From Pleomorphomonas diazotrophica (GTDB lineage: Bacteria > Pseudomonadota > Alphaproteobacteria > Rhizobiales > Pleomorphomonadaceae): DNA of 64,000 nt. The stretch spans positions 186,001 through 250,000 of the forward strand of contig NZ_PJNW01000009.1 of assembly GCF_002844595.1 (NCBI RefSeq). The letters are read 5' to 3'. Shown here one piece after another: positions 1 through 64,000 of the stretch. A program made the position numbers and the translations under genes. The notes beneath the pieces were generated by a model. It ran no database searches. It worked only from the letters and a program-made list of their open reading frames with translations, and was not told the DNA's origin. Position 1 is the stretch's first letter; every line of letters starts with the position of its first letter.

Positions 1-39
1 TTTGACGGGCTTCAGATTGCCCCAGAACGGATGCGTCAT
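1..39 (-). CDS. N-terminal 13 codons of the gene after xylB, possibly xylose isomerase
   Basis: An ATG on the minus strand at position 39 opens a frame reading MTHPFWGNLKPVK before it leaves the window. A purine-rich ribosome site (AGAGAGGAAAG) lies 5 to 10 bases upstream. The gene follows xylB by 39 bases on the same strand, so it is probably co-transcribed. Xylose isomerases often begin with an aromatic pair followed by a short stretch ending near Lys-Phe-Glu-Gly, and the context after xylB favours xylA, but 13 residues cannot prove this. A sugar transporter subunit is also possible. Confidence 0.5.
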   Translation of the reverse strand, partial: MTHPFWGNLKPVK

Positions 40-78
40 CGTCTTTCCTCTCTTTGAAACTCGGTGCGAGCGAAATGG

Positions 79-1542
79 TCAGGCCAGCGCGTCCCGGACG
101 GCCGGGTAGAGCGCGCGATACTTGGCGTAGCGGTCGGCATAGGCGGCAACGAGCGCCTTGTCCGGCTCGACGGTGCGGGCGACCGGCGGCGGGGTCAGGG
201 TCTCGAAGGGATCGTCGCCGGTGGCGGCGATGCGCCCCATGCGGGCGGCGCCGAAGCCGCCGCCGTAGTCGCCTTCGGCGGTGATGTCGAGCGGCCGGTT
301 CAGCACCGCCGCCATGATCTGCAGCCAGGCTTCCGACCGCGAGCCGCCGCCGACCGCGAAGGCGCGATCAATGTCGGTGCCGGCATCGTTGAGGACGCGC
401 AGACAGTCGCGGAAGGCAAAGGCGACGCCCTCCAGCACCGCCTGCGTCAGTTCGGCGCGACCGGAGGTATGGCTCAAGCCGACGAACACGCCGCGGGCGG
501 CGGCGTCATTGTGCGGCGTACGCTCGCCGGAGAGATAGGGCAGGAAGGTGACCGGAGACGGCTTGGCCGGCTTGGGATCGAGGCCCTTGGTCAGCTCCGG
601 CGCCGGCGTCTCAAGAAGATGCGACAGCCACTGCAGGCTGTCGGTGGCCGACAGGATCACGCCCATCTGATGCCAGGTGCCGGGAACGGCGTGGCAGAAG
701 GCATGCACGGCGCCCTCGGTGTTGGGCGAGAAGGAGGCATTGGAGACGAACAGCACGCCCGACGTGCCGAGCGAGGCGAAAGCCGCGCCGGGCTTGACGG
801 CGCCCATGCCGATGGCGCTCGCCGCGTTGTCGCCGCCGCCACCGGCCACCACCGGCGCCTTGGCGATGCCCCAACGGGACACCAGTTCGGCGCGCAGCGC
901 GCCGGAGGACTCGGTGCCCTCGACGAGGCGCGGCATGTGGTCGAGCGTGAGATCGGTGGCGGCCAGAAGCTCCTTCGACCAGGCGCGCTTGCCGACGTCG
1001 AGCCACAGCGTGCCGGCGGCGTCCGACATGTCGGACACATAGTCGCCGGTCAGCCAGAGCCGGACATAGTCCTTGGGCAGCAGCACCTTGGCGGTCTTGG
1101 CGAAGATCTCCGGCTCGTGCTTCTTCACCCAGGCGAGCTTGGGAGCCGTGAAGCCGGGCATGGCGATGTTGCCGGCGATGGCGCGCAGATCGGGGCAGCG
1201 GGCTTCGAGCTCGCCGCACTCGACGGCCGAGCGGACGTCGTTCCACAGGATGGCGGGACGAAGCGGCTTGTCAGCTTTGTCGAGCAGCGTCGCGCCGTGC
1301 ATCTGGCCGGAAAGACCGATGCCGGCCACCGCGGAGAGTTCCTTCGGGTGGCTGACCTTCAGCTGATCGATGGCGCTCTCGGTTGCGGCGATCCAGCTGT
1401 CGCCATCCTGCTCGGACCAGCCGGCATGCGGCCGCGACACCTCGAGCGAAGCCGAGGCGGTGGCGATGATCTTCTCGCCGTCGCCGACGAGAACAGCCTT
1501 CACCGACGACGTGCCGATGTCCAGGCCCAGATAGGTGGTCAT
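79..1542 (-). CDS. xylB: Xylulokinase
   Basis: This 487-residue protein is a full-length FGGY-family sugar kinase that phosphorylates D-xylulose with ATP to give xylulose 5-phosphate for the pentose phosphate pathway. The N-terminal nucleotide motif is LGLDIGTSSVKAVLVG (residues 5-20). The substrate motif GQMHG lies at residues 79-83, as in E. coli XylB. The catalytic aspartate is Asp238 in GGGGDNAAS, and the C-terminal FGGY domain carries GGGSRSEAW. A LacI-type regulator lies just upstream on the same strand and a possible xylA start lies downstream, so the three probably form one leftward xylose unit. Confidence in the family is high; xylulose as substrate is inferred from close motif agreement and context. 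Confidence 0.93.
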   Translation of the reverse strand: MTTYLGLDIGTSSVKAVLVGDGEKIIATASASLEVSRPHAGWSEQDGDSWIAATESAIDQLKVSHPKELSAVAGIGLSGQMHGATLLDKADKPLRPAILWNDVRSAVECGELEARCPDLRAIAGNIAMPGFTAPKLAWVKKHEPEIFAKTAKVLLPKDYVRLWLTGDYVSDMSDAAGTLWLDVGKRAWSKELLAATDLTLDHMPRLVEGTESSGALRAELVSRWGIAKAPVVAGGGGDNAASAIGMGAVKPGAAFASLGTSGVLFVSNASFSPNTEGAVHAFCHAVPGTWHQMGVILSATDSLQWLSHLLETPAPELTKGLDPKPAKPSPVTFLPYLSGERTPHNDAAARGVFVGLSHTSGRAELTQAVLEGVAFAFRDCLRVLNDAGTDIDRAFAVGGGSRSEAWLQIMAAVLNRPLDITAEGDYGGGFGAARMGRIAATGDDPFETLTPPPVARTVEPDKALVAAYADRYAKYRALYPAVRDALA

Positions 1543-1588
1543 GGTCTCCTCCCAGTATACTTGAAATCCGGCTTGCTTCAGGCCCGCG

Positions 1589-2611
1589 CTAAAGAAGGTT
1601 GTCGCGCAGGAAAATGTCGATGCGGATCCGCTCCTGCTCGTCGATGATCTGCCAGTCGGAGGTCAGCGACAGCAGCACGCGCGCCGCCGACCGCACCTCA
1701 TGACCGGGATCCTGGTTGATCACCGCGTCGATGGTCCCTCTCACCAGCGCTTCGCGGTTTTCCTCGATGAGCTCATGGGCGATGTAAACGATCTCGCGCG
1801 CCCGGCCGCTCGCCTCGAGCGCCGAGATGACGCCGGCATTGCCGGCGCCGGCGTTGTAGATGCCGGCAAGGTCGGAATGCTGGCGCAGGAGATCCTCGAC
1901 CAGCTTGTGAACACGCGCCGGATCGTCGCGCCCCTCGCGCAGGGCGATGACATGCACCTCGGGAAAGTCCTGGGCGATCACTTGCTCGAAGCCGAAGCGA
2001 CGCTCGGCGTGGTCGCGCAGCGCCAGCGAGCCGGCCACCAGCGCCACCTTGCCGGAATGATTGGGCAGGAAGCGGCCGATCAGCGAGCCGGCAGTGCGGC
2101 CGGCTGCAGTGTTGTCGATGCCGATGAAGCGATCTCGGCGCGAACTCGGGACGTCCGACACCAGCGTTACAACTGCGACGCCGTCGGATTTCAATGCGTT
2201 GATCGCCTCGCGCACGGCAGGGTGGTCGAGCGCCGCGACGGCGACACCCGCATAGCTATCCTGCCGAATTTCCCTCAATGCTTCGGCGAGGACCTCACCG
2301 TCGAACACGTCGACATGACGGATGTCGAAGCTCGCGCCTTTGTAGGGCAGCCAGTCGCCCAGGCGTTGGATCGTGGTTTCCAGCGCCTCGAAGAAGGGAT
2401 TGTGGCCCCGCGGCAGGACAAAGGCGAAGCGACTGGTACCAGGCTGCACCCGGCCGGCCAGGCTGGACGGCGCGTATCCCAACTGGCGGATGGCGCTTTC
2501 CACCTTCTCGATGGTCACCGAACGCACGCCATCACGCCGATTCAGCACCCGATCGACTGTCGCCACACTGACGCCGGCCGCCTCGGCAACCGTCCGCAAG
2601 GTGATCTTCAT
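1589..2611 (-). CDS. LacI-family transcriptional regulator of the xylose locus
   Basis: This 340-residue regulator has an N-terminal LacI-type helix-turn-helix (residues about 4-24, TVAEAAGVSVATVDRVLNRR) with the hinge region following, then a periplasmic-binding-protein-like sugar domain from about residue 60 to 330. It is transcribed leftward immediately before xylB with 46 bases between them, so it probably controls the xylose genes in response to a sugar. The sensor domain resembles the ribose/galactose-binding fold used by LacI proteins. Whether it represses or activates cannot be seen. No clear LacI palindrome was recognised in the 144 bases upstream. Confidence 0.88.
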   Translation of the reverse strand: MKITLRTVAEAAGVSVATVDRVLNRRDGVRSVTIEKVESAIRQLGYAPSSLAGRVQPGTSRFAFVLPRGHNPFFEALETTIQRLGDWLPYKGASFDIRHVDVFDGEVLAEALREIRQDSYAGVAVAALDHPAVREAINALKSDGVAVVTLVSDVPSSRRDRFIGIDNTAAGRTAGSLIGRFLPNHSGKVALVAGSLALRDHAERRFGFEQVIAQDFPEVHVIALREGRDDPARVHKLVEDLLRQHSDLAGIYNAGAGNAGVISALEASGRAREIVYIAHELIEENREALVRGTIDAVINQDPGHEVRSAARVLLSLTSDWQIIDEQERIRIDIFLRDNLL

Positions 2612-2715
2612 TGAGGGGTCCAGCCTTCCAAATGATTTTTTTCACTCAATAAGGCTATGCAATTCCCTCGTCAATGCGCATTAGGCCGATCCGAACACTC
2701 ATCCGGTGAAAACGA

Positions 2716-2745
2716 GCGACGCCGGCTTGAGGTCGCCGGCGTCGC
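2716..2745 (-). terminator. Rho-independent terminator of the M20 peptidase gene
   Basis: A perfect 11-bp inverted repeat, GCGACGCCGGC at 2716-2726 and GCCGGCGTCGC at 2735-2745, encloses an 8-base loop. Read leftward it is followed by TCGTTTTC. It lies 11 bases past the stop of the leftward peptidase gene. Confidence 0.8.
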
Positions 2746-2755
2746 TGCATCGGTC

Positions 2756-4141
2756 TCAGTTGGCGAGAGCGTCGAGGATGCGAACCCAGGAGCGAATGCC
2801 GCCGTGGTAGCTCGACACCTCGTATTTCTCGTTGGGTGAATGGATGCGGTCATCATCGAGGCCGAAGCCGATCATCAGGCTGTCCATGCCGAGAATCGAC
2901 TTGAAATGCCCGACCACCGGGATGGAACCGCCGGAGCCGACCAGCGCCGGTGCCTTGCCCCATTCCGCTTCGAGCGCGGCGCGCGCCTTGCCCATCGCTT
3001 CGCCGTCGATCGCCAGGTGGACGGCCGGGCTGCCGCCATGCTCGCGGAACTCGACCTTGGCGTCAGCCGGCAGACGTTCCCGCACATATTGGCGGAAGGC
3101 ATCGCGGATCTTCTGCGGATCCTGCCCGGCGACGAGGCGGAACGACACCTTGGCCTCCGCCGATGCCGGCAGCACCGTCTTGAAGCCGGGGCCGGCGTAG
3201 CCGCCGGCAAGGCCGTTGATCTCGCAGGTGGGCCGCGACCAGATCTTTTCCAGCACCGTGCGGTCCACCTCGCCGGCCGGCGTCGTCAGACCGGCGCCAC
3301 CGAGGAAGGCGGCGGCATCGAAGCCGAGACTGTCCCAGTTGGCGCGCAGGTCCGGCGAAATGTCGGCGACGCCGTCATAAAACCCGGGCACGGTGACGCG
3401 TCCCTGGTCGTCGTGCAGACCGCCGAGAATCTTGGTCAGCACGTGCAGGGGATTGAGCGCGGCGCCGCCGAACGCGCCCGAATGGAGGTCGTGACTGGCG
3501 CAGTTGAGCGAGATCTCCTCACCGACGAGGCCGCGCAGCATGGTGGTGACGGCGGGCGTCTTGCGATCCCACATCTCGGTGTCGCAGACGAGCGCCACGT
3601 CGACGGAAAGCTCTTCCTTGTTGGCCTCAAGGAAGGGAATCATCGATGGCGACCCCGATTCCTCTTCGCCCTCCGAAAAGAAGGTGACGTTGACCGGCAG
3701 CGTGCCTGTCTCGGCAATCAGAGCGCGACAGGCCTCAAGAAAGGTCATCAACTGGCCTTTGTCGTCCTGTGCGCCGCGCGCAAGAATGCGCTCGCTGCCG
3801 TCGGCCAGCTTTTTCACCACGGGCTCGAAGGGCGGCGAATCCCAGAGGTCCAGCGGGTCGACTGGCTGGACGTCGTAGTGGGCATAGAACAGCACGTGCG
3901 GCTTGTCGGGGCCGGCCTTGGTGTAGTGGCCGACCACCATAGGATGCTTCGGCGTCGGCCGCACCGAGGCGTCGAAGCCCAGCGCGGTCAGTTCGCCCAC
4001 CAGCCAGGTGGCGGCGCGGGTGCAGTCGTCCTTGTAAGCGGGATCGGCGGAAATCGAGGGAATGCGCAGGAAATCGAACAGGCGATCGAGGCTGTTGGGA
4101 AAGTCGGCGTCGACGCGGGACAGAACGGCATGAACGGACAT
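2756..4141 (-). CDS. M20-family metallopeptidase (dipeptidase)
   Basis: This 461-residue enzyme belongs to the M20 di-zinc peptidases, related to CNDP-like and ArgE/DapE dipeptidases. Metal-ligand motifs are visible: YAHYDVQP (His and the following Asp), GAQDDKGQ (bridging Asp), FSEGEEESGSP (catalytic and ligand Glu) and CDTEMWD. A dimerisation lid domain with the conserved His (LHSGAFGG) interrupts the catalytic domain. The ATG at 4141 is chosen because GGAG lies about 8 bases upstream and homology starts there. The frame stays open to 4429, but that extension is A+T-rich and not protein-like. The gene stands alone with a terminator behind it. The peptide substrate is unknown. Confidence 0.9.
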   Translation of the reverse strand: MSVHAVLSRVDADFPNSLDRLFDFLRIPSISADPAYKDDCTRAATWLVGELTALGFDASVRPTPKHPMVVGHYTKAGPDKPHVLFYAHYDVQPVDPLDLWDSPPFEPVVKKLADGSERILARGAQDDKGQLMTFLEACRALIAETGTLPVNVTFFSEGEEESGSPSMIPFLEANKEELSVDVALVCDTEMWDRKTPAVTTMLRGLVGEEISLNCASHDLHSGAFGGAALNPLHVLTKILGGLHDDQGRVTVPGFYDGVADISPDLRANWDSLGFDAAAFLGGAGLTTPAGEVDRTVLEKIWSRPTCEINGLAGGYAGPGFKTVLPASAEAKVSFRLVAGQDPQKIRDAFRQYVRERLPADAKVEFREHGGSPAVHLAIDGEAMGKARAALEAEWGKAPALVGSGGSIPVVGHFKSILGMDSLMIGFGLDDDRIHSPNEKYEVSSYHGGIRSWVRILDALAN

Positions 4142-4851
4142 CGGTGTCTCCAGGTGAGATGATCCCTTATAGTCCAATCGCTGCCGGCGCGACGAGCCCC
4201 AAGCCGCCTGCCGCCACAATGCCACGGGCATACGCCCAGAGATGTTGCGTGTTATTGAATATGCAAGAAATACTATAAAATCCCATCCGCATTTATTTCC
4301 ACTGTTATCGGAACGGCTTCGGGCAAGTTTTTTCCCTGCGACAGGCATTTCCGGACCCCAATCTTTATGAAATTCAGAGTGGTGAATTCTCAGAATGTAA
4401 TCAGAAGGGGTATTTCCCGCAGCGACCAAATGAAAAAATTTCGGTCAGATAATTGAAACCGCTTCACCGTCGCATGTGCGAGTCATGTTTCTGAATGAAT
4501 ACATCATGTTTTTTTCATATAATCTGACGGAGAGACACCGAAGCGAAAGTCGATACTGAGATCGACTCCGAGAAAACTGTATTGAATCCGTCAAAACTGG
4601 GAGAACATCGAAGATTATGCAAAAACATAAATAGGATAAATGGTTCGTAGTTTCCCTTTTTGATCCGATGGACATAGCATTTCGTGTGATATTGTCCGCT
4701 TTTCTCCCTAAAGCCTTTATCTGGTTCGGAATGTGCTCTAGAAGGAACCTATTCGATCGCTCATGCGTTCTCATGCGAAAAGTAGCTTAAGCATGCGAAC
4801 GCATGCCCCGAACTGACGATCTTTCGGGTGGCTGTGGAGGTGGGGCGAACC
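4142..4851. other. A+T-rich divergent intergenic region
   Basis: About 700 bases separate the leftward peptidase from the rightward LuxR-type regulator. It is markedly more A+T-rich than its surroundings and holds only a short leftward frame (4445-4774) with no ribosome site and no protein-like composition. The regulatory repeats next to the LuxR gene are listed separately. Promoters for both flanking genes must lie here. Confidence 0.7.
4761..4806. promoter_or_regulatory. Repeated CATGCG motif with a palindrome upstream of the LuxR-type gene
   Basis: TCATGCG occurs at 4761-4767 and again at 4771-4777. The palindrome GCATGCGAACGCATGC (7-bp arms, 2-base centre) follows at 4791-4806. The palindrome is centred about 53 bases upstream of the regulator's ATG. 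The arrangement looks like an operator, possibly for autoregulation by the LuxR-type protein, but this is inference from position and symmetry only. Confidence 0.55.
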
Positions 4852-5562
4852 ATGAATACGCCGGATGACATCCTAGCTGACGCAGTTGGCCTCCGCACAT
4901 ACTCCAGTGCAAACAAGATTTTCGAGGTCATCGAACGCCGTCTTTTGGGACATGGCGCCAGTCATGTGTTGATCTCCGGCCTGCCGATGCCGGGGCGGCC
5001 GGTGGAGCCGCTGGTTCTCCACATTCGCTGGCCGGATATCCGCTCCGAGCGTGGACAGCTCATTACCATCTCGAAGGGGGACCCGGTGCTGGAGCGCTGC
5101 CGCGTCGCCCACCGGCCCTGCCTCATCGACGGCGTCAGCATTTCCGGTCACTCGGATCTGGTAGCCGCCGCCGGCCCCGAGGCTTCGGCGCGTATCGTGG
5201 CGGTGCCGATTACCTCGATTCCACCCTACCAGGCGGCGGTCATCGGCCTGGGCGAGGCGTTGTCGCTGACCGAGCTCGATCTCGTCGCCTTTGACTTTCT
5301 CTGCAATCAGGCCTTCCGCCGCTTGAGGGCGCTCGGCTACCTCATGGATTCCCGGCCGGGCGATCTGTCGACCCGTGAGCGCCGCGTTCTCGAACTGACG
5401 GCGCTAGGCATGACGGCCCAGGAGATCGCCGAGAGCCTCAACATTTCCCAGCGTACGGTGCATGCCCACCTTCAGAACGCCGGCGAGAAACTGGATGCCA
5501 CCAACAAGACCCAGGCAGTGGTCGAGGCGTTGCGCTACGGGCAAATCTCGCTCGCCAGCTGA
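4852..5562 (+). CDS. LuxR-type regulator with autoinducer-binding-like domain (LuxR solo)
   Basis: This 236-residue protein has an N-terminal region (about 15-160) resembling the autoinducer-binding domain and a C-terminal LuxR helix-turn-helix (about 170-230, with LSTRERRVLELTALGMTAQE). The conserved Asp-Pro pair of ligand-binding LuxR proteins is present as GDP (Asp77-Pro78), but other signal-contact residues are hard to place, so the ligand may differ from a standard acyl-homoserine lactone. No luxI-like synthase is in the window, so it is a solo receptor here. The ATG at 4852 is preferred over a GTG at 4828 because GGAGGTGGGG precedes it. Confidence 0.85.
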   Translation: MNTPDDILADAVGLRTYSSANKIFEVIERRLLGHGASHVLISGLPMPGRPVEPLVLHIRWPDIRSERGQLITISKGDPVLERCRVAHRPCLIDGVSISGHSDLVAAAGPEASARIVAVPITSIPPYQAAVIGLGEALSLTELDLVAFDFLCNQAFRRLRALGYLMDSRPGDLSTRERRVLELTALGMTAQEIAESLNISQRTVHAHLQNAGEKLDATNKTQAVVEALRYGQISLAS

Positions 5563-5587
5563 CGCCTGTCCGCGATAGTGTGGCCAA

Positions 5588-5615
5588 GGCCCGCCGGTCC
5601 ACCGGCGGGCCTTTT
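5588..5615 (+). terminator. Terminator after the LuxR-type gene
   Basis: GGCCCGCCGGT (5588-5598) and ACCGGCGGGCC (5601-5611) form a perfect 11-bp stem with a 2-base spacer, followed directly by TTTT. It lies 26 bases past the stop codon. Confidence 0.9.
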
Positions 5616-5701
5616 CGTTGACCTTCGATCCAATGGCGGCGTTGAGGGACAACCGGGCGCTGGGTTAGAACTTGGGGCCGATGCGGATATAGGAGCCGAG
5701 C

Positions 5702-7324
5702 ATGCTGGAAGAGGGCAGGGTCTATCTGGGATCGAGCACGAAGCCCGAATATCTGACGCTGAAGCTCGCCAACCGGCACGGTCTCATCACCGGCGCCACC
5801 GGCACCGGCAAGACGGTGACATTGCAGGTGCTGGCCGAAGGCCTGTCGGATGCCGGCGTGCCGGTGTTCTGCGCCGACGTGAAGGGCGACCTCTCAGGCA
5901 TCGGCGCCCCCGGCGAGGCCAAGGACTTCCTCGAGGAGCGGGCGCGCTCCATCGGCTTTTCCGACGAGTACCAGCTCCGCGCGGCTCCTGCCGTCTTCTG
6001 GGATCTGTTCGGCGAAAAAGGCCATCCGGTCCGGACGACGATTTCCGAAATGGGGCCTCTCCTGCTGTCGCGCCTTCTCGAACTCAACGAGACGCAGGAA
6101 GGCGTGCTCAACATCGTCTTCAAGGTGGCGGACGACGAGGGGCTGCTGCTGCTCGACCTCAAGGATCTGCGCTCTCTGCTCACCTATGTCGCCGAAAATG
6201 CCGATGCCGTGGGGGCGAGCTATGGCAACGTCGCCAAGGCGACGGTGGGCGCCATCCAGCGGCAGCTTCTGGTGCTGGAGCAGCAGGGCGGCAATCACTT
6301 CTTCGGCGAGCCGGGCTTGCAGATCTCCGACCTGATGCAGGTGACGGGCGACGGCAGGGGCGCGGTCAACGTGCTGGCCGCCGACAGGCTGATGCAGACG
6401 CCGCGCCTTTACGCCACCTTCCTGCTGTGGCTGCTGTCGGAGTTGTTCGAGGATCTGCCGGAGGTTGGAGATCTCGACAAACCCAAGCTCGTCTTCTTCT
6501 TCGACGAGGCGCATCTCTTGTTCGACGAGGCGCCCAAGGCGCTGATCGACAAGGTGGAGCAGGTGGTCAAACTGATCCGATCCAAGGGTGTCGGCATCTA
6601 CTTCGTCACGCAGAACCCCCTCGACATTCCGGAAAGCGTGCTCGCCCAGCTCGGCAATCGCGTGCAGCACGCGCTACGCGCCTATACGCCGCGCGAGCAG
6701 AAGGCGGTGAAGGTGGCGGCCGAGACCTTCCGGCCCAATCCCGATTTCGACACCTTCACGGCGATCACCGAGCTCGGCCAGGGCGAGGCGCTTGTCTCCA
6801 TGCTGGAAGGCAAGGCGGTACCGTCGGTCGTGGCCCGCACCCTGATCCGTCCGCCGTCATCTCGGCTCGGGCCGCTGAAGGATGAGGAGCGGGCGGCGCT
6901 GATCGCGGCGAGCCCGCTCACGGGATATTACGACGAGGCGGTCGACCGGGAATCCGCCTTTGAAGTGCTGAAGGCCCGCGCCAGCGGTGTTCAGCAGCCG
7001 CACGAACCGGTGGAGGCGCCGCGCAGGCGCGAGAGCCCAGGCTTCAGCGTACCGGATTTCGGCTGGAGCCGCAGCCGACCCACCGCACCTGAGACTCGCT
7101 ACGACGAGCCTGACCGCCGGCCGCGTCTCGACGAGTATGAAAGTGCAGCCGAGCGCCGCCGTCGCGAGGAGCGAGCCTCCCGCCGCGACACCTATGGCTA
7201 TGGTGGTCGGCAGACGGTGGCCGAGGCCGCCATCAAGTCGGTCGTCCGCTCGGTGTCGAGCCAGGTCGGTTCGCAGATCGGCCGGGCGCTGGTGCGTGGG
7301 GTGCTTGGAAGCTTGCTGAAGTAG
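5702..7324 (+). CDS. DUF853 (HerA-like C-terminal) ATPase
   Basis: This 540-residue P-loop ATPase belongs to the DUF853 family, to which E. coli YjgR belongs and which is related to the HerA/FtsK translocase fold. Walker A is GATGTGKT at residues 31-38. A Walker B stretch ([12 protein letters not shown]) lies near residue 260, and an Arg-finger and sensor region follows around [12 protein letters not shown]. The C-terminal 100 residues are charged and low in complexity (Arg, Glu, Pro, Tyr), then end in a short Ser/Val/Gly-rich segment, as is common in the family. The role is unknown; DNA or polymer pumping is suggested by the fold only. The gene stands alone and converges on malQ with 3 bases between stop codons. 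Confidence 0.88.
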
Positions 7325-7327
7325 CCG

Positions 7328-9325
7328 TCACCAGCTTTGGGCGGGCGGCTCCTTTCGGGCCGCCGCCAGCGTGTCGATGCGCTGGGCGGTGTCCGGCTCG
7401 GCGAGAAGCGCCTCGAGCGGCGCAGTCATGCGCCGCCGCCAGTTGGGATGCTCGGCGATGGTGCCGGGCAGGTTGGGCTGCTCCTCGAGCGCCAGAATAT
7501 CCTCGAGCGGTGCGATCGCGAGGCGCGAACGCGCCCGTCCGATGTGGCGGAGCGCCGCTTCGACCACCGGAGCCGGATCGTCGGACGCGGGGCGCGGTTC
7601 GCTGCCGCCGAAGGTCGCCCACAGAAGGCCACGGTCCCAGGCTCGCCGGTCGTCTTCCCGCTCGCGGTTGGAATCGACAGGAAGGCGACCAAGTTCGTCA
7701 GCCCAGTCGAGATCGCGGCCCGTCCACCAGCCGGCAACGGTGGCGGTGTCGTGGGTGCCAGTCATCGCAACGCTATCGGGCGGATAATCCTGCGGACCGA
7801 TGAAGCCGTGATCGAGCGCCCGCTCGAACCACAGGACGCGCATCCCGAGCATGCCCTCGGCATCGATCGCCTCGGCGAAGCCGCCCGGCTTGGTGCCGAG
7901 ATCCTCGGCGACGATGAGCGCCTTGGCTCGGTGGGATTCGAGCGCCGCGATACGGGTAAGGTCGCGGAAGGGATAGACGAGATAGGCGCCATCGTTCGAC
8001 GATCGCCCTTCCGGCATGACCCATAGGCGTGACAGTCCGAAGGCATGGTCGATCCTGAGGCCACCGGCCCGACTCAGCGCCGACCGGAGCGTGGCGATCC
8101 ATGGTGCATAGCCGCTTTCGGCGAGGCCGCGTGGGGAGAAGGTGGTGAGCATCCAGTTCTGCCCGAGCGGGCCGAGCGGATCGGGCGGCGCGCCGATGGT
8201 GAGGCCATGGAGCAGGTGATCGCGCAGGCTCCAACTGTCGCTGCCGCCGGTGTGGACGCCGACCGCGAGATCGGCCAGAAGGCCGACGGCCATGCCCGCC
8301 GCCTCGGCATGGTCCTGCACGGCAACAAGGCTCTCGTGAGCCAGCCATTGGACGAACAGATGGAAGGCGATCTCGTCGGGGTTCTCGGCGGCGAACTGCC
8401 GCACGGCCGCGCCATCGGGATCGTGGAACGGCGCCGGCCAGGTTCGCCAGCCGTCGAGCCCGCGTGCCCGGAACCGCGTGTCGAGCGCGTCGAAGATGGC
8501 ATGGCGGCGCAACGCATCGCCTTCGGCCAAGCTGTCGCTGACGACACGGGACCGAAACTCCGGCGTCAGCGCGTCGAAGGTCGCCCTGAGCTGGGCAAGC
8601 CGCTTCGGCAGCGCGCCTTCCCAGTCGATCAGCGCCTCGCCGTCCTCGCCGGCCGGCAGCGGCGGCAGACCGACCAGTGCCGGATCGCCCATGGCGCCGT
8701 TGAGGAACAGACGGCTCGACGGCGAATAGGGGCTGAAGCCGATGCCGTGCCCCGGAAAGAGGGCGTGGACCGGGTTGATCATGACGACATCGGCCCCACG
8801 GGCCGCGAAACGCCGCACGGCGTCATCGAGATGGCCGAAATGGCCGAAGGGCTGCGGCACCTCGCCACGCAGCGACGGGATCTGGATCGACGGCCCCCAG
8901 ACACGGCGGTCGGCGCCAAGGCCGTCGAGGCCATGGCAGCGGGGCGGGGCGACGGCAAGCGTCAGATCGTGCGAGCCGATGGCGAGACGGTAGTAGCCGG
9001 GCTCATCCACCGCCGGCAGATGGCCGCCCTCGATCCGCAGCATCCGGCTTGTGCCATTCTCCGCCACCAACTCTGCGCGGGTCAGACTGTCAGGCAGCGC
9101 TATGGGCCTGCCGGCATCGGCGACGAGCAGGGCCGGCGGTCGCCGCCTCTCATCCTCGATCTGCGCCAGGCTGAGCGCGATGGCCGCCGCGCTATCTGCC
9201 GGATAGCCGAGCGCGGTGGCGACGGCGCCAAGCGCCTCGTCGCTGACCGTCTGCGGCCGGCCGGCGACATCCCACCAGTTCCGCACCAGGCCGATTGCCG
9301 CGGCGAGCGCGTGAAGCTCGGTCAT
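7328..9325 (-). CDS. malQ: 4-alpha-glucanotransferase (amylomaltase)
   Basis: This 665-residue GH77 enzyme transfers alpha-1,4-glucan segments between maltodextrins. Characteristic motifs are GHGIGFSPYSPSSRLFLN near residue 180, RIDHAFGLSRLW (nucleophile Asp region), VAEDLGT (acid/base Glu) and TGTHDTATVAGWW (third carboxylate). The N-terminal 150 residues form the accessory domain typical of long proteobacterial MalQ proteins. The ATG at 9325 is chosen over upstream starts because GGAGG stands 5 to 9 bases before it. No glycogen or maltose genes flank it, so its pathway partners must be elsewhere. Confidence 0.92.
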   Translation of the reverse strand: MTELHALAAAIGLVRNWWDVAGRPQTVSDEALGAVATALGYPADSAAAIALSLAQIEDERRRPPALLVADAGRPIALPDSLTRAELVAENGTSRMLRIEGGHLPAVDEPGYYRLAIGSHDLTLAVAPPRCHGLDGLGADRRVWGPSIQIPSLRGEVPQPFGHFGHLDDAVRRFAARGADVVMINPVHALFPGHGIGFSPYSPSSRLFLNGAMGDPALVGLPPLPAGEDGEALIDWEGALPKRLAQLRATFDALTPEFRSRVVSDSLAEGDALRRHAIFDALDTRFRARGLDGWRTWPAPFHDPDGAAVRQFAAENPDEIAFHLFVQWLAHESLVAVQDHAEAAGMAVGLLADLAVGVHTGGSDSWSLRDHLLHGLTIGAPPDPLGPLGQNWMLTTFSPRGLAESGYAPWIATLRSALSRAGGLRIDHAFGLSRLWVMPEGRSSNDGAYLVYPFRDLTRIAALESHRAKALIVAEDLGTKPGGFAEAIDAEGMLGMRVLWFERALDHGFIGPQDYPPDSVAMTGTHDTATVAGWWTGRDLDWADELGRLPVDSNREREDDRRAWDRGLLWATFGGSEPRPASDDPAPVVEAALRHIGRARSRLAIAPLEDILALEEQPNLPGTIAEHPNWRRRMTAPLEALLAEPDTAQRIDTLAAARKEPPAQSW

Positions 9326-9446
9326 GTCTGCCTCCACTGGGACTGCGGCGGAACCTCGCCGGCATCGCTGAACGCCCTGCCGGAACCGGCGGCTTGGGCA
9401 AGGTGGGATGAAGCTACGTTTTCCGGCACGAAGCGGCCATCGCTGG

Positions 9447-10106
9447 TCAGAGCTTGGTGAGGCCGGTGAGGTCGGGCAGCTCGGCCGCCGGGCGCATGTC
9501 GGGATATTCGTCGAGCGCACCTGCGCGATTGATCCAGACGGTGCGGAAGCCGAACTTGGAGCCGCCGGCCACGTCCCAGCGGTTGGACGACTGGAAGGAA
9601 ATGGCACTCGGGAAAACGCGGAAATGCGTGGTCGCCATCTCGTAGACGCGCGGGTCCGGCTTGTAACAGCCGATCATGTCCACCGACAGTACGTCGTCGA
9701 TGATGTCTCCGAGACCGGCGGCCCGGATCGCCCGGTTGAGCATCAGAGGGCTGCCGTTCGACAGGATGGCGATGCGGGTGCCGGCGATCTTCAGGTCGCG
9801 CAGCACGGCCGGCACTTCGGGAAAGCAGTCGCAGCTGCGATAGGCTTCGAGCAGCTTCTCCCTGAGGTCCGGGTCGACCTGCGGATAGGCGGCGAAGGCC
9901 GCGTCGAGCGCGTCCTTGGTCAGCGCCCAGAAGTCCTTGTAGGCGCCGGTTGCCGATCGGATCCAGGAATATTCGAGCTGCTTGGTGCGCCAGAGTTCGG
10001 AGAGGCGCTGCGCATCCGGCCCGAGTTCGGCGGCGTGCCGGCGGACGGCCGAGTGGACGTCGAACAGCGTGCCATAGGCATCGAACAGAAAGATCGGATG
10101 GTACAT
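9447..10106 (-). CDS. Haloacid dehalogenase, type II (L-2-haloacid dehalogenase)
   Basis: This 219-residue HAD-superfamily enzyme has the signature of L-2-haloacid dehalogenases, which hydrolyse (S)-2-haloacids to (R)-2-hydroxyacids. The nucleophile is Asp9 in FLFDAYGTLFD. The halide-binding Arg40 lies in LWRTKQLEYSWIR. The Ser-Asn-Gly of motif II (ILSNGSP), the motif III Lys in GCYKPDPRVY and the FQSSNRWDVAGG loop are all present. The set of dehalogenase-specific residues makes this more likely than a general HAD phosphatase, but the physiological substrate is unknown. It runs leftward between malQ and the divergent aminotransferase. Confidence 0.87.
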   Translation of the reverse strand: MYHPIFLFDAYGTLFDVHSAVRRHAAELGPDAQRLSELWRTKQLEYSWIRSATGAYKDFWALTKDALDAAFAAYPQVDPDLREKLLEAYRSCDCFPEVPAVLRDLKIAGTRIAILSNGSPLMLNRAIRAAGLGDIIDDVLSVDMIGCYKPDPRVYEMATTHFRVFPSAISFQSSNRWDVAGGSKFGFRTVWINRAGALDEYPDMRPAAELPDLTGLTKL

Positions 10107-10311
10107 ACGCTGTCTCCGCTTTCAGCCGCCGATTCGTGCATCCGGCGGCTTTCGCAACTTCGGTATCGGATATATTCGGTTATCTTGAAACCGGCAAAAC
10201 AGACATGCGGGAAAGCCTGCAGAGGGGCGGGTTTTCATCGGGCCGTTGCCGCGCCGCCGCGTTGAGCGACGACGAGGTGCCGACCGCAGCGAGAAACGGA
10301 AGGACAGTATC

Positions 10312-11166
10312 GTGGCTTGGTCTCAGACCTGGACGTGGTTGGATGGCAAATGGCACGAGGGCAACGTGCAGATCATGGGCGTCAGGACGCATTCGTCCTG
10401 GCTCGGGTCGTCGGTGTTCGACGGCGCCCGCTATTTCGAGGGCGTGGCGCCCGATCTCGACCTCCACTGCCAGCGCGTCAATCGCAGCGCGCTTGCCATG
10501 GGGCTTGATGCCCTTCACCCGGCCGAGGAGATCGAGGCGCTGGCCCGCGAGGGCTTCTCCCGCTTCTCCGGTGACGCGGCGCTCTACATCCGTCCAATGT
10601 ACTGGGCCGAGGAGGGGGGCTTCATGGGCGTGCCGCCGGAGGCCGGTTCGACCCGCTTCTGCCTCACTCTCTACGAGGCGCCCATCCCGTCGATCGACGA
10701 AGGCTATGCCGTGACCGTCACGCGCTACCGCCGTCCGCTGCCGGAGACGGCGCTGGTCAACGCCAAGGCCGGTTGCCTCTATCCCAACAATGGCCGCGCG
10801 ATGCTTGAGGCCAAGGCCAAGGGCTTCGACAATGCCGTGCTGCTCGACGTGCTCGGCAACGTCTGCGAACTCGGCACGGCCAACCTGTTCATCGTCAAGG
10901 ACGGCGTGGTGATGACGCCGGCCGCCACCGGCGTGTTCCTCGCCGGCATCACCCGGTCGCGCATCCTCCAACTTTTGCGCGACGACGGTTTCGACGTGCG
11001 GGAGTGCGTGCTGAAACTGGAGGATCTCGCCGCTGCCGACGAGATTTTCGCCGCCGGCAACTACGGCAAGGTCACGCCGATCGTGCGTTTCGAGACGCGC
11101 GATTTCCAGGTCGGACCGGTGACCCGCCGCGCCCGCGACCTCTACTGGGCCTTTGCCCACGCCTGA
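10312..11166 (+). CDS. Class IV (branched-chain-type) aminotransferase
   Basis: This 284-residue PLP enzyme is a fold-IV aminotransferase close to IlvE but shorter and somewhat divergent. The Schiff-base lysine is Lys152 in NAKAGCLYPNNGRAM, and the cofactor phosphate site includes the conserved Glu-Leu-Gly-Thr-Ala-Asn-Leu-Phe segment. A GTG start at 10312 is chosen because GGAAGGA lies 7 bases upstream and homology begins there; an upstream ATG at 10246 adds a basic, unlikely extension. The likely reaction is transfer of an amino group between branched-chain amino acids and 2-oxoglutarate, but D-amino acid or aminodeoxychorismate lyase roles occur in the same fold. Confidence 0.87.
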   Translation: MAWSQTWTWLDGKWHEGNVQIMGVRTHSSWLGSSVFDGARYFEGVAPDLDLHCQRVNRSALAMGLDALHPAEEIEALAREGFSRFSGDAALYIRPMYWAEEGGFMGVPPEAGSTRFCLTLYEAPIPSIDEGYAVTVTRYRRPLPETALVNAKAGCLYPNNGRAMLEAKAKGFDNAVLLDVLGNVCELGTANLFIVKDGVVMTPAATGVFLAGITRSRILQLLRDDGFDVRECVLKLEDLAAADEIFAAGNYGKVTPIVRFETRDFQVGPVTRRARDLYWAFAHA

Positions 11167-11168
11167 TA

Positions 11169-11359
11169 CCGCTTCCGTCAGGTTTCGACCTTCCGGGGCG
11201 GAACCTGACGGAAGCGGAAGCGCCCAAGCGGGCGCCGGCCGGTCAGGCCGAAACCCGCTTGAGCTGGATGAGTCCAGATCAAGCGGATCGGGTGTAATCG
11301 GCGCGATTTCCTTGCTCCATCCCCTTGAAAACGTCGCTCTCGCGGCGGATTTCAAGGGG
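11169..11359. repeat. Three consecutive hairpins downstream of the aminotransferase gene
   Basis: Three strong inverted repeats follow one another. The first is CCGCTTCCGTCAGGTT (11169-11184) with its perfect complement at 11202-11217. The second is CCGCTTGA and CTGGA (11255-11268) pairing with TCCAG and TCAAGCGG (11273-11286), with one mismatch. The third is CCCCTTGAAA (11321-11330) with TTTCAAGGGG (11350-11359). The first could end the aminotransferase transcript, but no T-run follows any of them. The group precedes a small secreted protein gene whose ribosome site begins about 33 bases later. Confidence 0.7.
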
Positions 11360-11405
11360 ATGCGATCCCGGCGGTGCCGGTCGCACGGATTGCGAGGAGG
11401 TTGGC

Positions 11406-11717
11406 ATGCGAACGGCAACGATTCTGGGATTGACGATAGCCCTCACGTTTGGCGCCGCGCTTCCGGCGGCGGCCGCATCCTTCATTGCCAGGCCGACCGA
11501 GCCCTTGGCCTGTCCGGGCGGGGCAACTGGTGCAAAACTCTGGCAGGGCTATTTCCACGGCCGCAAGGAGACGAACAGCGGCTGGATGAAATATGAAGAT
11601 ACCGCCGAGCGTTTTTGCTTCCGGACGGAAAAGCTGTGCCGCAACTGGCTCTACAACATGCAGAGCGAGTATACCTACATGGTGTGGTCCGCCGTCTGCA
11701 CCCGCGGCGGCGGCTGA
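11406..11717 (+). CDS. Small secreted cysteine-containing protein of unknown function
   Basis: The 103-residue product begins with a clear signal peptide (MRTATILGLTIALTFGAALP, cleavage after about Ala24-Ala25) and a mature part of about 78 residues with four Cys and several Trp and Tyr. Such a pattern suggests an exported protein with two disulfides. I do not recognise a family. The start is fixed by GAGGAGG ending 6 bases before the ATG. It converges on the response regulator gene, with 3 bases between the stop codons. The function is unknown. Confidence 0.75.
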   Translation: MRTATILGLTIALTFGAALPAAAASFIARPTEPLACPGGATGAKLWQGYFHGRKETNSGWMKYEDTAERFCFRTEKLCRNWLYNMQSEYTYMVWSAVCTRGGG

Positions 11718-11720
11718 CGC

Positions 11721-12491
11721 TCAACCGTTCCGGGTCGGCTGCGACGGCCCGCGCGGCCGCCTGGAGCGTTTGACCACCACCGGAACCACGGGCGTTGCCC
11801 GCGCGCCGACGAGGTCGCCATAGACGGCTTCGTTGGTCTTCTGGCGGAAGCCGATATGGGTGATCGAGAAGCCCGGGTTTTCCGGAAGGGGCGGCGGAGG
11901 CACATCGGGAGATGCATCCTGCAACAGGCCCCGATTGCGCAGCGAGGCCGCTTCGCGCAAGGCCAGCAACCGCTCCTCCGAGACGATTTCCGCCGGCTGG
12001 CCAGAGCGGCGCTCGGGCCCACGGTAGGTCGGATCGTTGCGTCGCCGGCGATCCGGACCGAAATAGCCCGATCCGGTCTTCACGTAGACGCGTGGCCGTC
12101 CGAACACGGTCAGCAGCCGCTCGGCGAGATAATTGGACGACATCGGCTTGACGGCGATTTCGTCGATGCCGGCCATGACGGCCTTCTGCACGTTCTGCCG
12201 GCTGGCGTGGCCGGTCATCAGCAATATCGGCACCATGCGATTGACGACGGCGCCGCCGTGACGGATGCGGTCGGCAAAGGCAAATCCGTCCATCGGTTCC
12301 ATCCCGAGGTCCGACATGACGAGATCGACGTGATGGTTGGTCAGGAACTCAAAGGCTTCCTCGGTGCCGGAAAACTCGTGAATGTCCTGAAAGCCGAACT
12401 CGCCAAGCATGCCGGCCACGAAGCGGCGAAACCGAGGGCTATCGTCGACGATGACGATCGTTCGAGCGATGTAGTCCGTCAGTTTAGGCAT
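11721..12491 (-). CDS. CheY-like response regulator without DNA-binding output
   Basis: This 256-residue protein has one receiver domain (about residues 10-135) with acidic residues Asp16-Asp17, the phospho-acceptor Asp61 (LVMSDLGMEP), a Thr in LLMTGHA and Lys in VKPMSS. The remaining 120 residues are charged (DRRRRNDPTYRGPERRSG) and proline-rich with no recognised output domain. It therefore acts by protein contact or phosphotransfer rather than as a classic transcription factor. No kinase is adjacent. Rhizobial receivers with an Arg-rich tail of this type are common and mostly uncharacterised. Confidence 0.82.
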   Translation of the reverse strand: MPKLTDYIARTIVIVDDSPRFRRFVAGMLGEFGFQDIHEFSGTEEAFEFLTNHHVDLVMSDLGMEPMDGFAFADRIRHGGAVVNRMVPILLMTGHASRQNVQKAVMAGIDEIAVKPMSSNYLAERLLTVFGRPRVYVKTGSGYFGPDRRRRNDPTYRGPERRSGQPAEIVSEERLLALREAASLRNRGLLQDASPDVPPPPLPENPGFSITHIGFRQKTNEAVYGDLVGARATPVVPVVVKRSRRPRGPSQPTRNG

Positions 12492-12614
12492 GATGCCCCG
12501 TCAGCCGTTGCACGAGTGGAAACAATGACCCGGGGGCGAACCACTCCGGGACCCACAACGACAGTGATAGTGGCAAGCGTTGCGCCGGACAACACATATC
12601 GCCGAAAAACAACA

Positions 12615-12639
12615 GGGGCTTCGGACAAGCCGAAGCCCC
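12615..12639 (-). terminator. Terminator of sodB
   Basis: GGGGCTTCGG (12615-12624) pairs with CCGAAGCCCC (12630-12639) over a 5-base loop. Read leftward, the stem is followed by TGTTGTTTTT. It lies about 50 bases past the sodB stop. Confidence 0.85.
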
Positions 12640-12687
12640 CATGAAATGCGTAGCGTCTTGACCAGCGGAACGCCGTGAGAAACCCGA

Positions 12688-13284
12688 TCAGCCAGCCTTG
12701 CTGTAGAGTTCGGCAACGAACTCCCAGTTGACGAGGTTGTCGAAGAAGGCTTCGAGATACTTCTGACGCAGGTTGCGATAGTCGATGTAGTAGGAATGCT
12801 CCCATACGTCGACACCGAGCAGCGGCGTGGCGCCGGAAACCAGCGGATTTTCGCCATTCGGCGTCTTGGAGATGGCGAGCTTGCCATCCTTCAGCGACAG
12901 CCACGCCCAGCCGGAGCCGAACTGCGTCATGCCGGCCTGGATGAAGTCGGCGCGGAACTTGTCAAGGCCGCCGAGGTCCTCGTTGATCTTGTTGAGGAGC
13001 TCGCCGGGAATGGAGCCGCCGCCATTCGGCTTCATCCACTGCCAGAAATAGAAGTGGTTGTAGTGCTGGGCGACGTTGTTGAAGAGGGCGGGGTTCTTGC
13101 CGAAGGAGCCCTTGACGACCTCCTCGATGCTCTTGCCTTCCCACTCGGTGCCCTTGATCAGGTTGTTGCCGTTGTTCACGTAGGCAAGATGATGCTTGTC
13201 GTGGTGATACTCGAGCGTCTCGCGCGACATGTAGGGGCCGAGCGCGTCATAGGCATAGGGAAGGTCATTGAGCTCGAAAGCCAT
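12688..13284 (-). CDS. sodB: Superoxide dismutase, Fe type
   Basis: This 198-residue cytoplasmic enzyme converts superoxide to hydrogen peroxide and oxygen. The metal ligands His27, His74, Asp159 and His163 are in place (YHHDKHH, AQHYNHFYFW, DVWEHSYYIDY). The length and the Gln and Trp near QFGSGWAWL agree with the Fe/Mn family, and residue choices around the active site look Fe-type, although metal preference cannot be settled from sequence alone. It is monocistronic with its own terminator. Confidence 0.95.
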   Translation of the reverse strand: MAFELNDLPYAYDALGPYMSRETLEYHHDKHHLAYVNNGNNLIKGTEWEGKSIEEVVKGSFGKNPALFNNVAQHYNHFYFWQWMKPNGGGSIPGELLNKINEDLGGLDKFRADFIQAGMTQFGSGWAWLSLKDGKLAISKTPNGENPLVSGATPLLGVDVWEHSYYIDYRNLRQKYLEAFFDNLVNWEFVAELYSKAG

Positions 13285-13438
13285 GGTCGTCTCCTCTCAG
13301 GGAAAAAACAGCGTTCTGAAACCGAGCATCGCCGTCGGGCGGTGGTGCATGCGGAATAGATAGTCACTTTTCCTGATGGCGGCAATGAGTCGCGTGTCGA
13401 TTCATGGCTCCCATGCGCCAATCGATGAACAAAACAAA

Positions 13439-15526
13439 TTACTTAGCTCTTCCCATCACCTTTAACGCGAAGGCATATTCGAGCGCCGTTTCCTTCAGCT
13501 CGTCGAAGCGGCCGGAGGCGCCGCCATGGCCCGCGTCCATGTTGATATGCATGACCTGCGGGTTGTCGTCGGTCTTCAGCGCCCTGAGGCGGGCGATCCA
13601 TTTTGCCGGTTCCCAATAGGTGACGCGCGGGTCGGTGAGGCCGGCCAGCACGAACATCGGCGGATAGGCCTGCGTCATCAGGTTTTCATAGGGGCTGTAG
13701 GATGCGATCAACTGGAAGTCGGCGATGCTTTCCACTGGGTTGCCCCATTCGGGCCATTCCGGCGGCGTGAGCGGCAGCGTGTCGTCGAGCATGGTATTGA
13801 GCACGTCCACGAACGGGACGGCGGCCAGCACCGCCCCCCAGAGCGATGGCGCCAGATTGGCGACGGCGCCCATCAGCATGCCGCCGGCCGAGCCGCCATG
13901 GGCGACGATGCGCCCCTCCGAGGTGAAGCCTTCGGCCGCGAGATAACGGGCGGCAGCGATGAAGTCCTTGAAGGTGTTCGGCTTGTTGTCGCGCTTGCCG
14001 GCCAGGTACCAGCGGTGGCCCTTCTCGTTGCCGCCGCGGATATGGGCGATGGCGTAGACGAAGCCGCGGTCCACCAGCGACAGGATGCGCGTCGAGAACG
14101 AGGCGGGAATGGCGATGCCATAGGCGCCATAGCCGTAGAGAAGGCAGGGCGCCGAGCCGTCGAGCGGCGTGTCGGCACGATAGAGCAGGGTGACCGGAAC
14201 GCTCTCGCCATCGGCGGCCGGCGCCATGACGCGGCGCGTCACGTAGTTAGTTGGCTCGTGGCCGGACGGAACCTCCTGGGTCTTCCTCAGGAAGCGCTCG
14301 CCGGTCGACATGTCATAGTCGTAGACCTGTGCCGGCGTGGTCGGCGAGGAGTAGGTGAAGCGGACGACGTTGGTGTCGAACTCATAGGAGCCGGACAGCC
14401 CGAGCGAGTAGGCCTCTTCCGGAAACGAGATGGCGTGCTCGTGCCCGCTCGAAAGCTCGCGGATGACGATACGTGGCAGGCCACCCACCCGCTCGAGCCG
14501 CACCATGCGTCCCTGGAAAATCGACATGGACAGGATGAGGCGGCCCGGCTCGTGGGCAACGACATCGACCCAGTTGTCTCGGCCGGGGTTCTTCAGCGGC
14601 GCATTGACGATCTTGAAGTCCTCGGCGCCATCGGCGTTGGTCAGGATGTAGACGCGGTCGTCGCCATCGTCTTCGATCGAATACTCCACCTCGGTTTCGC
14701 GCGCCGTGACGAGACGCGGCGAGCTGTCTGGCGCCGCTGCGTCGATCAGGCGGACTTCCGAAGTCTGGTGATCGTGGGAATCGATGACGATGAAGCGGCC
14801 CGACTGGGTCTTGTCGACACCGCAGAAGAAGCCGGAGTCCTCCTCGACGTAGACGACGATGTCCTCCGAGGTCGGGGTGCCGATCACGTGCCGCAGCACC
14901 TTCTCGGTCCGGTGGTTGTCGTTGACGTAGGTGTAGAAGAACGAGCGGGAATCGGCCGCCCAGGCTACGCCGCCAGCGGTGTTGGGAATCTCGTCGGGGA
15001 GGTCGGCGTCGGCATCGAGATCGCGGACACGGATGACGTGGAACTCCGAGCCGGTGTCGTCGACGCTATAGGCGAGCAGCTTGTGATCGGGGCTGTGGCT
15101 GGCGCCGCCCAGGCTGAAATAGGGTTTGCCGCGCGCCATCTCGTCGGCGTCGAGCAGCAGTTCCTCCGGGCCGCCGTCGCGCAGGGTGCGGACGAGGCGG
15201 GGATGTTGTGCGCCGGTCAGATAACGGCTGGCATAGGCATAGGGACCGTCAGGAAGCGGCACCGAGGAATCATCTTCCTGGATGCGGCCGCGCATTTCGG
15301 CCACCAGCGCTTTCTGCAGGTCGACCGTGTCGGCCATGTAGGCGTCGCAGAAGGCGTTCTCGGCGTCGAGATGGGCACGGATGCCGGGATCGAGAAGGTC
15401 GGGATCTCGCAGGACGTCCTGCCAGTTGTCGGCGCGAAGCCAGGCATAGTCGTCGACGAGATCGACGCCGTGGACGGTCGTCACAACAGGCCGCTTCTCG
15501 GCGAAGGGGGGCTTCATCTCGGTCAT
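13439..15526 (-). CDS. ptrB: Oligopeptidase B (S9A prolyl oligopeptidase family)
   Basis: This 695-residue serine peptidase cleaves short peptides after basic residues. An N-terminal seven-bladed propeller (about residues 1-400) covers a C-terminal alpha/beta hydrolase domain. The nucleophile Ser lies in HGGSAGGMLMGAV, followed by the characteristic DTLPLTPPEWPEWGNP segment, then the catalytic Asp (GLTDPRV) and His (DAGHGGASGR). The ATG at 15526 follows GGAG, and upstream residues up to 15598 look like non-coding translation. The enzyme is expected in the cytoplasm or periplasm; no signal peptide is seen. The gene is the last in a leftward group. Confidence 0.93.
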   Translation of the reverse strand: MTEMKPPFAEKRPVVTTVHGVDLVDDYAWLRADNWQDVLRDPDLLDPGIRAHLDAENAFCDAYMADTVDLQKALVAEMRGRIQEDDSSVPLPDGPYAYASRYLTGAQHPRLVRTLRDGGPEELLLDADEMARGKPYFSLGGASHSPDHKLLAYSVDDTGSEFHVIRVRDLDADADLPDEIPNTAGGVAWAADSRSFFYTYVNDNHRTEKVLRHVIGTPTSEDIVVYVEEDSGFFCGVDKTQSGRFIVIDSHDHQTSEVRLIDAAAPDSSPRLVTARETEVEYSIEDDGDDRVYILTNADGAEDFKIVNAPLKNPGRDNWVDVVAHEPGRLILSMSIFQGRMVRLERVGGLPRIVIRELSSGHEHAISFPEEAYSLGLSGSYEFDTNVVRFTYSSPTTPAQVYDYDMSTGERFLRKTQEVPSGHEPTNYVTRRVMAPAADGESVPVTLLYRADTPLDGSAPCLLYGYGAYGIAIPASFSTRILSLVDRGFVYAIAHIRGGNEKGHRWYLAGKRDNKPNTFKDFIAAARYLAAEGFTSEGRIVAHGGSAGGMLMGAVANLAPSLWGAVLAAVPFVDVLNTMLDDTLPLTPPEWPEWGNPVESIADFQLIASYSPYENLMTQAYPPMFVLAGLTDPRVTYWEPAKWIARLRALKTDDNPQVMHINMDAGHGGASGRFDELKETALEYAFALKVMGRAK

Positions 15527-15610
15527 GGATGCTCCGAAAAACTGCAAAACGGCTGGAGGGATAGCCCCAAAGATGCCGGCAGGGCAACTGTCAAACACGC
15601 CGCCGGACGA

Positions 15611-15970
15611 TCAGGTTCCGATAATGTCGAGGTCCGACGTGCCCTGCCGGTCCTCGGTTTCGATGATCCAGCAGTCGCCGTCGAAGCGCCGTTCGGACCG
15701 CAGGCGGGCATCGACGTCCGCCTCGGAAACGCCGGCGAGCACCTGCTCGAACACGCGGCCGCCGGCCACAGACGGGTCGACGTCCCCCAGGTAGACCTGT
15801 GGCGCCGGGCCGTAGAGATCGGCGGTGCCGTCCAGGCGGGATACCTTGACGAAAATGGCCCCGGCCTCCGCGGCGCCCTTGCCGACGACCGCCGTGAAAT
15901 GTCCGGCGTCGTTGCGACGGCGGACATAGGCCGAGACGAAGAAATCGGAGGTGATGCGGGCCATGGCCAT
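15611..15970 (-). CDS. DUF1491 family protein
   Basis: The 119-residue protein matches the small DUF1491 family of alphaproteobacteria, with a conserved opening (RITSDFFVSAYVRR), a central G-K-G-A-A-E-A-G-A-I-F-V-K segment and a C-terminal acidic stretch (CWIIETED). No function is known. Two in-frame ATGs at 15970 and 15964 are possible; no clear ribosome site decides between them. It follows the peptidoglycan-binding protein gene on the same strand by about 94 bases. Confidence 0.8.
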   Translation of the reverse strand: MAMARITSDFFVSAYVRRRNDAGHFTAVVGKGAAEAGAIFVKVSRLDGTADLYGPAPQVYLGDVDPSVAGGRVFEQVLAGVSEADVDARLRSERRFDGDCWIIETEDRQGTSDLDIIGT

Positions 15971-16064
15971 GCTCGAAGGCGGAACCCCGTTCAAACCACG
16001 GGTTGGCGCCGAGGGCAAGGCCTGTCCGTTCTCAGGTCTGAAGGAGGAGCGATAGACGCAGAAT

Positions 16065-16946
16065 CTAGAGGCCGCCGACCTTGACGAGCTGGGAGACAAA
16101 AGCCTCGTCGATGGTTCCGCTCTGCGGCAGGTTGTAATAGGCCTGGAAACGCTTGATGGCGTCCCGCGTCTCGGCAGACATCACCCCGTCGATCGCCACC
16201 GGTCCGAAGCCCTGCTGGGAGAGCGAGCGCTGGATGCGCGCAAGGTTGGGATCCGCGGCGACCGGAGCCGGCGCGGCGCTCGCGGCAGGCTTCGGGGGCG
16301 CCTCCGAGGGACTGGCCGAGGCGATGAGGTCGGCTATGCCGTCTGCCGATATGTCCTCGGGCGTCGCTTGGGCGGTCGCCGGCGGCGCGATGGCCGCGCC
16401 GGGTTTGGGTCTCGGCATCGGCGCAGCGGGGTCGGCGGGCAACGAGGCGACCGTCAGCGGATCGGCAGCAACAGGGACTTCGGAGTTGAGGCTGGCTTTC
16501 GGACGAACGGACCGGATGGCCAGCAGCACGTTGTTCGACGGCTCGCCGGTCGGCGTCAGGCGGAAGGCCCGCTCAAAGGCGAGAATGGCCTGGGAGGTCT
16601 GCGGACCGTCGAGGCCGTCGACCTCGCCCTTGTAATAGCCGAAGTCCTTGAGGCCCTGCTGGATGTCGGCGATCAGGCTATGATCGGTAGCGCCGACGGC
16701 GGATCCGTCGGAAGACCGCAAGGCTGGCGCCTGCGAGGCTGCCGGGACGGCCGTGGCAACGGGCCGGGTGCCGACGAACAGCGGCGCCGGATGGGTGCCC
16801 GGTTGCAGGGCGAGGGCATTGGTCATGATGGCGACGGCGGTCGCCGTCATCATCAGGCCGCCGGCAGTCGCCATCGGATTGCCGACGGCACCCCTGAGCA
16901 GAAGGGCGACAAGTCCCGTTTTCTCCTGGGTCTTGCGTCCAGCCAT
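16065..16946 (-). CDS. Membrane-anchored protein with two peptidoglycan-binding domains
   Basis: This 293-residue protein has a hydrophobic segment near residues 25-48 that can anchor it in the inner membrane, an Ala/Pro-rich linker, and two PG_binding_1-type three-helix repeats (about residues 85-140 and 225-290). The repeats contain the usual pattern of IQ..L...GFGYYKGEVDGLDGPQT and IQRSLSQQGF..VAIDGVM. It probably sits in the periplasm on peptidoglycan. It begins 3 bases after the upstream sensor kinase gene, so the two are surely co-transcribed and perhaps functionally coupled. Confidence 0.85.
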   Translation of the reverse strand: MAGRKTQEKTGLVALLLRGAVGNPMATAGGLMMTATAVAIMTNALALQPGTHPAPLFVGTRPVATAVPAASQAPALRSSDGSAVGATDHSLIADIQQGLKDFGYYKGEVDGLDGPQTSQAILAFERAFRLTPTGEPSNNVLLAIRSVRPKASLNSEVPVAADPLTVASLPADPAAPMPRPKPGAAIAPPATAQATPEDISADGIADLIASASPSEAPPKPAASAAPAPVAADPNLARIQRSLSQQGFGPVAIDGVMSAETRDAIKRFQAYYNLPQSGTIDEAFVSQLVKVGGL

Positions 16947-16949
16947 GCG

Positions 16950-18737
16950 TCAGGCCCTCCGCGCCACGCGCTGGATCTGATCGACATCCAGAACGCGGGA
17001 AATCGGTTCGGCGCTATCGCGCGACGGCTGCATCGGCAGGAGAACGGTGACCGTAGTCCCCTTGCCGAGGTCGGAGTCGATCATCACCTGGCCGCCATGC
17101 AGCGCCACGAGGCCTTTCACCACCGAAAGACCGAGGCCGGTGCCGGCCTGCTTGCGGTCATAGCCGGTCTCGGCCTGGAAGAACGGGCTGCCGACGCGGC
17201 AAAGGTCCTTCTCGGCAATGCCGATGCCATTGTCGCGCACGGCGATCGCCATGCGGCGGCCCTGACGGCGGACCGAGCAGATCACGTGACCGCCGCGATT
17301 GGAGAATTTCACCGCGTTGGACAGAAGGTTGAGAACGATCTGACGGCAGGCGCGCGGGTCCGCGACAAGCTCCGGCAGGTTGGGCTCGATTTCCGAGGTC
17401 AGGATGACGCCGGCCTTCTCGGCCTGCGGCGCCATCATCTGCCGGCAGCGATCGACCAGCGGGCCGACGCGGAAGGCTTCGGGATTGACGTCGAAGGAGC
17501 CGCACTCGATCTTCGACAGGTCGAGAATGTCGTTCACCACCTGCAGGAGGTGCTCGCCGGATTCCTTGATGAGGCCGGAGTACTCCCGCTGCCGATCGAA
17601 CTCGAACTTGCCGAACAGTTCCTGGTTGAGGATGTCGGAGAAGCCGATGATGGCATTGAGCGGCGTGCGGAGCTCGTGGCTCATGTTGGCGAGGAAGCGG
17701 GTCTTGGCGAGGTTGGCCGCCTCCGAATCGGCGCGCAGGGTCTCGAGCTCGGCTTCGTGCTGCTTGCGCTCGGAAATGTCGCGGGTGACGGTCACCACGG
17801 CATCGTCGCCCTGTTCGTCGGCGAGATGACGCATGTGCGATTCGACCCAGATCCAACCATCGGTGTCCTGCTCGTCGCCGCAGCGCAGACGATACTCGAC
17901 CCGCGCGGCGCCCTGGTGCAGCGCCACCGAGATGGCCGAGAGATAGGCCGGGCGGTCGCCGATGTGAACGCGGCGGAACAGGCCCTCGGCGATAAGGTCG
18001 GATGGCCGAACCGAAAGGAGCCGCATGGCGGCCGGAGAGGCGAAGGTGACGTCGCCCGAGGGATTGTGGCAGGTCACGAGGTCGCTCATCGCCTCGGCGA
18101 GCAGGCGATAGCGCTGCTCCTGACGGGCGATGGACAGCGACGTGGCGCGTTCGCGACGCTCGATGCCGATGGCAACGCCGGAGGCGTAGCCGAGGGCGAC
18201 GACGCAGGCGAGGAAGTTCATGGTGGTGCTGTCGCCGGCGAAGGCGAAGGCCTGGCTGGCACCGCCGGTCGCGGTCAGGAAGATGGTGAGCAGGAAGCCC
18301 GCGCCACTGATCAGGGCCGCGCCGGCGACGGTCGACCGCCGCCCCGACAGGGCCGCTTCGATGGGCGCGATGGCGAACCAGACGACGGCAAACGAGCCGA
18401 GACCGCCGGTGTGGAGGGCGACCCAGACGGCGAGCGTGGTTAGGATGGCCGCCGACAGAAGGTAACCCTGCGCCAGCCTGCCGGTGCGGGAAACGAACAG
18501 CGCGACGAGAATCTCGAGCCCGAGGATGGAAAGGGCGGTTGCCGTGAAACCGGCAGAGGACGGATCGACGGCAAGTGCCGGCGGAATGAGGCCGAACGCG
18601 GAAAAGCCGCTGACCAGATGCGAGCCGATGAATCCTCTGTGTCTGTCGACCTCGACCGGATCGTCGACCACCGAGCTATGCACAAGGTGATCAAACGAGC
18701 GCTCCAGCGCGGCTCTGATCTCACAGTTACGCAACAC
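16950..18737 (-). CDS. PAS-domain membrane sensor histidine kinase, DivJ/PleC-like
   Basis: The N-terminal 170 residues contain about six hydrophobic segments, followed by a PAS domain (about 200-320) and a HisKA-HATPase core. The phospho-acceptor histidine is in FLANMSHELRTPLNAIIGFS, which is the DivJ/PleC/CckA-like type, and the N, G1 and G2 boxes read NLLSNAVKFS, DNGIGI and GTGLGLSVVKGL. The layout (many membrane helices, then kinase) resembles DivJ, the DivK kinase of alphaproteobacteria, but this is inference. The start is uncertain: GTG at 18737 is preceded by TGGGGAT, and TTG at 18785 is an alternative. It is transcribed with the peptidoglycan-binding gene 3 bases downstream. Confidence 0.82.
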   Translation of the reverse strand: MLRNCEIRAALERSFDHLVHSSVVDDPVEVDRHRGFIGSHLVSGFSAFGLIPPALAVDPSSAGFTATALSILGLEILVALFVSRTGRLAQGYLLSAAILTTLAVWVALHTGGLGSFAVVWFAIAPIEAALSGRRSTVAGAALISGAGFLLTIFLTATGGASQAFAFAGDSTTMNFLACVVALGYASGVAIGIERRERATSLSIARQEQRYRLLAEAMSDLVTCHNPSGDVTFASPAAMRLLSVRPSDLIAEGLFRRVHIGDRPAYLSAISVALHQGAARVEYRLRCGDEQDTDGWIWVESHMRHLADEQGDDAVVTVTRDISERKQHEAELETLRADSEAANLAKTRFLANMSHELRTPLNAIIGFSDILNQELFGKFEFDRQREYSGLIKESGEHLLQVVNDILDLSKIECGSFDVNPEAFRVGPLVDRCRQMMAPQAEKAGVILTSEIEPNLPELVADPRACRQIVLNLLSNAVKFSNRGGHVICSVRRQGRRMAIAVRDNGIGIAEKDLCRVGSPFFQAETGYDRKQAGTGLGLSVVKGLVALHGGQVMIDSDLGKGTTVTVLLPMQPSRDSAEPISRVLDVDQIQRVARRA

Positions 18738-19236
18738 GCATCCCCATCGCAGGTGGGCCGGCGCCGTCGCGGGATTCCCGCTCAAGCACTGCCGACATGC
18801 TGACCCTGAATGCCCGAAAGTCTCCAGCTGTGCCGGCTACGCTTCGGGGACGGGCCATTTGTCTTTTCTGTCATCACGGTGCCACGTGCCCCTTTATGGA
18901 ATGTTGATGGGAGGCATGGGGTGAGGGGGTGAGACGCCTCCAAAAAGGGATTTGGTCGAAAAGATCGAATTCACGGTTAAGCGTGGGTGAACGATCCGGA
19001 TCGGCGATCGGAAGCCCGCGATAAATCTCGCAATTTCGCCCCGATCCACGGCGGAACCTGTGGATCGATAAAATTGGACTCAAATTTTCGTCGAATTTCC
19101 CTGCGATTTGAATGATCGGCCTAATTCGATCCTAAAAGGTCCCTGCTAGAACCGGGAACATCGAACGGACAGCGACGGTTTCGGCCGCGAAAGATCCGGA
19201 CGCCCTCACGGGCGATGAACAACAGGGAAGTGCGTC
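18738..19236. other. Divergent intergenic region with two palindromes
   Basis: About 500 bases between the leftward kinase and the rightward DUF5330 gene contain no credible frame. A perfect palindrome CGATCCGGATCG lies at 18992-19003. An 8-bp inverted repeat CGATCCAC/GTGGATCG with a 10-base spacer lies at 19042-19067. Both share the CGATCC core, which could be a regulator site. The stretch is A+T-richer than its neighbours and must hold both promoters. Confidence 0.55.
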
Positions 19237-19611
19237 ATGATGTTTCTCCTGAGGACGGCGTTCTGGCTGTCCGTTGTCATCTTTCTCATTCCCGTCGACC
19301 ACGCTGCCGAGCAGCGGGCGGAGACAGCCAAGGTGCAGCCGATCGGCGCCCTGGAGGCTGCGAGCGCCGCCCAGGCGACCATCTCCGACATGAGCGGCTT
19401 CTGCGGGCGCAACCCGACCGCCTGCGACATCGGCGGCCGCATCGCCACCACCTTCATGCTGAAGGCCCAGACCGGGGCTCGCATGGTCTACGATTTCATC
19501 GACAGTTCGCTTGCCGACAAGGCCGGCGCCAACGTCGATCACGGCACGCTGACGGCCAACGATCTCGCCCCCGCCTGGCGCGGACCCGGCAAGGCGCCGC
19601 AAGGCATCTGA
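19237..19611 (+). CDS. DUF5330 family protein
   Basis: The 124-residue product matches a small Hyphomicrobiales family (DUF5330): an N-terminal hydrophobic segment (FLLRTAFWLSVVIFLIPVD) that is a signal or anchor, then a conserved part with two Cys (SGFCGRNPTACDIG) and KAQTGARMVYDF. It is predicted to be exported or anchored with its short domain in the periplasm. Function unknown. Either of two adjacent ATG codons (19237 or 19240) can start it; GGGAAG lies 8 to 11 bases before. Confidence 0.8.
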   Translation: MMFLLRTAFWLSVVIFLIPVDHAAEQRAETAKVQPIGALEAASAAQATISDMSGFCGRNPTACDIGGRIATTFMLKAQTGARMVYDFIDSSLADKAGANVDHGTLTANDLAPAWRGPGKAPQGI

Positions 19612-19676
19612 ACGGCCACGCCGGCCTTGCCGGCGGCCCATGTTTCCCTGCCTGGCGGCATGTCCGCCGGGAACTC

Positions 19677-19713
19677 GACCGCCGCGGCCCCAGGGTCCGG
19701 CGGTCTCTTTCTT
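19677..19713 (+). terminator. Terminator after the DUF5330 gene
   Basis: GACCGCCG (19677-19684) pairs with CGGCGGTC (19698-19705) and is followed by TCTTTCTTT. It ends the rightward transcript before the sufE-like gene. Confidence 0.65.
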
Positions 19714-19766
19714 TACAAGGGCCGGCGGTCTATACCGGGGCGGCACTTGAGACATGGAGACGGAAC

Positions 19767-20189
19767 GTGGCGGCGACCCTCGACGAAATACGGGAGAACT
19801 TCTCGCTTCTCGACGATTGGGAAGACCGCTACCGCTACGTGATCGAACTCGGCAAGGAACTGGAACCACTCGCCGAGGCCGACCACAGCGACGACAACAA
19901 GGTGCGCGGCTGCGCCAGCCAGGTATGGCTCAAGCCCCAGCTTTCCGGCGATGACGCCGATCCTCTGCTCACCTTCGTCGGCGATTCCGATGCTCTGATC
20001 GTTCGCGGGCTGATCGCCATCCTGCATGCCACCTATTCGGGCAAGCATGTCTCGGAGGTTCTGGCGATCGATCCCGAGGCCATCTTCAACGAACTGAATC
20101 TGCGCGAGCATCTTACCCCGCAGCGCTCGAACGGCCTGAGGTCGATGGTAGAGCGTCTGCGCAAGATCGCTCAGGAAGCTCGGGTCTGA
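19767..20189 (+). CDS. SufE-like sulfur-acceptor protein
   Basis: This 140-residue protein belongs to the SufE/CsdE family that accepts persulfide sulfur from a cysteine desulfurase during Fe-S cluster assembly. The acceptor is Cys49 in NKVRGCASQVW, the family hallmark, and the C-terminal helix region (LREHLTPQRSNGLRSMVERL) is typical. It starts at a GTG preceded by GGAGACGG. No suf operon is nearby, which is common for the free-standing SufE of rhizobia. Confidence 0.92.
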   Translation: MAATLDEIRENFSLLDDWEDRYRYVIELGKELEPLAEADHSDDNKVRGCASQVWLKPQLSGDDADPLLTFVGDSDALIVRGLIAILHATYSGKHVSEVLAIDPEAIFNELNLREHLTPQRSNGLRSMVERLRKIAQEARV

Positions 20190-20269
20190 GCTCATCCTGC
20201 GATGGCCCGGCTTGAGGTCGCCCGGCCACGTCGGTGAGCCAATCGCTGCGTCACGCGCACAAAAGAAAA

Positions 20270-20289
20270 GCCCGGCTGCGAGGCCGGGC
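20270..20289 (-). terminator. Terminator of mucR
   Basis: GCCCGGC (20270-20276) pairs with GCCGGGC (20283-20289); read leftward the stem is followed by TTTTCTTTTG. It lies about 28 bases past the mucR stop. Confidence 0.85.
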
Positions 20290-20317
20290 CTGTCTCGATC
20301 TATCGGGCGGCAGCCGA

Positions 20318-20737
20318 TCAGCGGCTGCGACGACGCTGCTGGCCGAGGCCCATCTTCTTGGCGAGATCCGAACGGGCGGCCGCGTAGTTGGGGGCCACCA
20401 TCGGGTAATCGGCCGGCAGGCCCCACTTCTCGCGGTATTCTTCCGGCGACATGTTGTAGTGGGTGCGCAGGTGCCGCTTGAGCGACTTGAACTTCTTTCC
20501 GTCCTCGAGACAGATGATGTAGTCGTTGGTGACCGACTTCTTGACCGGAACAGCCGGACGAACCGGCTCGGCTTCGACTTCCTGCGGGGCGCCGCCCTGC
20601 ACGCGGTTGAGAGCACCCACGACGTCGAAGATCAGGTTCGGCAGTTCCGCAGCCGGAACGGAATTGTTACCGACATAAGCGGCGACGATATGCGCTGCAA
20701 GGTCGATTATCGTCAGGTCGTCTTCCATCTCGCTCAT
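20318..20737 (-). CDS. mucR: MucR/Ros family zinc-finger transcriptional regulator
   Basis: This 139-residue regulator carries the prokaryotic Ros-type Cys2His2 zinc finger near residues 77-105 ([19 protein letters not shown]) followed by the conserved [23 protein letters not shown]. MucR proteins are global regulators and H-NS-like silencers in alphaproteobacteria that bind A+T-rich promoters, often including their own. The ATG at 20737 is preceded by ACAGGTAAC; an ATG at 20752 lacks a ribosome site. The A+T-rich upstream stretch fits autoregulation. A conserved N-terminal region for oligomerisation is present. Confidence 0.93.
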
Positions 20738-21181
20738 CTTGTTACCTGTCATGCTTGAATTTGGATATTTCTGTTGCGTCTCGTCAACTGCTCCGCAAGC
20801 GGAGAATTTTTTGAAGAATTCTACCTGCGAAACCGCAACAAACCCATGATCTGCTGTCGGACATGTCATTACAGCGCTTCAAAAATGAAAACAAGTGGAA
20901 CTTGGAAATGAGTAACACTAATACGATGAAAACCGCACTCCTGCACCGCGAATGCTAGGAAAACTCCCGCTAGACGCTTACTGCACACTAACGTTGCCTG
21001 AGGCTGGATGGGCTGGATGATGACGAGACTCGAGCTCCTTCGGATTATCTCGGTGCGCCGAGTCCAGTTCGGACGATTCGTCGTCGCGCCTGTCTGAGGT
21101 TGCCGATGCGGTTCGACAGGCGCGGCGCCCTTCGGCGGACAGGCCTCAAAGGCGCGAGGAGGTCCAGGATATCAGCTTGCC
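20738..21181. other. mucR upstream region and DUF2336 gene 3' hairpin
   Basis: This region holds the mucR promoter; positions 20750-20960 are A+T-rich for this genome, as expected for a MucR target. No convincing frame lies between. At 21085-21094 and 21115-21124 a perfect 10-bp inverted repeat (CGCGCCTGTC and GACAGGCGCG) spans a 20-base loop and could end the leftward DUF2336 transcript, though no T-run follows. Confidence 0.55.
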
Positions 21182-22315
21182 TCAGGCGCGGTCGCGCTTG
21201 ATCTCCGGCACTTCTGCCGGCCTTTCGCTTCGGCTGGTTCCGCCCACGGAGGCCCGGACGGGTGTACCTGCCTGGGTCTGCGGAACGTGAGCCGGCGTCC
21301 GCTTGGTGGAGGGAGCGGTGCCGCGCCAACGGTCGACCAGCAGCAGAGCCGAGCGAAGTGACACCATCTCGTAGAGGTCGACGAGGCGCTTGACGTCAAA
21401 GTAGTTGCGCGTGTCCTCAACGCCGGAGAATAGAACGACGCGAGTGGCAATGCCGGTATCGATGCCGGCTGCCTTGAGGCAGATCGACAGCGGTTCTCCG
21501 CCCGGATCGGCAAGCAACCGCACCATGAAGGGGGCATCGAGGCCAGTGAGATCCGACAGGATTCGCGACATGGCCTCGGTGTTGCGCTGCAGGCAGGCGC
21601 GGGCAAGCGTTGCCACCTTGTCGGGATCGGGCATCGGCACGCGCGGCAATGGCCGGCGCGCCGCGAACTCTCGGAGCGCGGCGATTTCCAACGCCTGGAT
21701 GACGCGGCGGCGTCCGCGGCCGTCGAGATCGAGGAAGAGCTCGATGAGGTCTGTATCCTGGACGTCGTCCATGCGGCTGGCGAGCTGCCGGGCCAGCCTC
21801 TCATTGCCATGGGCGTGTTCCACCAGATGGCGGACGGCGCTCGGTGACAAGGTGATGGTCTGATTGGCGGCAAGCGCCGACAGACCGTCGGGACGCATGC
21901 GCCCGAGCAGGGCTTCGACCACGACCGGCTGGAGGGCCTTGCGGGCGGCGATCATTTCGAGATGGCTCGGTGAGGCCGTGGCCACCAGCGCCAGCAACTG
22001 CGCCTCGGTGATGCTTTTCGACTTCTCGATCATCACCGACGACACCGGAAAGATGTCGTGCAGCAGCGCCCGCATGACGGAGGCCGGCACCTCGGCGTAG
22101 TCGGCGAGCATCGTGGCAATGGAAATCCGGTCCGGAAGCGCCGTCACCTTGAGCAGTTGCGCCGCAAGCTCCTCATACATCGCGATCTCGGAGCGCGTGT
22201 GCACGGGTTCCGACACATAGAGCTCGGTGGCATCCCGGAGGAGGGAGCGGGAGCGCGCGCCATCGCTGCCCTTGACGAGGCCGAAAATGCCGCTTGAAAA
22301 GGGGGGCGACGCCAT
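21182..22315 (-). CDS. DUF2336 protein
   Basis: This 377-residue cytoplasmic protein belongs to the DUF2336 family, which is abundant in alphaproteobacteria. It is all alpha-helical with HEAT-like repeated units across residues about 30-320, for example LPDRISIATMLADYAEVP and LARACLQRNTEAMSRILS. The last 50 residues (ATTKR..., Pro/Thr/Arg-rich) look disordered. Its function is unknown, and the family is thought to bind other proteins. It is monocistronic and separated from mucR by about 440 bases. Confidence 0.8.
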   Translation of the reverse strand: MASPPFSSGIFGLVKGSDGARSRSLLRDATELYVSEPVHTRSEIAMYEELAAQLLKVTALPDRISIATMLADYAEVPASVMRALLHDIFPVSSVMIEKSKSITEAQLLALVATASPSHLEMIAARKALQPVVVEALLGRMRPDGLSALAANQTITLSPSAVRHLVEHAHGNERLARQLASRMDDVQDTDLIELFLDLDGRGRRRVIQALEIAALREFAARRPLPRVPMPDPDKVATLARACLQRNTEAMSRILSDLTGLDAPFMVRLLADPGGEPLSICLKAAGIDTGIATRVVLFSGVEDTRNYFDVKRLVDLYEMVSLRSALLLVDRWRGTAPSTKRTPAHVPQTQAGTPVRASVGGTSRSERPAEVPEIKRDRA

Positions 22316-22768
22316 TTCAAAGCCATCCCGCTCAGGAGTGTCACGCCCGCCGATTCAGGCAATAACGGTCGGCGGCCGCACATGCTGAGAATGCCGCCGA
22401 AATCGTAAACCGTTTGTTAACTCTGACGACCGAATGTTGGTTTTGCGAGCGAAAGTGTCCGGGCGCTCCATTCGTCCAGGCGCGTTGTTCGCCGAGAGCC
22501 GTTCCGGCCCTGGAGGGTGCCGTGGGTGAGGTCGTCGCTTTTGGTCTGCCTCTGCTTCGTGCGCGTCGGAAGCCGGTCACCGGTTTCTGCGAGGTGACCG
22601 TTCTGCCCCCCCGCGCAACGGACGAGCGCGATACCGAAACCTCGCCCCGCTCACCGAAAACGCAGACGAGGCGCAAGCCGAACGGGCCGCCGCGTCCGGC
22701 TGGAGTCGGCATAAAGTAGCCAAGGGCGCCAGCATCCTCACTCGGGTGAGGTGTGATGCGGTCGGCCC
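22316..22768. other. Intergenic region with several hairpins
   Basis: About 450 bases between the DUF2336 start and the TetR gene's stop hold the DUF2336 promoter. There is an 8-bp inverted repeat CGGTCACC/GGTGACCG at 22574-22600 and CCTCAC/GTGAGG at 22736-22751. A GGTCGGC/GCCGACC stem at 22760-22783 overlaps the end of the TetR gene and may be its terminator. A 101-codon frame at 22414-22719 has no homology that I recognise and is probably not real. Confidence 0.5.
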
Positions 22769-23368
22769 TCAGGACTGCCGACCGCCGAGAAGCCGCCGAA
22801 AAGCTACCAGAGACCCGCTGCACCTCGTTTCGATCTCCTGTTCCGACAGGACGGCGCGCTCATTGATGACGCGCCGGATCTGGAGGTCACCGACCAGCAG
22901 GCTGAGGAACCAGTCGGTTACCTCTTTCGGGTCGCAGCCCGTGCCAACGCAGACGCGTTGCATAAGCTCCTTCACCAGGGGCATGACCTCGTGACGGCCG
23001 CCTCCGGAAATGGCTGCCCCCAAGGCGCCGCTCGGATCGGCCGCCGCCGCGCGGTTCAGCAGAACGGCCTTCTCCCCCAGGATCATGCGAAGGAAGACGG
23101 GCGCCACGGTGCGAAGCGTAGCCCATGGATCGTCTTGACCGCTCAATGCCTCGCCGAGTATTCGCCGGGTCTCCGCGGCGTTGTCGCGAACCATGGCCCT
23201 AAAGAGGCCGTCCTTGTCGCCATACCAGCGGTAAAGGGTCTCGTTGGAGGCCTTCGCGGCCTTGGCGACGCGCAGCATGGAAGTGCCGCCATAGCCGTGC
23301 TGTGCCAAGAGGTCGTAGGCAGCCCTGAAAATCTCGCCCTCACGCTGTCGTCTGGCGTCGTCGTCCAT
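22769..23368 (-). CDS. TetR-family transcriptional repressor
   Basis: This 199-residue regulator has the TetR N-terminal helix-turn-helix (residues about 10-56, with GYGGTSMLRVAKAAKASNETLYRWYGDKDGL split across it) and a C-terminal ligand domain with a WFLSLLVGDLQIRRV helix. It is transcribed away from the DUF6544 gene, and the 100 bases between them contain a double palindrome that is an obvious binding site. It very likely represses itself and the divergent gene. The ligand is unknown. A start at 23368 is assumed. Confidence 0.88.
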   Translation of the reverse strand: MDDDARRQREGEIFRAAYDLLAQHGYGGTSMLRVAKAAKASNETLYRWYGDKDGLFRAMVRDNAAETRRILGEALSGQDDPWATLRTVAPVFLRMILGEKAVLLNRAAAADPSGALGAAISGGGRHEVMPLVKELMQRVCVGTGCDPKEVTDWFLSLLVGDLQIRRVINERAVLSEQEIETRCSGSLVAFRRLLGGRQS

Positions 23369-23398
23369 GGCTTTCTTCCCGAGGGGGCTTTACTTTCA

Positions 23399-23444
23399 CC
23401 GTACACGTCTGTACGGATAGGTAAAGACGTACAGACGTGTACGG
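23399..23444. promoter_or_regulatory. Double TetR operator between divergent genes
   Basis: The 17-bp sequence CCGTACACGTCTGTACG (23399-23415) is repeated as its exact complement at 23428-23444, with a 12-base spacer. Each arm contains its own dyad, GTACA-CGTC-TGTAC and GTACA-GACG-TGTAC, so this is two adjacent TetR dimer sites with centres 28 bp apart. The location between the TetR gene and its divergent neighbour supports the role. Confidence 0.88.
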
Positions 23445-23468
23445 CAACGAGAGCGAAGAGGATAAGCC

Positions 23469-24317
23469 ATGCGTCGGCGTCATGTGCTCCCGCTGGGTGT
23501 CGTTTCTCTGACCGCGATCGTCATCGCAGGCGTGGTGGGGGTGTCGTCCTATCTCACCGAGCGCGAGATCGACGATCATCGCACAACCGTTCGCCGGAGC
23601 GCCGGGGAAGCGGCGCCCGCGCCCGTCGACATCGAGGCGATGCAAGCTCTGCCCGCTCCGGTTCTCCGCTATCTCAGTTTTGCGATCCCCGACCCCACGA
23701 CCAACTACCGTGTCGTGAGCCTGACGGCGGAAGGGGAGTTCCGGCGACCTCTCACGGAGCGATTTGCACCGACCACGGCCTCCCAGACGATCGCGGTCCG
23801 GACGCCGGCGCTGGTGTTCGCCGCGACGACCCCCATTCTGTCTGGGGTCTGGGCGCGCGCCTATGATTTCTTCGCCGACGGAAAGATGGAAATGCGGGCC
23901 AAGATCGCTTCGACGCTGACCGTGGTCGACGAAACCACGACCGACGAGTTGAACCGCACGTCGCTGCGTCGCTGGCTTCTCGAAAGCCCGCTCTATCCGA
24001 TGGCCTTGTTGCCGGGCGGTCCGGTTCGTTGGGAGGCCATCGATGACGGGCACGCCCGCGCGATCGTCTCGGCCTTCGGTCTCGAGGCGGCCTTGGTTGC
24101 AACCTTTCGGCCGAACGGCAGCCTTGCAAGTTTCGACGCCGAGCAGGACGGCGACCTGACCACACCCTATCATGGCTCGGGTGAACACGTGACCCGCGAT
24201 GATTATCGGCCGGTGGCGGGCATGATGATCCCGCATGCCTTCGTGATTGCCCGGAGCGCCGGCGGCAGTTCCTATCCCTTCTGGAAAGGGCGCATCACCT
24301 CCATCGCTTTCGAGTGA
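23469..24317 (+). CDS. DUF6544 family protein, TetR target
   Basis: This 282-residue protein has one N-terminal membrane segment (residues about 8-28, LGVVSLTAIVIAGVVGVSS) and a long mature part matching the DUF6544/DUF6920 family. The conserved core includes LPAPVLRYL, RAYDFFADGKMEMRAKIAS, LLESPLYPMALLP and HGSGEHVTRDDYRPVAGMMIP. The function is unknown; it is likely membrane-anchored with the domain outside the cytoplasm. It is the presumed target of the divergent TetR regulator because of the operator pair in front of it. Confidence 0.82.
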   Translation: MRRRHVLPLGVVSLTAIVIAGVVGVSSYLTEREIDDHRTTVRRSAGEAAPAPVDIEAMQALPAPVLRYLSFAIPDPTTNYRVVSLTAEGEFRRPLTERFAPTTASQTIAVRTPALVFAATTPILSGVWARAYDFFADGKMEMRAKIASTLTVVDETTTDELNRTSLRRWLLESPLYPMALLPGGPVRWEAIDDGHARAIVSAFGLEAALVATFRPNGSLASFDAEQDGDLTTPYHGSGEHVTRDDYRPVAGMMIPHAFVIARSAGGSSYPFWKGRITSIAFE

Positions 24318-24420
24318 CACGGGAGAGGAAACGCCAGTTAGGCGTCGTGTCCCGGAAATGGCGGGCTTGCGCCGGCCTCGCGAATCCGGAAGACTCGTCC
24401 AAAACGACCGGAGAAGCATT

Positions 24421-25296
24421 TTGGCCGCGCGTTTGGGCGATGGGAAAGCCGGCGGAGCGCTGGTTCTGGTGATGATCGCGGTCGCCGCCTGCGGCAGGCC
24501 GACTGGCGATTTCGGGCGCGCCGAACCATCCTTTCTGCACGATAAGCTGCTACCGGCAGCCGGCAATCTGGTGGCGGAACATGGGCGCAAGGAGCCGGTT
24601 TCCCGCTTCCCACTGACTGACGACGAGATCGAACTTCGCAATCGCGCCTGGGCCTTCGTGCGGGCGCCGCATGTCCGCGACTGGTGGCTCGATACGCTGG
24701 TCGAAGGCGAGCGGACGCGGATTCTTCCGATTCTCAAAGGGGGGAGCGCCCCGTCTGCCGAGATCGTCGCCATGTTCCCGGAGATCGCGCTGCCGCTCCT
24801 GGCGCCGGCTTACGATCGCAGTCGCTACCACCGCTATCTGCTCTCGGATGGCCGCATCTCGACGGAAACGCTGTGGACCCGCGTCATCGACGATGCCCGC
24901 GCCGACACGATGCTGATCCCGCCCTTCTGCGACGTTGCCGCCCGCGTCCGGCGGGCCGATGTCGAGCGTCTCGGGGCGCTGAGACGCCAGCGCATCGTCG
25001 AAGCCGGGCTCCACGATGGAGCCGAGGCGCGGGTGTGGGAGAATGAGGAGACGATCGCCTGGGTCTGGCAGGCGCTCGGCTATCGGGCGGCGTCCTATCG
25101 TTACGCCATCGATCACTTCCAGGTGGAGGCGCCTTCCGGCCAGTTGTTCGCCGCCAACCGGGCCTATGACACGCTGATCGCCTCAAAATGCATCGGCGCG
25201 CCGGCGATCCGCACGGTAATGCCGGGCGGGCCGGGACGGCATTCTCGGCTGATGGAGGCGCGCGACCCCTTCGACGAGCCGGTTCTGCAGAAATAG
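24421..25296 (+). CDS. Lipoprotein of unknown function
   Basis: With a TTG start at 24421 the product is 291 residues and begins with a lipoprotein signal ending in the lipobox (IAVAAC, Cys at about residue 24). GGAG lies 7 bases before the TTG; an ATG at 24358 would add 21 residues in front of the signal, which is less likely. The mature part is helical and resembles nothing I recognise. Conserved-looking Trp and Arg clusters (HVRDWWLDTLVEGERTRI) suggest a folded periplasmic domain. It starts 104 bases after the DUF6544 gene and may share its transcript. Confidence 0.7.
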   Translation: MAARLGDGKAGGALVLVMIAVAACGRPTGDFGRAEPSFLHDKLLPAAGNLVAEHGRKEPVSRFPLTDDEIELRNRAWAFVRAPHVRDWWLDTLVEGERTRILPILKGGSAPSAEIVAMFPEIALPLLAPAYDRSRYHRYLLSDGRISTETLWTRVIDDARADTMLIPPFCDVAARVRRADVERLGALRRQRIVEAGLHDGAEARVWENEETIAWVWQALGYRAASYRYAIDHFQVEAPSGQLFAANRAYDTLIASKCIGAPAIRTVMPGGPGRHSRLMEARDPFDEPVLQK

Positions 25297-25303
25297 AGCA
25301 TGG

Positions 25304-25332
25304 CGCGGAAAAGCGGAAACCGGCTTTCCGCG
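25304..25332. repeat. Intergenic palindromic repeat
   Basis: CGCGGAAA (25304-25311) pairs with TTTCCGCG (25325-25332). The stretch reads like the short palindromic element (a core of aaaag, then ggaaaccgg, then tttccg) that is scattered between genes in many Hyphomicrobiales genomes. A related copy is at 50388-50431. Confidence 0.7.
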
Positions 25333-25364
25333 AAAAGCAATGTGACAACAAAGGCCTGGAGCGA

Positions 25365-25901
25365 TCAGTTGGCGAGGGCCGGGCGGCACTGAAGGCCCTC
25401 AAAGGCTTCCTCGGCAAGGCTGCGGTCGTCGAGGCCGCCGGCGAACAGGCGAACCAGAACGAAGCCGCTGTCGGCCGGCAGCGACATGACGTCGACCGAC
25501 GCGATGCCGGCCGACTGGCGGGCGGCGTCGAGCGTGGCGGTGCGGCCGACCAGCAGGTCGAGGTCGGTGCCGCGCAAGTCTTCCCGGGACAGGGTCGAGA
25601 GGATCCGCCCATCGTCCGACATCGCGGCGATCGACCAATAGGTGCCTGGCATGACGCCGGTCAGCCGAACCGGTCCTGTTTCGGCATCGAAGCGACATAC
25701 GGCATTGAGAAAAGCCGGGTCGAGGTCGGCGGACGTGTTGCTGCCGTCGACGCGTGCGAGCCCGCCTTCTCCCCCGCCAAAGGCGATGCCGGTAAACGCC
25801 AGGTCGCGGGAGTGGCTGGGCGCCAGGAGGACGGCGCTGATGTGGGTCAGTCCGGCGATGCACAGCGTCGCGGCGAACCAGCGAAGGCCCGTGTCGATCA
25901 T
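25365..25901 (-). CDS. DUF1254-like membrane protein
   Basis: This 178-residue product has a signal or anchor at residues about 7-28 and a domain similar to the DUF1254 family (TYWSIAAMSDDGRILSTLS and the later L..D..F.....R.F..G). It is transcribed third in the operon that begins with PBP1A, and its start overlaps the stop of the DUF1214-like gene by 4 bases, which implies translational coupling. DUF1254 and DUF1214 usually occur together, often as two domains of one protein; here they are two genes. Function unknown. Confidence 0.75.
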   Translation of the reverse strand: MIDTGLRWFAATLCIAGLTHISAVLLAPSHSRDLAFTGIAFGGGEGGLARVDGSNTSADLDPAFLNAVCRFDAETGPVRLTGVMPGTYWSIAAMSDDGRILSTLSREDLRGTDLDLLVGRTATLDAARQSAGIASVDVMSLPADSGFVLVRLFAGGLDDRSLAEEAFEGLQCRPALAN

Positions 25902-26482
25902 GACGGCTTCCCTTCGTCACAGCCGAGCAAGGTTACCGATGGCAGCTGGTCGCGGCCCGGCGCGCGCGTCGCCAGGGTTGGCGAATAGAGGCGCAGCGTG
26001 AGCCTGAGACTTGAAAGACCCGTCGTCGCCACGAAATCACCGGGCCGAACCTCGCGCCCGATCGATATGCGAACCTGACGCGACGGTCCGAATGTCATGG
26101 CGTCGAGCGAGGTGAAGCCGAAGCGGCGGGCCGGGTTGTCGGGCAGATGCCCGTCGCGGTCGGAGATCGTCAGCGTCCAGAGCACGCCCTGCGGCATCGG
26201 ACCCGCGATGAGATAGGCGCAGCTCGCCTCGAGCGGCTTGCCGTCGGCGTCGACCTCGGTGATCAGTTCCACGCCCTCGCTTGGTCCGAGACCGCCGCCG
26301 CCGCGACGGGCGACCCGCACCGCCTCATAGGGGTTGGCCTTGGCGCCATCGTCCAGAAGGGACCACTGGCCGATGGAACTGCCTTCGTCGAAACGGATGT
26401 TGCCGACGGCCCACCATGCCGAGGCAAGGCCGAGGAGAACACCGACGAGCGTGACCAGGATGAGGCGGATCGTAGCAAACAC
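25898..26482 (-). CDS. DUF1214-like membrane protein
   Basis: The 194-residue protein starts with a hydrophobic segment (residues about 5-27) and carries a DUF1214-type domain in its C-terminal half (GVLWTLTISDRDGHLPDNPARR and SLRLTLRLYSPTL). It starts 12 bases after the PBP1A stop and overlaps the next gene by 4 bases, so it belongs to the same operon. The domain is beta-rich and found next to DUF1254 in many proteobacteria. A cell-envelope role is suggested by its location only. Confidence 0.77.
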   Translation of the reverse strand: MFATIRLILVTLVGVLLGLASAWWAVGNIRFDEGSSIGQWSLLDDGAKANPYEAVRVARRGGGGLGPSEGVELITEVDADGKPLEASCAYLIAGPMPQGVLWTLTISDRDGHLPDNPARRFGFTSLDAMTFGPSRQVRISIGREVRPGDFVATTGLSSLRLTLRLYSPTLATRAPGRDQLPSVTLLGCDEGKPS

Positions 26483-26494
26483 GGGTGCGACCGG

Positions 26495-28735
26495 TCAGTG
26501 AGACTCTGCGGCGTCGGACGCACCGAGCAGCGAAAGGCCGTTGAGAAGGACGTTGGACCGTCCGGCAGCGGACGGCGTGACGAGGGTGAGAGGTTCGCTG
26601 CCGGCTGCTGGCAGAAGGGCGGCTTCCCTTGCCTTTGCCTGGGGAAGCCGCGCCCGCATGCTGGCACCGACATCGCGGATCACCGATACGGCAGCCGGCG
26701 TCAGCGATTGCGGCGACGGGATCGCCTCGGGCGTGGCTGCGGCCACCTCGGCAGGCTTTCCGGCCTCGGCCACCATGTCGGCCGAGACGGGAACACCCGG
26801 GATCGGCTTGAACCCAAGGCCGGCATGGACGGGCTGCATGATGGCGTGCCAGGTCATGGCCGGCAGGCTGCCGCCGGTCATGTTGGCCGTGGATGTGTAA
26901 TCGTCGTTGCCGAACCAGACCGAGGCCGCGTACCAGCCGGTGTAGCCGACGAACCAGGCATCGCGGTAGGCCTGCGTCGTGCCGGTCTTGCCCGCCTGCA
27001 TCTGGCCGGGAAACTTCGCCCGGCCGCCGGTGCCCGCGTTCACCACCGTCGACAGCACGCTGTTCATCTCGTAGGCGATCTCCTCGGGCAACACCTGCTC
27101 GGGAGGCGGTTCGTCGCGCGCCCGATCATAGGTGATGACGCCGGCGCGGGTCTTCGTCCATTCGACGGCGTAAGGCGTTGACTTGAGGCCACCGGTGGCA
27201 AAGCCGGAGTAGGCGCCCACCATGTCGAGGGCGGTGACCTCGGCGACGCCGAGCGGCAGGGCGCGGGTGATCTTGAGTTCGGTGCGAATGCCGAGCTTGT
27301 GCGCGGTATCGACGATCTTGCCGCGTCCAAGGCTCTCGGCAAGCCGAACCGGCACTGTGTTGATCGACTTGGCGATGGCAGTCCTGAGGGAAATCCGGCC
27401 GGCATAGGAGCGGCCGTAATTGCGCGGGCTCCAGTTGCCGATGGTGATCGGCGCGTCGGAGATCATGTCATCGGGGGCGTAGCCGTTCATGAAGGCGGTG
27501 GCGTAGACGAAGGGCTTGAACGACGAGCCGGGCTGGCGCAGCGCATAAACCGCGCGGTTGAACAGGCTCTCGCCATAGTCGCTGCCGCCGACCATGGCTC
27601 GCACCGCGCCGTCAAGGCTCTGCACGACGGTGGCGGCCTGCTTCACCTTATACTGCTGGCCGTACTGCCTGAGACTGTCGGCGATGGCCGCGTCGGCCGT
27701 CTTCTGGATCGCCGGATCGAGCGTCGTGCGGACGGTGATGGTACGATCGCCCGGCGGCGCAATGCGCTTCACTTCCTCGAAGGCCCAGTCAAGGAACCAG
27801 TCCGGCGCGTTGCCGTTGGCCGAGGGAACGGGCGTTGCCGGATTGCGGCGCGCGGAGGCGACCTGCGCCTCGGTCATGAAGCCGCCTTCGACGAGGTTGG
27901 ACAGTACTTGGTTGGCACGGGCGCGGCCCGCCGCGATGTTGTTGTTGGGCGAGTATTTGGTGGGGGCCTTGTAGAGGCCGGACAGCATGGCCGCCTCGGC
28001 CAGCGTCAGCGACTTGACCGATTTGCCGAAATAATACTCCGACGCCGCTGCGACGCCATGCGTGCCGCCGCCCATGTAGGCCCGGTCGAGATAGAGCTTC
28101 AGGATCTCGTCCTTGGACAGCTGCGCTTCGAGCCAGAGGGCGAGATAGGCTTCGTTGATCTTGCGCTGAATGGTGCGCTCGTTCGACAGGAACAGGTTCT
28201 TGGCGAGCTGCTGGGTGATGGTCGAGCCGCCCTGAACGACGCCGCCGGCCTTGGCATTCGACACGATGGCGCGGAAGGTACCGAGCGGGTCGATGCCGAA
28301 ATGGTCGTAGAAGCGCCGGTCCTCGGTGGCCAGCGTCGCTTCGATGAGATAGGGCGGCATGGCCGACAGCGGCACGCTGTCGTCGAGGAACATGCCGCGC
28401 CGGCCGATGATCGCGCCGGTCTTGTCCTCGAAGGTGACGGCATAGTCGCCACGGGCGCGCCAGTCGCCCTCCGTCGCCTTGAAGGCCGGAATGGCAAACA
28501 CCAGCAACACGATGGAGCCGGCAGCCCCCAGCGTCGTTCCCTCCGATGCCAGCTCGAAGAAGGCGCGCTTCCAGCCGCGCAGGCGGATCAGGCTGGAATA
28601 GTCGACAAGGCTGCCCCAGAACCGCGAGAAACCTTTCGTGGCGTTCCAGGCGGCCGAATCGACAAAGGCGTCGATTCGGAGAAGCCAGAGGCGCCAGCGC
28701 GGATTGCTCTTGAATTCCGGCACGGTAGAGCCCAA
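26495..28735 (-). CDS. Penicillin-binding protein 1A (bifunctional transglycosylase/transpeptidase)
   Basis: This 746-residue class A PBP polymerises and cross-links peptidoglycan. A transmembrane segment lies near residues 70-85. The GT51 domain (about 110-290) contains [12 protein letters not shown], the [15 protein letters not shown] motif and [13 protein letters not shown]. The transpeptidase domain (about 340-640) contains the SxxK serine (GSSFKPF), the S-x-N (SINTVP) and the KTG ([10 protein letters not shown]). The last 100 residues are Ala/Pro-rich. It heads an operon with two DUF1214/DUF1254-like genes. It is a second, shorter type of class A PBP typical of rhizobia rather than the main MrcA. 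Confidence 0.92.
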
Positions 28736-28804
28736 GCGTTAGGAATGTTCGGAAGCCGAAAACTAACCTTTTCCGGCCCCCGTTACCAGATCGCAGAGAA
28801 AAAG

Positions 28805-29311
28805 ATGGCGGACGACAGCGGCAAAGACCAAGACCTGCCCTTCTGGCGCACCAAAAGCCTCGAGGAAATGACCGATGCGGAGTGGGAAAGCCTGTGCGAC
28901 GGCTGTGCCCGCTGCTGCCTCAACAAGCTGGAGGACGAGGATACCGGCCGCGTCGTCTACACCGACGTCGGCTGTTCGCTGCTCGACGGCGAAAGCTGCC
29001 GCTGCCGCGATTACGCCCATCGATCGGAAAAGGTGCCGGAATGCGTCCGCCTGACGCCGCACGAGGTCCGCACGCTCACCTGGCTGCCGGCCACCTGCGC
29101 CTATCGCCTCGTTGCCGAAGGGCGCGATCTCTATGACTGGCACCCGCTGGTCTCCGGCGATCCGGACAGCGTGCACCGCGCCGGCGTGTCGGTACGCGGC
29201 AAGACCGTGCGCGAACAGGACTGGCCGGTGGAAGAGTGGCAGGATCGCATCGTCACCTGGCCGACGCGGTTGCCCGGGCTTCTGGGGCGCAAGAGGCGCC
29301 GGAAGGTCTAG
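28805..29311 (+). CDS. UPF0260 family protein (YcgN-like)
   Basis: This 168-residue protein belongs to the UPF0260/YcgN family, with several conserved cysteines suited to bind Zn or an Fe-S cluster: [27 protein letters not shown] and PECVRLT. No catalytic role has been assigned to the family. It starts 69 bases from the divergent PBP1A gene, preceded by a weak purine-rich site (CAGAGAAAAAG). It is probably cytoplasmic. Confidence 0.9.
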
Positions 29312-29495
29312 GTTACCCGGTCGGTCATGGAGAGTCATGACGATTCATATGGGGTCATGAAGGCGCGTGAGACGCCTTAAGCGTCGCCGAGATCGGCAGC
29401 GCGGACGGCGGTCGGGCGAGATCGGCCACCCACTGGCAAACATGCTGACAGTGTGACAGAGAGCGGGCGATCACTGATTGGGAAAGACCGTGGAC

Positions 29496-30113
29496 ATGAC
29501 GAGCATCGACAGGGACGACGACAGCAGGCATGGGGTCTGGGACGATGTGCAGGCCATCGCCATGGGAACCTTCTTCGCCGCCATCGGCATTGAGTTCTTC
29601 CGCGATGCCCATCTTGGCACCGGTGGCACGGCCGGCGTCGCCTTCCTCATTCATTATGTGACGGAGTTCGGCATCGGCCCGGTGATCTTCCTCCTGAACC
29701 TGCCGTTCTATGCCTTCGGCTGGGTCACGCTCGGCCGGGAGTTCACGCTGAAGACCTTCGCGGCGGTGGCGCTGCTCTCCGCCGAAAGCTATTTCATGCA
29801 CGATGCCTTCGCCATCGGCTACAGCGCGCCCTGGTTCTCGGCGATCACCGGCGGCGCGCTCACCGGCGTCGGCATGCTGATGCTGTTCCGCCACAAGTCG
29901 AGCCTCGGCGGCATCGGCATTCTCGCCGCCTTCGTCCAGGAGAAGCTGGGCTGGCGGGCCGGCAAGTTTCAGCTCGCCACCGACTTGGTCATTCTCGCGA
30001 CGTCCTTCCTGGTGCTCGACTGGAAAAACGTGGCGCTGTCGGTGCTGGGCGCCGTGGTGCTCAACCTCGTTCTGGCCGTCAATCACAAGCCGGGCCGCTA
30101 CAACGGCTATTGA
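29496..30113 (+). CDS. YitT family membrane protein
   Basis: The 205-residue product has five or six hydrophobic helices and matches the YitT/DUF161 family (GTFFAAIGIEFFR, LGTGGTAGVAFLIHY, LNLPFYAFGWVTLG, KSSLGGIGILAAF). Members are small inner-membrane proteins of unknown transport function. GTG 29490 and ATG 29496 are alternative starts; the ATG is favoured. The gap from the preceding YcgN gene is about 180 bases and holds only short repeats of GTCATG. Confidence 0.82.
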   Translation: MTSIDRDDDSRHGVWDDVQAIAMGTFFAAIGIEFFRDAHLGTGGTAGVAFLIHYVTEFGIGPVIFLLNLPFYAFGWVTLGREFTLKTFAAVALLSAESYFMHDAFAIGYSAPWFSAITGGALTGVGMLMLFRHKSSLGGIGILAAFVQEKLGWRAGKFQLATDLVILATSFLVLDWKNVALSVLGAVVLNLVLAVNHKPGRYNGY

Positions 30114-30224
30114 GGGGCGCAGAATACCACGTGCAAGCTCGATCAAGCGCCAGACGGAGGGAAGACTATAACGGGCCGGCCGCCTCGATGATCACCGGAT
30201 CATATGGAATGGAGGGACCCGCGG

Positions 30225-31259
30225 ATGAGCAAACCGGACGCATCAAGAACGACGGCCTTTTCGACGATCGAAGCCCGACTGGAACAAGCCATCGCATCGG
30301 GGCATATCGCCGGGCTGCATGGCATGGTGCTGACCAGGAATGGCCGGACCATCGCCGAGCGCTATTTCAGTGGTCGAGACTATACCTGGGGTGTCGACCT
30401 CGGCGTCGTCGATCACGGGCCGGACACGCTTCACGACCTGCGTTCCGTGACCAAGAGCATCGTCAGCCTTCTCTACGGCATCGCCCTCGAGCGGAAACAG
30501 GTACCGCCACCCGAAACGCCCCTCCTCGACGCCCTTCCACGCTATGTGGATCTCGCCGATGAAACGCGGCGGCGGATCACGATTGCCGACGCGCTGACGA
30601 TGAGCATGGGGACGCTCTGGGACGAGACCGTACCCTATACCAGCGACGCCAACAGTGAGATCGCCATGGAGCGATCACCCGATCGCCTGCGCTATGCGCT
30701 CGACCGGCCCATTGTCGAACCGCCGGGCCGGAACTGGATCTACAACGGCGGCGCCGCGGCGCTGATCGGGGCGATCGTTGCCGAAGGCGCCGGGCAGCCA
30801 ATCGAGGACTTTGCCAAAGACACCCTGTTCGAGCCGCTTGGCATCGACCGTTTCGAGTGGGTCCGCAGTTGGGACGGCGTGGCTGCGGCGGCATCCGGCT
30901 TGCGCCTCACGGCCCGCGACCTCGCCAAGATCGGCAACATGCTGCTGGCCGGCGGTCGCTGGAACGAACGCCCCATCGTTTCGGGTGAGTGGATCGAAAG
31001 GTCGACGAGGCCCCGCTTCTCGGCCACCCCGGACAATGGCTACGGCTATTTCTGGTGGACGGGGACGTCGACGCTGGCAACGGTCGGCAGCGCACTGCCG
31101 TGGTACGCCGGCTTCGGAAACGGCGGCCAGTGGCTGCTCGTCTTCCCTGCGGCCCGCGTCGTGCTGTCGCTCTTCTTCGGCAACTATGACCAGCCGGAGT
31201 TCTGGTTGCCGCCAACCCGTCTGTGGAACGACGTCATCCTGCCGGCGCTCTCGGACTGA
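30225..31259 (+). CDS. Serine hydrolase, beta-lactamase class C family
   Basis: This 344-residue cytoplasmic-looking hydrolase of the beta-lactamase/D-Ala-D-Ala carboxypeptidase fold has the SxxK nucleophile at Ser74-Lys77 (SVTK), the Tyr-x-Asn equivalent in IYNGGAAALIG, and a DNGYGYFWWTG stretch. It lacks a signal peptide, so it is unlikely to be a secreted beta-lactamase and is more likely an esterase or peptidase. The ATG at 30225 follows GGAGGGA at the right distance. It converges on the WYL regulator gene. Confidence 0.85.
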   Translation: MSKPDASRTTAFSTIEARLEQAIASGHIAGLHGMVLTRNGRTIAERYFSGRDYTWGVDLGVVDHGPDTLHDLRSVTKSIVSLLYGIALERKQVPPPETPLLDALPRYVDLADETRRRITIADALTMSMGTLWDETVPYTSDANSEIAMERSPDRLRYALDRPIVEPPGRNWIYNGGAAALIGAIVAEGAGQPIEDFAKDTLFEPLGIDRFEWVRSWDGVAAAASGLRLTARDLAKIGNMLLAGGRWNERPIVSGEWIERSTRPRFSATPDNGYGYFWWTGTSTLATVGSALPWYAGFGNGGQWLLVFPAARVVLSLFFGNYDQPEFWLPPTRLWNDVILPALSD

Positions 31260-31305
31260 GAACTACGCGCCTGATCGTAGCTTGAAGGCAGCGCCAGAAG
31301 CGGCC

Positions 31306-32052
31306 CTAGGCCGACTTCCGGCGCGGCACCGGCACGGTATCCGCCGCATCGGCCACCTCTCTCCAGGCCGGCGCGGCGCCTTCGAGTTCCCGCCATTCCT
31401 TGAGGAGCACGCGCCGGCGACGCGGATAGCGGACGCCGAGATCGACGGCATCCGACATGCGGTCGACGCGGAAGTGGCGATAGTCGGCCCTGAGCTCGCA
31501 CCACGCGGTGAGGACGCGCACCCGCTCGAAGAAGGCGACGGCGATGGGCCAGACGACGCGACGCGAAGCGAGGCCCTTCTCATTGACATAGGAGAACTCG
31601 AGCCGGGTCTCGTTGCGGATGGCGGCACGCACCAGGGACAGGTCGACGCCGTCGCGGTTGGCGTTCCAGGCCGGCGCAACGATCAGGCCGGTGGCGTCCA
31701 TCCGGTCGGCGAGGTCGGGCGGCAGCACCGCGGCGATCTTGGCGAGCGCATTCTCGGCCGACGAGGCGAGCCGTTCGTCGGCCCGAGTCGCCGCCAGACG
31801 GGCACCGAACACCAGCGCCTCGATCTCGTCCTCGGTGAACATCAGGGGCGGCAGCATGAAGCCCGGCCGCAGCACATAGCCGACGCCGGCTTCGCCGTCG
31901 ATCGGGGCGCCCTGGCCGATCAGCGCCTGAATGTCGCGGTAGAGGGTGCGCAGCGACACGCCGAGCTCGGCAGCCAGCTCCGCCCCGGCGACGGGACGGC
32001 GACGGCGGCGCAAGGCCTGGACCAGGGTAAGGAGGCGCTCGGCGCGGGACAT
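31306..32052 (-). CDS. WYL-domain transcriptional regulator (YafY-type)
   Basis: This 248-residue regulator has an N-terminal helix-turn-helix (residues about 1-60, SRAERLLTLVQALRRRRRPV and LAAELGVSLRTLYRDI), a WCX-type segment, and a WYL domain (about 130-210, with EFSYVNEKGLASRRVVWPIAV and FERVRVLTAWCELRADYRHFRVDR). Such proteins sense nucleotides or nucleic acids and often control DNA repair or defence genes. The ATG at 32052 is chosen by homology. It is adjacent to the 2-kb stretch with no genes and the GANTC cluster. Confidence 0.87.
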   Translation of the reverse strand: MSRAERLLTLVQALRRRRRPVAGAELAAELGVSLRTLYRDIQALIGQGAPIDGEAGVGYVLRPGFMLPPLMFTEDEIEALVFGARLAATRADERLASSAENALAKIAAVLPPDLADRMDATGLIVAPAWNANRDGVDLSLVRAAIRNETRLEFSYVNEKGLASRRVVWPIAVAFFERVRVLTAWCELRADYRHFRVDRMSDAVDLGVRYPRRRRVLLKEWRELEGAAPAWREVADAADTVPVPRRKSA

Positions 32053-32232
32053 GGGACGACCCAGGAGTTTGGCAATGGATTCGGACAACAAATTCCGGCC
32101 GATCATGCCAGCAGCCACGGCCGACGTCCATAATAGTGATCTTGTTTTGTTCTGAAAAGGCCAATCTCAGACTTTTCCGAGCCGGCTTCGAGTGACGTCG
32201 CTTGCCGGCTCGTTTGGGGGGCATACGCCGAA

Positions 32233-32259
32233 ACCGCCGCGAGCGAGGCGGTGGTTTTT
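32233..32259 (+). terminator. Possible rightward terminator
   Basis: ACCGCC (32233-32238) pairs with GGCGGT (32247-32252), followed by GGTTTTT. No rightward gene is upstream of it, so it may end an unknown transcript or be chance. Confidence 0.35.
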
Positions 32260-33029
32260 CCCGCGCCGCTTCGATGATTACGGGAGCAGGCCGTCTCGCC
32301 GATCGTTTGGAATATTGATCGGTATCTCTCGAGCTCGTCGCAGTGGCAGCGCTGGGGCGTACGCTTGTCGAGGGGACTGAGGAGCCTGCCGCCGGTATGT
32401 CGCGCGACGCGGACTCGGCCGCCAACGGGCCACCACGCTTGGGCGGTTGCGTCAACCTTCGGCGCCTGAAGCTTACTTCATGTCTCGCGGACCGGCATGG
32501 TTGCCGCACCCGCGATCGCCGGATGACGACATACCCGGACATCGCCGTGCTGGGCATGGTCGGCAATCTCCATGGCCCGACCGAAGGACTGCATGACGCA
32601 AGTGCCTGGGCGGCGACGTTCCCGTCTGACCATATTGTTCTCTGCGGTGCATACAACCTATACGGAGTCTTCGTGACACGCCGAGATGACTCTTTGCCAG
32701 TGCCTCGGGGACAAGCGGCCGGCGCTCGTCTCGCCAGCAGATATTCGGCCGTCGACCGCCCACGCGGCGTTTCGGAACAGACCACGTGCCGACATCCAGA
32801 CGCCGAGGATGCAGTTCCAAGTCACCGACAAACGGCGGATCCGTCGGCTCGGGGGAGGCCGCGCAGCATGGTCTGCTCTTGGCTTGTCGGGGAGCAAGCC
32901 TCGTGCGGACGGCTCTGGCGAGCATCCTGCGCCGGTGATTCCGTCGGCCGGAATCCTGACGTACCGGCCTGCCAACTGCTGCGGGCCTGCCTGCGGTTCC
33001 AGCAGCATTGCAGGCGAAGTCGGCCATTT

Positions 33030-33425
33030 GAATCACTGCGCGAACCATCATGTGAATCACTGCGTGAGTAGCCTGTGAATCACTACATGAACCATCGTGA
33101 CGAAGCTTCAGCACTGTCTTCCAACCGATTCATATGACTCGCACATTCGCCTCAGGTTGAATCACCTCCTGAGGTCTGCTTTCCGGCTGGAAGCCCCCGT
33201 TTTTGAATCAGAACGTCAGCTATCGGAATCGGCCTGCGAGCGTCCTGAATCACTTCGTTAAGTCGCCGATATCGGCTTGTTACGCCTGAACATCTCGGCT
33301 TGAGCAGGCTGCGATCAATCGGCCGCCGGTTTGGTCTCTCGTGAGAGGCTGACTCCGAGCTGACACGAAGATAAGCAAATGCCCGTATCGACTCCTGTTT
33401 CGGCAAGCTTGAATCACTGCTTGAA
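33030..33425. repeat. Dispersed direct repeats of GAATCACT, inside a GANTC site cluster
   Basis: Copies at 33030, 33054, 33077, 33159, 33247 and 33411 share the consensus GAATCACTnCnTGA (one has GAATCACC), all in one orientation; the first three are spaced 24 and 23 bp. Other GANTC sites without the full unit lie at 32937, 32951, 33127, 33136, 33205, 33226, 33351 and 33390, giving 14 GANTC sites in 479 bp. The flanks hold only 3 sites in 818 bp on the left and 3 in about 690 bp on the right. Too irregular for a CRISPR or tandem satellite. Confidence 0.85.
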
Positions 33426-34104
33426 CTACGGTCACCGTCGAATGCCTCGCGGACCGGCATGTTGCATCGATCCGGCAAGGCAAGGGAAGAGACCAGCGAT
33501 GCATGCCCGGCTCTCCGACGATGGATGCCGCCGCAGTACCTCGCTGCCGGGCCGATCGATCCGAGGGGGACGCCACGACGATCCGGCGGAGACCCAACAG
33601 TCAATCACTCTTGCTTGCAGGCTGAAGTTGTGTTTGGCGGTTGCGTCTGGTCTTCACGCTGCGCCGCGGTGATCGGTCGCGGTGCCGGCCAGTGCAGTCT
33701 CTCGCGGCCTCGGCGCACCGGTCAAGACGCCTCCACAGGGCAGGCTCTGTCCAGCATGCCATAGGATGGCATCGGCTTCTCCGCCCCATGCCGCGTGGCG
33801 TTGTCGTCCGGGCGGACACGGCATCAAGGCTGATCCGGCTTGACGAGTCTCTTCGTGGCATACCGGCTCTCTCGATATGCGGACTGGCGGTCGTGCGACG
33901 AGAACCGGTGGGGCGCCATCGATGTCGGTAGGTGCTACCAACGCCCAATGTTCAGAAAAATGAACGGTTCATATCCAGCGCAGGAGGGAAGGCACGAGCC
34001 TGCCTCCGGAGTCTCCGGCCTCTTTGCCCGAAACAAATCGCGCCTTGTAGATCAGGGACGGACTCTGAAAGCCGAGGTGCTGCGAGCTATCAAGATGACA
34101 AAGC

Positions 34105-34139
34105 TAGCCCGCGCCGTCGGACGGGGACGGCGCGGGCTA
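34105..34139 (-). terminator. Hairpin terminator after the 83-residue gene
   Basis: TAGCCCGCGCCGTC (34105-34118) and its exact complement GACGGCGCGGGCTA (34126-34139) form a 14-bp stem with a 7-base loop. Read leftward it is followed by GCTTTGTC. It lies 28 bases past the stop of the leftward gene. Confidence 0.7.
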
Positions 34140-34167
34140 TAGCGCTGGGGCCCAACGAGGAGGGGTG

Positions 34168-34419
34168 TCAAGCCACGGCGCATCTGGTCGCGGCAATGGC
34201 GGCCGCGATTTCATTCTTGAGCTGAGACCGATGGCGCTTGAGATCGGCGAGGACGTCCGGCTCGGCCGGTTCCTCCAGCGTCTCGATGCGGAAAATGCGC
34301 CGGTTGATCTCCTGGTAGGCAGTCGCGAGGTCGCAGAAGACCGCATCGAACAGCATGAGCTGTTCAATGGCGCCCCAACTCTCAGGGAATTCCAAGGAAA
34401 GCTCGTGCGGGATGCTCAT
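34168..34419 (-). CDS. Small helical protein of unknown function
   Basis: The 83-residue product is acidic and mostly helical, with heptad-like Leu/Ile spacing in its second half (EINRRIFRIETLEEPAEPD and LADLKRHRSQLKNEI). A strong ribosome site (GAGGGGGAG) lies 4 to 12 bases before the ATG, and a good hairpin terminator follows, which together support a real gene. I recognise no family. It stands alone between the gene-poor stretch and the FeuN-like gene. Confidence 0.7.
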   Translation of the reverse strand: MSIPHELSLEFPESWGAIEQLMLFDAVFCDLATAYQEINRRIFRIETLEEPAEPDVLADLKRHRSQLKNEIAAAIAATRCAVA

Positions 34420-34738
34420 GTCACTCCCCCTCTTTTCATCGTCCCGAGGCTAACCCCCTCGTCGCAACAAGGCCTTGAGGTGGATCAAAAGTCGTATTCG
34501 GGCCTTCCACCAACAGGGGTTTCCCTACGTCGGCGTGGCAGAACCTCGTTCCGCCGGCACGCCCGGCGCAGATGCCATTCCTCGTGGCAGGAGGGCGCTC
34601 CGCCGTGTGGTGGGGCTGGAGTAATCGGCCTTTGCCGCTTGCGGGGTTGTCGGCCTTTGCCGCTGGCGGGGCTGCATGAACGCCGGGCATTGCCGGTGTT
34701 CATGGACCGTTCAGTCTCACGTGGCTACTCTTCTGACC
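34420..34738. other. Intergenic region with a 25-bp tandem duplication
   Basis: This 319-base divergent spacer holds promoters for the leftward small gene and the rightward FeuN-like gene. At 34625-34674 a 25-base unit is tandemly duplicated with two mismatches (unit starting TCGGCCTTTGCCGC). No credible gene was seen. Confidence 0.55.
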
Positions 34739-35035
34739 ATGAACACCAATCGCAAGCGATTCCGTCTCGCCCTGGCGTGTCTTCTGACGCTGCCAATCGT
34801 CGCGGGACACGCCGCCGAGGCGCGTTGTCTGACGCCTGCCGAGGCGCAGGCCGTCGTCGGCAGCGGTGCCGTTCAGAGGCTGGGCGTCATCGCCCGCGTC
34901 GTCGGTGGGGAAATCGTCGATGCACAGCTCTGCGAGGGCGGCGGAATCCTGGTCTACCGGCTCGCCGTGATGCGCGAGGGCGGACGGGTGGACAACCTCA
35001 TCGTCGATGCGACGTCAGGCCAGCAACTTCGCTGA
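34739..35035 (+). CDS. Small periplasmic PepSY-like protein, possible FeuN analogue
   Basis: This 98-residue product has a signal peptide (MNTNRKRFRLALACLLTLPI, cleavage near Ala26-Ala29) and a short mature domain with two Cys and a PepSY-like ending (ILVYRLAVMREGGRVDNLIVDATSG). It lies 13 bases before the FeuP-like regulator and is certainly co-transcribed with the feuPQ pair. In Sinorhizobium a small periplasmic protein, FeuN, encoded next to feuPQ, restrains the sensor kinase FeuQ. The position, size and export signal make the same role likely here, but this is inference, not sequence identity. Confidence 0.72.
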   Translation: MNTNRKRFRLALACLLTLPIVAGHAAEARCLTPAEAQAVVGSGAVQRLGVIARVVGGEIVDAQLCEGGGILVYRLAVMREGGRVDNLIVDATSGQQLR

Positions 35036-35048
35036 ATCGGGGACCTCA

Positions 35049-35711
35049 ATGCGGATTTTAGTGGTCGAGGACGACCGTGACCTGAACCGGCAGCTTGTCA
35101 CCGCCTGCCGCGACGCCGGCTATGCGGTGGATGCCGCCTTCGACGGCGAGGAAGGACATTTCCTCGGCGACACCGAACCCTATGACGCGGTGATCCTCGA
35201 TATTGGCCTGCCGAAGATGGACGGCCTCAGCGTGCTCGAAGCCTGGCGGAGAGACGGCCGGCTGGTGCCGGTGCTGCTGCTGACCGCCCGCGACCGCTGG
35301 AGCGACAAGGTGGCCGGCATTGATGCCGGCGCCGACGACTATGTCGCCAAACCCTTCCACATGGAGGAGGTGCTGGCGCGCCTCAGGGCGCTGACCCGCC
35401 GCGCCGCCGGCCGTGCCTCCAACGAGGTGGAGGTCGGGCGCGTGAGGCTCGACGTCAAGGCGGGGCGGCTGACCGTCGACGGCAACCCCATCAAGCTGAC
35501 CTCGCATGAGTTCCGCCTCATGCAATACCTGATGCTGCACGTGGACAAGGTGATCTCGCGCACCGAACTGGTGGAACATCTCTACGATCAGGACTTCGAT
35601 CGCGATTCCAACACGATCGAGGTGTTCGTCGGCCGTCTGCGCAAGAAGATGGGCATCGACCTCATCGAAACGGTGCGCGGTCTCGGCTACCGCATTGCGT
35701 CCGGAAAATGA
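35049..35711 (+). CDS. feuP: OmpR-family response regulator, FeuP-like
   Basis: This 220-residue regulator has a receiver domain with Asp51 (LDIGLPKMDG), Asp8-Asp9 acidic pocket and Lys in VAKPFHMEEV, followed by an OmpR-type winged helix (about 125-218, LTSHEFRLMQYLMLHVDKVISR). It overlaps the kinase gene by 4 bases. Together with the cytochrome c maturation genes downstream it mirrors rhizobial loci where feuPQ accompany cycHJKL. In rhizobia FeuP activates genes for cyclic glucan export, osmoadaptation and symbiosis. The name is based on context and layout; the PhoP name is used for the same family elsewhere. Confidence 0.8.
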   Translation: MRILVVEDDRDLNRQLVTACRDAGYAVDAAFDGEEGHFLGDTEPYDAVILDIGLPKMDGLSVLEAWRRDGRLVPVLLLTARDRWSDKVAGIDAGADDYVAKPFHMEEVLARLRALTRRAAGRASNEVEVGRVRLDVKAGRLTVDGNPIKLTSHEFRLMQYLMLHVDKVISRTELVEHLYDQDFDRDSNTIEVFVGRLRKKMGIDLIETVRGLGYRIASGK

Positions 35712-37090
35712 AGATCCGCCTCGGAAAGCTCGGCGAGTGGCTGAAGAGTTCGCTGGCGCTGCGCTTGGTGCTCGCGTCGGCGCTGTGGGCGACGATCGCC
35801 CTGGCCGCCTTCGGCTGGCTGCTCACCGAACTCTACCGGGCCAGTCTCATCCGGTCCTTCGACGAGCGCATCATCGTCTACGAGAAGACGCTGGCCGGCG
35901 TGGTCGCCTCGACCCCAGATGGCGGCGTGCCTGATCCCGGCACCATGGGCGACCCCCGCTTCGGCCGCTACCAGTCCGGCTGGTACTGGCTGGTCGTCGA
36001 TGTGAAGTCGCAGGTCACCGTCGCCACCAGCCAGTCGCTGTTCGGCGAGGTGCTGACGCTGCCCCCGCCACCCAACAATGGCGTGGCGGTGACCAACGAC
36101 GCCCGCGACCCGACCGGCATCGCCCTGCGTCACGCGGCGCAACGCATCTTCCTCAGCAATGGCCGGATGTACGATCTTCACGTCACCGGCAACATCGCCG
36201 AACTCGCCGACGAGATTTCGACCTTCCGCTTCCAGGTGTTCGCCACGCTTGCCGCCTTCGCGCTCGGCCTCGTTGCCGCGGCCGGCCTCCAGGTGAGCTT
36301 CGGCCTCCGACCACTGGCCGCCATGAGCCGCCGCCTTGCCGATATTCGCGAGGGGAGGGCGAACCGACTGGAAGGCCGGCTGCCCCGCGAAATTGCCGCT
36401 CTCGGCAAGGAGCTCAACGCCTTGATCGAGACCAACAGCGCCATCGTCGAGCGGTCGCGGACGCAGGTCGGCAACCTTGCCCACGCGCTGAAGACGCCCC
36501 TCGCCGTCATGCTGAACGAGGCGCGCGCCGAGGGCGGTCCGCTCGCCGACAAGGTCGTCGAGCAGGTGACGGTGATGCGGGCCGAGGTCGATCGCTATCT
36601 CGACCGGGCACGGCTCGCCGCCGATCGCAAGGTGGTTGGCGCGGTGGCCGACGTCCGCCATTCGCTGGAAGGACTGATCCGCGTTCTGAGCCGGGCCTAT
36701 CCGGACCGCAGCCTCTACCTCGAGGATGGGGGCGCCGGTTATCCCAAGGCGCGTATCGAGCGGCGCGACCTCGAGGAACTTGTCGGCAACCTGATGGACA
36801 ACGCCTGCAAATACGGCCGCGAGCAGGTGCGGATCGCGCTCTCGATCGACAGGAGCGACCGCGACCGGCCCCTGGTGGAAATCCGTGTCGAGGACGATGG
36901 CCCCGGCCTGCCGCCGTCGTCCTATGCCGAGGTGCTCGGCCGCGGCAAGCGGTTGGATGAGACGCTGCCGGGATCCGGCTTCGGCCTCGCCATCGCGGCG
37001 GAAATCGCCGAAACCTACGGCGGGTCGCTGGTCCTCGATCGGGCGGCTCTCGGAGGACTGGCGGTGACCCTTCGCATTCCCTTGAGTTGA
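35708..37090 (+). CDS. feuQ: Membrane sensor histidine kinase, FeuQ-like
   Basis: This 460-residue kinase has two membrane helices (about residues 17-42 and 180-200) flanking a periplasmic region, a HAMP segment, HisKA with the His in NLAHALKTPLAVMLNE, and an HATPase domain (NLMDNACKYG, DDGPGLP, GSGFGLAIAAEI). It is the partner of the overlapping response regulator. FeuQ in Sinorhizobium is inhibited by FeuN in the periplasm; the small exported protein directly upstream is the natural candidate here. Family assignment is strong; the feuQ name rests on context. Confidence 0.82.
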   Translation: MKIRLGKLGEWLKSSLALRLVLASALWATIALAAFGWLLTELYRASLIRSFDERIIVYEKTLAGVVASTPDGGVPDPGTMGDPRFGRYQSGWYWLVVDVKSQVTVATSQSLFGEVLTLPPPPNNGVAVTNDARDPTGIALRHAAQRIFLSNGRMYDLHVTGNIAELADEISTFRFQVFATLAAFALGLVAAAGLQVSFGLRPLAAMSRRLADIREGRANRLEGRLPREIAALGKELNALIETNSAIVERSRTQVGNLAHALKTPLAVMLNEARAEGGPLADKVVEQVTVMRAEVDRYLDRARLAADRKVVGAVADVRHSLEGLIRVLSRAYPDRSLYLEDGGAGYPKARIERRDLEELVGNLMDNACKYGREQVRIALSIDRSDRDRPLVEIRVEDDGPGLPPSSYAEVLGRGKRLDETLPGSGFGLAIAAEIAETYGGSLVLDRAALGGLAVTLRIPLS

Positions 37091-37255
37091 AACTCATTGA
37101 CAGGATGCCGGACGAGGTAGGCAGTAAATGTAAGACGGGAGGTCTATTGCGGCAAGAATAGGTTGTAACCAAAATTCGGCCATGGTTTCAGGCCATTGCA
37201 AGTATCAAGGGTGATTCGCCCAAGTGATTGATTCCAATCTCGGAGACCCGGAGAG

Positions 37256-37717
37256 ATGCTGTTGAAGAATTTCGTGATCGTCGGCCTGGCGGCGTCCCTG
37301 CTGGCCGGATGCGCGACCGGCCCCAACCAGAACCAGACGCTTGGCACGCTGGCCGGTGCCGTCGGTGGCGCCGCCATCGGCTCGGCCTTCGGCCAGGGCA
37401 GTGGCAAGGTGGCGGCGATCGCCGCCGGCGCGCTGGTTGGTGGCTTCCTAGGCAACCAGATCGGCGCCGCCCTCGATGCCGATTCGCAGCGCTACAACTA
37501 CGCGGCCAGCGTCAACGCGCTGGATACGGGCTATCCCCAGCAGTGGCAGAACCCGCAGGCCGGTACCTACGGCACCGTCAGCCCGGGTCCGGTTGCCTAT
37601 GTCAACAACCGCACCTGCCGCCCCTACACCAACACGGTGTTCATCGACGGACAGCAGCAGGTTGCCCGTGGCACTGCCTGCCGCAATCCGGACGGCAGCT
37701 GGCAGGTGGTCGGCTGA
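37256..37717 (+). CDS. Glycine-zipper lipoprotein (17-kDa antigen-like)
   Basis: This 153-residue lipoprotein has a lipobox (LLAGC, Cys18), then a glycine-zipper 2TM segment (TLAGAVGGAAIGSAFGQGSG, AAIAAGALVGGFLGNQIGAA) that can form two membrane helices, and a C-terminal domain with two Cys (CRPYTNTVFIDG, ARGTACRNPDGSW). It is like the rickettsial 17-kDa surface antigen and other outer-membrane lipoproteins. GGAGAG precedes the ATG. It follows feuQ by 165 bases and ends at a strong terminator. Confidence 0.85.
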   Translation: MLLKNFVIVGLAASLLAGCATGPNQNQTLGTLAGAVGGAAIGSAFGQGSGKVAAIAAGALVGGFLGNQIGAALDADSQRYNYAASVNALDTGYPQQWQNPQAGTYGTVSPGPVAYVNNRTCRPYTNTVFIDGQQQVARGTACRNPDGSWQVVG

Positions 37718-37750
37718 CCACGGCCCAGGCTTCCGGGTCATAATCTTGGA

Positions 37751-37780
37751 AAGGCCGGCTCTCACAGGAGCCGGCCTTTT
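37751..37780 (+). terminator. Terminator after the glycine-zipper gene
   Basis: AAGGCCGGCTC (37751-37761) and GAGCCGGCCTT (37768-37778) form an 11-bp stem with a 6-base loop, continuing into TTTT. Confidence 0.92.
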
Positions 37781-37872
37781 CGCATTTCTCGGTCCCCGCG
37801 TCCCTTCGTTACCAGTCGTCAACCATCTTGCGGCAGGATCGTTTGGTAAAGAAGCGGTTTACGGGATTCGAT

Positions 37873-39270
37873 ATGGACGGACGGGCGGCGGTGACCGACA
37901 AGGCCGAGGTGTTCCTGCGGGGGCTGTCGCCGCGGGCGCGCGGCATGCTGGTCCGTCGGCTGGAAAGCGATCGGTCGGTTCCCGTTGAAATCGAGGCCCG
38001 CCGTCGTCTCATTCTGGAGGCGGCCCGTGCCATCGCTGAAAGCCGCGGCGCCGCCCGGCAATCGGCGACCGGTAACGTGCCCGACATGCGCAAACTGGTG
38101 TTCGCCGCCTTCGAGCCCTACGTCATCGAGGAGAGGCTGGTGTTCCCGGCCCGCGGCTTCGTCACTGCCGCGACCCTGTCGCACATCTGGTCCTACGCCG
38201 CCAACGAGCTTCAGATTCCGGACATCGTCGCCTGGAGCGATCCCGCGACCGCGCCATCCTTGCCGAATGAGGCGGCGTGTCGCGAGGAGGCCGTGAGGCT
38301 GGAGGCGAAACTCTTCGAGGCGCTGGCGCGTCATATCGAGGCGATCGCCGACGAGCCGAAACAGCAGCAGCGTCTGATGTCGCGCATCGGCGGCGAGGTG
38401 GCCCGCCGCGAGCTGGACGACATGATCGCGGTGCGCGAGCGCCTAGACGATTTGCCGACGCTGAGCGCCGCCATCGTGCATCTCCTTGAAACCGGCCCGG
38501 CCGACATGGCGCTTCTCGAACAGATCGCCACCTACCTCACCAAATACCCCGAAACTGCTGGCTGGGTAGCTGGCGGCGTGTTTCGTCGGCAGTCGTCGGT
38601 GGTCCCTTTGCTTGTCGTCGCCAAGTTGCTGGCCGGCGGCGAAACGGCCCGGCGCGTCCGGTCCACGCCGGCGGCGGCAGCCTTCGTCGATCTGGGTTTG
38701 GCGGCGGCCGACCGCTCGGCCTCGCGGTTCCAGGCCATCCTGCGCGGCAGCCGCAACGCCGCCGATGCGGTGGCCCAGATCGGCCTGTTCCGATCGATCC
38801 TCACCGATCTCACCGGCGGCCTCGACATCGATAGCGACGGCGGCTGGCAACCGCGGATGGTCGCCATCAAGCGGCGCTTCTCGGAACTGCTGTTCGTCGA
38901 GTTCGACAAGCTGCTGCCGGCCATGCGCCGCGCCTTCCGTGTGCAGGAGGCCCCTTACCCGGGGGCGGCCGACGGAGCCGAGGCGGCATTCCTGTGCGCG
39001 CTCTTCGCGGCGGCCGGCAAGTCCCGCGACATCCTGGCAATCAACGGGCTTATCGGGCGCCTGACGCCGCTGGTCGATCAGGCGATCGAACTCTACGCCC
39101 TTGATTTGCCGACCAAGTTGCGAAGTCTTCAGGGCGAGGCGCGGACGGCGGCGCTGTCGGCGGTCGACCATCTCATCAAGGCCGCCGGCTTCCTTTACGG
39201 CGAGGACTATGCCTCTCACCTCCGCCGCAGCAAGGAACAGCAGCTCAAGGCATCGCGATCCGCCGCCTGA
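37873..39270 (+). CDS. Uncharacterised helical protein of 465 residues
   Basis: This protein has no signal peptide or clear membrane segment and is largely alpha-helical, with repeat-like helical units rich in Leu, Ala and Arg (for example LEAKLFEALARHIEAIADEP, LLEQIATYLTKYPETAGW). I recognise no domain. It shows some resemblance in general character to the DUF2336-type helical repeat proteins but not in motif. The ATG at 37873 is assumed; upstream TTG starts at 37828 exist. It lies between the feuPQ-lipoprotein group and the ccm genes, so a role in the same envelope context is possible but unproven. Confidence 0.72.
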   Translation: MDGRAAVTDKAEVFLRGLSPRARGMLVRRLESDRSVPVEIEARRRLILEAARAIAESRGAARQSATGNVPDMRKLVFAAFEPYVIEERLVFPARGFVTAATLSHIWSYAANELQIPDIVAWSDPATAPSLPNEAACREEAVRLEAKLFEALARHIEAIADEPKQQQRLMSRIGGEVARRELDDMIAVRERLDDLPTLSAAIVHLLETGPADMALLEQIATYLTKYPETAGWVAGGVFRRQSSVVPLLVVAKLLAGGETARRVRSTPAAAAFVDLGLAAADRSASRFQAILRGSRNAADAVAQIGLFRSILTDLTGGLDIDSDGGWQPRMVAIKRRFSELLFVEFDKLLPAMRRAFRVQEAPYPGAADGAEAAFLCALFAAAGKSRDILAINGLIGRLTPLVDQAIELYALDLPTKLRSLQGEARTAALSAVDHLIKAAGFLYGEDYASHLRRSKEQQLKASRSAA

Positions 39271-39398
39271 GCGCAGCCGGCTTTTCTGGAATCCTTCTCA
39301 AATTCGCCCAGAAGTCCATTGAGAAACAGTCGGCATTGCCCTATTCGGCTTGGGCATCGGAGCGTCGGCCGTGGCGGCGGCTCGGGAAAGAGCAACGG

Positions 39399-40517
39399 AT
39401 GGTTTTCTGGGTCCTGCTGGCACTGTTGACGGCGGCGGTCGTGCTGGTCGTCATCGCTCCCATGACGCGCCCGGCTGGCGCGCTCTCGGCGCCCGCCGGC
39501 GAGGAGACGCGCGTCTATCGCGATCAGCTCGGCGAACTCGAGCGCGATCGCGATCGCGGTCTGATCGGCGGCGAGGAGGCGGAGGCTGCCCGCGCCGAGA
39601 TCGCCCGCCGCCTGCTGGCCGCAGCGCGCACGGAGGCGACAGGCGGGGAACCTCGACCGGGCAGCAACCGGCTTGTCGCGCTGACGACCGTCCTTGCCAT
39701 TCCAGCCATCGCCCTGCCGCTCTATCTCGTCCTCGGCCAGCCGGAGATGTCCGATGCGCCGCTCGCCGAGCGCATGGCGGCGGCGCCCGCCGCCGGCGAT
39801 ATTGGCGATCTGGTGGGGCGCGTCGAAAAGCACCTTGCTGCCAACCCCGGCGACCTCTCCGGCTGGCGGATCATCGCGCCGGTCTACGCCCGTCTCGGTC
39901 GGCTGGATGATGCGGTGAAGGCATGGGGCAAGCTGGTGGCTGCCGGCGAAGCGGACGCCGGCACGCTGGAAAACTATGGCGTCGGTCTCGTCGATACCAA
40001 TAGCGGCATCGTCTCGCCCGAAGCGCAGTCGATCCTGGCGCGCGCCGTCGCCGCCGACCCGGACCGCGCCCGCGCCCGCTTTTACTATGTGGAAGGCCTG
40101 CGCCAGGCCGGCGCCTTCGATGAGGCATTGCAGCAGGCGGACGAACTGATCCGCCGCTCACCGGCCGATGCGCCCTGGCTCGGGACGGTGCGTGGCAAGC
40201 GCGGCGAAATCCTGGCCGCGCTCAACAAGCCGGCCGACACGCCGGAGCCGCCGACCCTGCCTGCTGCCGGAACGGGGATCGACCAGACGGCGATCGAGGG
40301 CATGGTCGATGGCCTTGCCGCCAAGCTCGCCGCCAATCCGGACGATCGCGACGGCTGGATCCGCCTGATGCGGTCGAACATGGTGTTGGGGCGCACTGAC
40401 AAGGCGAGCGCCGCGCTCGCCGACGCCCGGAAAGCCTTCGCGGGCAATGCCGAGGCGCTGGCAGCCCTCGACGCCGCAGCGGCAGACCTCGGCATCGCCA
40501 AGCAGGAAGGACAGTGA
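39399..40517 (+). CDS. ccmI: Cytochrome c maturation protein CcmI
   Basis: This 372-residue protein has two membrane helices at the N-terminus (residues about 2-21 and 92-112) separated by a short loop, and a large periplasmic TPR-like part that binds the C-terminus of apocytochrome c and presents it to the CcmFH heme-lyase complex. The first transmembrane segment starts MVFWVLLALLTAAVVLVVIA. It is the first gene of ccmI-E-F-H (cycHJKL in rhizobia), with 2 bases before ccmE. Start chosen at 39399 behind GGGAAAG. Confidence 0.9.
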   Translation: MVFWVLLALLTAAVVLVVIAPMTRPAGALSAPAGEETRVYRDQLGELERDRDRGLIGGEEAEAARAEIARRLLAAARTEATGGEPRPGSNRLVALTTVLAIPAIALPLYLVLGQPEMSDAPLAERMAAAPAAGDIGDLVGRVEKHLAANPGDLSGWRIIAPVYARLGRLDDAVKAWGKLVAAGEADAGTLENYGVGLVDTNSGIVSPEAQSILARAVAADPDRARARFYYVEGLRQAGAFDEALQQADELIRRSPADAPWLGTVRGKRGEILAALNKPADTPEPPTLPAAGTGIDQTAIEGMVDGLAAKLAANPDDRDGWIRLMRSNMVLGRTDKASAALADARKAFAGNAEALAALDAAAADLGIAKQEGQ

Positions 40518-40519
40518 CG

Positions 40520-40996
40520 ATGGCCATGACGCGCAGGACGCGACGCCTCATCCTGATCGGCACGGTGGGGGCGGTTCTCGCCGTGGCCGTCGGCCTCGTT
40601 CTCTTTGCGCTGTCGGGCGAGATCACCCTTTACAAGACGCCCACCGAGATCATCGAGCAGCCTCGTGCGGAGGGCCGACGGCTTCGCATCGGCGGTCTCG
40701 TCGAAGTCGGCAGCGTGGTCCGCAAGGATGGTGGGCAAGTGGAGTTCAAGGTGACCGACACCGCGAATGCCGTGCCCGTCACCTATCGAGGGCTGCTGCC
40801 GGACCTGTTCCAGGAAGGGCAGGGCGTGGTCGCCGAGGGAAAGCTCGATGAGAGCGGCCTGTTCCAGGCCGACACGGTGCTGGCCAAGCATGACGAGCGC
40901 TACATGCCGAAGGAAGTGGTGGACGCGCTGAAGGCTCAGGGCGTCTGGGAGGAAGGCCAGCCGGGCGGGCCGACTCCGCCGGCGGCGAAGAATTAG
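40520..40996 (+). CDS. ccmE: Heme chaperone CcmE
   Basis: This 158-residue membrane-anchored periplasmic chaperone carries heme to CcmF. It has an N-terminal anchor (residues about 12-32), an OB-fold, and the heme-binding His in AKHDERYMPKEV. It begins at 40520 after GGAAGGA, 2 bases past the ccmI stop. A downstream ATG at 40526 is also possible. It is in the same operon as ccmI, ccmF and ccmH. Confidence 0.95.
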   Translation: MAMTRRTRRLILIGTVGAVLAVAVGLVLFALSGEITLYKTPTEIIEQPRAEGRRLRIGGLVEVGSVVRKDGGQVEFKVTDTANAVPVTYRGLLPDLFQEGQGVVAEGKLDESGLFQADTVLAKHDERYMPKEVVDALKAQGVWEEGQPGGPTPPAAKN

Positions 40997-41007
40997 GCGA
41001 GGATGGC

Positions 41008-42984
41008 ATGATCGTCGAATTTGGCCATTTCGCCCTGATCCTGGCGCTGGCGGTTGCCGTAGGCCAGTCGATCCTGCCGATCGCCGGCTTCTTCCGCCGC
41101 GATCCGGCTCTGATGGCCGTGGCGCCGCGGGCGTCGATGATGCAGCTCCTGCTGGTCGCGCTCGCCTTTGCCGCGCTCACCTACGCCTATCTCGTCTCCG
41201 ACTTCTCGCTTCTCAACGTCGTCGAGAACTCCCATTCGGAAAAGCCGCTGATCTTCAAGATTTCCGGCGTCTGGGGCAATCACGAGGGGTCGATGCTGCT
41301 CTGGGCATTGATCCTGGCGCTGTTCGGCGCGGCGGTGGCGGCCTTCGGCGGCAATCTGCCGCAAACGCTCAAGGCCAATGTGCTCGCCGTGCAGGGCTGG
41401 ATCAGCACCGCCTTCCTCGCCTTCATCCTGACGACGTCCAACCCCTTCCTGCGCCTCGCCGAGCCGCCGATGGAGGGCAGGGACCTCAACCCCGTCCTTC
41501 AGGATGTCGGCCTCGCCATCCATCCGCCGCTCCTCTATCTCGGTTACGTCGGCTTCTCCATCGCCTTCGCCTTCGCCATCGCCGCGCTGATCGAGGGGCG
41601 GATCGACGCCGCCTGGGCACGCTGGGTGCGGCCCTGGGTGCTAGGCGCCTGGATCTTCCTCACCGCCGGCATCGCCATGGGGTCCTACTGGGCCTATTAC
41701 GAGCTCGGCTGGGGCGGCTTCTGGTTCTGGGACCCGGTCGAGAATGCGTCGCTGATGCCCTGGCTGGTCGGAACGGCACTGCTGCACTCGGCTGTGGTGA
41801 TGGAAAAGCGGGAAGCGCTGAAGGTCTGGACGGTGCTGCTCGCCATCCTCGCCTTCTCGCTGTCGCTGCTCGGCACCTTCCTCGTTCGGTCCGGCGTGCT
41901 GACCTCGGTGCATGCCTTCGCCACCGACCCGGCCCGCGGCGTGTTCATCCTGGCCATCCTCTGCCTGTTCATCGGTGGCGGCCTCGGTCTCTTCGCCTTC
42001 CGCGCCGGCACGCTCCGGCAGGGTGGGCTGTTCGCGCCGGTGAGCCGCGAGGGGGCGCTCGTCCTCAACAACGTGTTCCTGACCGTGGCGGCGGGCGTGG
42101 TGCTGTTCGGAACGCTTGTGCCGTTGATCGTATCAGCCTTCGGCGGGGCCATCTCGGTCGGCGCGCCCTATTTCAACACGGTGTTCGGCCCGCTGTTCGG
42201 CGCGACGCTGCTGGTGGTGCCTCTCGGGCCGCTGCTTGCCTGGAAGCGCGGCGATCTGCTCGGTGCGCTCGAACGCCTGTGGGCGGTGTTCGCCCTCGCC
42301 GCGCTGGTCGCCGTCCTCGTTGCCTGGATGAAGGGCGAAACGCACATCACCGCTCTCTTCGGCCTTGGCGTTGCCGTCTGGGTACTGGTCGGGGCCTTCG
42401 CCGAGTTGGTGACGCGCGCCCGCTTTCGCGAGGTTGGGCTGTCGGTCGGTCTCAGGCGCCTTGCCGGCCTGCCGCGTTCGGCCTTCGGCACGGCGCTCGC
42501 CCATGCCGGCCTCGGCGTGACCTTGCTCGGCATCGTCGCCACCTCGGCTTTCCAAAGCGAGGCCATTCTGGAGATGAAGCCGGGCGACACCGCCACCGTC
42601 GGCGCCTATTCGGTGACCTTTGACGGCATCCGCAACAGCTCCGGCCCCAACTATTCCGAAAGCGTTGCCACCATGACGGTCCGGGAGGGTGGAGTGGTGC
42701 GCTTCGTCGTCGAGCCGTCGCGGCGCTTCTATGCCGCCCGGCAGATGCCGACCACCGAAGCCGGCATCCGGACCCACGGCCTGTCGCAGTTCTATGTCAC
42801 GCTGGGCGGCGAAGGCCGCGACAGCGGTTCGGTGGTGGTGCGCATGTGGGACAAGCCGCTGGTGACGCTGATCTGGCTCGGTGCGCTCGTCATGATGGCC
42901 GGTGGTACTCTGTCGCTGGCCGACCGCCGCCTGCGCGTCGGCGCGCCGAAGCCGGCCCGCCGGGCGACGGTACCGGCCGAATGA
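41008..42984 (+). CDS. ccmF: Cytochrome c heme lyase subunit CcmF
   Basis: This 658-residue inner-membrane protein has about 15 membrane helices and the tryptophan-rich signature WGGFWFWDPVENASLMPWL that handles heme, plus a C-terminal periplasmic domain. With CcmH and CcmI it ligates heme to apocytochrome c. Gene order and 11-base spacing after ccmE confirm the operon. The stop overlaps the neighbouring ATG at 42981, but ccmH most likely starts at 42999. Confidence 0.95.
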   Translation: MIVEFGHFALILALAVAVGQSILPIAGFFRRDPALMAVAPRASMMQLLLVALAFAALTYAYLVSDFSLLNVVENSHSEKPLIFKISGVWGNHEGSMLLWALILALFGAAVAAFGGNLPQTLKANVLAVQGWISTAFLAFILTTSNPFLRLAEPPMEGRDLNPVLQDVGLAIHPPLLYLGYVGFSIAFAFAIAALIEGRIDAAWARWVRPWVLGAWIFLTAGIAMGSYWAYYELGWGGFWFWDPVENASLMPWLVGTALLHSAVVMEKREALKVWTVLLAILAFSLSLLGTFLVRSGVLTSVHAFATDPARGVFILAILCLFIGGGLGLFAFRAGTLRQGGLFAPVSREGALVLNNVFLTVAAGVVLFGTLVPLIVSAFGGAISVGAPYFNTVFGPLFGATLLVVPLGPLLAWKRGDLLGALERLWAVFALAALVAVLVAWMKGETHITALFGLGVAVWVLVGAFAELVTRARFREVGLSVGLRRLAGLPRSAFGTALAHAGLGVTLLGIVATSAFQSEAILEMKPGDTATVGAYSVTFDGIRNSSGPNYSESVATMTVREGGVVRFVVEPSRRFYAARQMPTTEAGIRTHGLSQFYVTLGGEGRDSGSVVVRMWDKPLVTLIWLGALVMMAGGTLSLADRRLRVGAPKPARRATVPAE

Positions 42985-42998
42985 CGGAGGGAATCCCG

Positions 42999-43478
42999 AT
43001 GCGCCGCCTTCTTTCCGCTCTCGCCGTTCTCCTCGCGCTCGCCGCTCCGGCCGCCGCCGTCGACCCGTCCGAACGTTTGCCCGATCCGGCCCAGGAAGAG
43101 CGGGCTCGCGCGATTTCCGAAGAGCTCCGTTGCCTCGTCTGCCAAAACCAGTCGATCGACGCCTCCGATGCCCAGCTCGCCAAGGATCTCCGGATCATCG
43201 TTCGCGAGCGCATCGCCGCCGGCGACAGCGACAATGAGGTTCGCGACTTTCTGGTTGCCCGCTACGGCGAGTTCGTGCTGCTGAGGCCGCGCGCCCACGG
43301 CATCGGCCTTCTTCTCTGGGCGCTGCCGCCGGCGCTGCTGCTGATCGCCGGGACGGGGCTGTTCATCGCCTTCCGTCGGCGCCCGCCCGCCGCCGCGACC
43401 GCGGACAGCCTCTCCGCTGACGAGGAGGCGGCGCTGAAAGCGCTGTCGCGCGAAGAGGATGAGTCGCCAAACCTTTGA
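42999..43478 (+). CDS. ccmH: Cytochrome c maturation thiol-disulfide protein CcmH
   Basis: This 159-residue protein has a signal peptide (MRRLLSALAVLLALAAPAAA), the redox motif LRCLVCQNQSI (CxxC) that reduces apocytochrome thiols, and a C-terminal membrane helix (about residues 100-122). ATG 42999 is preferred over ATG 42981 because GGAGGGA stands 6 bases before it and the signal peptide begins at that point. It ends the ccmIEFH operon. Confidence 0.93.
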   Translation: MRRLLSALAVLLALAAPAAAVDPSERLPDPAQEERARAISEELRCLVCQNQSIDASDAQLAKDLRIIVRERIAAGDSDNEVRDFLVARYGEFVLLRPRAHGIGLLLWALPPALLLIAGTGLFIAFRRRPPAAATADSLSADEEAALKALSREEDESPNL

Positions 43479-43619
43479 AATAAGGCAACTTTTCGGCGGC
43501 CTTTCTTACAAAAGTTTAATGCGCCAGCAATCTTCAGGTTAGGCTCGGGATGGCTATATGACGCCATAGAAACCGGATCGACAGCCGGTTCCCGAAATCA
43601 CTTCCCTGGAGTTTCCCCC

Positions 43620-45140
43620 ATGCTCAGGACCTCGGACAAGCCGACCAAATCCCGCGTCAAGGCATTGCTGCTGGGCTCGGTCTTCGCATTGGCCATCGGC
43701 GGCATCGTCGCCGGCGAGACGGCCCTCATCTTCGACAACACGGCTCAGGCGCAGAACCTCTCCCAGCCGCAGACCCAGGCGGTCTTCTCCTTCGCCGACA
43801 TGGTGCAGCGCGTGCAGCCCGCCGTCGTCTCCATCCGGGTGAAGACGGACGAGACCGTCGGCCAAGGTGATCGGGATAACGACGGCCTGCCGCCCGGCCT
43901 GACGCCGGACAGCCCGTTCTACGACTTCTTCAAGCGCTTCGGCATGCCCGACATGCCGGGCAACCGTGGCCGCGGCCCGCAGCACCGCTATGGTCTTGCC
44001 CAGGGCTCCGGCTTCTTCATTTCGGCCGATGGCTATGTCGTCACCAACAATCACGTGGTGGAAAACGCCACCGATGTGAAGGTGGTGACCGATGACGGTA
44101 CCGAACACGCCGCCAAGGTGATCGGCACCGATCCCAAGACCGATCTCGCGCTGGTCAAGGTCACCGATGGCAAGGATTTCCCCCACGTCTCCTTCGCCGC
44201 CAATGAATCGCGCGTTGGCGACTGGGTGGTCGCCGTGGGCAACCCCTTCGGCCTCGGCGGCACCGTGACGGCGGGCATCATCTCGGCGCGCGGTCGCGAC
44301 ATCGGCGCCGGCCCCTACGACGACTTCCTGCAGATCGACGCGCCCATCAACAAGGGCAACTCCGGCGGCCCGGCCTTCAACGCCGGCGGCGAGGTGATCG
44401 GCGTCAATACGGCCATCTATTCGCCGTCGGGCGGTTCGGTCGGCATCGGTTTCGCCATTCCGGCCCGCACGGCGCAGCAGGTCGTTGCCTCGCTGATGGA
44501 TCACGGCAAGGTGGTTCGCGGCTGGCTCGGCGTTCAGATCCAGCCGGTGACCGAGGAGATCGCCAGTTCCATCGGCCTCGACAAGGCGAGGGGCGCCATG
44601 GTGACCGAGCCGCAGGCCGACTCGCCGGCCACCAAGGCCGGCATCAAGGCGGGCGACACCATCCTCTCCGTCAACGGTCAGGAGATCGAGGACGCCAAGG
44701 ATCTCGCTCGCAAGATCGCGGCCTTCCCGCCGAAGACGGTGGTCGATGTCACGCTGTGGCGCGACGGCAAGGAAGAGACCGTCAAGGTCGACCTCGGCGA
44801 GTTGCCGAACGAGCAGGTGGCCTCGTCGCAGCAGGAGGGCAGCGGCTCGGAAGACCGCACCTCGCTCGATGACTACGGGCTGACGCTCGCGCCGGCCGAT
44901 GCCGTTGGTGCCGGCGACAGCGGTGCCGTCATCACCGATCTCGATCCGAGCGGCAAGGCGTCGGAGCGCGGCCTGCGCGAGGGTGACGTCATCCTGCAGG
45001 CGGGCGGCCAGACCGTCGACGGTCCGCGCGACGTGTCCCAGGCCATTTCCGGCGCTGAGAAGGCCGGCAAGAAGGCCATCCTCTTGCGCGTGAAATCCGG
45101 AGACAGCGTTCGCTTCCTTGCTCTCCCCTTGGGAAAGTGA
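43620..45140 (+). CDS. degP: Do-family serine protease DegP (HtrA)
   Basis: This 506-residue periplasmic chaperone-protease has an N-terminal signal or anchor (residues about 18-38), a trypsin-like domain with the triad His in VVTNNHVVENA, Asp in PKTDLALVKV and Ser in INKGNSGGPAFN, then two PDZ domains (about 300-385 and 410-500). It degrades or refolds envelope proteins under stress. In rhizobia degP lies next to the ccm genes and a two-component pair, as here. It is followed by its own terminator. Confidence 0.94.
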   Translation: MLRTSDKPTKSRVKALLLGSVFALAIGGIVAGETALIFDNTAQAQNLSQPQTQAVFSFADMVQRVQPAVVSIRVKTDETVGQGDRDNDGLPPGLTPDSPFYDFFKRFGMPDMPGNRGRGPQHRYGLAQGSGFFISADGYVVTNNHVVENATDVKVVTDDGTEHAAKVIGTDPKTDLALVKVTDGKDFPHVSFAANESRVGDWVVAVGNPFGLGGTVTAGIISARGRDIGAGPYDDFLQIDAPINKGNSGGPAFNAGGEVIGVNTAIYSPSGGSVGIGFAIPARTAQQVVASLMDHGKVVRGWLGVQIQPVTEEIASSIGLDKARGAMVTEPQADSPATKAGIKAGDTILSVNGQEIEDAKDLARKIAAFPPKTVVDVTLWRDGKEETVKVDLGELPNEQVASSQQEGSGSEDRTSLDDYGLTLAPADAVGAGDSGAVITDLDPSGKASERGLREGDVILQAGGQTVDGPRDVSQAISGAEKAGKKAILLRVKSGDSVRFLALPLGK

Positions 45141-45161
45141 GGCGCTGATCTCCAACCCGTG

Positions 45162-45197
45162 CCGGCGGGCGGGCTCGGCGCCCGCCGGTATTCTTTT
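45162..45197 (+). terminator. Terminator after degP
   Basis: CCGGCGGGCG (45162-45171) pairs with CGCCCGCCGG (45179-45188) over a 7-base loop and is followed by TATTCTTTTT. Confidence 0.88.
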
Positions 45198-45262
45198 TCC
45201 TTGCGTCGGCCGATGCCGGCGCTAAACAACTGTCGACGACCACCTTTGCGGAGCAGGGCGAC

Positions 45263-45982
45263 ATGCGCATTCTGGTGATCGAGGACGACGGGGAAGCAGC
45301 GGCCTACCTCATCAAGGCTCTCGACGAGGTCGGCCATGTCGCCGAGCACGCCGCCGACGGCGAGGCCGGGGCCTTCATGGCCGAAGAGGGCGGTTTCGAT
45401 GTGCTGATCGTCGACCGCATGCTGCCCAAGCGCGACGGCCTGTCGATCATCGAGGACATGCGCCGGCGAGGCGACCACACCCCGGTTCTCGTATTGTCCG
45501 CTCTGGGGCAGGTCGACGATCGAGTGCGCGGCCTCAAGGCCGGCGGCGACGACTATCTCACCAAGCCCTATGCCTTCACCGAACTGCTCGCCCGCGTCGA
45601 GGCGCTGGCCCGCCGCAATCGGCCGGCCGAGGTCGAGACCACCTATCGGGTGGGCGATCTGGTGCTGGACCGCCTGTCGCATAGCGTGACCCGCGCCGAC
45701 ACCGATATCCCCTTGCAGCCGCGCGAATTCCGCCTGCTTGAGTATCTGATGCGCAATGCCGGCCAGGTGGTCACCCGCACCATGCTGCTGGAAAATGTCT
45801 GGGATTATCATTTCGATCCGCAGACCAACGTCATCGACGTCCATGTTTCCCGCCTGCGCGGCAAGATCGACAAGGGCTTCGACAGGCCGCTGCTTCATAC
45901 CGTGCGCGGTGCTGGCTACATGATCCGCGAGGCCGGCCCGGACAGGGGTGGGGAGGTCGCATGGGTGCGCTCGGGCGGCTGA
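45263..45982 (+). CDS. OmpR-family response regulator
   Basis: This 239-residue regulator has a receiver domain (Asp51 in IVDRMLPKRDG, Lys in LTKPYAFTEL) and an OmpR/PhoB winged helix (about 130-225, with LQPREFRLLEYLMRNAGQVVTRTMLLENVW). It overlaps the kinase gene by 22 bases. The position after degP and before glnE matches Rhizobiales genomes; its target genes are unknown but a cell-envelope stress role is likely from the degP link. Confidence 0.92.
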   Translation: MRILVIEDDGEAAAYLIKALDEVGHVAEHAADGEAGAFMAEEGGFDVLIVDRMLPKRDGLSIIEDMRRRGDHTPVLVLSALGQVDDRVRGLKAGGDDYLTKPYAFTELLARVEALARRNRPAEVETTYRVGDLVLDRLSHSVTRADTDIPLQPREFRLLEYLMRNAGQVVTRTMLLENVWDYHFDPQTNVIDVHVSRLRGKIDKGFDRPLLHTVRGAGYMIREAGPDRGGEVAWVRSGG

Positions 45983-47388
45983 TCAGGACAACGGCCTTCA
46001 AGCTGTCGCTCGTCTATCTCGTCGTCTTCTCCGGCCTGACGCTGTTCCTGACCGCCTACATCGCCAACAACACGGCCAAGCTGCTCGATTCCCAGATCAG
46101 CGATACCATCGACAGCGAGATCAACTCGCTGTCCGATCAATATGAGCGTGGCGGCCTCCAGCGGCTCGTCAGCGCTGTCGATCTGCGCAGCCGCCGTCCG
46201 GGCGCCAGCCTCTATCTGGTTGCCGACTCCTCCGGCCGCACCGTGGTCGGCAATGTCGCCGATCCGCCGCTGTCCATCCTGGGTGCATCGGACGGCGAGA
46301 CCGCCGCCGTCACCTACCAGCGGCTCGATGGCGATACCAGCCGCCGCTATGAGGCGATCGTACGGGTGTTTGCCCTGCCGGGCGGGTTCAAGCTGCTGGT
46401 CGGCCGCGACGTCAGCGAGATCAGCCAGCTTCGCTCGCTGATCTTCGAGGCGTCCCGCTACGCCATCATCGTCATGGTGGTGACAGGTTTCGTCTCCTGG
46501 TTCTTCTTCGGGCGCTCGGTCTTGAAACGCGTTGAGAACATGGCCGAAACCTCCCGCAGGCTGATGTCCGGCGATCTCACGCACCGCCTCGCCATCAAGG
46601 GCTCGAACGACGAGTTCGACAATCTGGCCCTGAGCCTCAACGAGATGCTCGATCGCATCGAGGCGTTGATGACCGGGTTGCAGGAGGTGTCCGACAACAT
46701 CGCTCATGACCTCAAGACCCCGCTCAACCGCCTGCGCGCCCGCCTTGAGGAGACGCTGCGGCGTGGCGGGGACGTGGCGGACTATCGCGACGCCATCACC
46801 TCGGCCATGGAGGAGGCGGACAACCTCATCCGCATCTTTGACGCCCTGCTCAAGATCGCCCGCATGGAGGCGGGCTCCTCCGGCGACAGCTTCGAGCCGC
46901 TCGATGCCGCCGGCATTCTCGACGAGATTGTCGAGCTCTACGAACCGGTGGTGGAGGACGCCGGCGGTCGGCTGACGCTCGACACCGTGCGGCCGCTGCC
47001 CCTAAAGGGTAACCGCACGCTCCTGAGCCAAGCCTTGTCCAACCTGATCGACAATGCGATCAAGTATGGCCGGTCCGAAAGCAGCGACGGGCCGATGATC
47101 GCGCTGACCGGAACCATCGACGGCGACGAGCTTTGCCTGACGGTAACGGACGACGGCCCCGGCATTCCCGAGGCCGACCGGCAGAAGGCACTGTCGCGTT
47201 TCGGCCGGCTCGATGCCGCCCGCAGTCGGCAAGGGTCGGGTCTCGGACTGTCGTTGGTCGCGGCAGTGGCTCACCTGCATGGTGGCCGCGTGACGCTGGG
47301 CGACGCCGGGCCGGGCCTCAGGGCCAGCCTCCGCCTGCCGAAGAGTTGGACGCCGCGCCGGGAAACCCCGGTTCACGCGGCGATGTGA
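45961..47388 (+). CDS. Membrane sensor histidine kinase
   Basis: This 475-residue kinase has membrane helices near residues 12-35 and 160-182 bracketing a periplasmic domain of about 120 residues, a HAMP domain (about 182-238), HisKA with the His in NIAHDLKTPLNRLRARLEE, and an HATPase domain (NLIDNAIKYG, DDGPGIPE, GSGLGLSLVAAV). It is the partner of the overlapping response regulator. The signal it senses is unknown. Confidence 0.92.
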   Translation: MGALGRLIRTTAFKLSLVYLVVFSGLTLFLTAYIANNTAKLLDSQISDTIDSEINSLSDQYERGGLQRLVSAVDLRSRRPGASLYLVADSSGRTVVGNVADPPLSILGASDGETAAVTYQRLDGDTSRRYEAIVRVFALPGGFKLLVGRDVSEISQLRSLIFEASRYAIIVMVVTGFVSWFFFGRSVLKRVENMAETSRRLMSGDLTHRLAIKGSNDEFDNLALSLNEMLDRIEALMTGLQEVSDNIAHDLKTPLNRLRARLEETLRRGGDVADYRDAITSAMEEADNLIRIFDALLKIARMEAGSSGDSFEPLDAAGILDEIVELYEPVVEDAGGRLTLDTVRPLPLKGNRTLLSQALSNLIDNAIKYGRSESSDGPMIALTGTIDGDELCLTVTDDGPGIPEADRQKALSRFGRLDAARSRQGSGLGLSLVAAVAHLHGGRVTLGDAGPGLRASLRLPKSWTPRRETPVHAAM

Positions 47389-47409
47389 AGCAAGAGGACG
47401 AGTTGGGCC

Positions 47410-50379
<2,970 letters not shown>

Positions 50380-50387
50380 ACGGTCGT

Positions 50388-50431
50388 GCAGTTCCAGCAA
50401 AAGTGGGAACCGGTTTTGCGTCCGGAACTGC
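50388..50431. repeat. Intergenic palindromic repeat, second copy
   Basis: GCAGTTCC (50388-50395) pairs with GGAACTGC (50424-50431), and GCAAAA (50397-50402) with TTTTGC (50414-50419), giving a long hairpin between glnE and pleC, which converge. The central GGAACCGG is shared with the element at 25304-25332, so this belongs to the same dispersed family. Confidence 0.75.
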
Positions 50432-50484
50432 ATCTCAACAGAGAGACAGAGCTTTTTTGGTGACCGTGATTTCACCGAAAAGCT

Positions 50485-52926
50485 TTAGTGGACGGTTCTC
50501 CGCGGCTCGGTGAACACATCGGGCGCGGCAACGACGCGCGGATAGGCGACGGCCGAGCCGGCCTGCGAGGTCGCCACCGCGGCGGTGCCGTCGCTTGCCG
50601 TCGGCGCGGCGATGCGCGGCATCGAGATGGTGACCGTCGTTCCCGACCCTTCTACCGACTCGATCGTCATGCGGCCGCCGTGCAGCGCCACCAGCGACTG
50701 GGCGATGGCAAGCCCGAGCCCCGAGCCGGGGTGCTTGCGCGTCAGCTGGTTCTCCACCTGCACGAAGGGTTTGGCGATCTGATCGAGCGAGGCGGCGGGA
50801 ATGCCGATGCCGGTGTCGCTCACCGAGAACAGAACGTTGTCGCCCACCTGCCGCGTTCTGACCGTCACGGTGCCGGCGGCCGGCGTGAACTTCAGCGCGT
50901 TGGAGAGAAGGTTGAGCGCCACCTGTTTGACGGCGCGACGATCGGCCACCATCGGCTCGACCGCCTCGAAATCGGTGGCAAGGACGATCTGCCGCGTCTC
51001 GGCCTGCGACGACATGATGCGCACGCACTCGCCGAGTACCTCGTCGACCACCACGGACTCCAGCGTGAGGTTGACCCGGCCGGCTTCGATCTTCGACATG
51101 TCCAGAATGTCGGAAATGACGTTGAGCAGGTAGATGCCGCTGTCGTGGATGTCGCGGCAGTAATCGGTGTACTTCTCTGACCCGAGATCGCCGAACATGC
51201 CGGACATCATGATGTCGGAGAAGCCGATGATGGCGTTGAGCGGCGTCCGGAGCTCATGGCTCATCGAGGCAAGGAACTCGGACTTGGCCCGGTTGGCCGC
51301 CTCGGCGCGGGCCTTTTCCTCTGCGTATTTCTCGGCGAGTTCGACCAACTGGGTGGTCTGAAGCTGCATCTTGTGACGATGCTGGCGAAGGTCGGCGACG
51401 GTCGCCATAAGCTGCCGTTCGCTTTCGAGGAGGTTCTCCTCGTGGCGCTTCAGCTGGGTGATGTCGGTACCGACCGACACGAAGCCGCCGTCCTTGGTGC
51501 GGCGCTCGTTGATCTGCAGCCAGCGCCCGTCGTCGAGCCGCGCCTCGTAGGAGCGCTCGCCGCCGGACATTGAATAGCGCAAGCCCTCGCTCGACACCTT
51601 CGGCTGTCGGGCCGCCGCCATTACCTCGGCATAGGGCGTGCCCGGTCGGGCGACGCTGTCCGGCAACTGATGCAGGCTCTGGTATTTCGAGTTGCACATC
51701 ACCAGCCGGTTTTCCGAGTCCCAGATGACGAAGGCTTCGGAAATGGTGTCGATGCCGTCACGCAGGCGGATGGCCGCCGTGGCGTTCTCCTGGGCAAGGG
51801 TCTTCTGCTCGGTGACGTCGACGGTGATGCCGATGAGGTGCGGCGAGCCGTCCCGATCGCGAACCACCTCGGCGCGCATCCGGAGCCACACCCATTCGCC
51901 GCCGGCGTGGCGAATGCGGAACTCCAGGTCGACGGACGGCTGGCCGGTTTCAAGGACTTCCTTGGCCAGTTCGTAGAGGTCGACATCGTCGGGGTGGATC
52001 AGCGCCTGCAGGTCGTTGAAGCCCATCAGGTCGGAGTTGGGTTCCATGCCCAGGATCACATACATCGACGGCGACCAGAACAGCCGGCCGCGGGCGAGGT
52101 CCCAGTCCCAGAGGCCGCATCGGCCGCGCCGGAGCGCCGTGTCGACGCGGGCCTGGGTGGCGTTGTAGATGCGGTCGGCTTCGCGCGCCCGGCTCATCTG
52201 GGCGAAGAAGGCGTAGACCACGGCGATCAGGATCAGCGACGTACCGACGAACAGCACCGCCGTCATGGTCACATCATGCCGCCAGCCGACATAGACCTGG
52301 GCGAGCGGCTGGTAGACGGCGACAGTGCCGCGCTCGCCGGCAAGGTTGCGCACCGTGGCGAGCGCTTCGGTGCCGTTGGAAAGCGTGACATCCAGAACGC
52401 CCGCCCGCTTGCCGAACACCAGCATCGGCTGGTCGGCGCCGAACAGGTCGGCCACGGAGCCGCCGCCGATAAACGCCCCTTCCGGCGCCGTTGCCCGGAT
52501 GGTTCCGCTCGCATCGGCGAACAGGATGACGCGGCCGTCGCTGGTCGCCGAAGGGGGCAGGCTGTCGCGCAATGCGGCCCGCATGATGCCGGAGAAGCCG
52601 CCGTCGGTCTTCTCAAGCGACGGATGGGCTGAAAGGTCGGCGTCAAGCGCCTCGGCCAGGAGCGCCACCATGTCGGAGGCGGCGCGATAGGTGTCGGTTC
52701 GCTGCTGGAGAAGGTTGGAGACGTGGAAGATGCCGCCGACCAACAGGAAGGCCGAAATCAGAACGGGGATCGAACGACGGAACAGCGGTTCGGCCTGGAG
52801 GAGACGGAGATAGGAGGGGCGGACCAGCAGGCCGGCGTGCCCCTTCAGGATGCTTTCCGTTTCGGCGTCGCCAAAAAAGCGCGCTCTCCACGTTCCCGAC
52901 CCTCGACTGAGGTCGTTGCCCGCCAT
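50485..52926 (-). CDS. pleC: Cell-cycle sensor histidine kinase/phosphatase, PleC-like
   Basis: This about 813-residue membrane kinase has two membrane helices (about residues 60-80 and 217-237) around a periplasmic sensor, a chain of PAS-type domains (about 260-520) and HisKA-HATPase with the His in FLASMSHELRTPLNAIIGFS, then NLLSNALKFTP, DTGIGIP and GSGLGLAIAQSL. In alphaproteobacteria the related PleC acts on DivK and controls asymmetric division. The genomic position next to glnE and pepN is that of rhizobial pleC. The start is 52926 (weak GGGGC site) or 52947. A GANTC-rich segment lies just upstream. Confidence 0.77.
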   Translation of the reverse strand: MAGNDLSRGSGTWRARFFGDAETESILKGHAGLLVRPSYLRLLQAEPLFRRSIPVLISAFLLVGGIFHVSNLLQQRTDTYRAASDMVALLAEALDADLSAHPSLEKTDGGFSGIMRAALRDSLPPSATSDGRVILFADASGTIRATAPEGAFIGGGSVADLFGADQPMLVFGKRAGVLDVTLSNGTEALATVRNLAGERGTVAVYQPLAQVYVGWRHDVTMTAVLFVGTSLILIAVVYAFFAQMSRAREADRIYNATQARVDTALRRGRCGLWDWDLARGRLFWSPSMYVILGMEPNSDLMGFNDLQALIHPDDVDLYELAKEVLETGQPSVDLEFRIRHAGGEWVWLRMRAEVVRDRDGSPHLIGITVDVTEQKTLAQENATAAIRLRDGIDTISEAFVIWDSENRLVMCNSKYQSLHQLPDSVARPGTPYAEVMAAARQPKVSSEGLRYSMSGGERSYEARLDDGRWLQINERRTKDGGFVSVGTDITQLKRHEENLLESERQLMATVADLRQHRHKMQLQTTQLVELAEKYAEEKARAEAANRAKSEFLASMSHELRTPLNAIIGFSDIMMSGMFGDLGSEKYTDYCRDIHDSGIYLLNVISDILDMSKIEAGRVNLTLESVVVDEVLGECVRIMSSQAETRQIVLATDFEAVEPMVADRRAVKQVALNLLSNALKFTPAAGTVTVRTRQVGDNVLFSVSDTGIGIPAASLDQIAKPFVQVENQLTRKHPGSGLGLAIAQSLVALHGGRMTIESVEGSGTTVTISMPRIAAPTASDGTAAVATSQAGSAVAYPRVVAAPDVFTEPRRTVH

Positions 52927-52973
52927 GTCGTTGCCCCGCCGCCGCATGTTGTTGGGGAACGCGAAACACCCCC

Positions 52974-53105
52974 GAATCAGGGCCAGTTTGAATCATCGGG
53001 AATCGCTCTGTCCATAGGTTAAAGAGCGTTGAATCTTCTTTTTGAATCGCCGCCGGCGAATGGCGGAATCTGTGACATTCCTGCCGATTCCGACGGACGG
53101 GATTC
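52974..53105. promoter_or_regulatory. Cluster of eight GANTC sites upstream of pleC
   Basis: GAATC or GATTC occurs at 52974, 52990, 53000, 53031, 53044, 53066, 53086 and 53101. GANTC is the target of the CcrM adenine methyltransferase. The segment covers the presumed promoter of the leftward pleC gene. A TTAACC sequence, like a CtrA half-site, is read on the minus strand at 53018-53023. Confidence 0.75.
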
Positions 53106-53111
53106 GGCAGG
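53080..53111 (-). terminator. Hairpin downstream of pepN
   Basis: The 12-base arms at 53080-53091 (CCTGCCGATTCC) and 53100-53111 (GGATTCGGCAGG) pair over 8 + 3 bases with one mismatch. It lies about 90 bases past the pepN stop. No T-run follows, so termination is uncertain; it also overlaps the last two GANTC sites. Confidence 0.4.
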
Positions 53112-53199
53112 AACCACAGGGACTTCCTGGGATCGCCACCTCTTCCCGGCCCTTATCCACAGAAAAGCGCAAGGAGGAAATGGTGGCGCATCCGGCCGG

Positions 53200-55845
53200 T
53201 CAGGCCAGCGTCCGCTCCAGGATGTCGGCGACGTCGCGCGACAGCTGCGGCTTGCCCTGGATCGATCGCAGCGCCGTCTCCGCCTGGGCCCGCCGCTTCG
53301 GTTCGTAGGACCGCCATGAGCGGAAGGTAACGAGCAGCCGGGCCGCCAGTTGCGGGTTGGCCGCATCGAGCCGAGAGATGATGTCGGCCACGAAGCCGAA
53401 GCCCTTGCCGTCGGCCCGACCGAACTGGGTGGGGTTCGATGTGGCGAAGGCACCGACCAGCGCCCTGACGCGGTTCGGGTTACCGAAGGAGAAAGCGGGA
53501 TGCTGCGTCAGCGTCATGACCTTGTCGAGCGTGCCGGGAAGCGGTGCCGACGCCTGTGCCGACAGCCACTTGTCGACCACCAGCGGCACGTTGCCGAAGC
53601 GCTCGAAGAAGGCGGCCAGCGCAGCCTCGGCGCCCGCATCGCCGCGATGGACCAGGATGGTCAGCGCGGCCATGCGGTCGGTCATGTTGATGGCCGTCTC
53701 GAAGCGGCGACGCACCAGCGCCATTGCCTCGGCCGAACCGGTGATCGACAGGAGATCGAGGGCGGTGTTGGCAAGCGATCGCCTGCCGGAGCCAGCAGCA
53801 TCCGGCACGTAGGGTTGGTCAGCGGCGGCATTGTCGGCCTCGACGATGGCCCGGAGCCGCGCCTCCAGCCGGCCGGCGATGGTGCGCCGATAGGCCAGGT
53901 GGGCGGTGGCCACCGCGTCGGGATCGACATTTTCGGCCACTTCGCGGGCGACGTCGTTCTCGCTGGGCACGGCAATGAGCAGCGCCTTGAAGGCAGCGTC
54001 GAGGGCAGGATCGTCTAGCAGCTTGCCGAGCGCATCGATCGGCGCCGTCTCGAAGCTGGGCGCCTGACCGGCCCGCACCTGCTGCGTCGCCTTGACCAGT
54101 GCGGTCATCGCCAGCGTCGTTCCGGCCTGCCAGCGGTTGAAGCTGTCGGCGTCGTTGGCGAGCAGGAAGATGAGATCGGCCGACGACAGCGACTGCCGCA
54201 CCTTCACCGGCGCCGAGAAGCGACGGAACAGCGAGGGGACCGGCCGCGAGGGCAGGCCCTCGAAGGTGACGGTGTGCGATGGCGCGGTCAGGATCAGCGT
54301 GTCGCCATTCACCTCGGCGCCGGCGATGCCGGACGGCCGCATGTCCTTGCCATCCGGGCCGACGAGGCCGAAGCGCACGGGGATGACGCGCGGCTTCTTG
54401 GTCTGCTGGCCGGGCGTTGCCGGGGTTTCCTGCGTGAGCGTCAATGTGTAGCGCCGCGCCGCCTCGTCCCAGCTTTCGTCGATGGTGACGGTGGGCGTGC
54501 CGGCTTCGCGGTACCAGACCATGAAGGGTTCAAGGTCGCGGCCGGAGGCTTCGGCAAAGCAGGCGATGAACTGCTCGATGGTGGCGGCCTCGCCGTCATG
54601 GCGGGTGAAATAGAGGTCCATGCCGCGCGCAAACGCATCGTCGCCGATCAGCGTCTTCAGCATGCGGATCACCTCGGCGCCCTTCTCGTAAACGGTCGCC
54701 GTGTAGAAGTTATTGATTTCCTTGTACTGTTCCGGCCGTACAGGATGGGCGAGCGGGCCGCCGTCCTCGGGGAACTGCTGGCTCCTCAGGAGGCGCGCGT
54801 CGGAAATGCGCTTCACCGCCCGCGAGCGCATGTCGGAGGAGAACTCCTGATCGCGGAAGACGGTGAGACCTTCCTTGAGGCAAAGCTGGAACCAGTCGCG
54901 GCAGGTGATGCGGTCGCCGGTCCAGTTGTGGAAATACTCGTGGGCGATCACCGCCTCGATGCCGGCATAGTCGGCATCGGTGGCGATCTCCGGATCGGCC
55001 AGCACGTACTTGTCGTTGAAGACGTTGAGGCCCTTGTTCTCCATGGCCCCCATGTTGAAGTCGGAGACGGCCACCACGTTGAACACGTCGAGGTCATACT
55101 CGCGGCCGAACACCTCTTCGTCCCACTTCATCGACCGCTTGAGCGAGTCCATGGCATAGACGGCCTTCGGCGCGTTGCCCTTTTCGACGTAGATGGCGAG
55201 CTTCACCTTGCGGCCGCCCATCGTCGTGAACTCGTCTTCGAGGGCGTCGAGGTCGCCGGCCACCAGCGCGAAGAGATAGCTCGGCTTCGGCCAGGGATCG
55301 TGCCAGACGGCGAAATGGCGGCCGTCGCCGAGGTCGCCCGACGACACGGGATTGCCGTTGGACAGAAGGATCGGCGCCTCGATCTTCGGCGCGACGATCT
55401 TCACGGTGAACACCGAGAGCACGTCCGGCCGGTCATAATAATAGGTGATGCGGCGGAAGCCCTCCGCCTCGCACTGGGTGCACCACGTGCCGGACGAGCG
55501 ATAGAGGCCCATCAGCTTGGTGTTGGCCGCCGGATCGAGGCGGGTGGTCATTTCTAGGCGGAAGCTGCCGGCGGGCGGCGCCTTGACGGTCAGCCGGTCG
55601 GCGCTCGCCTCATACTCGTCTTCGCGCAGCTCGCGACCGTCGACCGCGATGCGGACGAGCGTCAACTCGTCGCCGTTGAGAACGAGAGGTTCCCCGGCGG
55701 TGCCAGCGCGCGGCGAAAGGACAAGCGTTGCCGCGACCAGCGTCCTCTCCGGCGTCAGATCGAACTCGAGGTCGACCTTGTCGATGGCATAGGGTGTGGG
55801 CCGGTAGTCGGCGAGACGGATGACGGGGGCGGAATCCTGGGACAC
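53200..55845 (-). CDS. pepN: Aminopeptidase N (M1 family)
   Basis: This 881-residue zinc aminopeptidase removes N-terminal residues from peptides in the cytoplasm. The exopeptidase motif GAMEN is present (NMGAMENKGLNVFNDKY), and the zinc motif is HEYFHNWTGDRITC with the distal Glu in LKEGLTVFRDQEF. The family length is about 870 residues, so it is complete. It is leftward, ends 90 bases before a hairpin and 95 bases after the GANTC cluster. Confidence 0.95.
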   Translation of the reverse strand: MSQDSAPVIRLADYRPTPYAIDKVDLEFDLTPERTLVAATLVLSPRAGTAGEPLVLNGDELTLVRIAVDGRELREDEYEASADRLTVKAPPAGSFRLEMTTRLDPAANTKLMGLYRSSGTWCTQCEAEGFRRITYYYDRPDVLSVFTVKIVAPKIEAPILLSNGNPVSSGDLGDGRHFAVWHDPWPKPSYLFALVAGDLDALEDEFTTMGGRKVKLAIYVEKGNAPKAVYAMDSLKRSMKWDEEVFGREYDLDVFNVVAVSDFNMGAMENKGLNVFNDKYVLADPEIATDADYAGIEAVIAHEYFHNWTGDRITCRDWFQLCLKEGLTVFRDQEFSSDMRSRAVKRISDARLLRSQQFPEDGGPLAHPVRPEQYKEINNFYTATVYEKGAEVIRMLKTLIGDDAFARGMDLYFTRHDGEAATIEQFIACFAEASGRDLEPFMVWYREAGTPTVTIDESWDEAARRYTLTLTQETPATPGQQTKKPRVIPVRFGLVGPDGKDMRPSGIAGAEVNGDTLILTAPSHTVTFEGLPSRPVPSLFRRFSAPVKVRQSLSSADLIFLLANDADSFNRWQAGTTLAMTALVKATQQVRAGQAPSFETAPIDALGKLLDDPALDAAFKALLIAVPSENDVAREVAENVDPDAVATAHLAYRRTIAGRLEARLRAIVEADNAAADQPYVPDAAGSGRRSLANTALDLLSITGSAEAMALVRRRFETAINMTDRMAALTILVHRGDAGAEAALAAFFERFGNVPLVVDKWLSAQASAPLPGTLDKVMTLTQHPAFSFGNPNRVRALVGAFATSNPTQFGRADGKGFGFVADIISRLDAANPQLAARLLVTFRSWRSYEPKRRAQAETALRSIQGKPQLSRDVADILERTLA

Positions 55846-56103
55846 GGGCGCAACCTATTGTCAAAGCATGCGGCGCGAAGCGCCAAAATCGGGTGGTCCG
55901 GCGCGGCCGGCGATGCAAGGGTTGTAAGGTCGAACGGGGGAAATGCAAACTCCTCTTTGCGAATGTGTCGCGATGTAGGGCCGTTCTTGAAGCCGCGAGG
56001 CGGTTCGAGCGGAGATCGAAGCCTGGGGTCGGAAGCCCACCGGCATTTCAGGCCAAGAAAGCGGCGGCTTTACAACCGGGCGTGCTTCGCCTATGGGTGG
56101 GGC

Positions 56104-56154
56104 ATGAACGGTTTTGTCGCACTGAACGCTTCGTGGTGGTGGCGCTTCTCTTGA
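56104..56154 (+). CDS. trpL: trp leader peptide
   Basis: A 16-codon frame reads [16 protein letters not shown] and then stops. Three successive Trp codons at 56134-56142 are the sensor of a transcription attenuator: ribosome stalling when Trp is low alters the RNA fold that follows. GGGTGGGG lies before the ATG. In Sinorhizobium the trpL transcript and its peptide also act in trans. It precedes trpE(G) by about 130 bases. Confidence 0.88.
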
Positions 56155-56198
56155 AGAGAGCGGCCGACGCGGTGTGTCCAGACGGGACGAAATGAGCG

Positions 56199-56232
56199 AG
56201 GGCTGCTCCGGGAGACCGGGACGGCCCTTTTT
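56199..56232 (+). terminator. trp attenuator terminator
   Basis: A GC-rich stem (GGGCTG..TCC with GGGA..GGCCC) ends at GGCCCTTTTTG about 45 bases after the trpL stop. A T5 run follows the stem, making it a proper intrinsic terminator. It is expected to form when tryptophan is plentiful. Confidence 0.75.
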
Positions 56233-56281
56233 GTTTAGGTGTCCGAGACGGTCTCTCCGAGTGGCGACAGGGGAGATTGCG

Positions 56282-58510
56282 ATGGTCAAGAACAAAGCCG
56301 AGGCCGGTTCGTCCGGCAACAGAGAATCCTTCATCACCGCCGGCGGGGTGGAAGTGGCGCGTAGCGCCAGACCCGACCACTACAAGACGGCGATCTCAGG
56401 CTATTTCGACAAGCTCGATACGCGGCGCGGCGCCGTGCTGTCGTCCAACTACGAGTTTCCCGGCCGCTACTCGCGCTGGGACATCGCCTTTGTCGACCCG
56501 CCGGTGGCGATCACCGCCCGCGGCCGCAAGATGACCATCGAGGCCCTCAACGCGCGCGGCCGGATTCTTCTCCCCGCCTTCGCCGCCGCCGTGCGCGGCC
56601 CCGACCTCGTCTCTCTCACCGCCGACGACGCGCTGATTTCCCTCGAAGTGACCACTCCCAAGGATGGTTTTGCCGAAGAGGATCGCTCGCGCCAGCCCTC
56701 GGTATTCTCGGTTCTCCGCCGCATCATCGCAAAGTTTGCCACGCCCGAGGACGACAAGCTCGGCCTCTGGGGCTCCTTCGGCTATGACCTCGCCTTCCAG
56801 TTCGACAGCGTCGACTTCAAGCTGCCGCGCCCGAACGACCAGCGCGACCTCGTCCTCTACTTCCCCGACGAGATTGCCGTCGTCGACCATCACCGCGCCG
56901 CCGCGACGATCTATTCCTATGACTTCGTCGTCGAGGGACGGCTGACGGTCGGCCTGCCGCGCGACGGCGAGCACCAACCCTTCCGAGAAAGCGACCGCAA
57001 TCCCGGCCGTGGCGACCACCAGCCGGGCGAATATGCCGCTTCGGTGGGCAAGGCGGTGGAGTACTTCCGGCGCGGCGACCTGTTCGAGGTGGTGCCGGGC
57101 CAGGTGTTCTACGAGAAGCCGTCGTCGCCGCCGTCGGCCATCGCCCGCCGCCTGCAGCAGATCAATCCGGCGCCCTTCGGCTTCATGTTCAACCTTGGCG
57201 CCAACGAGTATCTGATCGGCGCCAGCCCCGAGATGTTTGTGCGCGTCACCAATGGCAAGCGCGTCGAAACCTGCCCGATCTCCGGCACCATCCGGCGCGG
57301 TCGCAACGCCATCGAGGACGAGGAGCAGATCCGCATCCTGCTCAACTCCAAGAAGGACGAGGCCGAGCTCACCATGTGCTCGGACGTCGACCGCAACGAC
57401 AAGAGCCGCATCTGCGAGCCGGGTTCGGTGCGCGTCATCGGCCGCCGCCAGATCGAGATGTACTCGCGCCTCATCCACACCGTCGATCACATCGAGGGGC
57501 GGCTGCGCGACGGCATGGACGGTCTCGATGCCTTCCTGAGCCATGCCTGGGCGGTGACCGTGACCGGTGCGCCGAAACTTTGGGCCATGCAGTTCATCGA
57601 GGACAACGAGAAGAGCTGCCGGGCCTGGTACGGCGGCGCCGTCGGCGCCTTCCTGATGAATGGCGACGTCAACACCGGCCTGACGCTCAGGACGATCCGC
57701 CTCAAGGACGGCATCGCCGAGGTGCGCGCCGGCGCGACGCTGCTCTATGATTCGGTGCCCGAAGATGAGGAGAAGGAGACCGAGCTCAAGGCCTCGGCGC
57801 TGATCACCGCCATTCGCGAGGCTGGCACCGCTCCGGTCGCCGCCGCTTCTGTGGCTCGTGAGGCGGTGGGTGCCGGCACGCGGATCGTGCTGGTCGACCA
57901 CGAGGACAGCTTCGTCCATACGCTCGCCAACTACTTCCGCCAGACCGGCGCCGAGGTGAAGACGTTGCGCGCCTCCAAGGGGAAGGGCATCGACCCGGCC
58001 CTGATCGCCGCCGAACAGCCCGATCTTCTCGTCATGTCGCCGGGACCGGGAAGCCCGTCCGATTTCCAATGCGCGCGGACCATCGCGGCGGTGCGACAGC
58101 TTGGCCTGCCGGTTTTCGGCGTCTGCCTCGGCTTGCAGGCGATGGTCGAAGCGTTCGGCGGCAAGCTGGCGCAGCTCGACGTGCCCTATCACGGCAAGCC
58201 GTCGAAGATCGCGGTGTCCTCGAACTCGCTGCTGTTCTCGGGCCTGCCGTCCGAGATCGTGATCGGCCGCTATCACTCTCTTCATGCCGATCGCGATCAT
58301 CTGCCTGAGGCGTTCCGGGTGACGGCGGAAACCGGTGATGGCGTGATCATGGCCATCGAACACCGGAGCGAACCCTTTGCCGCCGTGCAGTTTCATCCGG
58401 AATCGATCATGTCGCTGTCGGCGGATGCCGGCCATGTCATTGTCGAGAATGCTATCCAGGGTTTAGTTCGGTTTGGCGGGGCCGGCCGGCGGGAAGCGAA
58501 GCGGGGATAA
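56282..58510 (+). CDS. trpE: Fused anthranilate synthase TrpE(G)
   Basis: This 742-residue protein joins the chorismate-binding TrpE domain (about 1-520) and the glutamine amidotransferase TrpG domain (about 545-735), the fusion called trpE(G) in rhizobia. It converts chorismate and glutamine to anthranilate. Markers include the [18 protein letters not shown] and [20 protein letters not shown] segments, and in the C-terminal part the Cys nucleophile in FGVCLGLQ and FHPES for the His-Glu pair. The ATG follows GGAGA. The leader and attenuator lie directly upstream, and a strong terminator follows. Confidence 0.95.
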
Positions 58511-58571
58511 TCGCCGAGCGGCGGGTGGCCGGTTGAACATCCGATCGGACGTCCGCGATGCAACCAATGGT

Positions 58572-58600
58572 CCCGGCGGGAAAACGGCCCGCCGGGTATT
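58572..58600 (+). terminator. Terminator after trpE(G)
   Basis: CCCGGCGGG (58572-58580) and CCCGCCGGG (58588-58596) form a 9-bp stem with a 7-base loop, followed by TATTTG. Confidence 0.88.
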
Positions 58601-58644
58601 TGCATCATTGCGCGTCTCACCACGGAAATAATACATCCAGAACG

Positions 58645-58680
58645 CGTCTATTTTTGAAATATTATATAATATCAATGGGC
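58645..58680 (+). promoter_or_regulatory. Promoter-like A+T-rich segment
   Basis: A run of A and T (tctatttttgaaatattata and then taatatc, 58647-58673) stands out in this GC-rich region. It has the look of a -35/-10 region with TATAAT-like words. It precedes the small transcript candidate that ends at 58945. Confidence 0.5.
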
Positions 58681-58730
58681 TGCAGAGGGGGTGCTCTAAG
58701 TGGGCCTGTTGGTTGAGCATTGTTGCAAGG

Positions 58731-58907
58731 ATGTCGCACTTGAAGGAGGATTTGAATGTTTCTGTCCTGTTATCGGTGAAAACGGGGGCGCGACAGCTTT
58801 TGGCGCTGGAAGATTGCGAGCGACGCGCTATCATAAAAATTGCGACAACGTTGCTGGCTCAACTCGTCGCGGGGTTAGCAGCCCCTTTCCGCGGTTTCGC
58901 GGACTAG
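58731..58907 (+). CDS. Possible small protein of 58 residues
   Basis: From the ATG at 58731 a frame of 58 codons reads with a hydrophobic C-terminal half (IIKIATTLLAQLVAGLAAPF), ending at a stop 15 bases before a strong terminator. No ribosome site is good; a strong GGAGG at 58744-58748 instead precedes a 7-codon frame at 58757. So the transcript may encode this protein, a tiny peptide or only an RNA. No homology is recognised. Confidence 0.35.
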   Translation: MSHLKEDLNVSVLLSVKTGARQLLALEDCERRAIIKIATTLLAQLVAGLAAPFRGFAD

Positions 58908-58921
58908 CGGTCCAAACAACT

Positions 58922-58945
58922 AGAGGGCGCAAGCCCTCTTTTTTT
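58922..58945 (+). terminator. Strong terminator of the small transcript
   Basis: AGAGGGC (58922-58928), loop GCAA and GCCCTCT (58933-58939) are followed by a run of 7 T. It is a textbook intrinsic terminator with no other gene directly before it. Confidence 0.92.
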
Positions 58946-59364
58946 GTCTTGGTCCCGGATGCGCGCCAGTCGGTGGCTGCATTACACTATCCTTGGTCAC
59001 CTGCAGGTTTGATCGTCCAACGGCTTCTGGCGTCGATTGACGGTGCCTTGATGCGCCGGGCCGGCCCATTTCAAGAACTGGTTTCCGCTTGGCGCTTAGC
59101 GAAAGGGCTCGATCCCGGCGTTTCTGCTCAAATTTGCGCCTTGACCCTTCGATTTTTTTACCGAAAGATCAAGGAAACAGAAGGGCGGAGAAAAACCGCC
59201 GGGGAATAGCGGACAAAACAATCTGAAAATCTGGTTCGAGCCGGCTTTCAGGGCTCGAAATCACGATTGGATCAAGGACATCGGATCTGCCAGGCCGGCT
59301 GAACCGATGAACGGGAGTGTTTTGTCTTCGTCGTTACTGTGCACCAGCCACGGGACCAACATCC
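58946..59364. other. Intergenic region before preT
   Basis: About 420 bases with no recognised gene. A frame runs through to 59209 but has no ribosome site. An 8-bp dyad TTCGAGCC/GGCTCGAA lies at 59235-59259, close to the preT start, and may be regulatory or a terminator. Confidence 0.5.
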
Positions 59365-60699
59365 ATGCCGGATATTTCTGCGGGACGCCTCGCTGCGGCC
59401 GATTACGGTAAGAATTTCTCGGACGTTCATCCGCCGCTCACGGCGCATGAGGCGGTCGTTGAAAGCGACCGTTGCTATTTCTGCTTCGATGCGCCATGCA
59501 CCATTGCTTGCCCGACCTCGATCGACATACCGCTGTTCATCCGGAAGATCGGCACCGGCAATGTCGAGGGCGCCGCCGAGACCATCTTCTCTGCCAACAT
59601 TCTCGGTGGCATGTGCGCCCGCGTCTGTCCCACCGAGACGCTGTGCGAGGAGGCCTGCGTTCGCAACGCCGCCGAGGAGAAACCGGTCCGCATCGGTCTC
59701 CTCCAGCGCCATGCCACCGATCACTACCTCGAACGCCACTCCGCCTTCGGTCTCCGCGCGCCGGCCACAGGCCGCAAGGTGGCTGTCGTCGGCGCCGGCC
59801 CGGCGGGCCTCGCCTGTGCCCACGAACTGGCGCTGAAGGGCCATGACGTCACCATCTTCGAGGCACGCGGCAAGGCCGGCGGCCTCAATGAGTTCGGCAT
59901 CGCCGCCTACAAGGCGACTGATGACTTTGCCCAGCGCGAGGTGGACTTCGTGCTTGGCATCGGCGGTATCACGGTCGAAGCCGGCAAGGCGCTCGGCCGC
60001 GACTTCACGCTGGCCGATCTCAAGGCAAGCCACGACGCCGTCTTCCTCGGCCTCGGCCTTCAGGCCGTCAATGCCCTTGGGGTCGAAGGCGAGGAAACGG
60101 CTGGTGTCGTCGACGCCGTGCGCTGGATCGAAGATCTTCGGCAGTCGCCCGACAAGTCGGGGATCGAGGTCGGCGCGCGTATCGTCGTCATCGGCGGCGG
60201 CATGACCGCAGTGGATGCCGCAATACAGGCAAAGAAGCTCGGCGCCGACGAGGTGACCATCGCCTACCGGCGCGGTCCGGCCGAAATGGGTGCCAGCCGC
60301 TACGAGCAGGAGCTCGCCCAGGTGAACGGCGTGCGCATCCTGCACTGGGTGGCGCCCAAGCGGATCGTGTCGGAAGGCAACGCGGTCGCCGCCGTTGATT
60401 TCGAGCGCACGGCTCTCGACGTGTCGGGTCGGCTGACCGGAACCGGTCGAAGCGTTCGCCTTCCGGCCGATCAGGTCATGAAGGCGATCGGCCAGACCTT
60501 CGTTTCCGGCCCGGTGGAGAGTGGCGAGACGGTCGCGCTCGACGGTGGCCGCATCGCGGTCGACGCGGAGCTGCGGACCTCGCTCGCCGGCGTCTGGGCC
60601 GGTGGTGACTGCATCCGTGGCGGTGAGGACCTCACCGTCCAGGCCGTCGACCACGGCAAGCGCGCCGCCCTTTCCATCCACGCCGCCCTTTCCGCCTGA
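59365..60699 (+). CDS. preT: NAD-dependent dihydropyrimidine dehydrogenase subunit PreT
   Basis: This 444-residue flavoprotein transfers electrons between NADH and PreA, which reduces uracil and thymine. It has an N-terminal Fe-S domain with CYFCFDAPCTIACPTS and CARVCPTETLCEEAC, an FAD site (VAVVGAGPAGLACAHELALKG) and an NAD site (RIVVIGGGMTAVDAAIQAKK), with the family's C-terminal GGDCIRGGEDLTVQAV. The pair is placed in front of preA with 16 bases between. The start at 59365 is chosen by homology. Confidence 0.93.
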   Translation: MPDISAGRLAAADYGKNFSDVHPPLTAHEAVVESDRCYFCFDAPCTIACPTSIDIPLFIRKIGTGNVEGAAETIFSANILGGMCARVCPTETLCEEACVRNAAEEKPVRIGLLQRHATDHYLERHSAFGLRAPATGRKVAVVGAGPAGLACAHELALKGHDVTIFEARGKAGGLNEFGIAAYKATDDFAQREVDFVLGIGGITVEAGKALGRDFTLADLKASHDAVFLGLGLQAVNALGVEGEETAGVVDAVRWIEDLRQSPDKSGIEVGARIVVIGGGMTAVDAAIQAKKLGADEVTIAYRRGPAEMGASRYEQELAQVNGVRILHWVAPKRIVSEGNAVAAVDFERTALDVSGRLTGTGRSVRLPADQVMKAIGQTFVSGPVESGETVALDGGRIAVDAELRTSLAGVWAGGDCIRGGEDLTVQAVDHGKRAALSIHAALSA

Positions 60700-60715
60700 T
60701 CGAGGGAGATCCGAC

Positions 60716-62023
60716 ATGGCCGACCTCCGCACCAACTTCCTCGGCATCAAGTCGCCGAACCCCTTCTGGCTGGCGTCCGCCCCGCCCACCGACAAGAAGT
60801 ACAATGTCGAGCGCGCCTATCGCGCCGGCTGGGGCGGCGTCGTCTGGAAGACGCTCGGCGAGGACCCCGCCGTCGTCAACGTCAACGGCCCGCGCTACGG
60901 CGCCATTCACGCCGGCGACCGGCGCCTTGCCGGTCTCAACAACATCGAGCTGATCACCGATCGCCCGCTGGAGCTGAACCTTCGCGAGATCGCCGAGGTG
61001 AAGAAGGCCTGGCCCGACCGGGCGCTGGTTGTCTCGCTGATGGTGCCCTGCGAGGAGCTGAACTGGAAGTCGATCATCGCCCGGGTCGAGGAAACCGGCG
61101 CCGACGGCCTCGAACTCAACTTCGGCTGCCCGCACGGCATGAGCGAGCGCGGCATGGGCTCGGCGGTGGGGCAGGTGCCCGAGTATATCGAAATGGTCGC
61201 CCGCTGGTGCAAGCAGGCGACGCGCATGCCGGTGATCGTCAAGCTGACGCCCAACATCACCGACATCCGCTATCCGGCCCGCGCCGCCAGAAAGGGTGGG
61301 GCAGATGCGGTGTCGCTCATCAATACCATCAACTCCATCGTCGCCGTGGATCTCGACAGCTTCGCCCCGGTGCCGACCATTGACGGCAAGGGCAGCCACG
61401 GCGGCTATTGCGGGCCGGCGGTGAAGCCGATCGCCCTCAACATGGTGGCCGAGATCGCCCGCGATCCCGAGACCATGGGCATGCCCATTTCGGGCATCGG
61501 CGGCATCGAGACCTGGCGCGACGCCGCCGAATATATCGCGCTCGGTTGCGGCACCGTGCAGGTCTGCACGGCGGTGATGACCTATGGTTTCAAGATCGTC
61601 GAGGAAATGATCGACGGCATGAAGAAGTACATGGACGGCCATGGCTTCGCCACCATCGAGGATTTCCGCGGCCTGGCGGTCAAGAACCTGTCCGACTGGA
61701 AATATCTCAACCTCAACTACATCGCCAAGGCCAAGATCAACCAGGACCTTTGCATCAAGTGCGGCCGCTGCCACATCGCCTGCGAGGACACCTCGCATCA
61801 GGCGATCACCCACATGGTCGACGGCATCAGGCATTTCGAGGTGAAGGACGAGGAGTGCGTCGGCTGCAATCTCTGCGTCAACGTCTGTCCGGTCGAGGAT
61901 TGCATCACCATGGAAGCCATGGCGCCCGGGTCGGTCGACCCGCGCACCGGCAAGGTGGTGCCGGCTCAATATGCCAACTGGACGACCCACCCCAACAACC
62001 CCTCGGCCGTCGCGGCGGAGTAA
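60716..62023 (+). CDS. preA: NAD-dependent dihydropyrimidine dehydrogenase subunit PreA
   Basis: This 435-residue protein has a dihydroorotate dehydrogenase-like FMN barrel (about 1-330) and two 4Fe-4S clusters at its C-terminus (CIKCGRCHIACEDTSHQA and CVGCNLCVNVCPVEDC). It reduces uracil or thymine to the dihydro form using electrons from PreT; related enzymes work in the reverse direction. The NFGCPHGMSERGMGSAVGQ loop carries Val where human dihydropyrimidine dehydrogenase has its catalytic Cys (motif ACGQ). A ribosome site (GAGGGAG) precedes the ATG. The downstream RutR-like gene supports pyrimidine control. Confidence 0.93.
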   Translation: MADLRTNFLGIKSPNPFWLASAPPTDKKYNVERAYRAGWGGVVWKTLGEDPAVVNVNGPRYGAIHAGDRRLAGLNNIELITDRPLELNLREIAEVKKAWPDRALVVSLMVPCEELNWKSIIARVEETGADGLELNFGCPHGMSERGMGSAVGQVPEYIEMVARWCKQATRMPVIVKLTPNITDIRYPARAARKGGADAVSLINTINSIVAVDLDSFAPVPTIDGKGSHGGYCGPAVKPIALNMVAEIARDPETMGMPISGIGGIETWRDAAEYIALGCGTVQVCTAVMTYGFKIVEEMIDGMKKYMDGHGFATIEDFRGLAVKNLSDWKYLNLNYIAKAKINQDLCIKCGRCHIACEDTSHQAITHMVDGIRHFEVKDEECVGCNLCVNVCPVEDCITMEAMAPGSVDPRTGKVVPAQYANWTTHPNNPSAVAAE

Positions 62024-62145
62024 GTTCGGATCGAACCTACGCAGTGTTCCGGAGCGCCAGCGGCATGGTCGAGCGCTGGCGCCGCCCCCATCTGATCAGC
62101 ACCGGCAGGCGACCATCGCTTCGCCGCCGGTAGGGGGAGACAATA

Positions 62146-62700
62146 ATGCCGCATCGCTGTCCTTGGTATCTTGGCTATGTCCTGATCAACCCGCTGCGCA
62201 AGCTGCTCCAGCATCCGGCGAAACTGCTGACGCCGCACGTCAGGCCGGGGTTCCGCGTTCTGGAGCCCGGGCCGGGCATGGGCTATTTCACGCTGGAACT
62301 GGCGCGCCTCGTCGGGCCGACCGGCAAGGTCCACGTGGTCGACATCGAGCCGCGCATGCTCTCGGCGCTGGGCCGCCGTGCCGAATCGAAGGGTCTGGAG
62401 AAGCGGATCGACATGCGCCTCGGGCGGGAGACCAGCCTTGGCGTCGGCGATCTTCCCGGCGAGATCGATTTCGTTCTCGCCTTCGCCGTGGTTCACGAGC
62501 TTGGCGATGCGGCAAACTTCTTCCGGGAGGCCGCCGCCGCCATGAAGTCCGGCGCGACACTGCTGCTTGCCGAGCCGGCCGGTCATGTCTCCGAAGCCCT
62601 GTTCGCGGAGGAATGCGCCGCCGCCAAGATCGCCGGCCTCGTTGCCGTCGATCGCCCGGACATCTGGCGCAGCCACGCCGCCGTCTTTGCAAAGCCGTAA
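62146..62700 (+). CDS. Class I SAM-dependent methyltransferase
   Basis: This 184-residue protein has the methyltransferase fold with motif I VLEPGPGMGYFTLELA, motif II VHVVDIEPRM and a later VVHELGDAANF segment. Such small methyltransferases are of the UbiE/Methyltransf_25 group with unknown substrates. A strong ribosome site (TAGGGGGAG) stands 6 bases before the ATG. It follows preA by 122 bases; a short dyad GTTCG-GAT-CGAAC at 62024-62036 lies between. Converges with the rutR-like gene with 15 bases between. Confidence 0.8.
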   Translation: MPHRCPWYLGYVLINPLRKLLQHPAKLLTPHVRPGFRVLEPGPGMGYFTLELARLVGPTGKVHVVDIEPRMLSALGRRAESKGLEKRIDMRLGRETSLGVGDLPGEIDFVLAFAVVHELGDAANFFREAAAAMKSGATLLLAEPAGHVSEALFAEECAAAKIAGLVAVDRPDIWRSHAAVFAKP

Positions 62701-62715
62701 AGAGGTCAAGACGGC

Positions 62716-63387
62716 TCAGTCGCGCGTCGGCAGGATGCCGCGCATCAGCACGCCGATCACCGTGTCGGAGGCGGCGCGGAAGGTAGTGGGGTCCTCGACC
62801 CCGCGACCCAGCACCGAACGGACCTGGGCGTCGAAGTCGGCATAATGCTGCGTCGTCGCCCAGATCATGAAGATCAGATGGACGGGATCGACATCGATGA
62901 GCTTGCCTTCCTCGATCCAGCGGCGAATGACCCCCGCCTTTTCTTCAACGATGGATTTGAGGTCGGTCTTGAGGACGCTGTCGAGATGCGGCGCGCCGAG
63001 CAACACTTCGCCGATGAACAGTCGGCTTTCATGTGGGAAGTCGCGCGACTGCTCGAGTTTCTGACGAATGTAACCGGTGAGCTCGCTCTCCGGGTCGCCG
63101 TCCTCGGTCATGTCTCCGAGGGGCGCAAGCCACATGTCGAGCGTGCGCGTCAGTACCGCCGTGTAGAGATCATGCTTGCGGCGAAAGTAATAGAGAAGGT
63201 TCGGCTTGGACATGCCGGCCCGCTCGGCGATCTGGTCGACGGTGGCACCGCGAAAGCCGTAGCGGGAAAACACCTCCAGCGCCGCATCGAGGATGCGCTC
63301 TTCGTTTTCCGCCTGAATGCGCGTCCGCTTCTTGGAGCCGCGCGCGCGGGCCAGATCCGGGCCGTCGGTCGCAGTTTCGTAACTCAT
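62716..63387 (-). CDS. rutR: RutR-like TetR-family regulator of pyrimidine use
   Basis: This 223-residue regulator has a TetR helix-turn-helix (about 30-75, with ATVDQIAERAGMSKPNLLYYF) and a ligand domain that agrees with RutR along its length (EYSR region, FPHESRLF, LIFMIWATTQHYADFDAQV). RutR binds uracil or thymine and controls pyrimidine breakdown genes. Its position beside preT-preA fits this. The ATG at 63387 is preferred over GTG 63402. The basic N-terminal extension (RGSKKRTRIQAENEE) is longer than in E. coli RutR. Confidence 0.88.
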   Translation of the reverse strand: MSYETATDGPDLARARGSKKRTRIQAENEERILDAALEVFSRYGFRGATVDQIAERAGMSKPNLLYYFRRKHDLYTAVLTRTLDMWLAPLGDMTEDGDPESELTGYIRQKLEQSRDFPHESRLFIGEVLLGAPHLDSVLKTDLKSIVEEKAGVIRRWIEEGKLIDVDPVHLIFMIWATTQHYADFDAQVRSVLGRGVEDPTTFRAASDTVIGVLMRGILPTRD

Positions 63388-63488
63388 GAAGCGAATGTCC
63401 ACGCTATCTGAGCGTTCGGCAAGCCCGGATCAGCGGCAAAACGCCGGTTGCAGTGGAAGAATTTGTCCGGATGGTCAGAAGCTCGGCA

Positions 63489-63803
63489 TCAGGCGGCCCG
63501 TGGTGTGATCCGGTGGAGATCGTCGCCAATCTCCCGACGTTTCTCCATCAGGTCGTAGTCTGCCTGAAGCCCAAGAAAAAAACCTTCCGACAAGCCAAAA
63601 TAGCGGGCGAGGCGCAGGTCGGTGTCGGCGGTAATGGCCCGCTTGCCGAGAACAATCTCGTTGATGCGGCGGGGCGGCACAAGGATGGCGCGGGCAAGAG
63701 CGTTTTGGCTGATACCCATTGGAATCAGGAACTCTTCCAGGAGAATTTCGCCCGGCGTCGGGTTGTCGAGAAGATCAGCCATGATAGTCGACGATTGAGA
63801 CAT
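63489..63803 (-). CDS. higA: HigA-type antitoxin
   Basis: This 104-residue XRE-type protein has the HigA helix-turn-helix ([20 protein letters not shown] and [20 protein letters not shown]) and neutralises the upstream toxin. ATG 63803 is preferred over 63782 because AGGAGG precedes it. It overlaps the toxin's end by 29 bases, so translation is coupled. The toxin-first order is the HigBA order. Confidence 0.9.
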
Positions 63804-64000
63804 CGGATGGTCCTCCTTCAGTCCAGACGAAGCATATTCGCCACTGGTCGTTGATTCTGATCGAGTGCTGTCCGTAGCGGTCGCCTTTGAGAGCCTCAAG
63901 GCGATTACCCGGTGGAACACGAAGGTCGTCGAGCACTCTTGCCTGATTGAGCATGCGCAACTTGCGAAGCGCAACGGACTGTATATCCGGTGGCAGCCTG
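63775..64000 (-). CDS. higB: HigB-type toxin, start outside the window
   Basis: The C-terminal part of a RelE/HigB family mRNA interferase is present, with [40 protein letters not shown] and [13 protein letters not shown]. The frame continues past 64000, so the start is not visible. HigB cleaves mRNA on the ribosome and is held back by HigA. It overlaps higA by 29 bases. Confidence 0.9.

Follow-up and report, generated by a model that had tools for sequence, protein, structure and literature searches.

What are fourteen CcrM methylation sites doing within 479 bp of non-coding DNA, in a region where such sites are otherwise scarce? The window, the whole 64-kb stretch of DNA that was analysed, carries this island in an intergenic region of about 2 kb between genes for an HTH/WYL regulator and a DUF465 protein, both on the minus strand (Table 1). 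From its sequence features, the island is most likely a putative CcrM-methylatable docking array, orphaned here. We give a probability of about one in two to the fuller reading, a methylation-gated, directional array of CcrM sites that would be a cis-regulatory element of a gene-transfer-agent (GTA) cluster and would have been kept after GTA loss for a host function.

Density and anatomy of the island

The sequence-only reading placed fourteen GANTC sites between 32937 and 33415, and all fourteen positions are correct, as are the three sites in each flank (left 818 bp, right 752 bp). The 222 bp in which it counted ten sites, 33030-33251, have nine. It was right to see an excess over the roughly two sites it expected by chance, but underestimated the size of that excess, because the whole window is depleted in GANTC. 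The window has 114 sites where 100 shuffles average 339, so GANTC is avoided in it, and avoidance was reported for Alphaproteobacteria by Gonzalez et al. in the available text of their paper (PMC3973325). Dinucleotide shuffles of the 479 bp gave a mean of 3.1 sites and a maximum of 10 (n = 2000), never reaching the observed 14. A sliding 500-bp count over 443.6 kb of the same genome (550 GANTC, mean 0.62 per 500 bp) found the island densest, with 14 sites, and a runner-up with 8. This sample, all of contig C40, whose positions 186001-250000 are the window, and five 20-kb stretches, covers about a tenth of the genome and is not random, because four of the five stretches were chosen for motif hits.

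The runner-up cluster packs its eight GANTC into 132 bp (52974-53105), with spacing unlike that of the island, and lies between pepN (53200-55845, minus strand) and a gene for an 820-aa PAS histidine kinase (50485-52947, minus strand). In family f6 the head motif described below is likewise found between pepN and a histidine kinase.

Table 1. Coordinates of the island, its parts and the neighbouring genes in the window
Feature	Position	Strand	Description
GANTC array (island)	32937..33425	+	14 CcrM sites and T-S-A half-sites, non-coding
Core array	33069..33270	+	seven GANTC, aligned over 12 genomes
Head	33122..33141	+	CAACC-GATTC-N4-GACTC, two GANTC 9 bp apart (GATTC 33127, GACTC 33136)
Three TGAATCACTnCnTGA-like units	33029..33091 (starts 33029, 33053, 33076)	+	23-24 bp apart
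Unit TGAATCACCTCCTGAG	33158..33173	+	its GANTC 32 bp past first head GANTC
Three units at 21-bp spacing	33204..33261	+	GANTC 33205, 33226, 33247
Trailing sites	33351..33425	+	GANTC 33351, 33390, 33411
HTH/WYL regulator gene	31306..32118	-	kept in GTA-less genomes; in P. koreensis (G003) just before GTA portal
DUF465 gene	34168..34419	-	kept in GTA-less genomes

The repeated unit already noticed by eye, GAATCACTnCnTGA, is real and has six copies. We describe the island as a putative directional array of CcrM methylation sites, composed of a head and units. The head grammar would be CAAG-n-GATTC-N4-GAYTC, with its two sites 9 bp apart, and the unit grammar GANTC-R-n-T-n-T-n-Y-S-A-R, with steps of 21 bp (two helical turns) and 30 bp. 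The array in the window is irregular: it has 21-bp steps, yet also steps of 50, 32, 46 and 23-24 bp, and its seven core sites lie at offsets 0, 50, 59, 82, 128, 149 and 170, which over the 12 aligned genomes become about 0, 50, 59, 82, 127, 148 and 169. Its head has CAACC, not AAG, ahead of the doublet, and the strict head pattern has no match in this genome (G000); AAC also precedes the doublet in some GTA heads among the 67 usable loci of the best 80 of 592 from IMG/VR. Sites comparable to the trailing ones stand, in the GTA-bearing genomes G003 and G006, at the start of a small open reading frame before the protease gene (reading frames assigned by eye). A CcrM gene is present in the genome (its product matches the CcrM structure 6pbd at 2e-162), and GcrA is encoded in 14/14 genomes of the genus, this one included.

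Three side features share the intergenic region. Beside the end of the DUF465 gene, a stretch of about 75 bp (34092-34170) contains a perfect 14-bp hairpin (34105-34118 / 34126-34139), is 95-100% identical in 11 aligned sisters and is detectable in other families; it has no Rfam match at gathering score. A 20-bp direct repeat (95%) flanks the island at 32480-32499 and 33442-33461, 962 bp apart, and a further 15-bp repeat pair lies at 32439 and 33633.

Conservation and the gene-transfer-agent neighbourhood

The seven core GANTC are kept in all 12 aligned genomes of the Pleomorphomonas group, with spacing nearly fixed; one of them, G010, has lost 9 bp between core sites four and five. Of the 13 other genomes of the genus, 11 have the unit motif at the matching place in this intergenic region, pointing the same way. 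Comparing the intergenic region with that of the sisters by blastn gave three shared blocks, namely the first 40 bp or so before the WYL gene, the island and the stretch of about 75 bp by DUF465. Conservation and the density count thus bear on both of the outcomes that the sequence-only reading said would count against it, and within what was searched neither equal density elsewhere nor a lack of conservation appeared.

The pattern of conservation is finer than this. Across the 11 genomes whose locus lacks GTA genes, every GA-TC column is invariant (28/28); among the other island columns 24/168 are, and among the fourfold columns of two neighbouring genes 32/219 (18/97 and 14/122). The central base of GANTC varies at four of the seven core sites over the 12 genomes, the last site showing all four bases, and never varies at the other three. 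Comparative sequence evidence of this kind supports selection acting on GANTC itself, and on the same evidence the array is still under purifying selection in the GTA-less genomes. The suggestion that the island could be a methylation-sensitive timing, silencing or binding element holds up in its binding part, which is a fair reading because GA-TC is invariant around a variable centre and CcrM and GcrA are both encoded.

The relatives supply the genomic context. The gene order in P. koreensis (G003) is a terminase-like reading frame, the WYL gene, portal, island, protease, capsid, further genes, DUF465 and an Rcc01695-family tail gene (DUF2460), so that DUF465 stands among GTA genes, ahead of the tail gene. 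Its portal, protease and capsid reach NCBIfam cut-offs; the terminase-like frame before WYL has no NCBIfam match. A GANTC cluster precedes the protease gene in G003, G006 (Oryzibacter oryziterrae), G007, G015, G016 and G017; the identity of portal, protease or capsid was checked for five of these (G003, G006, G007, G015 and G017), and G016 has a head and units ahead of its protease. G014, G018, G019 and G059 have protease and capsid genes and no GANTC cluster. The 9-bp doublet precedes the protease in only five of 50 such loci in genomes of the order (G003, G006, G016, G030 and G062), so GTA clusters of the order do not carry the array as a rule.

The window has no credible match to the portal, protease or capsid of G003; the best match near the island, to the capsid, has E 0.58 and lies on the wrong strand (32725-32988). 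The link of this array to GTAs rests on synteny with G003. At this locus the structural GTA genes are missing from the window's genome and ten sisters, while WYL, array and DUF465 remain, the WYL regulators of the GTA-less sisters being 91-96% identical to that of the window. The WYL regulator is a candidate GTA-linked regulator. DUF2460 has no match anywhere in 10 of the 11 GTA-less genomes, and G010 has a sub-threshold match with a stop. A protease search in five of the 11 found no match in G000, G005 and G012, and matches in G009 (P. oryzae) and G013 at E 4e-15 and 7e-27. Given these protease and DUF2460 matches, GTA loss is established at the locus and may not extend to every gene in every genome.

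The ladder in other GTA loci and the head motif elsewhere

We looked for the array in IMG/VR by two routes. A scan with the head pattern gave 48 stretches; in all nine that had units in step and were read, the array lies between portal-like and protease-like genes. A second scan, by protease alignment, was blind to GANTC. Its best 80 of 592 loci were kept, of which 67 were usable, the other 13 having less than 1250 bp upstream. Every count from here to the end of the next paragraph refers to these best 80 of 592 loci. GANTC density in the 67 is 3.31 per kb in the 1.1 kb before the protease, 0.60 downstream and 0.36 on the portal side. The 9-bp doublet is present in 40/67 and absent from 27/67. 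Sites lie exactly 30 bp upstream of the doublet in 32/40 loci, 51 bp upstream in 16/40, 72 bp in 13/40 and 93 bp in 1/40.

Distances between GANTC pairs in 56 non-redundant intervals of the 67 peak at 30 (36 pairs), 9 (34), 39 (30), 21 (21) and 51 (17). Nine control motifs gave no such ladder in the same intervals: seven composition-matched 5-mers reached at most nine pairs at any distance, and in two GC-only motifs distance 3 dominates. Even in 22 loci without the doublet, the commonest GANTC distances are 30 and 21. Letters at -30 to -26, which were not selected for, read G30 A29 n T28 C31 over 32 non-redundant doublets. The logo of the GTA doublets was made from 32/40 heads and 48/62 units, with the GA-TC letters of the units there by construction.

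The head motif also occurs away from GTA genes. Its pattern has 71 matches in 63 of 397 genomes of the order, against one for the reversed control, and matches in 8 of 385 genomes of a class sample, where the control gave one; the head logo is drawn from 46 of 54 heads, its AAG and GATTC/GACTC letters being largely by construction. Heads adjoin ctrA in two families (L259, L238; NF045991 above cut-off), and in another family (L248) a head lies between pepN and a histidine kinase whose matches to DivJ/PdhS models stay under the cut-offs. Several heads (L351, L376, L342, L243, L245) have, about 20-35 bp further on, a palindrome like CACTTTTAAAGTG that may be a promoter or second operator, and one stretch of G304 (L234) has four GATTC-N4-GACTC doublets about 100 bp apart.

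A sequence model built from 12 islands, with six candidates scored per genome and 21-bp spacing favoured by construction, found nearly full-length relatives of the array in another family (G113, G077) and shorter ones elsewhere. The IMG/VR protease-locus test is independent and does not favour 21-bp spacing. The G113 and G077 arrays are on contigs other than those with their GTA protease. Each is a full array between dioxygenase-like and NAD-synthase-like genes (L211, L212; names assigned by eye); that of G113 has no blastn match in plasmids or phages, and the GTA protease locus of G077 has no GANTC in the 900 bp upstream.

The arrays are rare loci. The further GANTC clusters seen in samples of G310 and G012 lack the unit grammar, as judged by eye, and 21-bp phasing of GANTC is absent from the G310 sample. 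The G012 and G000 samples have 5 and 6 pairs at 21 bp; the genome-wide phasing test gives no support, since these samples include the island and several control 5-mers are also raised at 21.

Mechanism, competing explanations and meaning

A protein array dependent on the CcrM site best explains the fixed helical spacing, the direction, the variable centre and the full conservation of GA-TC. We infer that a protein able to tell fully, hemi- or unmethylated GANTC apart would bind cooperatively to the units along a single helical face. The array would be a cis-regulatory part of RcGTA-type clusters in Pleomorphomonadaceae and in many IMG/VR loci (among the best 80 of 592), between portal and prohead-protease genes, and binding would gate transcription of the capsid block with replication-fork passage and CcrM activity. 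The reader is probably a host protein, because the same head lies beside host cell-cycle genes in other families; the heads beside ctrA and a histidine kinase suggest, on their sequence context, that the host supplies the reader and that the cell cycle gates the GTA capsid block. Where the GTA genes are gone from the locus the array should serve a host function, because purifying selection persists. The orphan array probably has, or has gained, such a role, and no conserved target gene is evident at the orphan locus.

A bolder version, which we consider rather improbable, has a SeqA-like host protein polymerising on phased hemimethylated GANTC. The array would then be a sensor of replication passage that gates both the GTA capsid block and host cell-cycle genes and is kept after GTA loss. 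Gammaproteobacteria have comparable systems, in which SeqA with GATC clusters, and methylated RctB iterons, present phased Dam-type sites to a dedicated protein. The array differs from these in its methyltransferase and in not being at an origin.

The strongest competitor to a methylation-read array is an operator array of an ordinary dimeric or oligomeric factor, or of a silencer such as a MucR/Ros-type protein, in which GANTC would be incidental to TGA-N-TCA half-sites or methylation would be blocked by the protein. We think it unlikely overall, although MucR-type occlusion deserves to be taken seriously as an alternative. Three of the seven sites (1, 4 and 5) have A as their central base in every one of the 12 genomes, which is how an ordinary sequence-specific site would look; several units also keep the T at +11 and the A at +13, and a variable central base could equally come from a palindromic site whose protein leaves the centre free. 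Against an ordinary operator, site 7 has all four central bases with GA-TC kept, the GA-TC columns of the 11 GTA-less genomes far outlast the other island columns (28/28 against 24/168), and head, units and trailing sites differ in their flanks and share GANTC. In the available text of PMC5172544, MucR is described as shielding GANTC from CcrM in both Caulobacter and S. meliloti. Those hypomethylated loci resemble the array in having several GANTC each and possible shielding by a protein; they differ in that the example loci there have one to four GANTC, and that text describes no spacing grammar.

An improbable reading, in our judgement, is a GcrA/sigma70-dependent promoter cluster of known kind. 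GcrA and CcrM are encoded and heads lie beside ctrA and the pepN-linked histidine kinase. The array shares with the CcrM/GcrA promoters of Caulobacter (ctrA P1, ftsZ) its intergenic GANTC, the presence of both proteins and, in two families, a head next to ctrA. Its seven to fourteen sites, fixed helical spacing and direction set it apart from them, as does its place in relatives, inside the GTA cluster and not at a host promoter. The array also avoids the published GcrA flank motif, YGAKTCK/YGAKTCG in the available text of PMC7987155. GcrA, suggested as a binder by the sequence-only reading, does not fit, since YGAKTCK is found in 0/14 island sites; it is in 2/48 non-redundant GTA units (from the best 80 of 592 loci), against a background of 112/436. 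GcrA specificity could differ here, because that of B. subvibrioides has little flank preference, also in the available text of PMC7987155. A promoter role is unlikely for three of 15 array loci elsewhere, because they lie between convergent genes (by a reading-frame heuristic).

A replication or chromosome-organisation element, iteron-like or SeqA-target-like and sensing fork passage, seems distinctly improbable. It would suit the phased direct repeats with a methylation site in each, the three arrays between convergent genes and retention without GTA. No replication initiator was recognised adjoining the island, however, and in G012, a single contig of 5.48 Mb, the island is at 4.27 Mb, dnaA at 0.53 and hemE, a marker of the expected origin, at 0.61. 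An origin or terminus was rejected, as the island there is mid-replichore, neither beside the expected origin nor opposite it.

Least credible is a small repetitive coding sequence for short GTA proteins. In its favour, the main spacings of the ladder (9, 21, 30, 51) all divide by three, and site 1 of G003 and G006 falls in the end of a small reading frame after the portal and the heads of G030 and G062 at the start of one (all by eye). Against it, only 18/40 GTA arrays (best 80 of 592 loci) have the natural frame open, with variable ends, and the Pleomorphomonas spacings of 50, 23 and 44 break the frame. Over 12 genomes the T that would be the wobble base of the ANT codon never changes at 7/7 sites while the second codon position varies at four, the reverse of coding constraint.

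Other candidates were rejected outright. For a structured RNA, the window gave no Rfam match at gathering score, the RNAalifold covariation term was -0.17 and two-sided change occurred in 3/25 pairs. The search for tRNA found none, and for a mobile-record origin blastn of the island against plasmids gave no match. The unit partly resembles the IHF consensus used for comparison, and IHF was dropped as the reader because the second T of that consensus is missing.

The proposed methylation-gated array has a parallel in known GTA biology. The internal IHF elements of the Caulobacter GTA are, in the available text of PMC11150451, protein-binding non-coding DNA inside the GTA structural cluster, as the array would be if its putative binding holds. 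They lie between terminase and portal and bind IHF, whereas the array consists of GANTC and stands after the portal and before the protease. GafY, GafZ and IHF control that GTA, and by word search the main text of the same paper names neither CcrM nor methylation. A 2022 comparative study (PMC9836097) states, in its available text, that to its authors' knowledge no one had investigated whether CtrA, CcrM methylation and the GTA cluster are connected. On a scale of 1/100 of a chromosome it finds that GANTC dips slightly at the capsid gene of Caulobacterales and Sphingomonadales, with the lowest values in Rhodobacterales; because GANTC was binned at that scale, a 100-bp ladder would be missed. 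The main text of the Agrobacterium CcrM paper (PMC11514494) lacks the words phage, capsid, portal and GTA, and no description of GANTC arrays in GTA clusters was found in the literature searched by title and abstract start.

In GTA DNA that is otherwise poor in GANTC, CcrM sites form a ladder with sharp spacing at a single, exact position, the interval from portal to protease. If methylation matters there, GTA production would be tied to the cell cycle, which is directly testable. The survival of the array past the loss of the GTA points to host use of a regulatory element from a domesticated phage.
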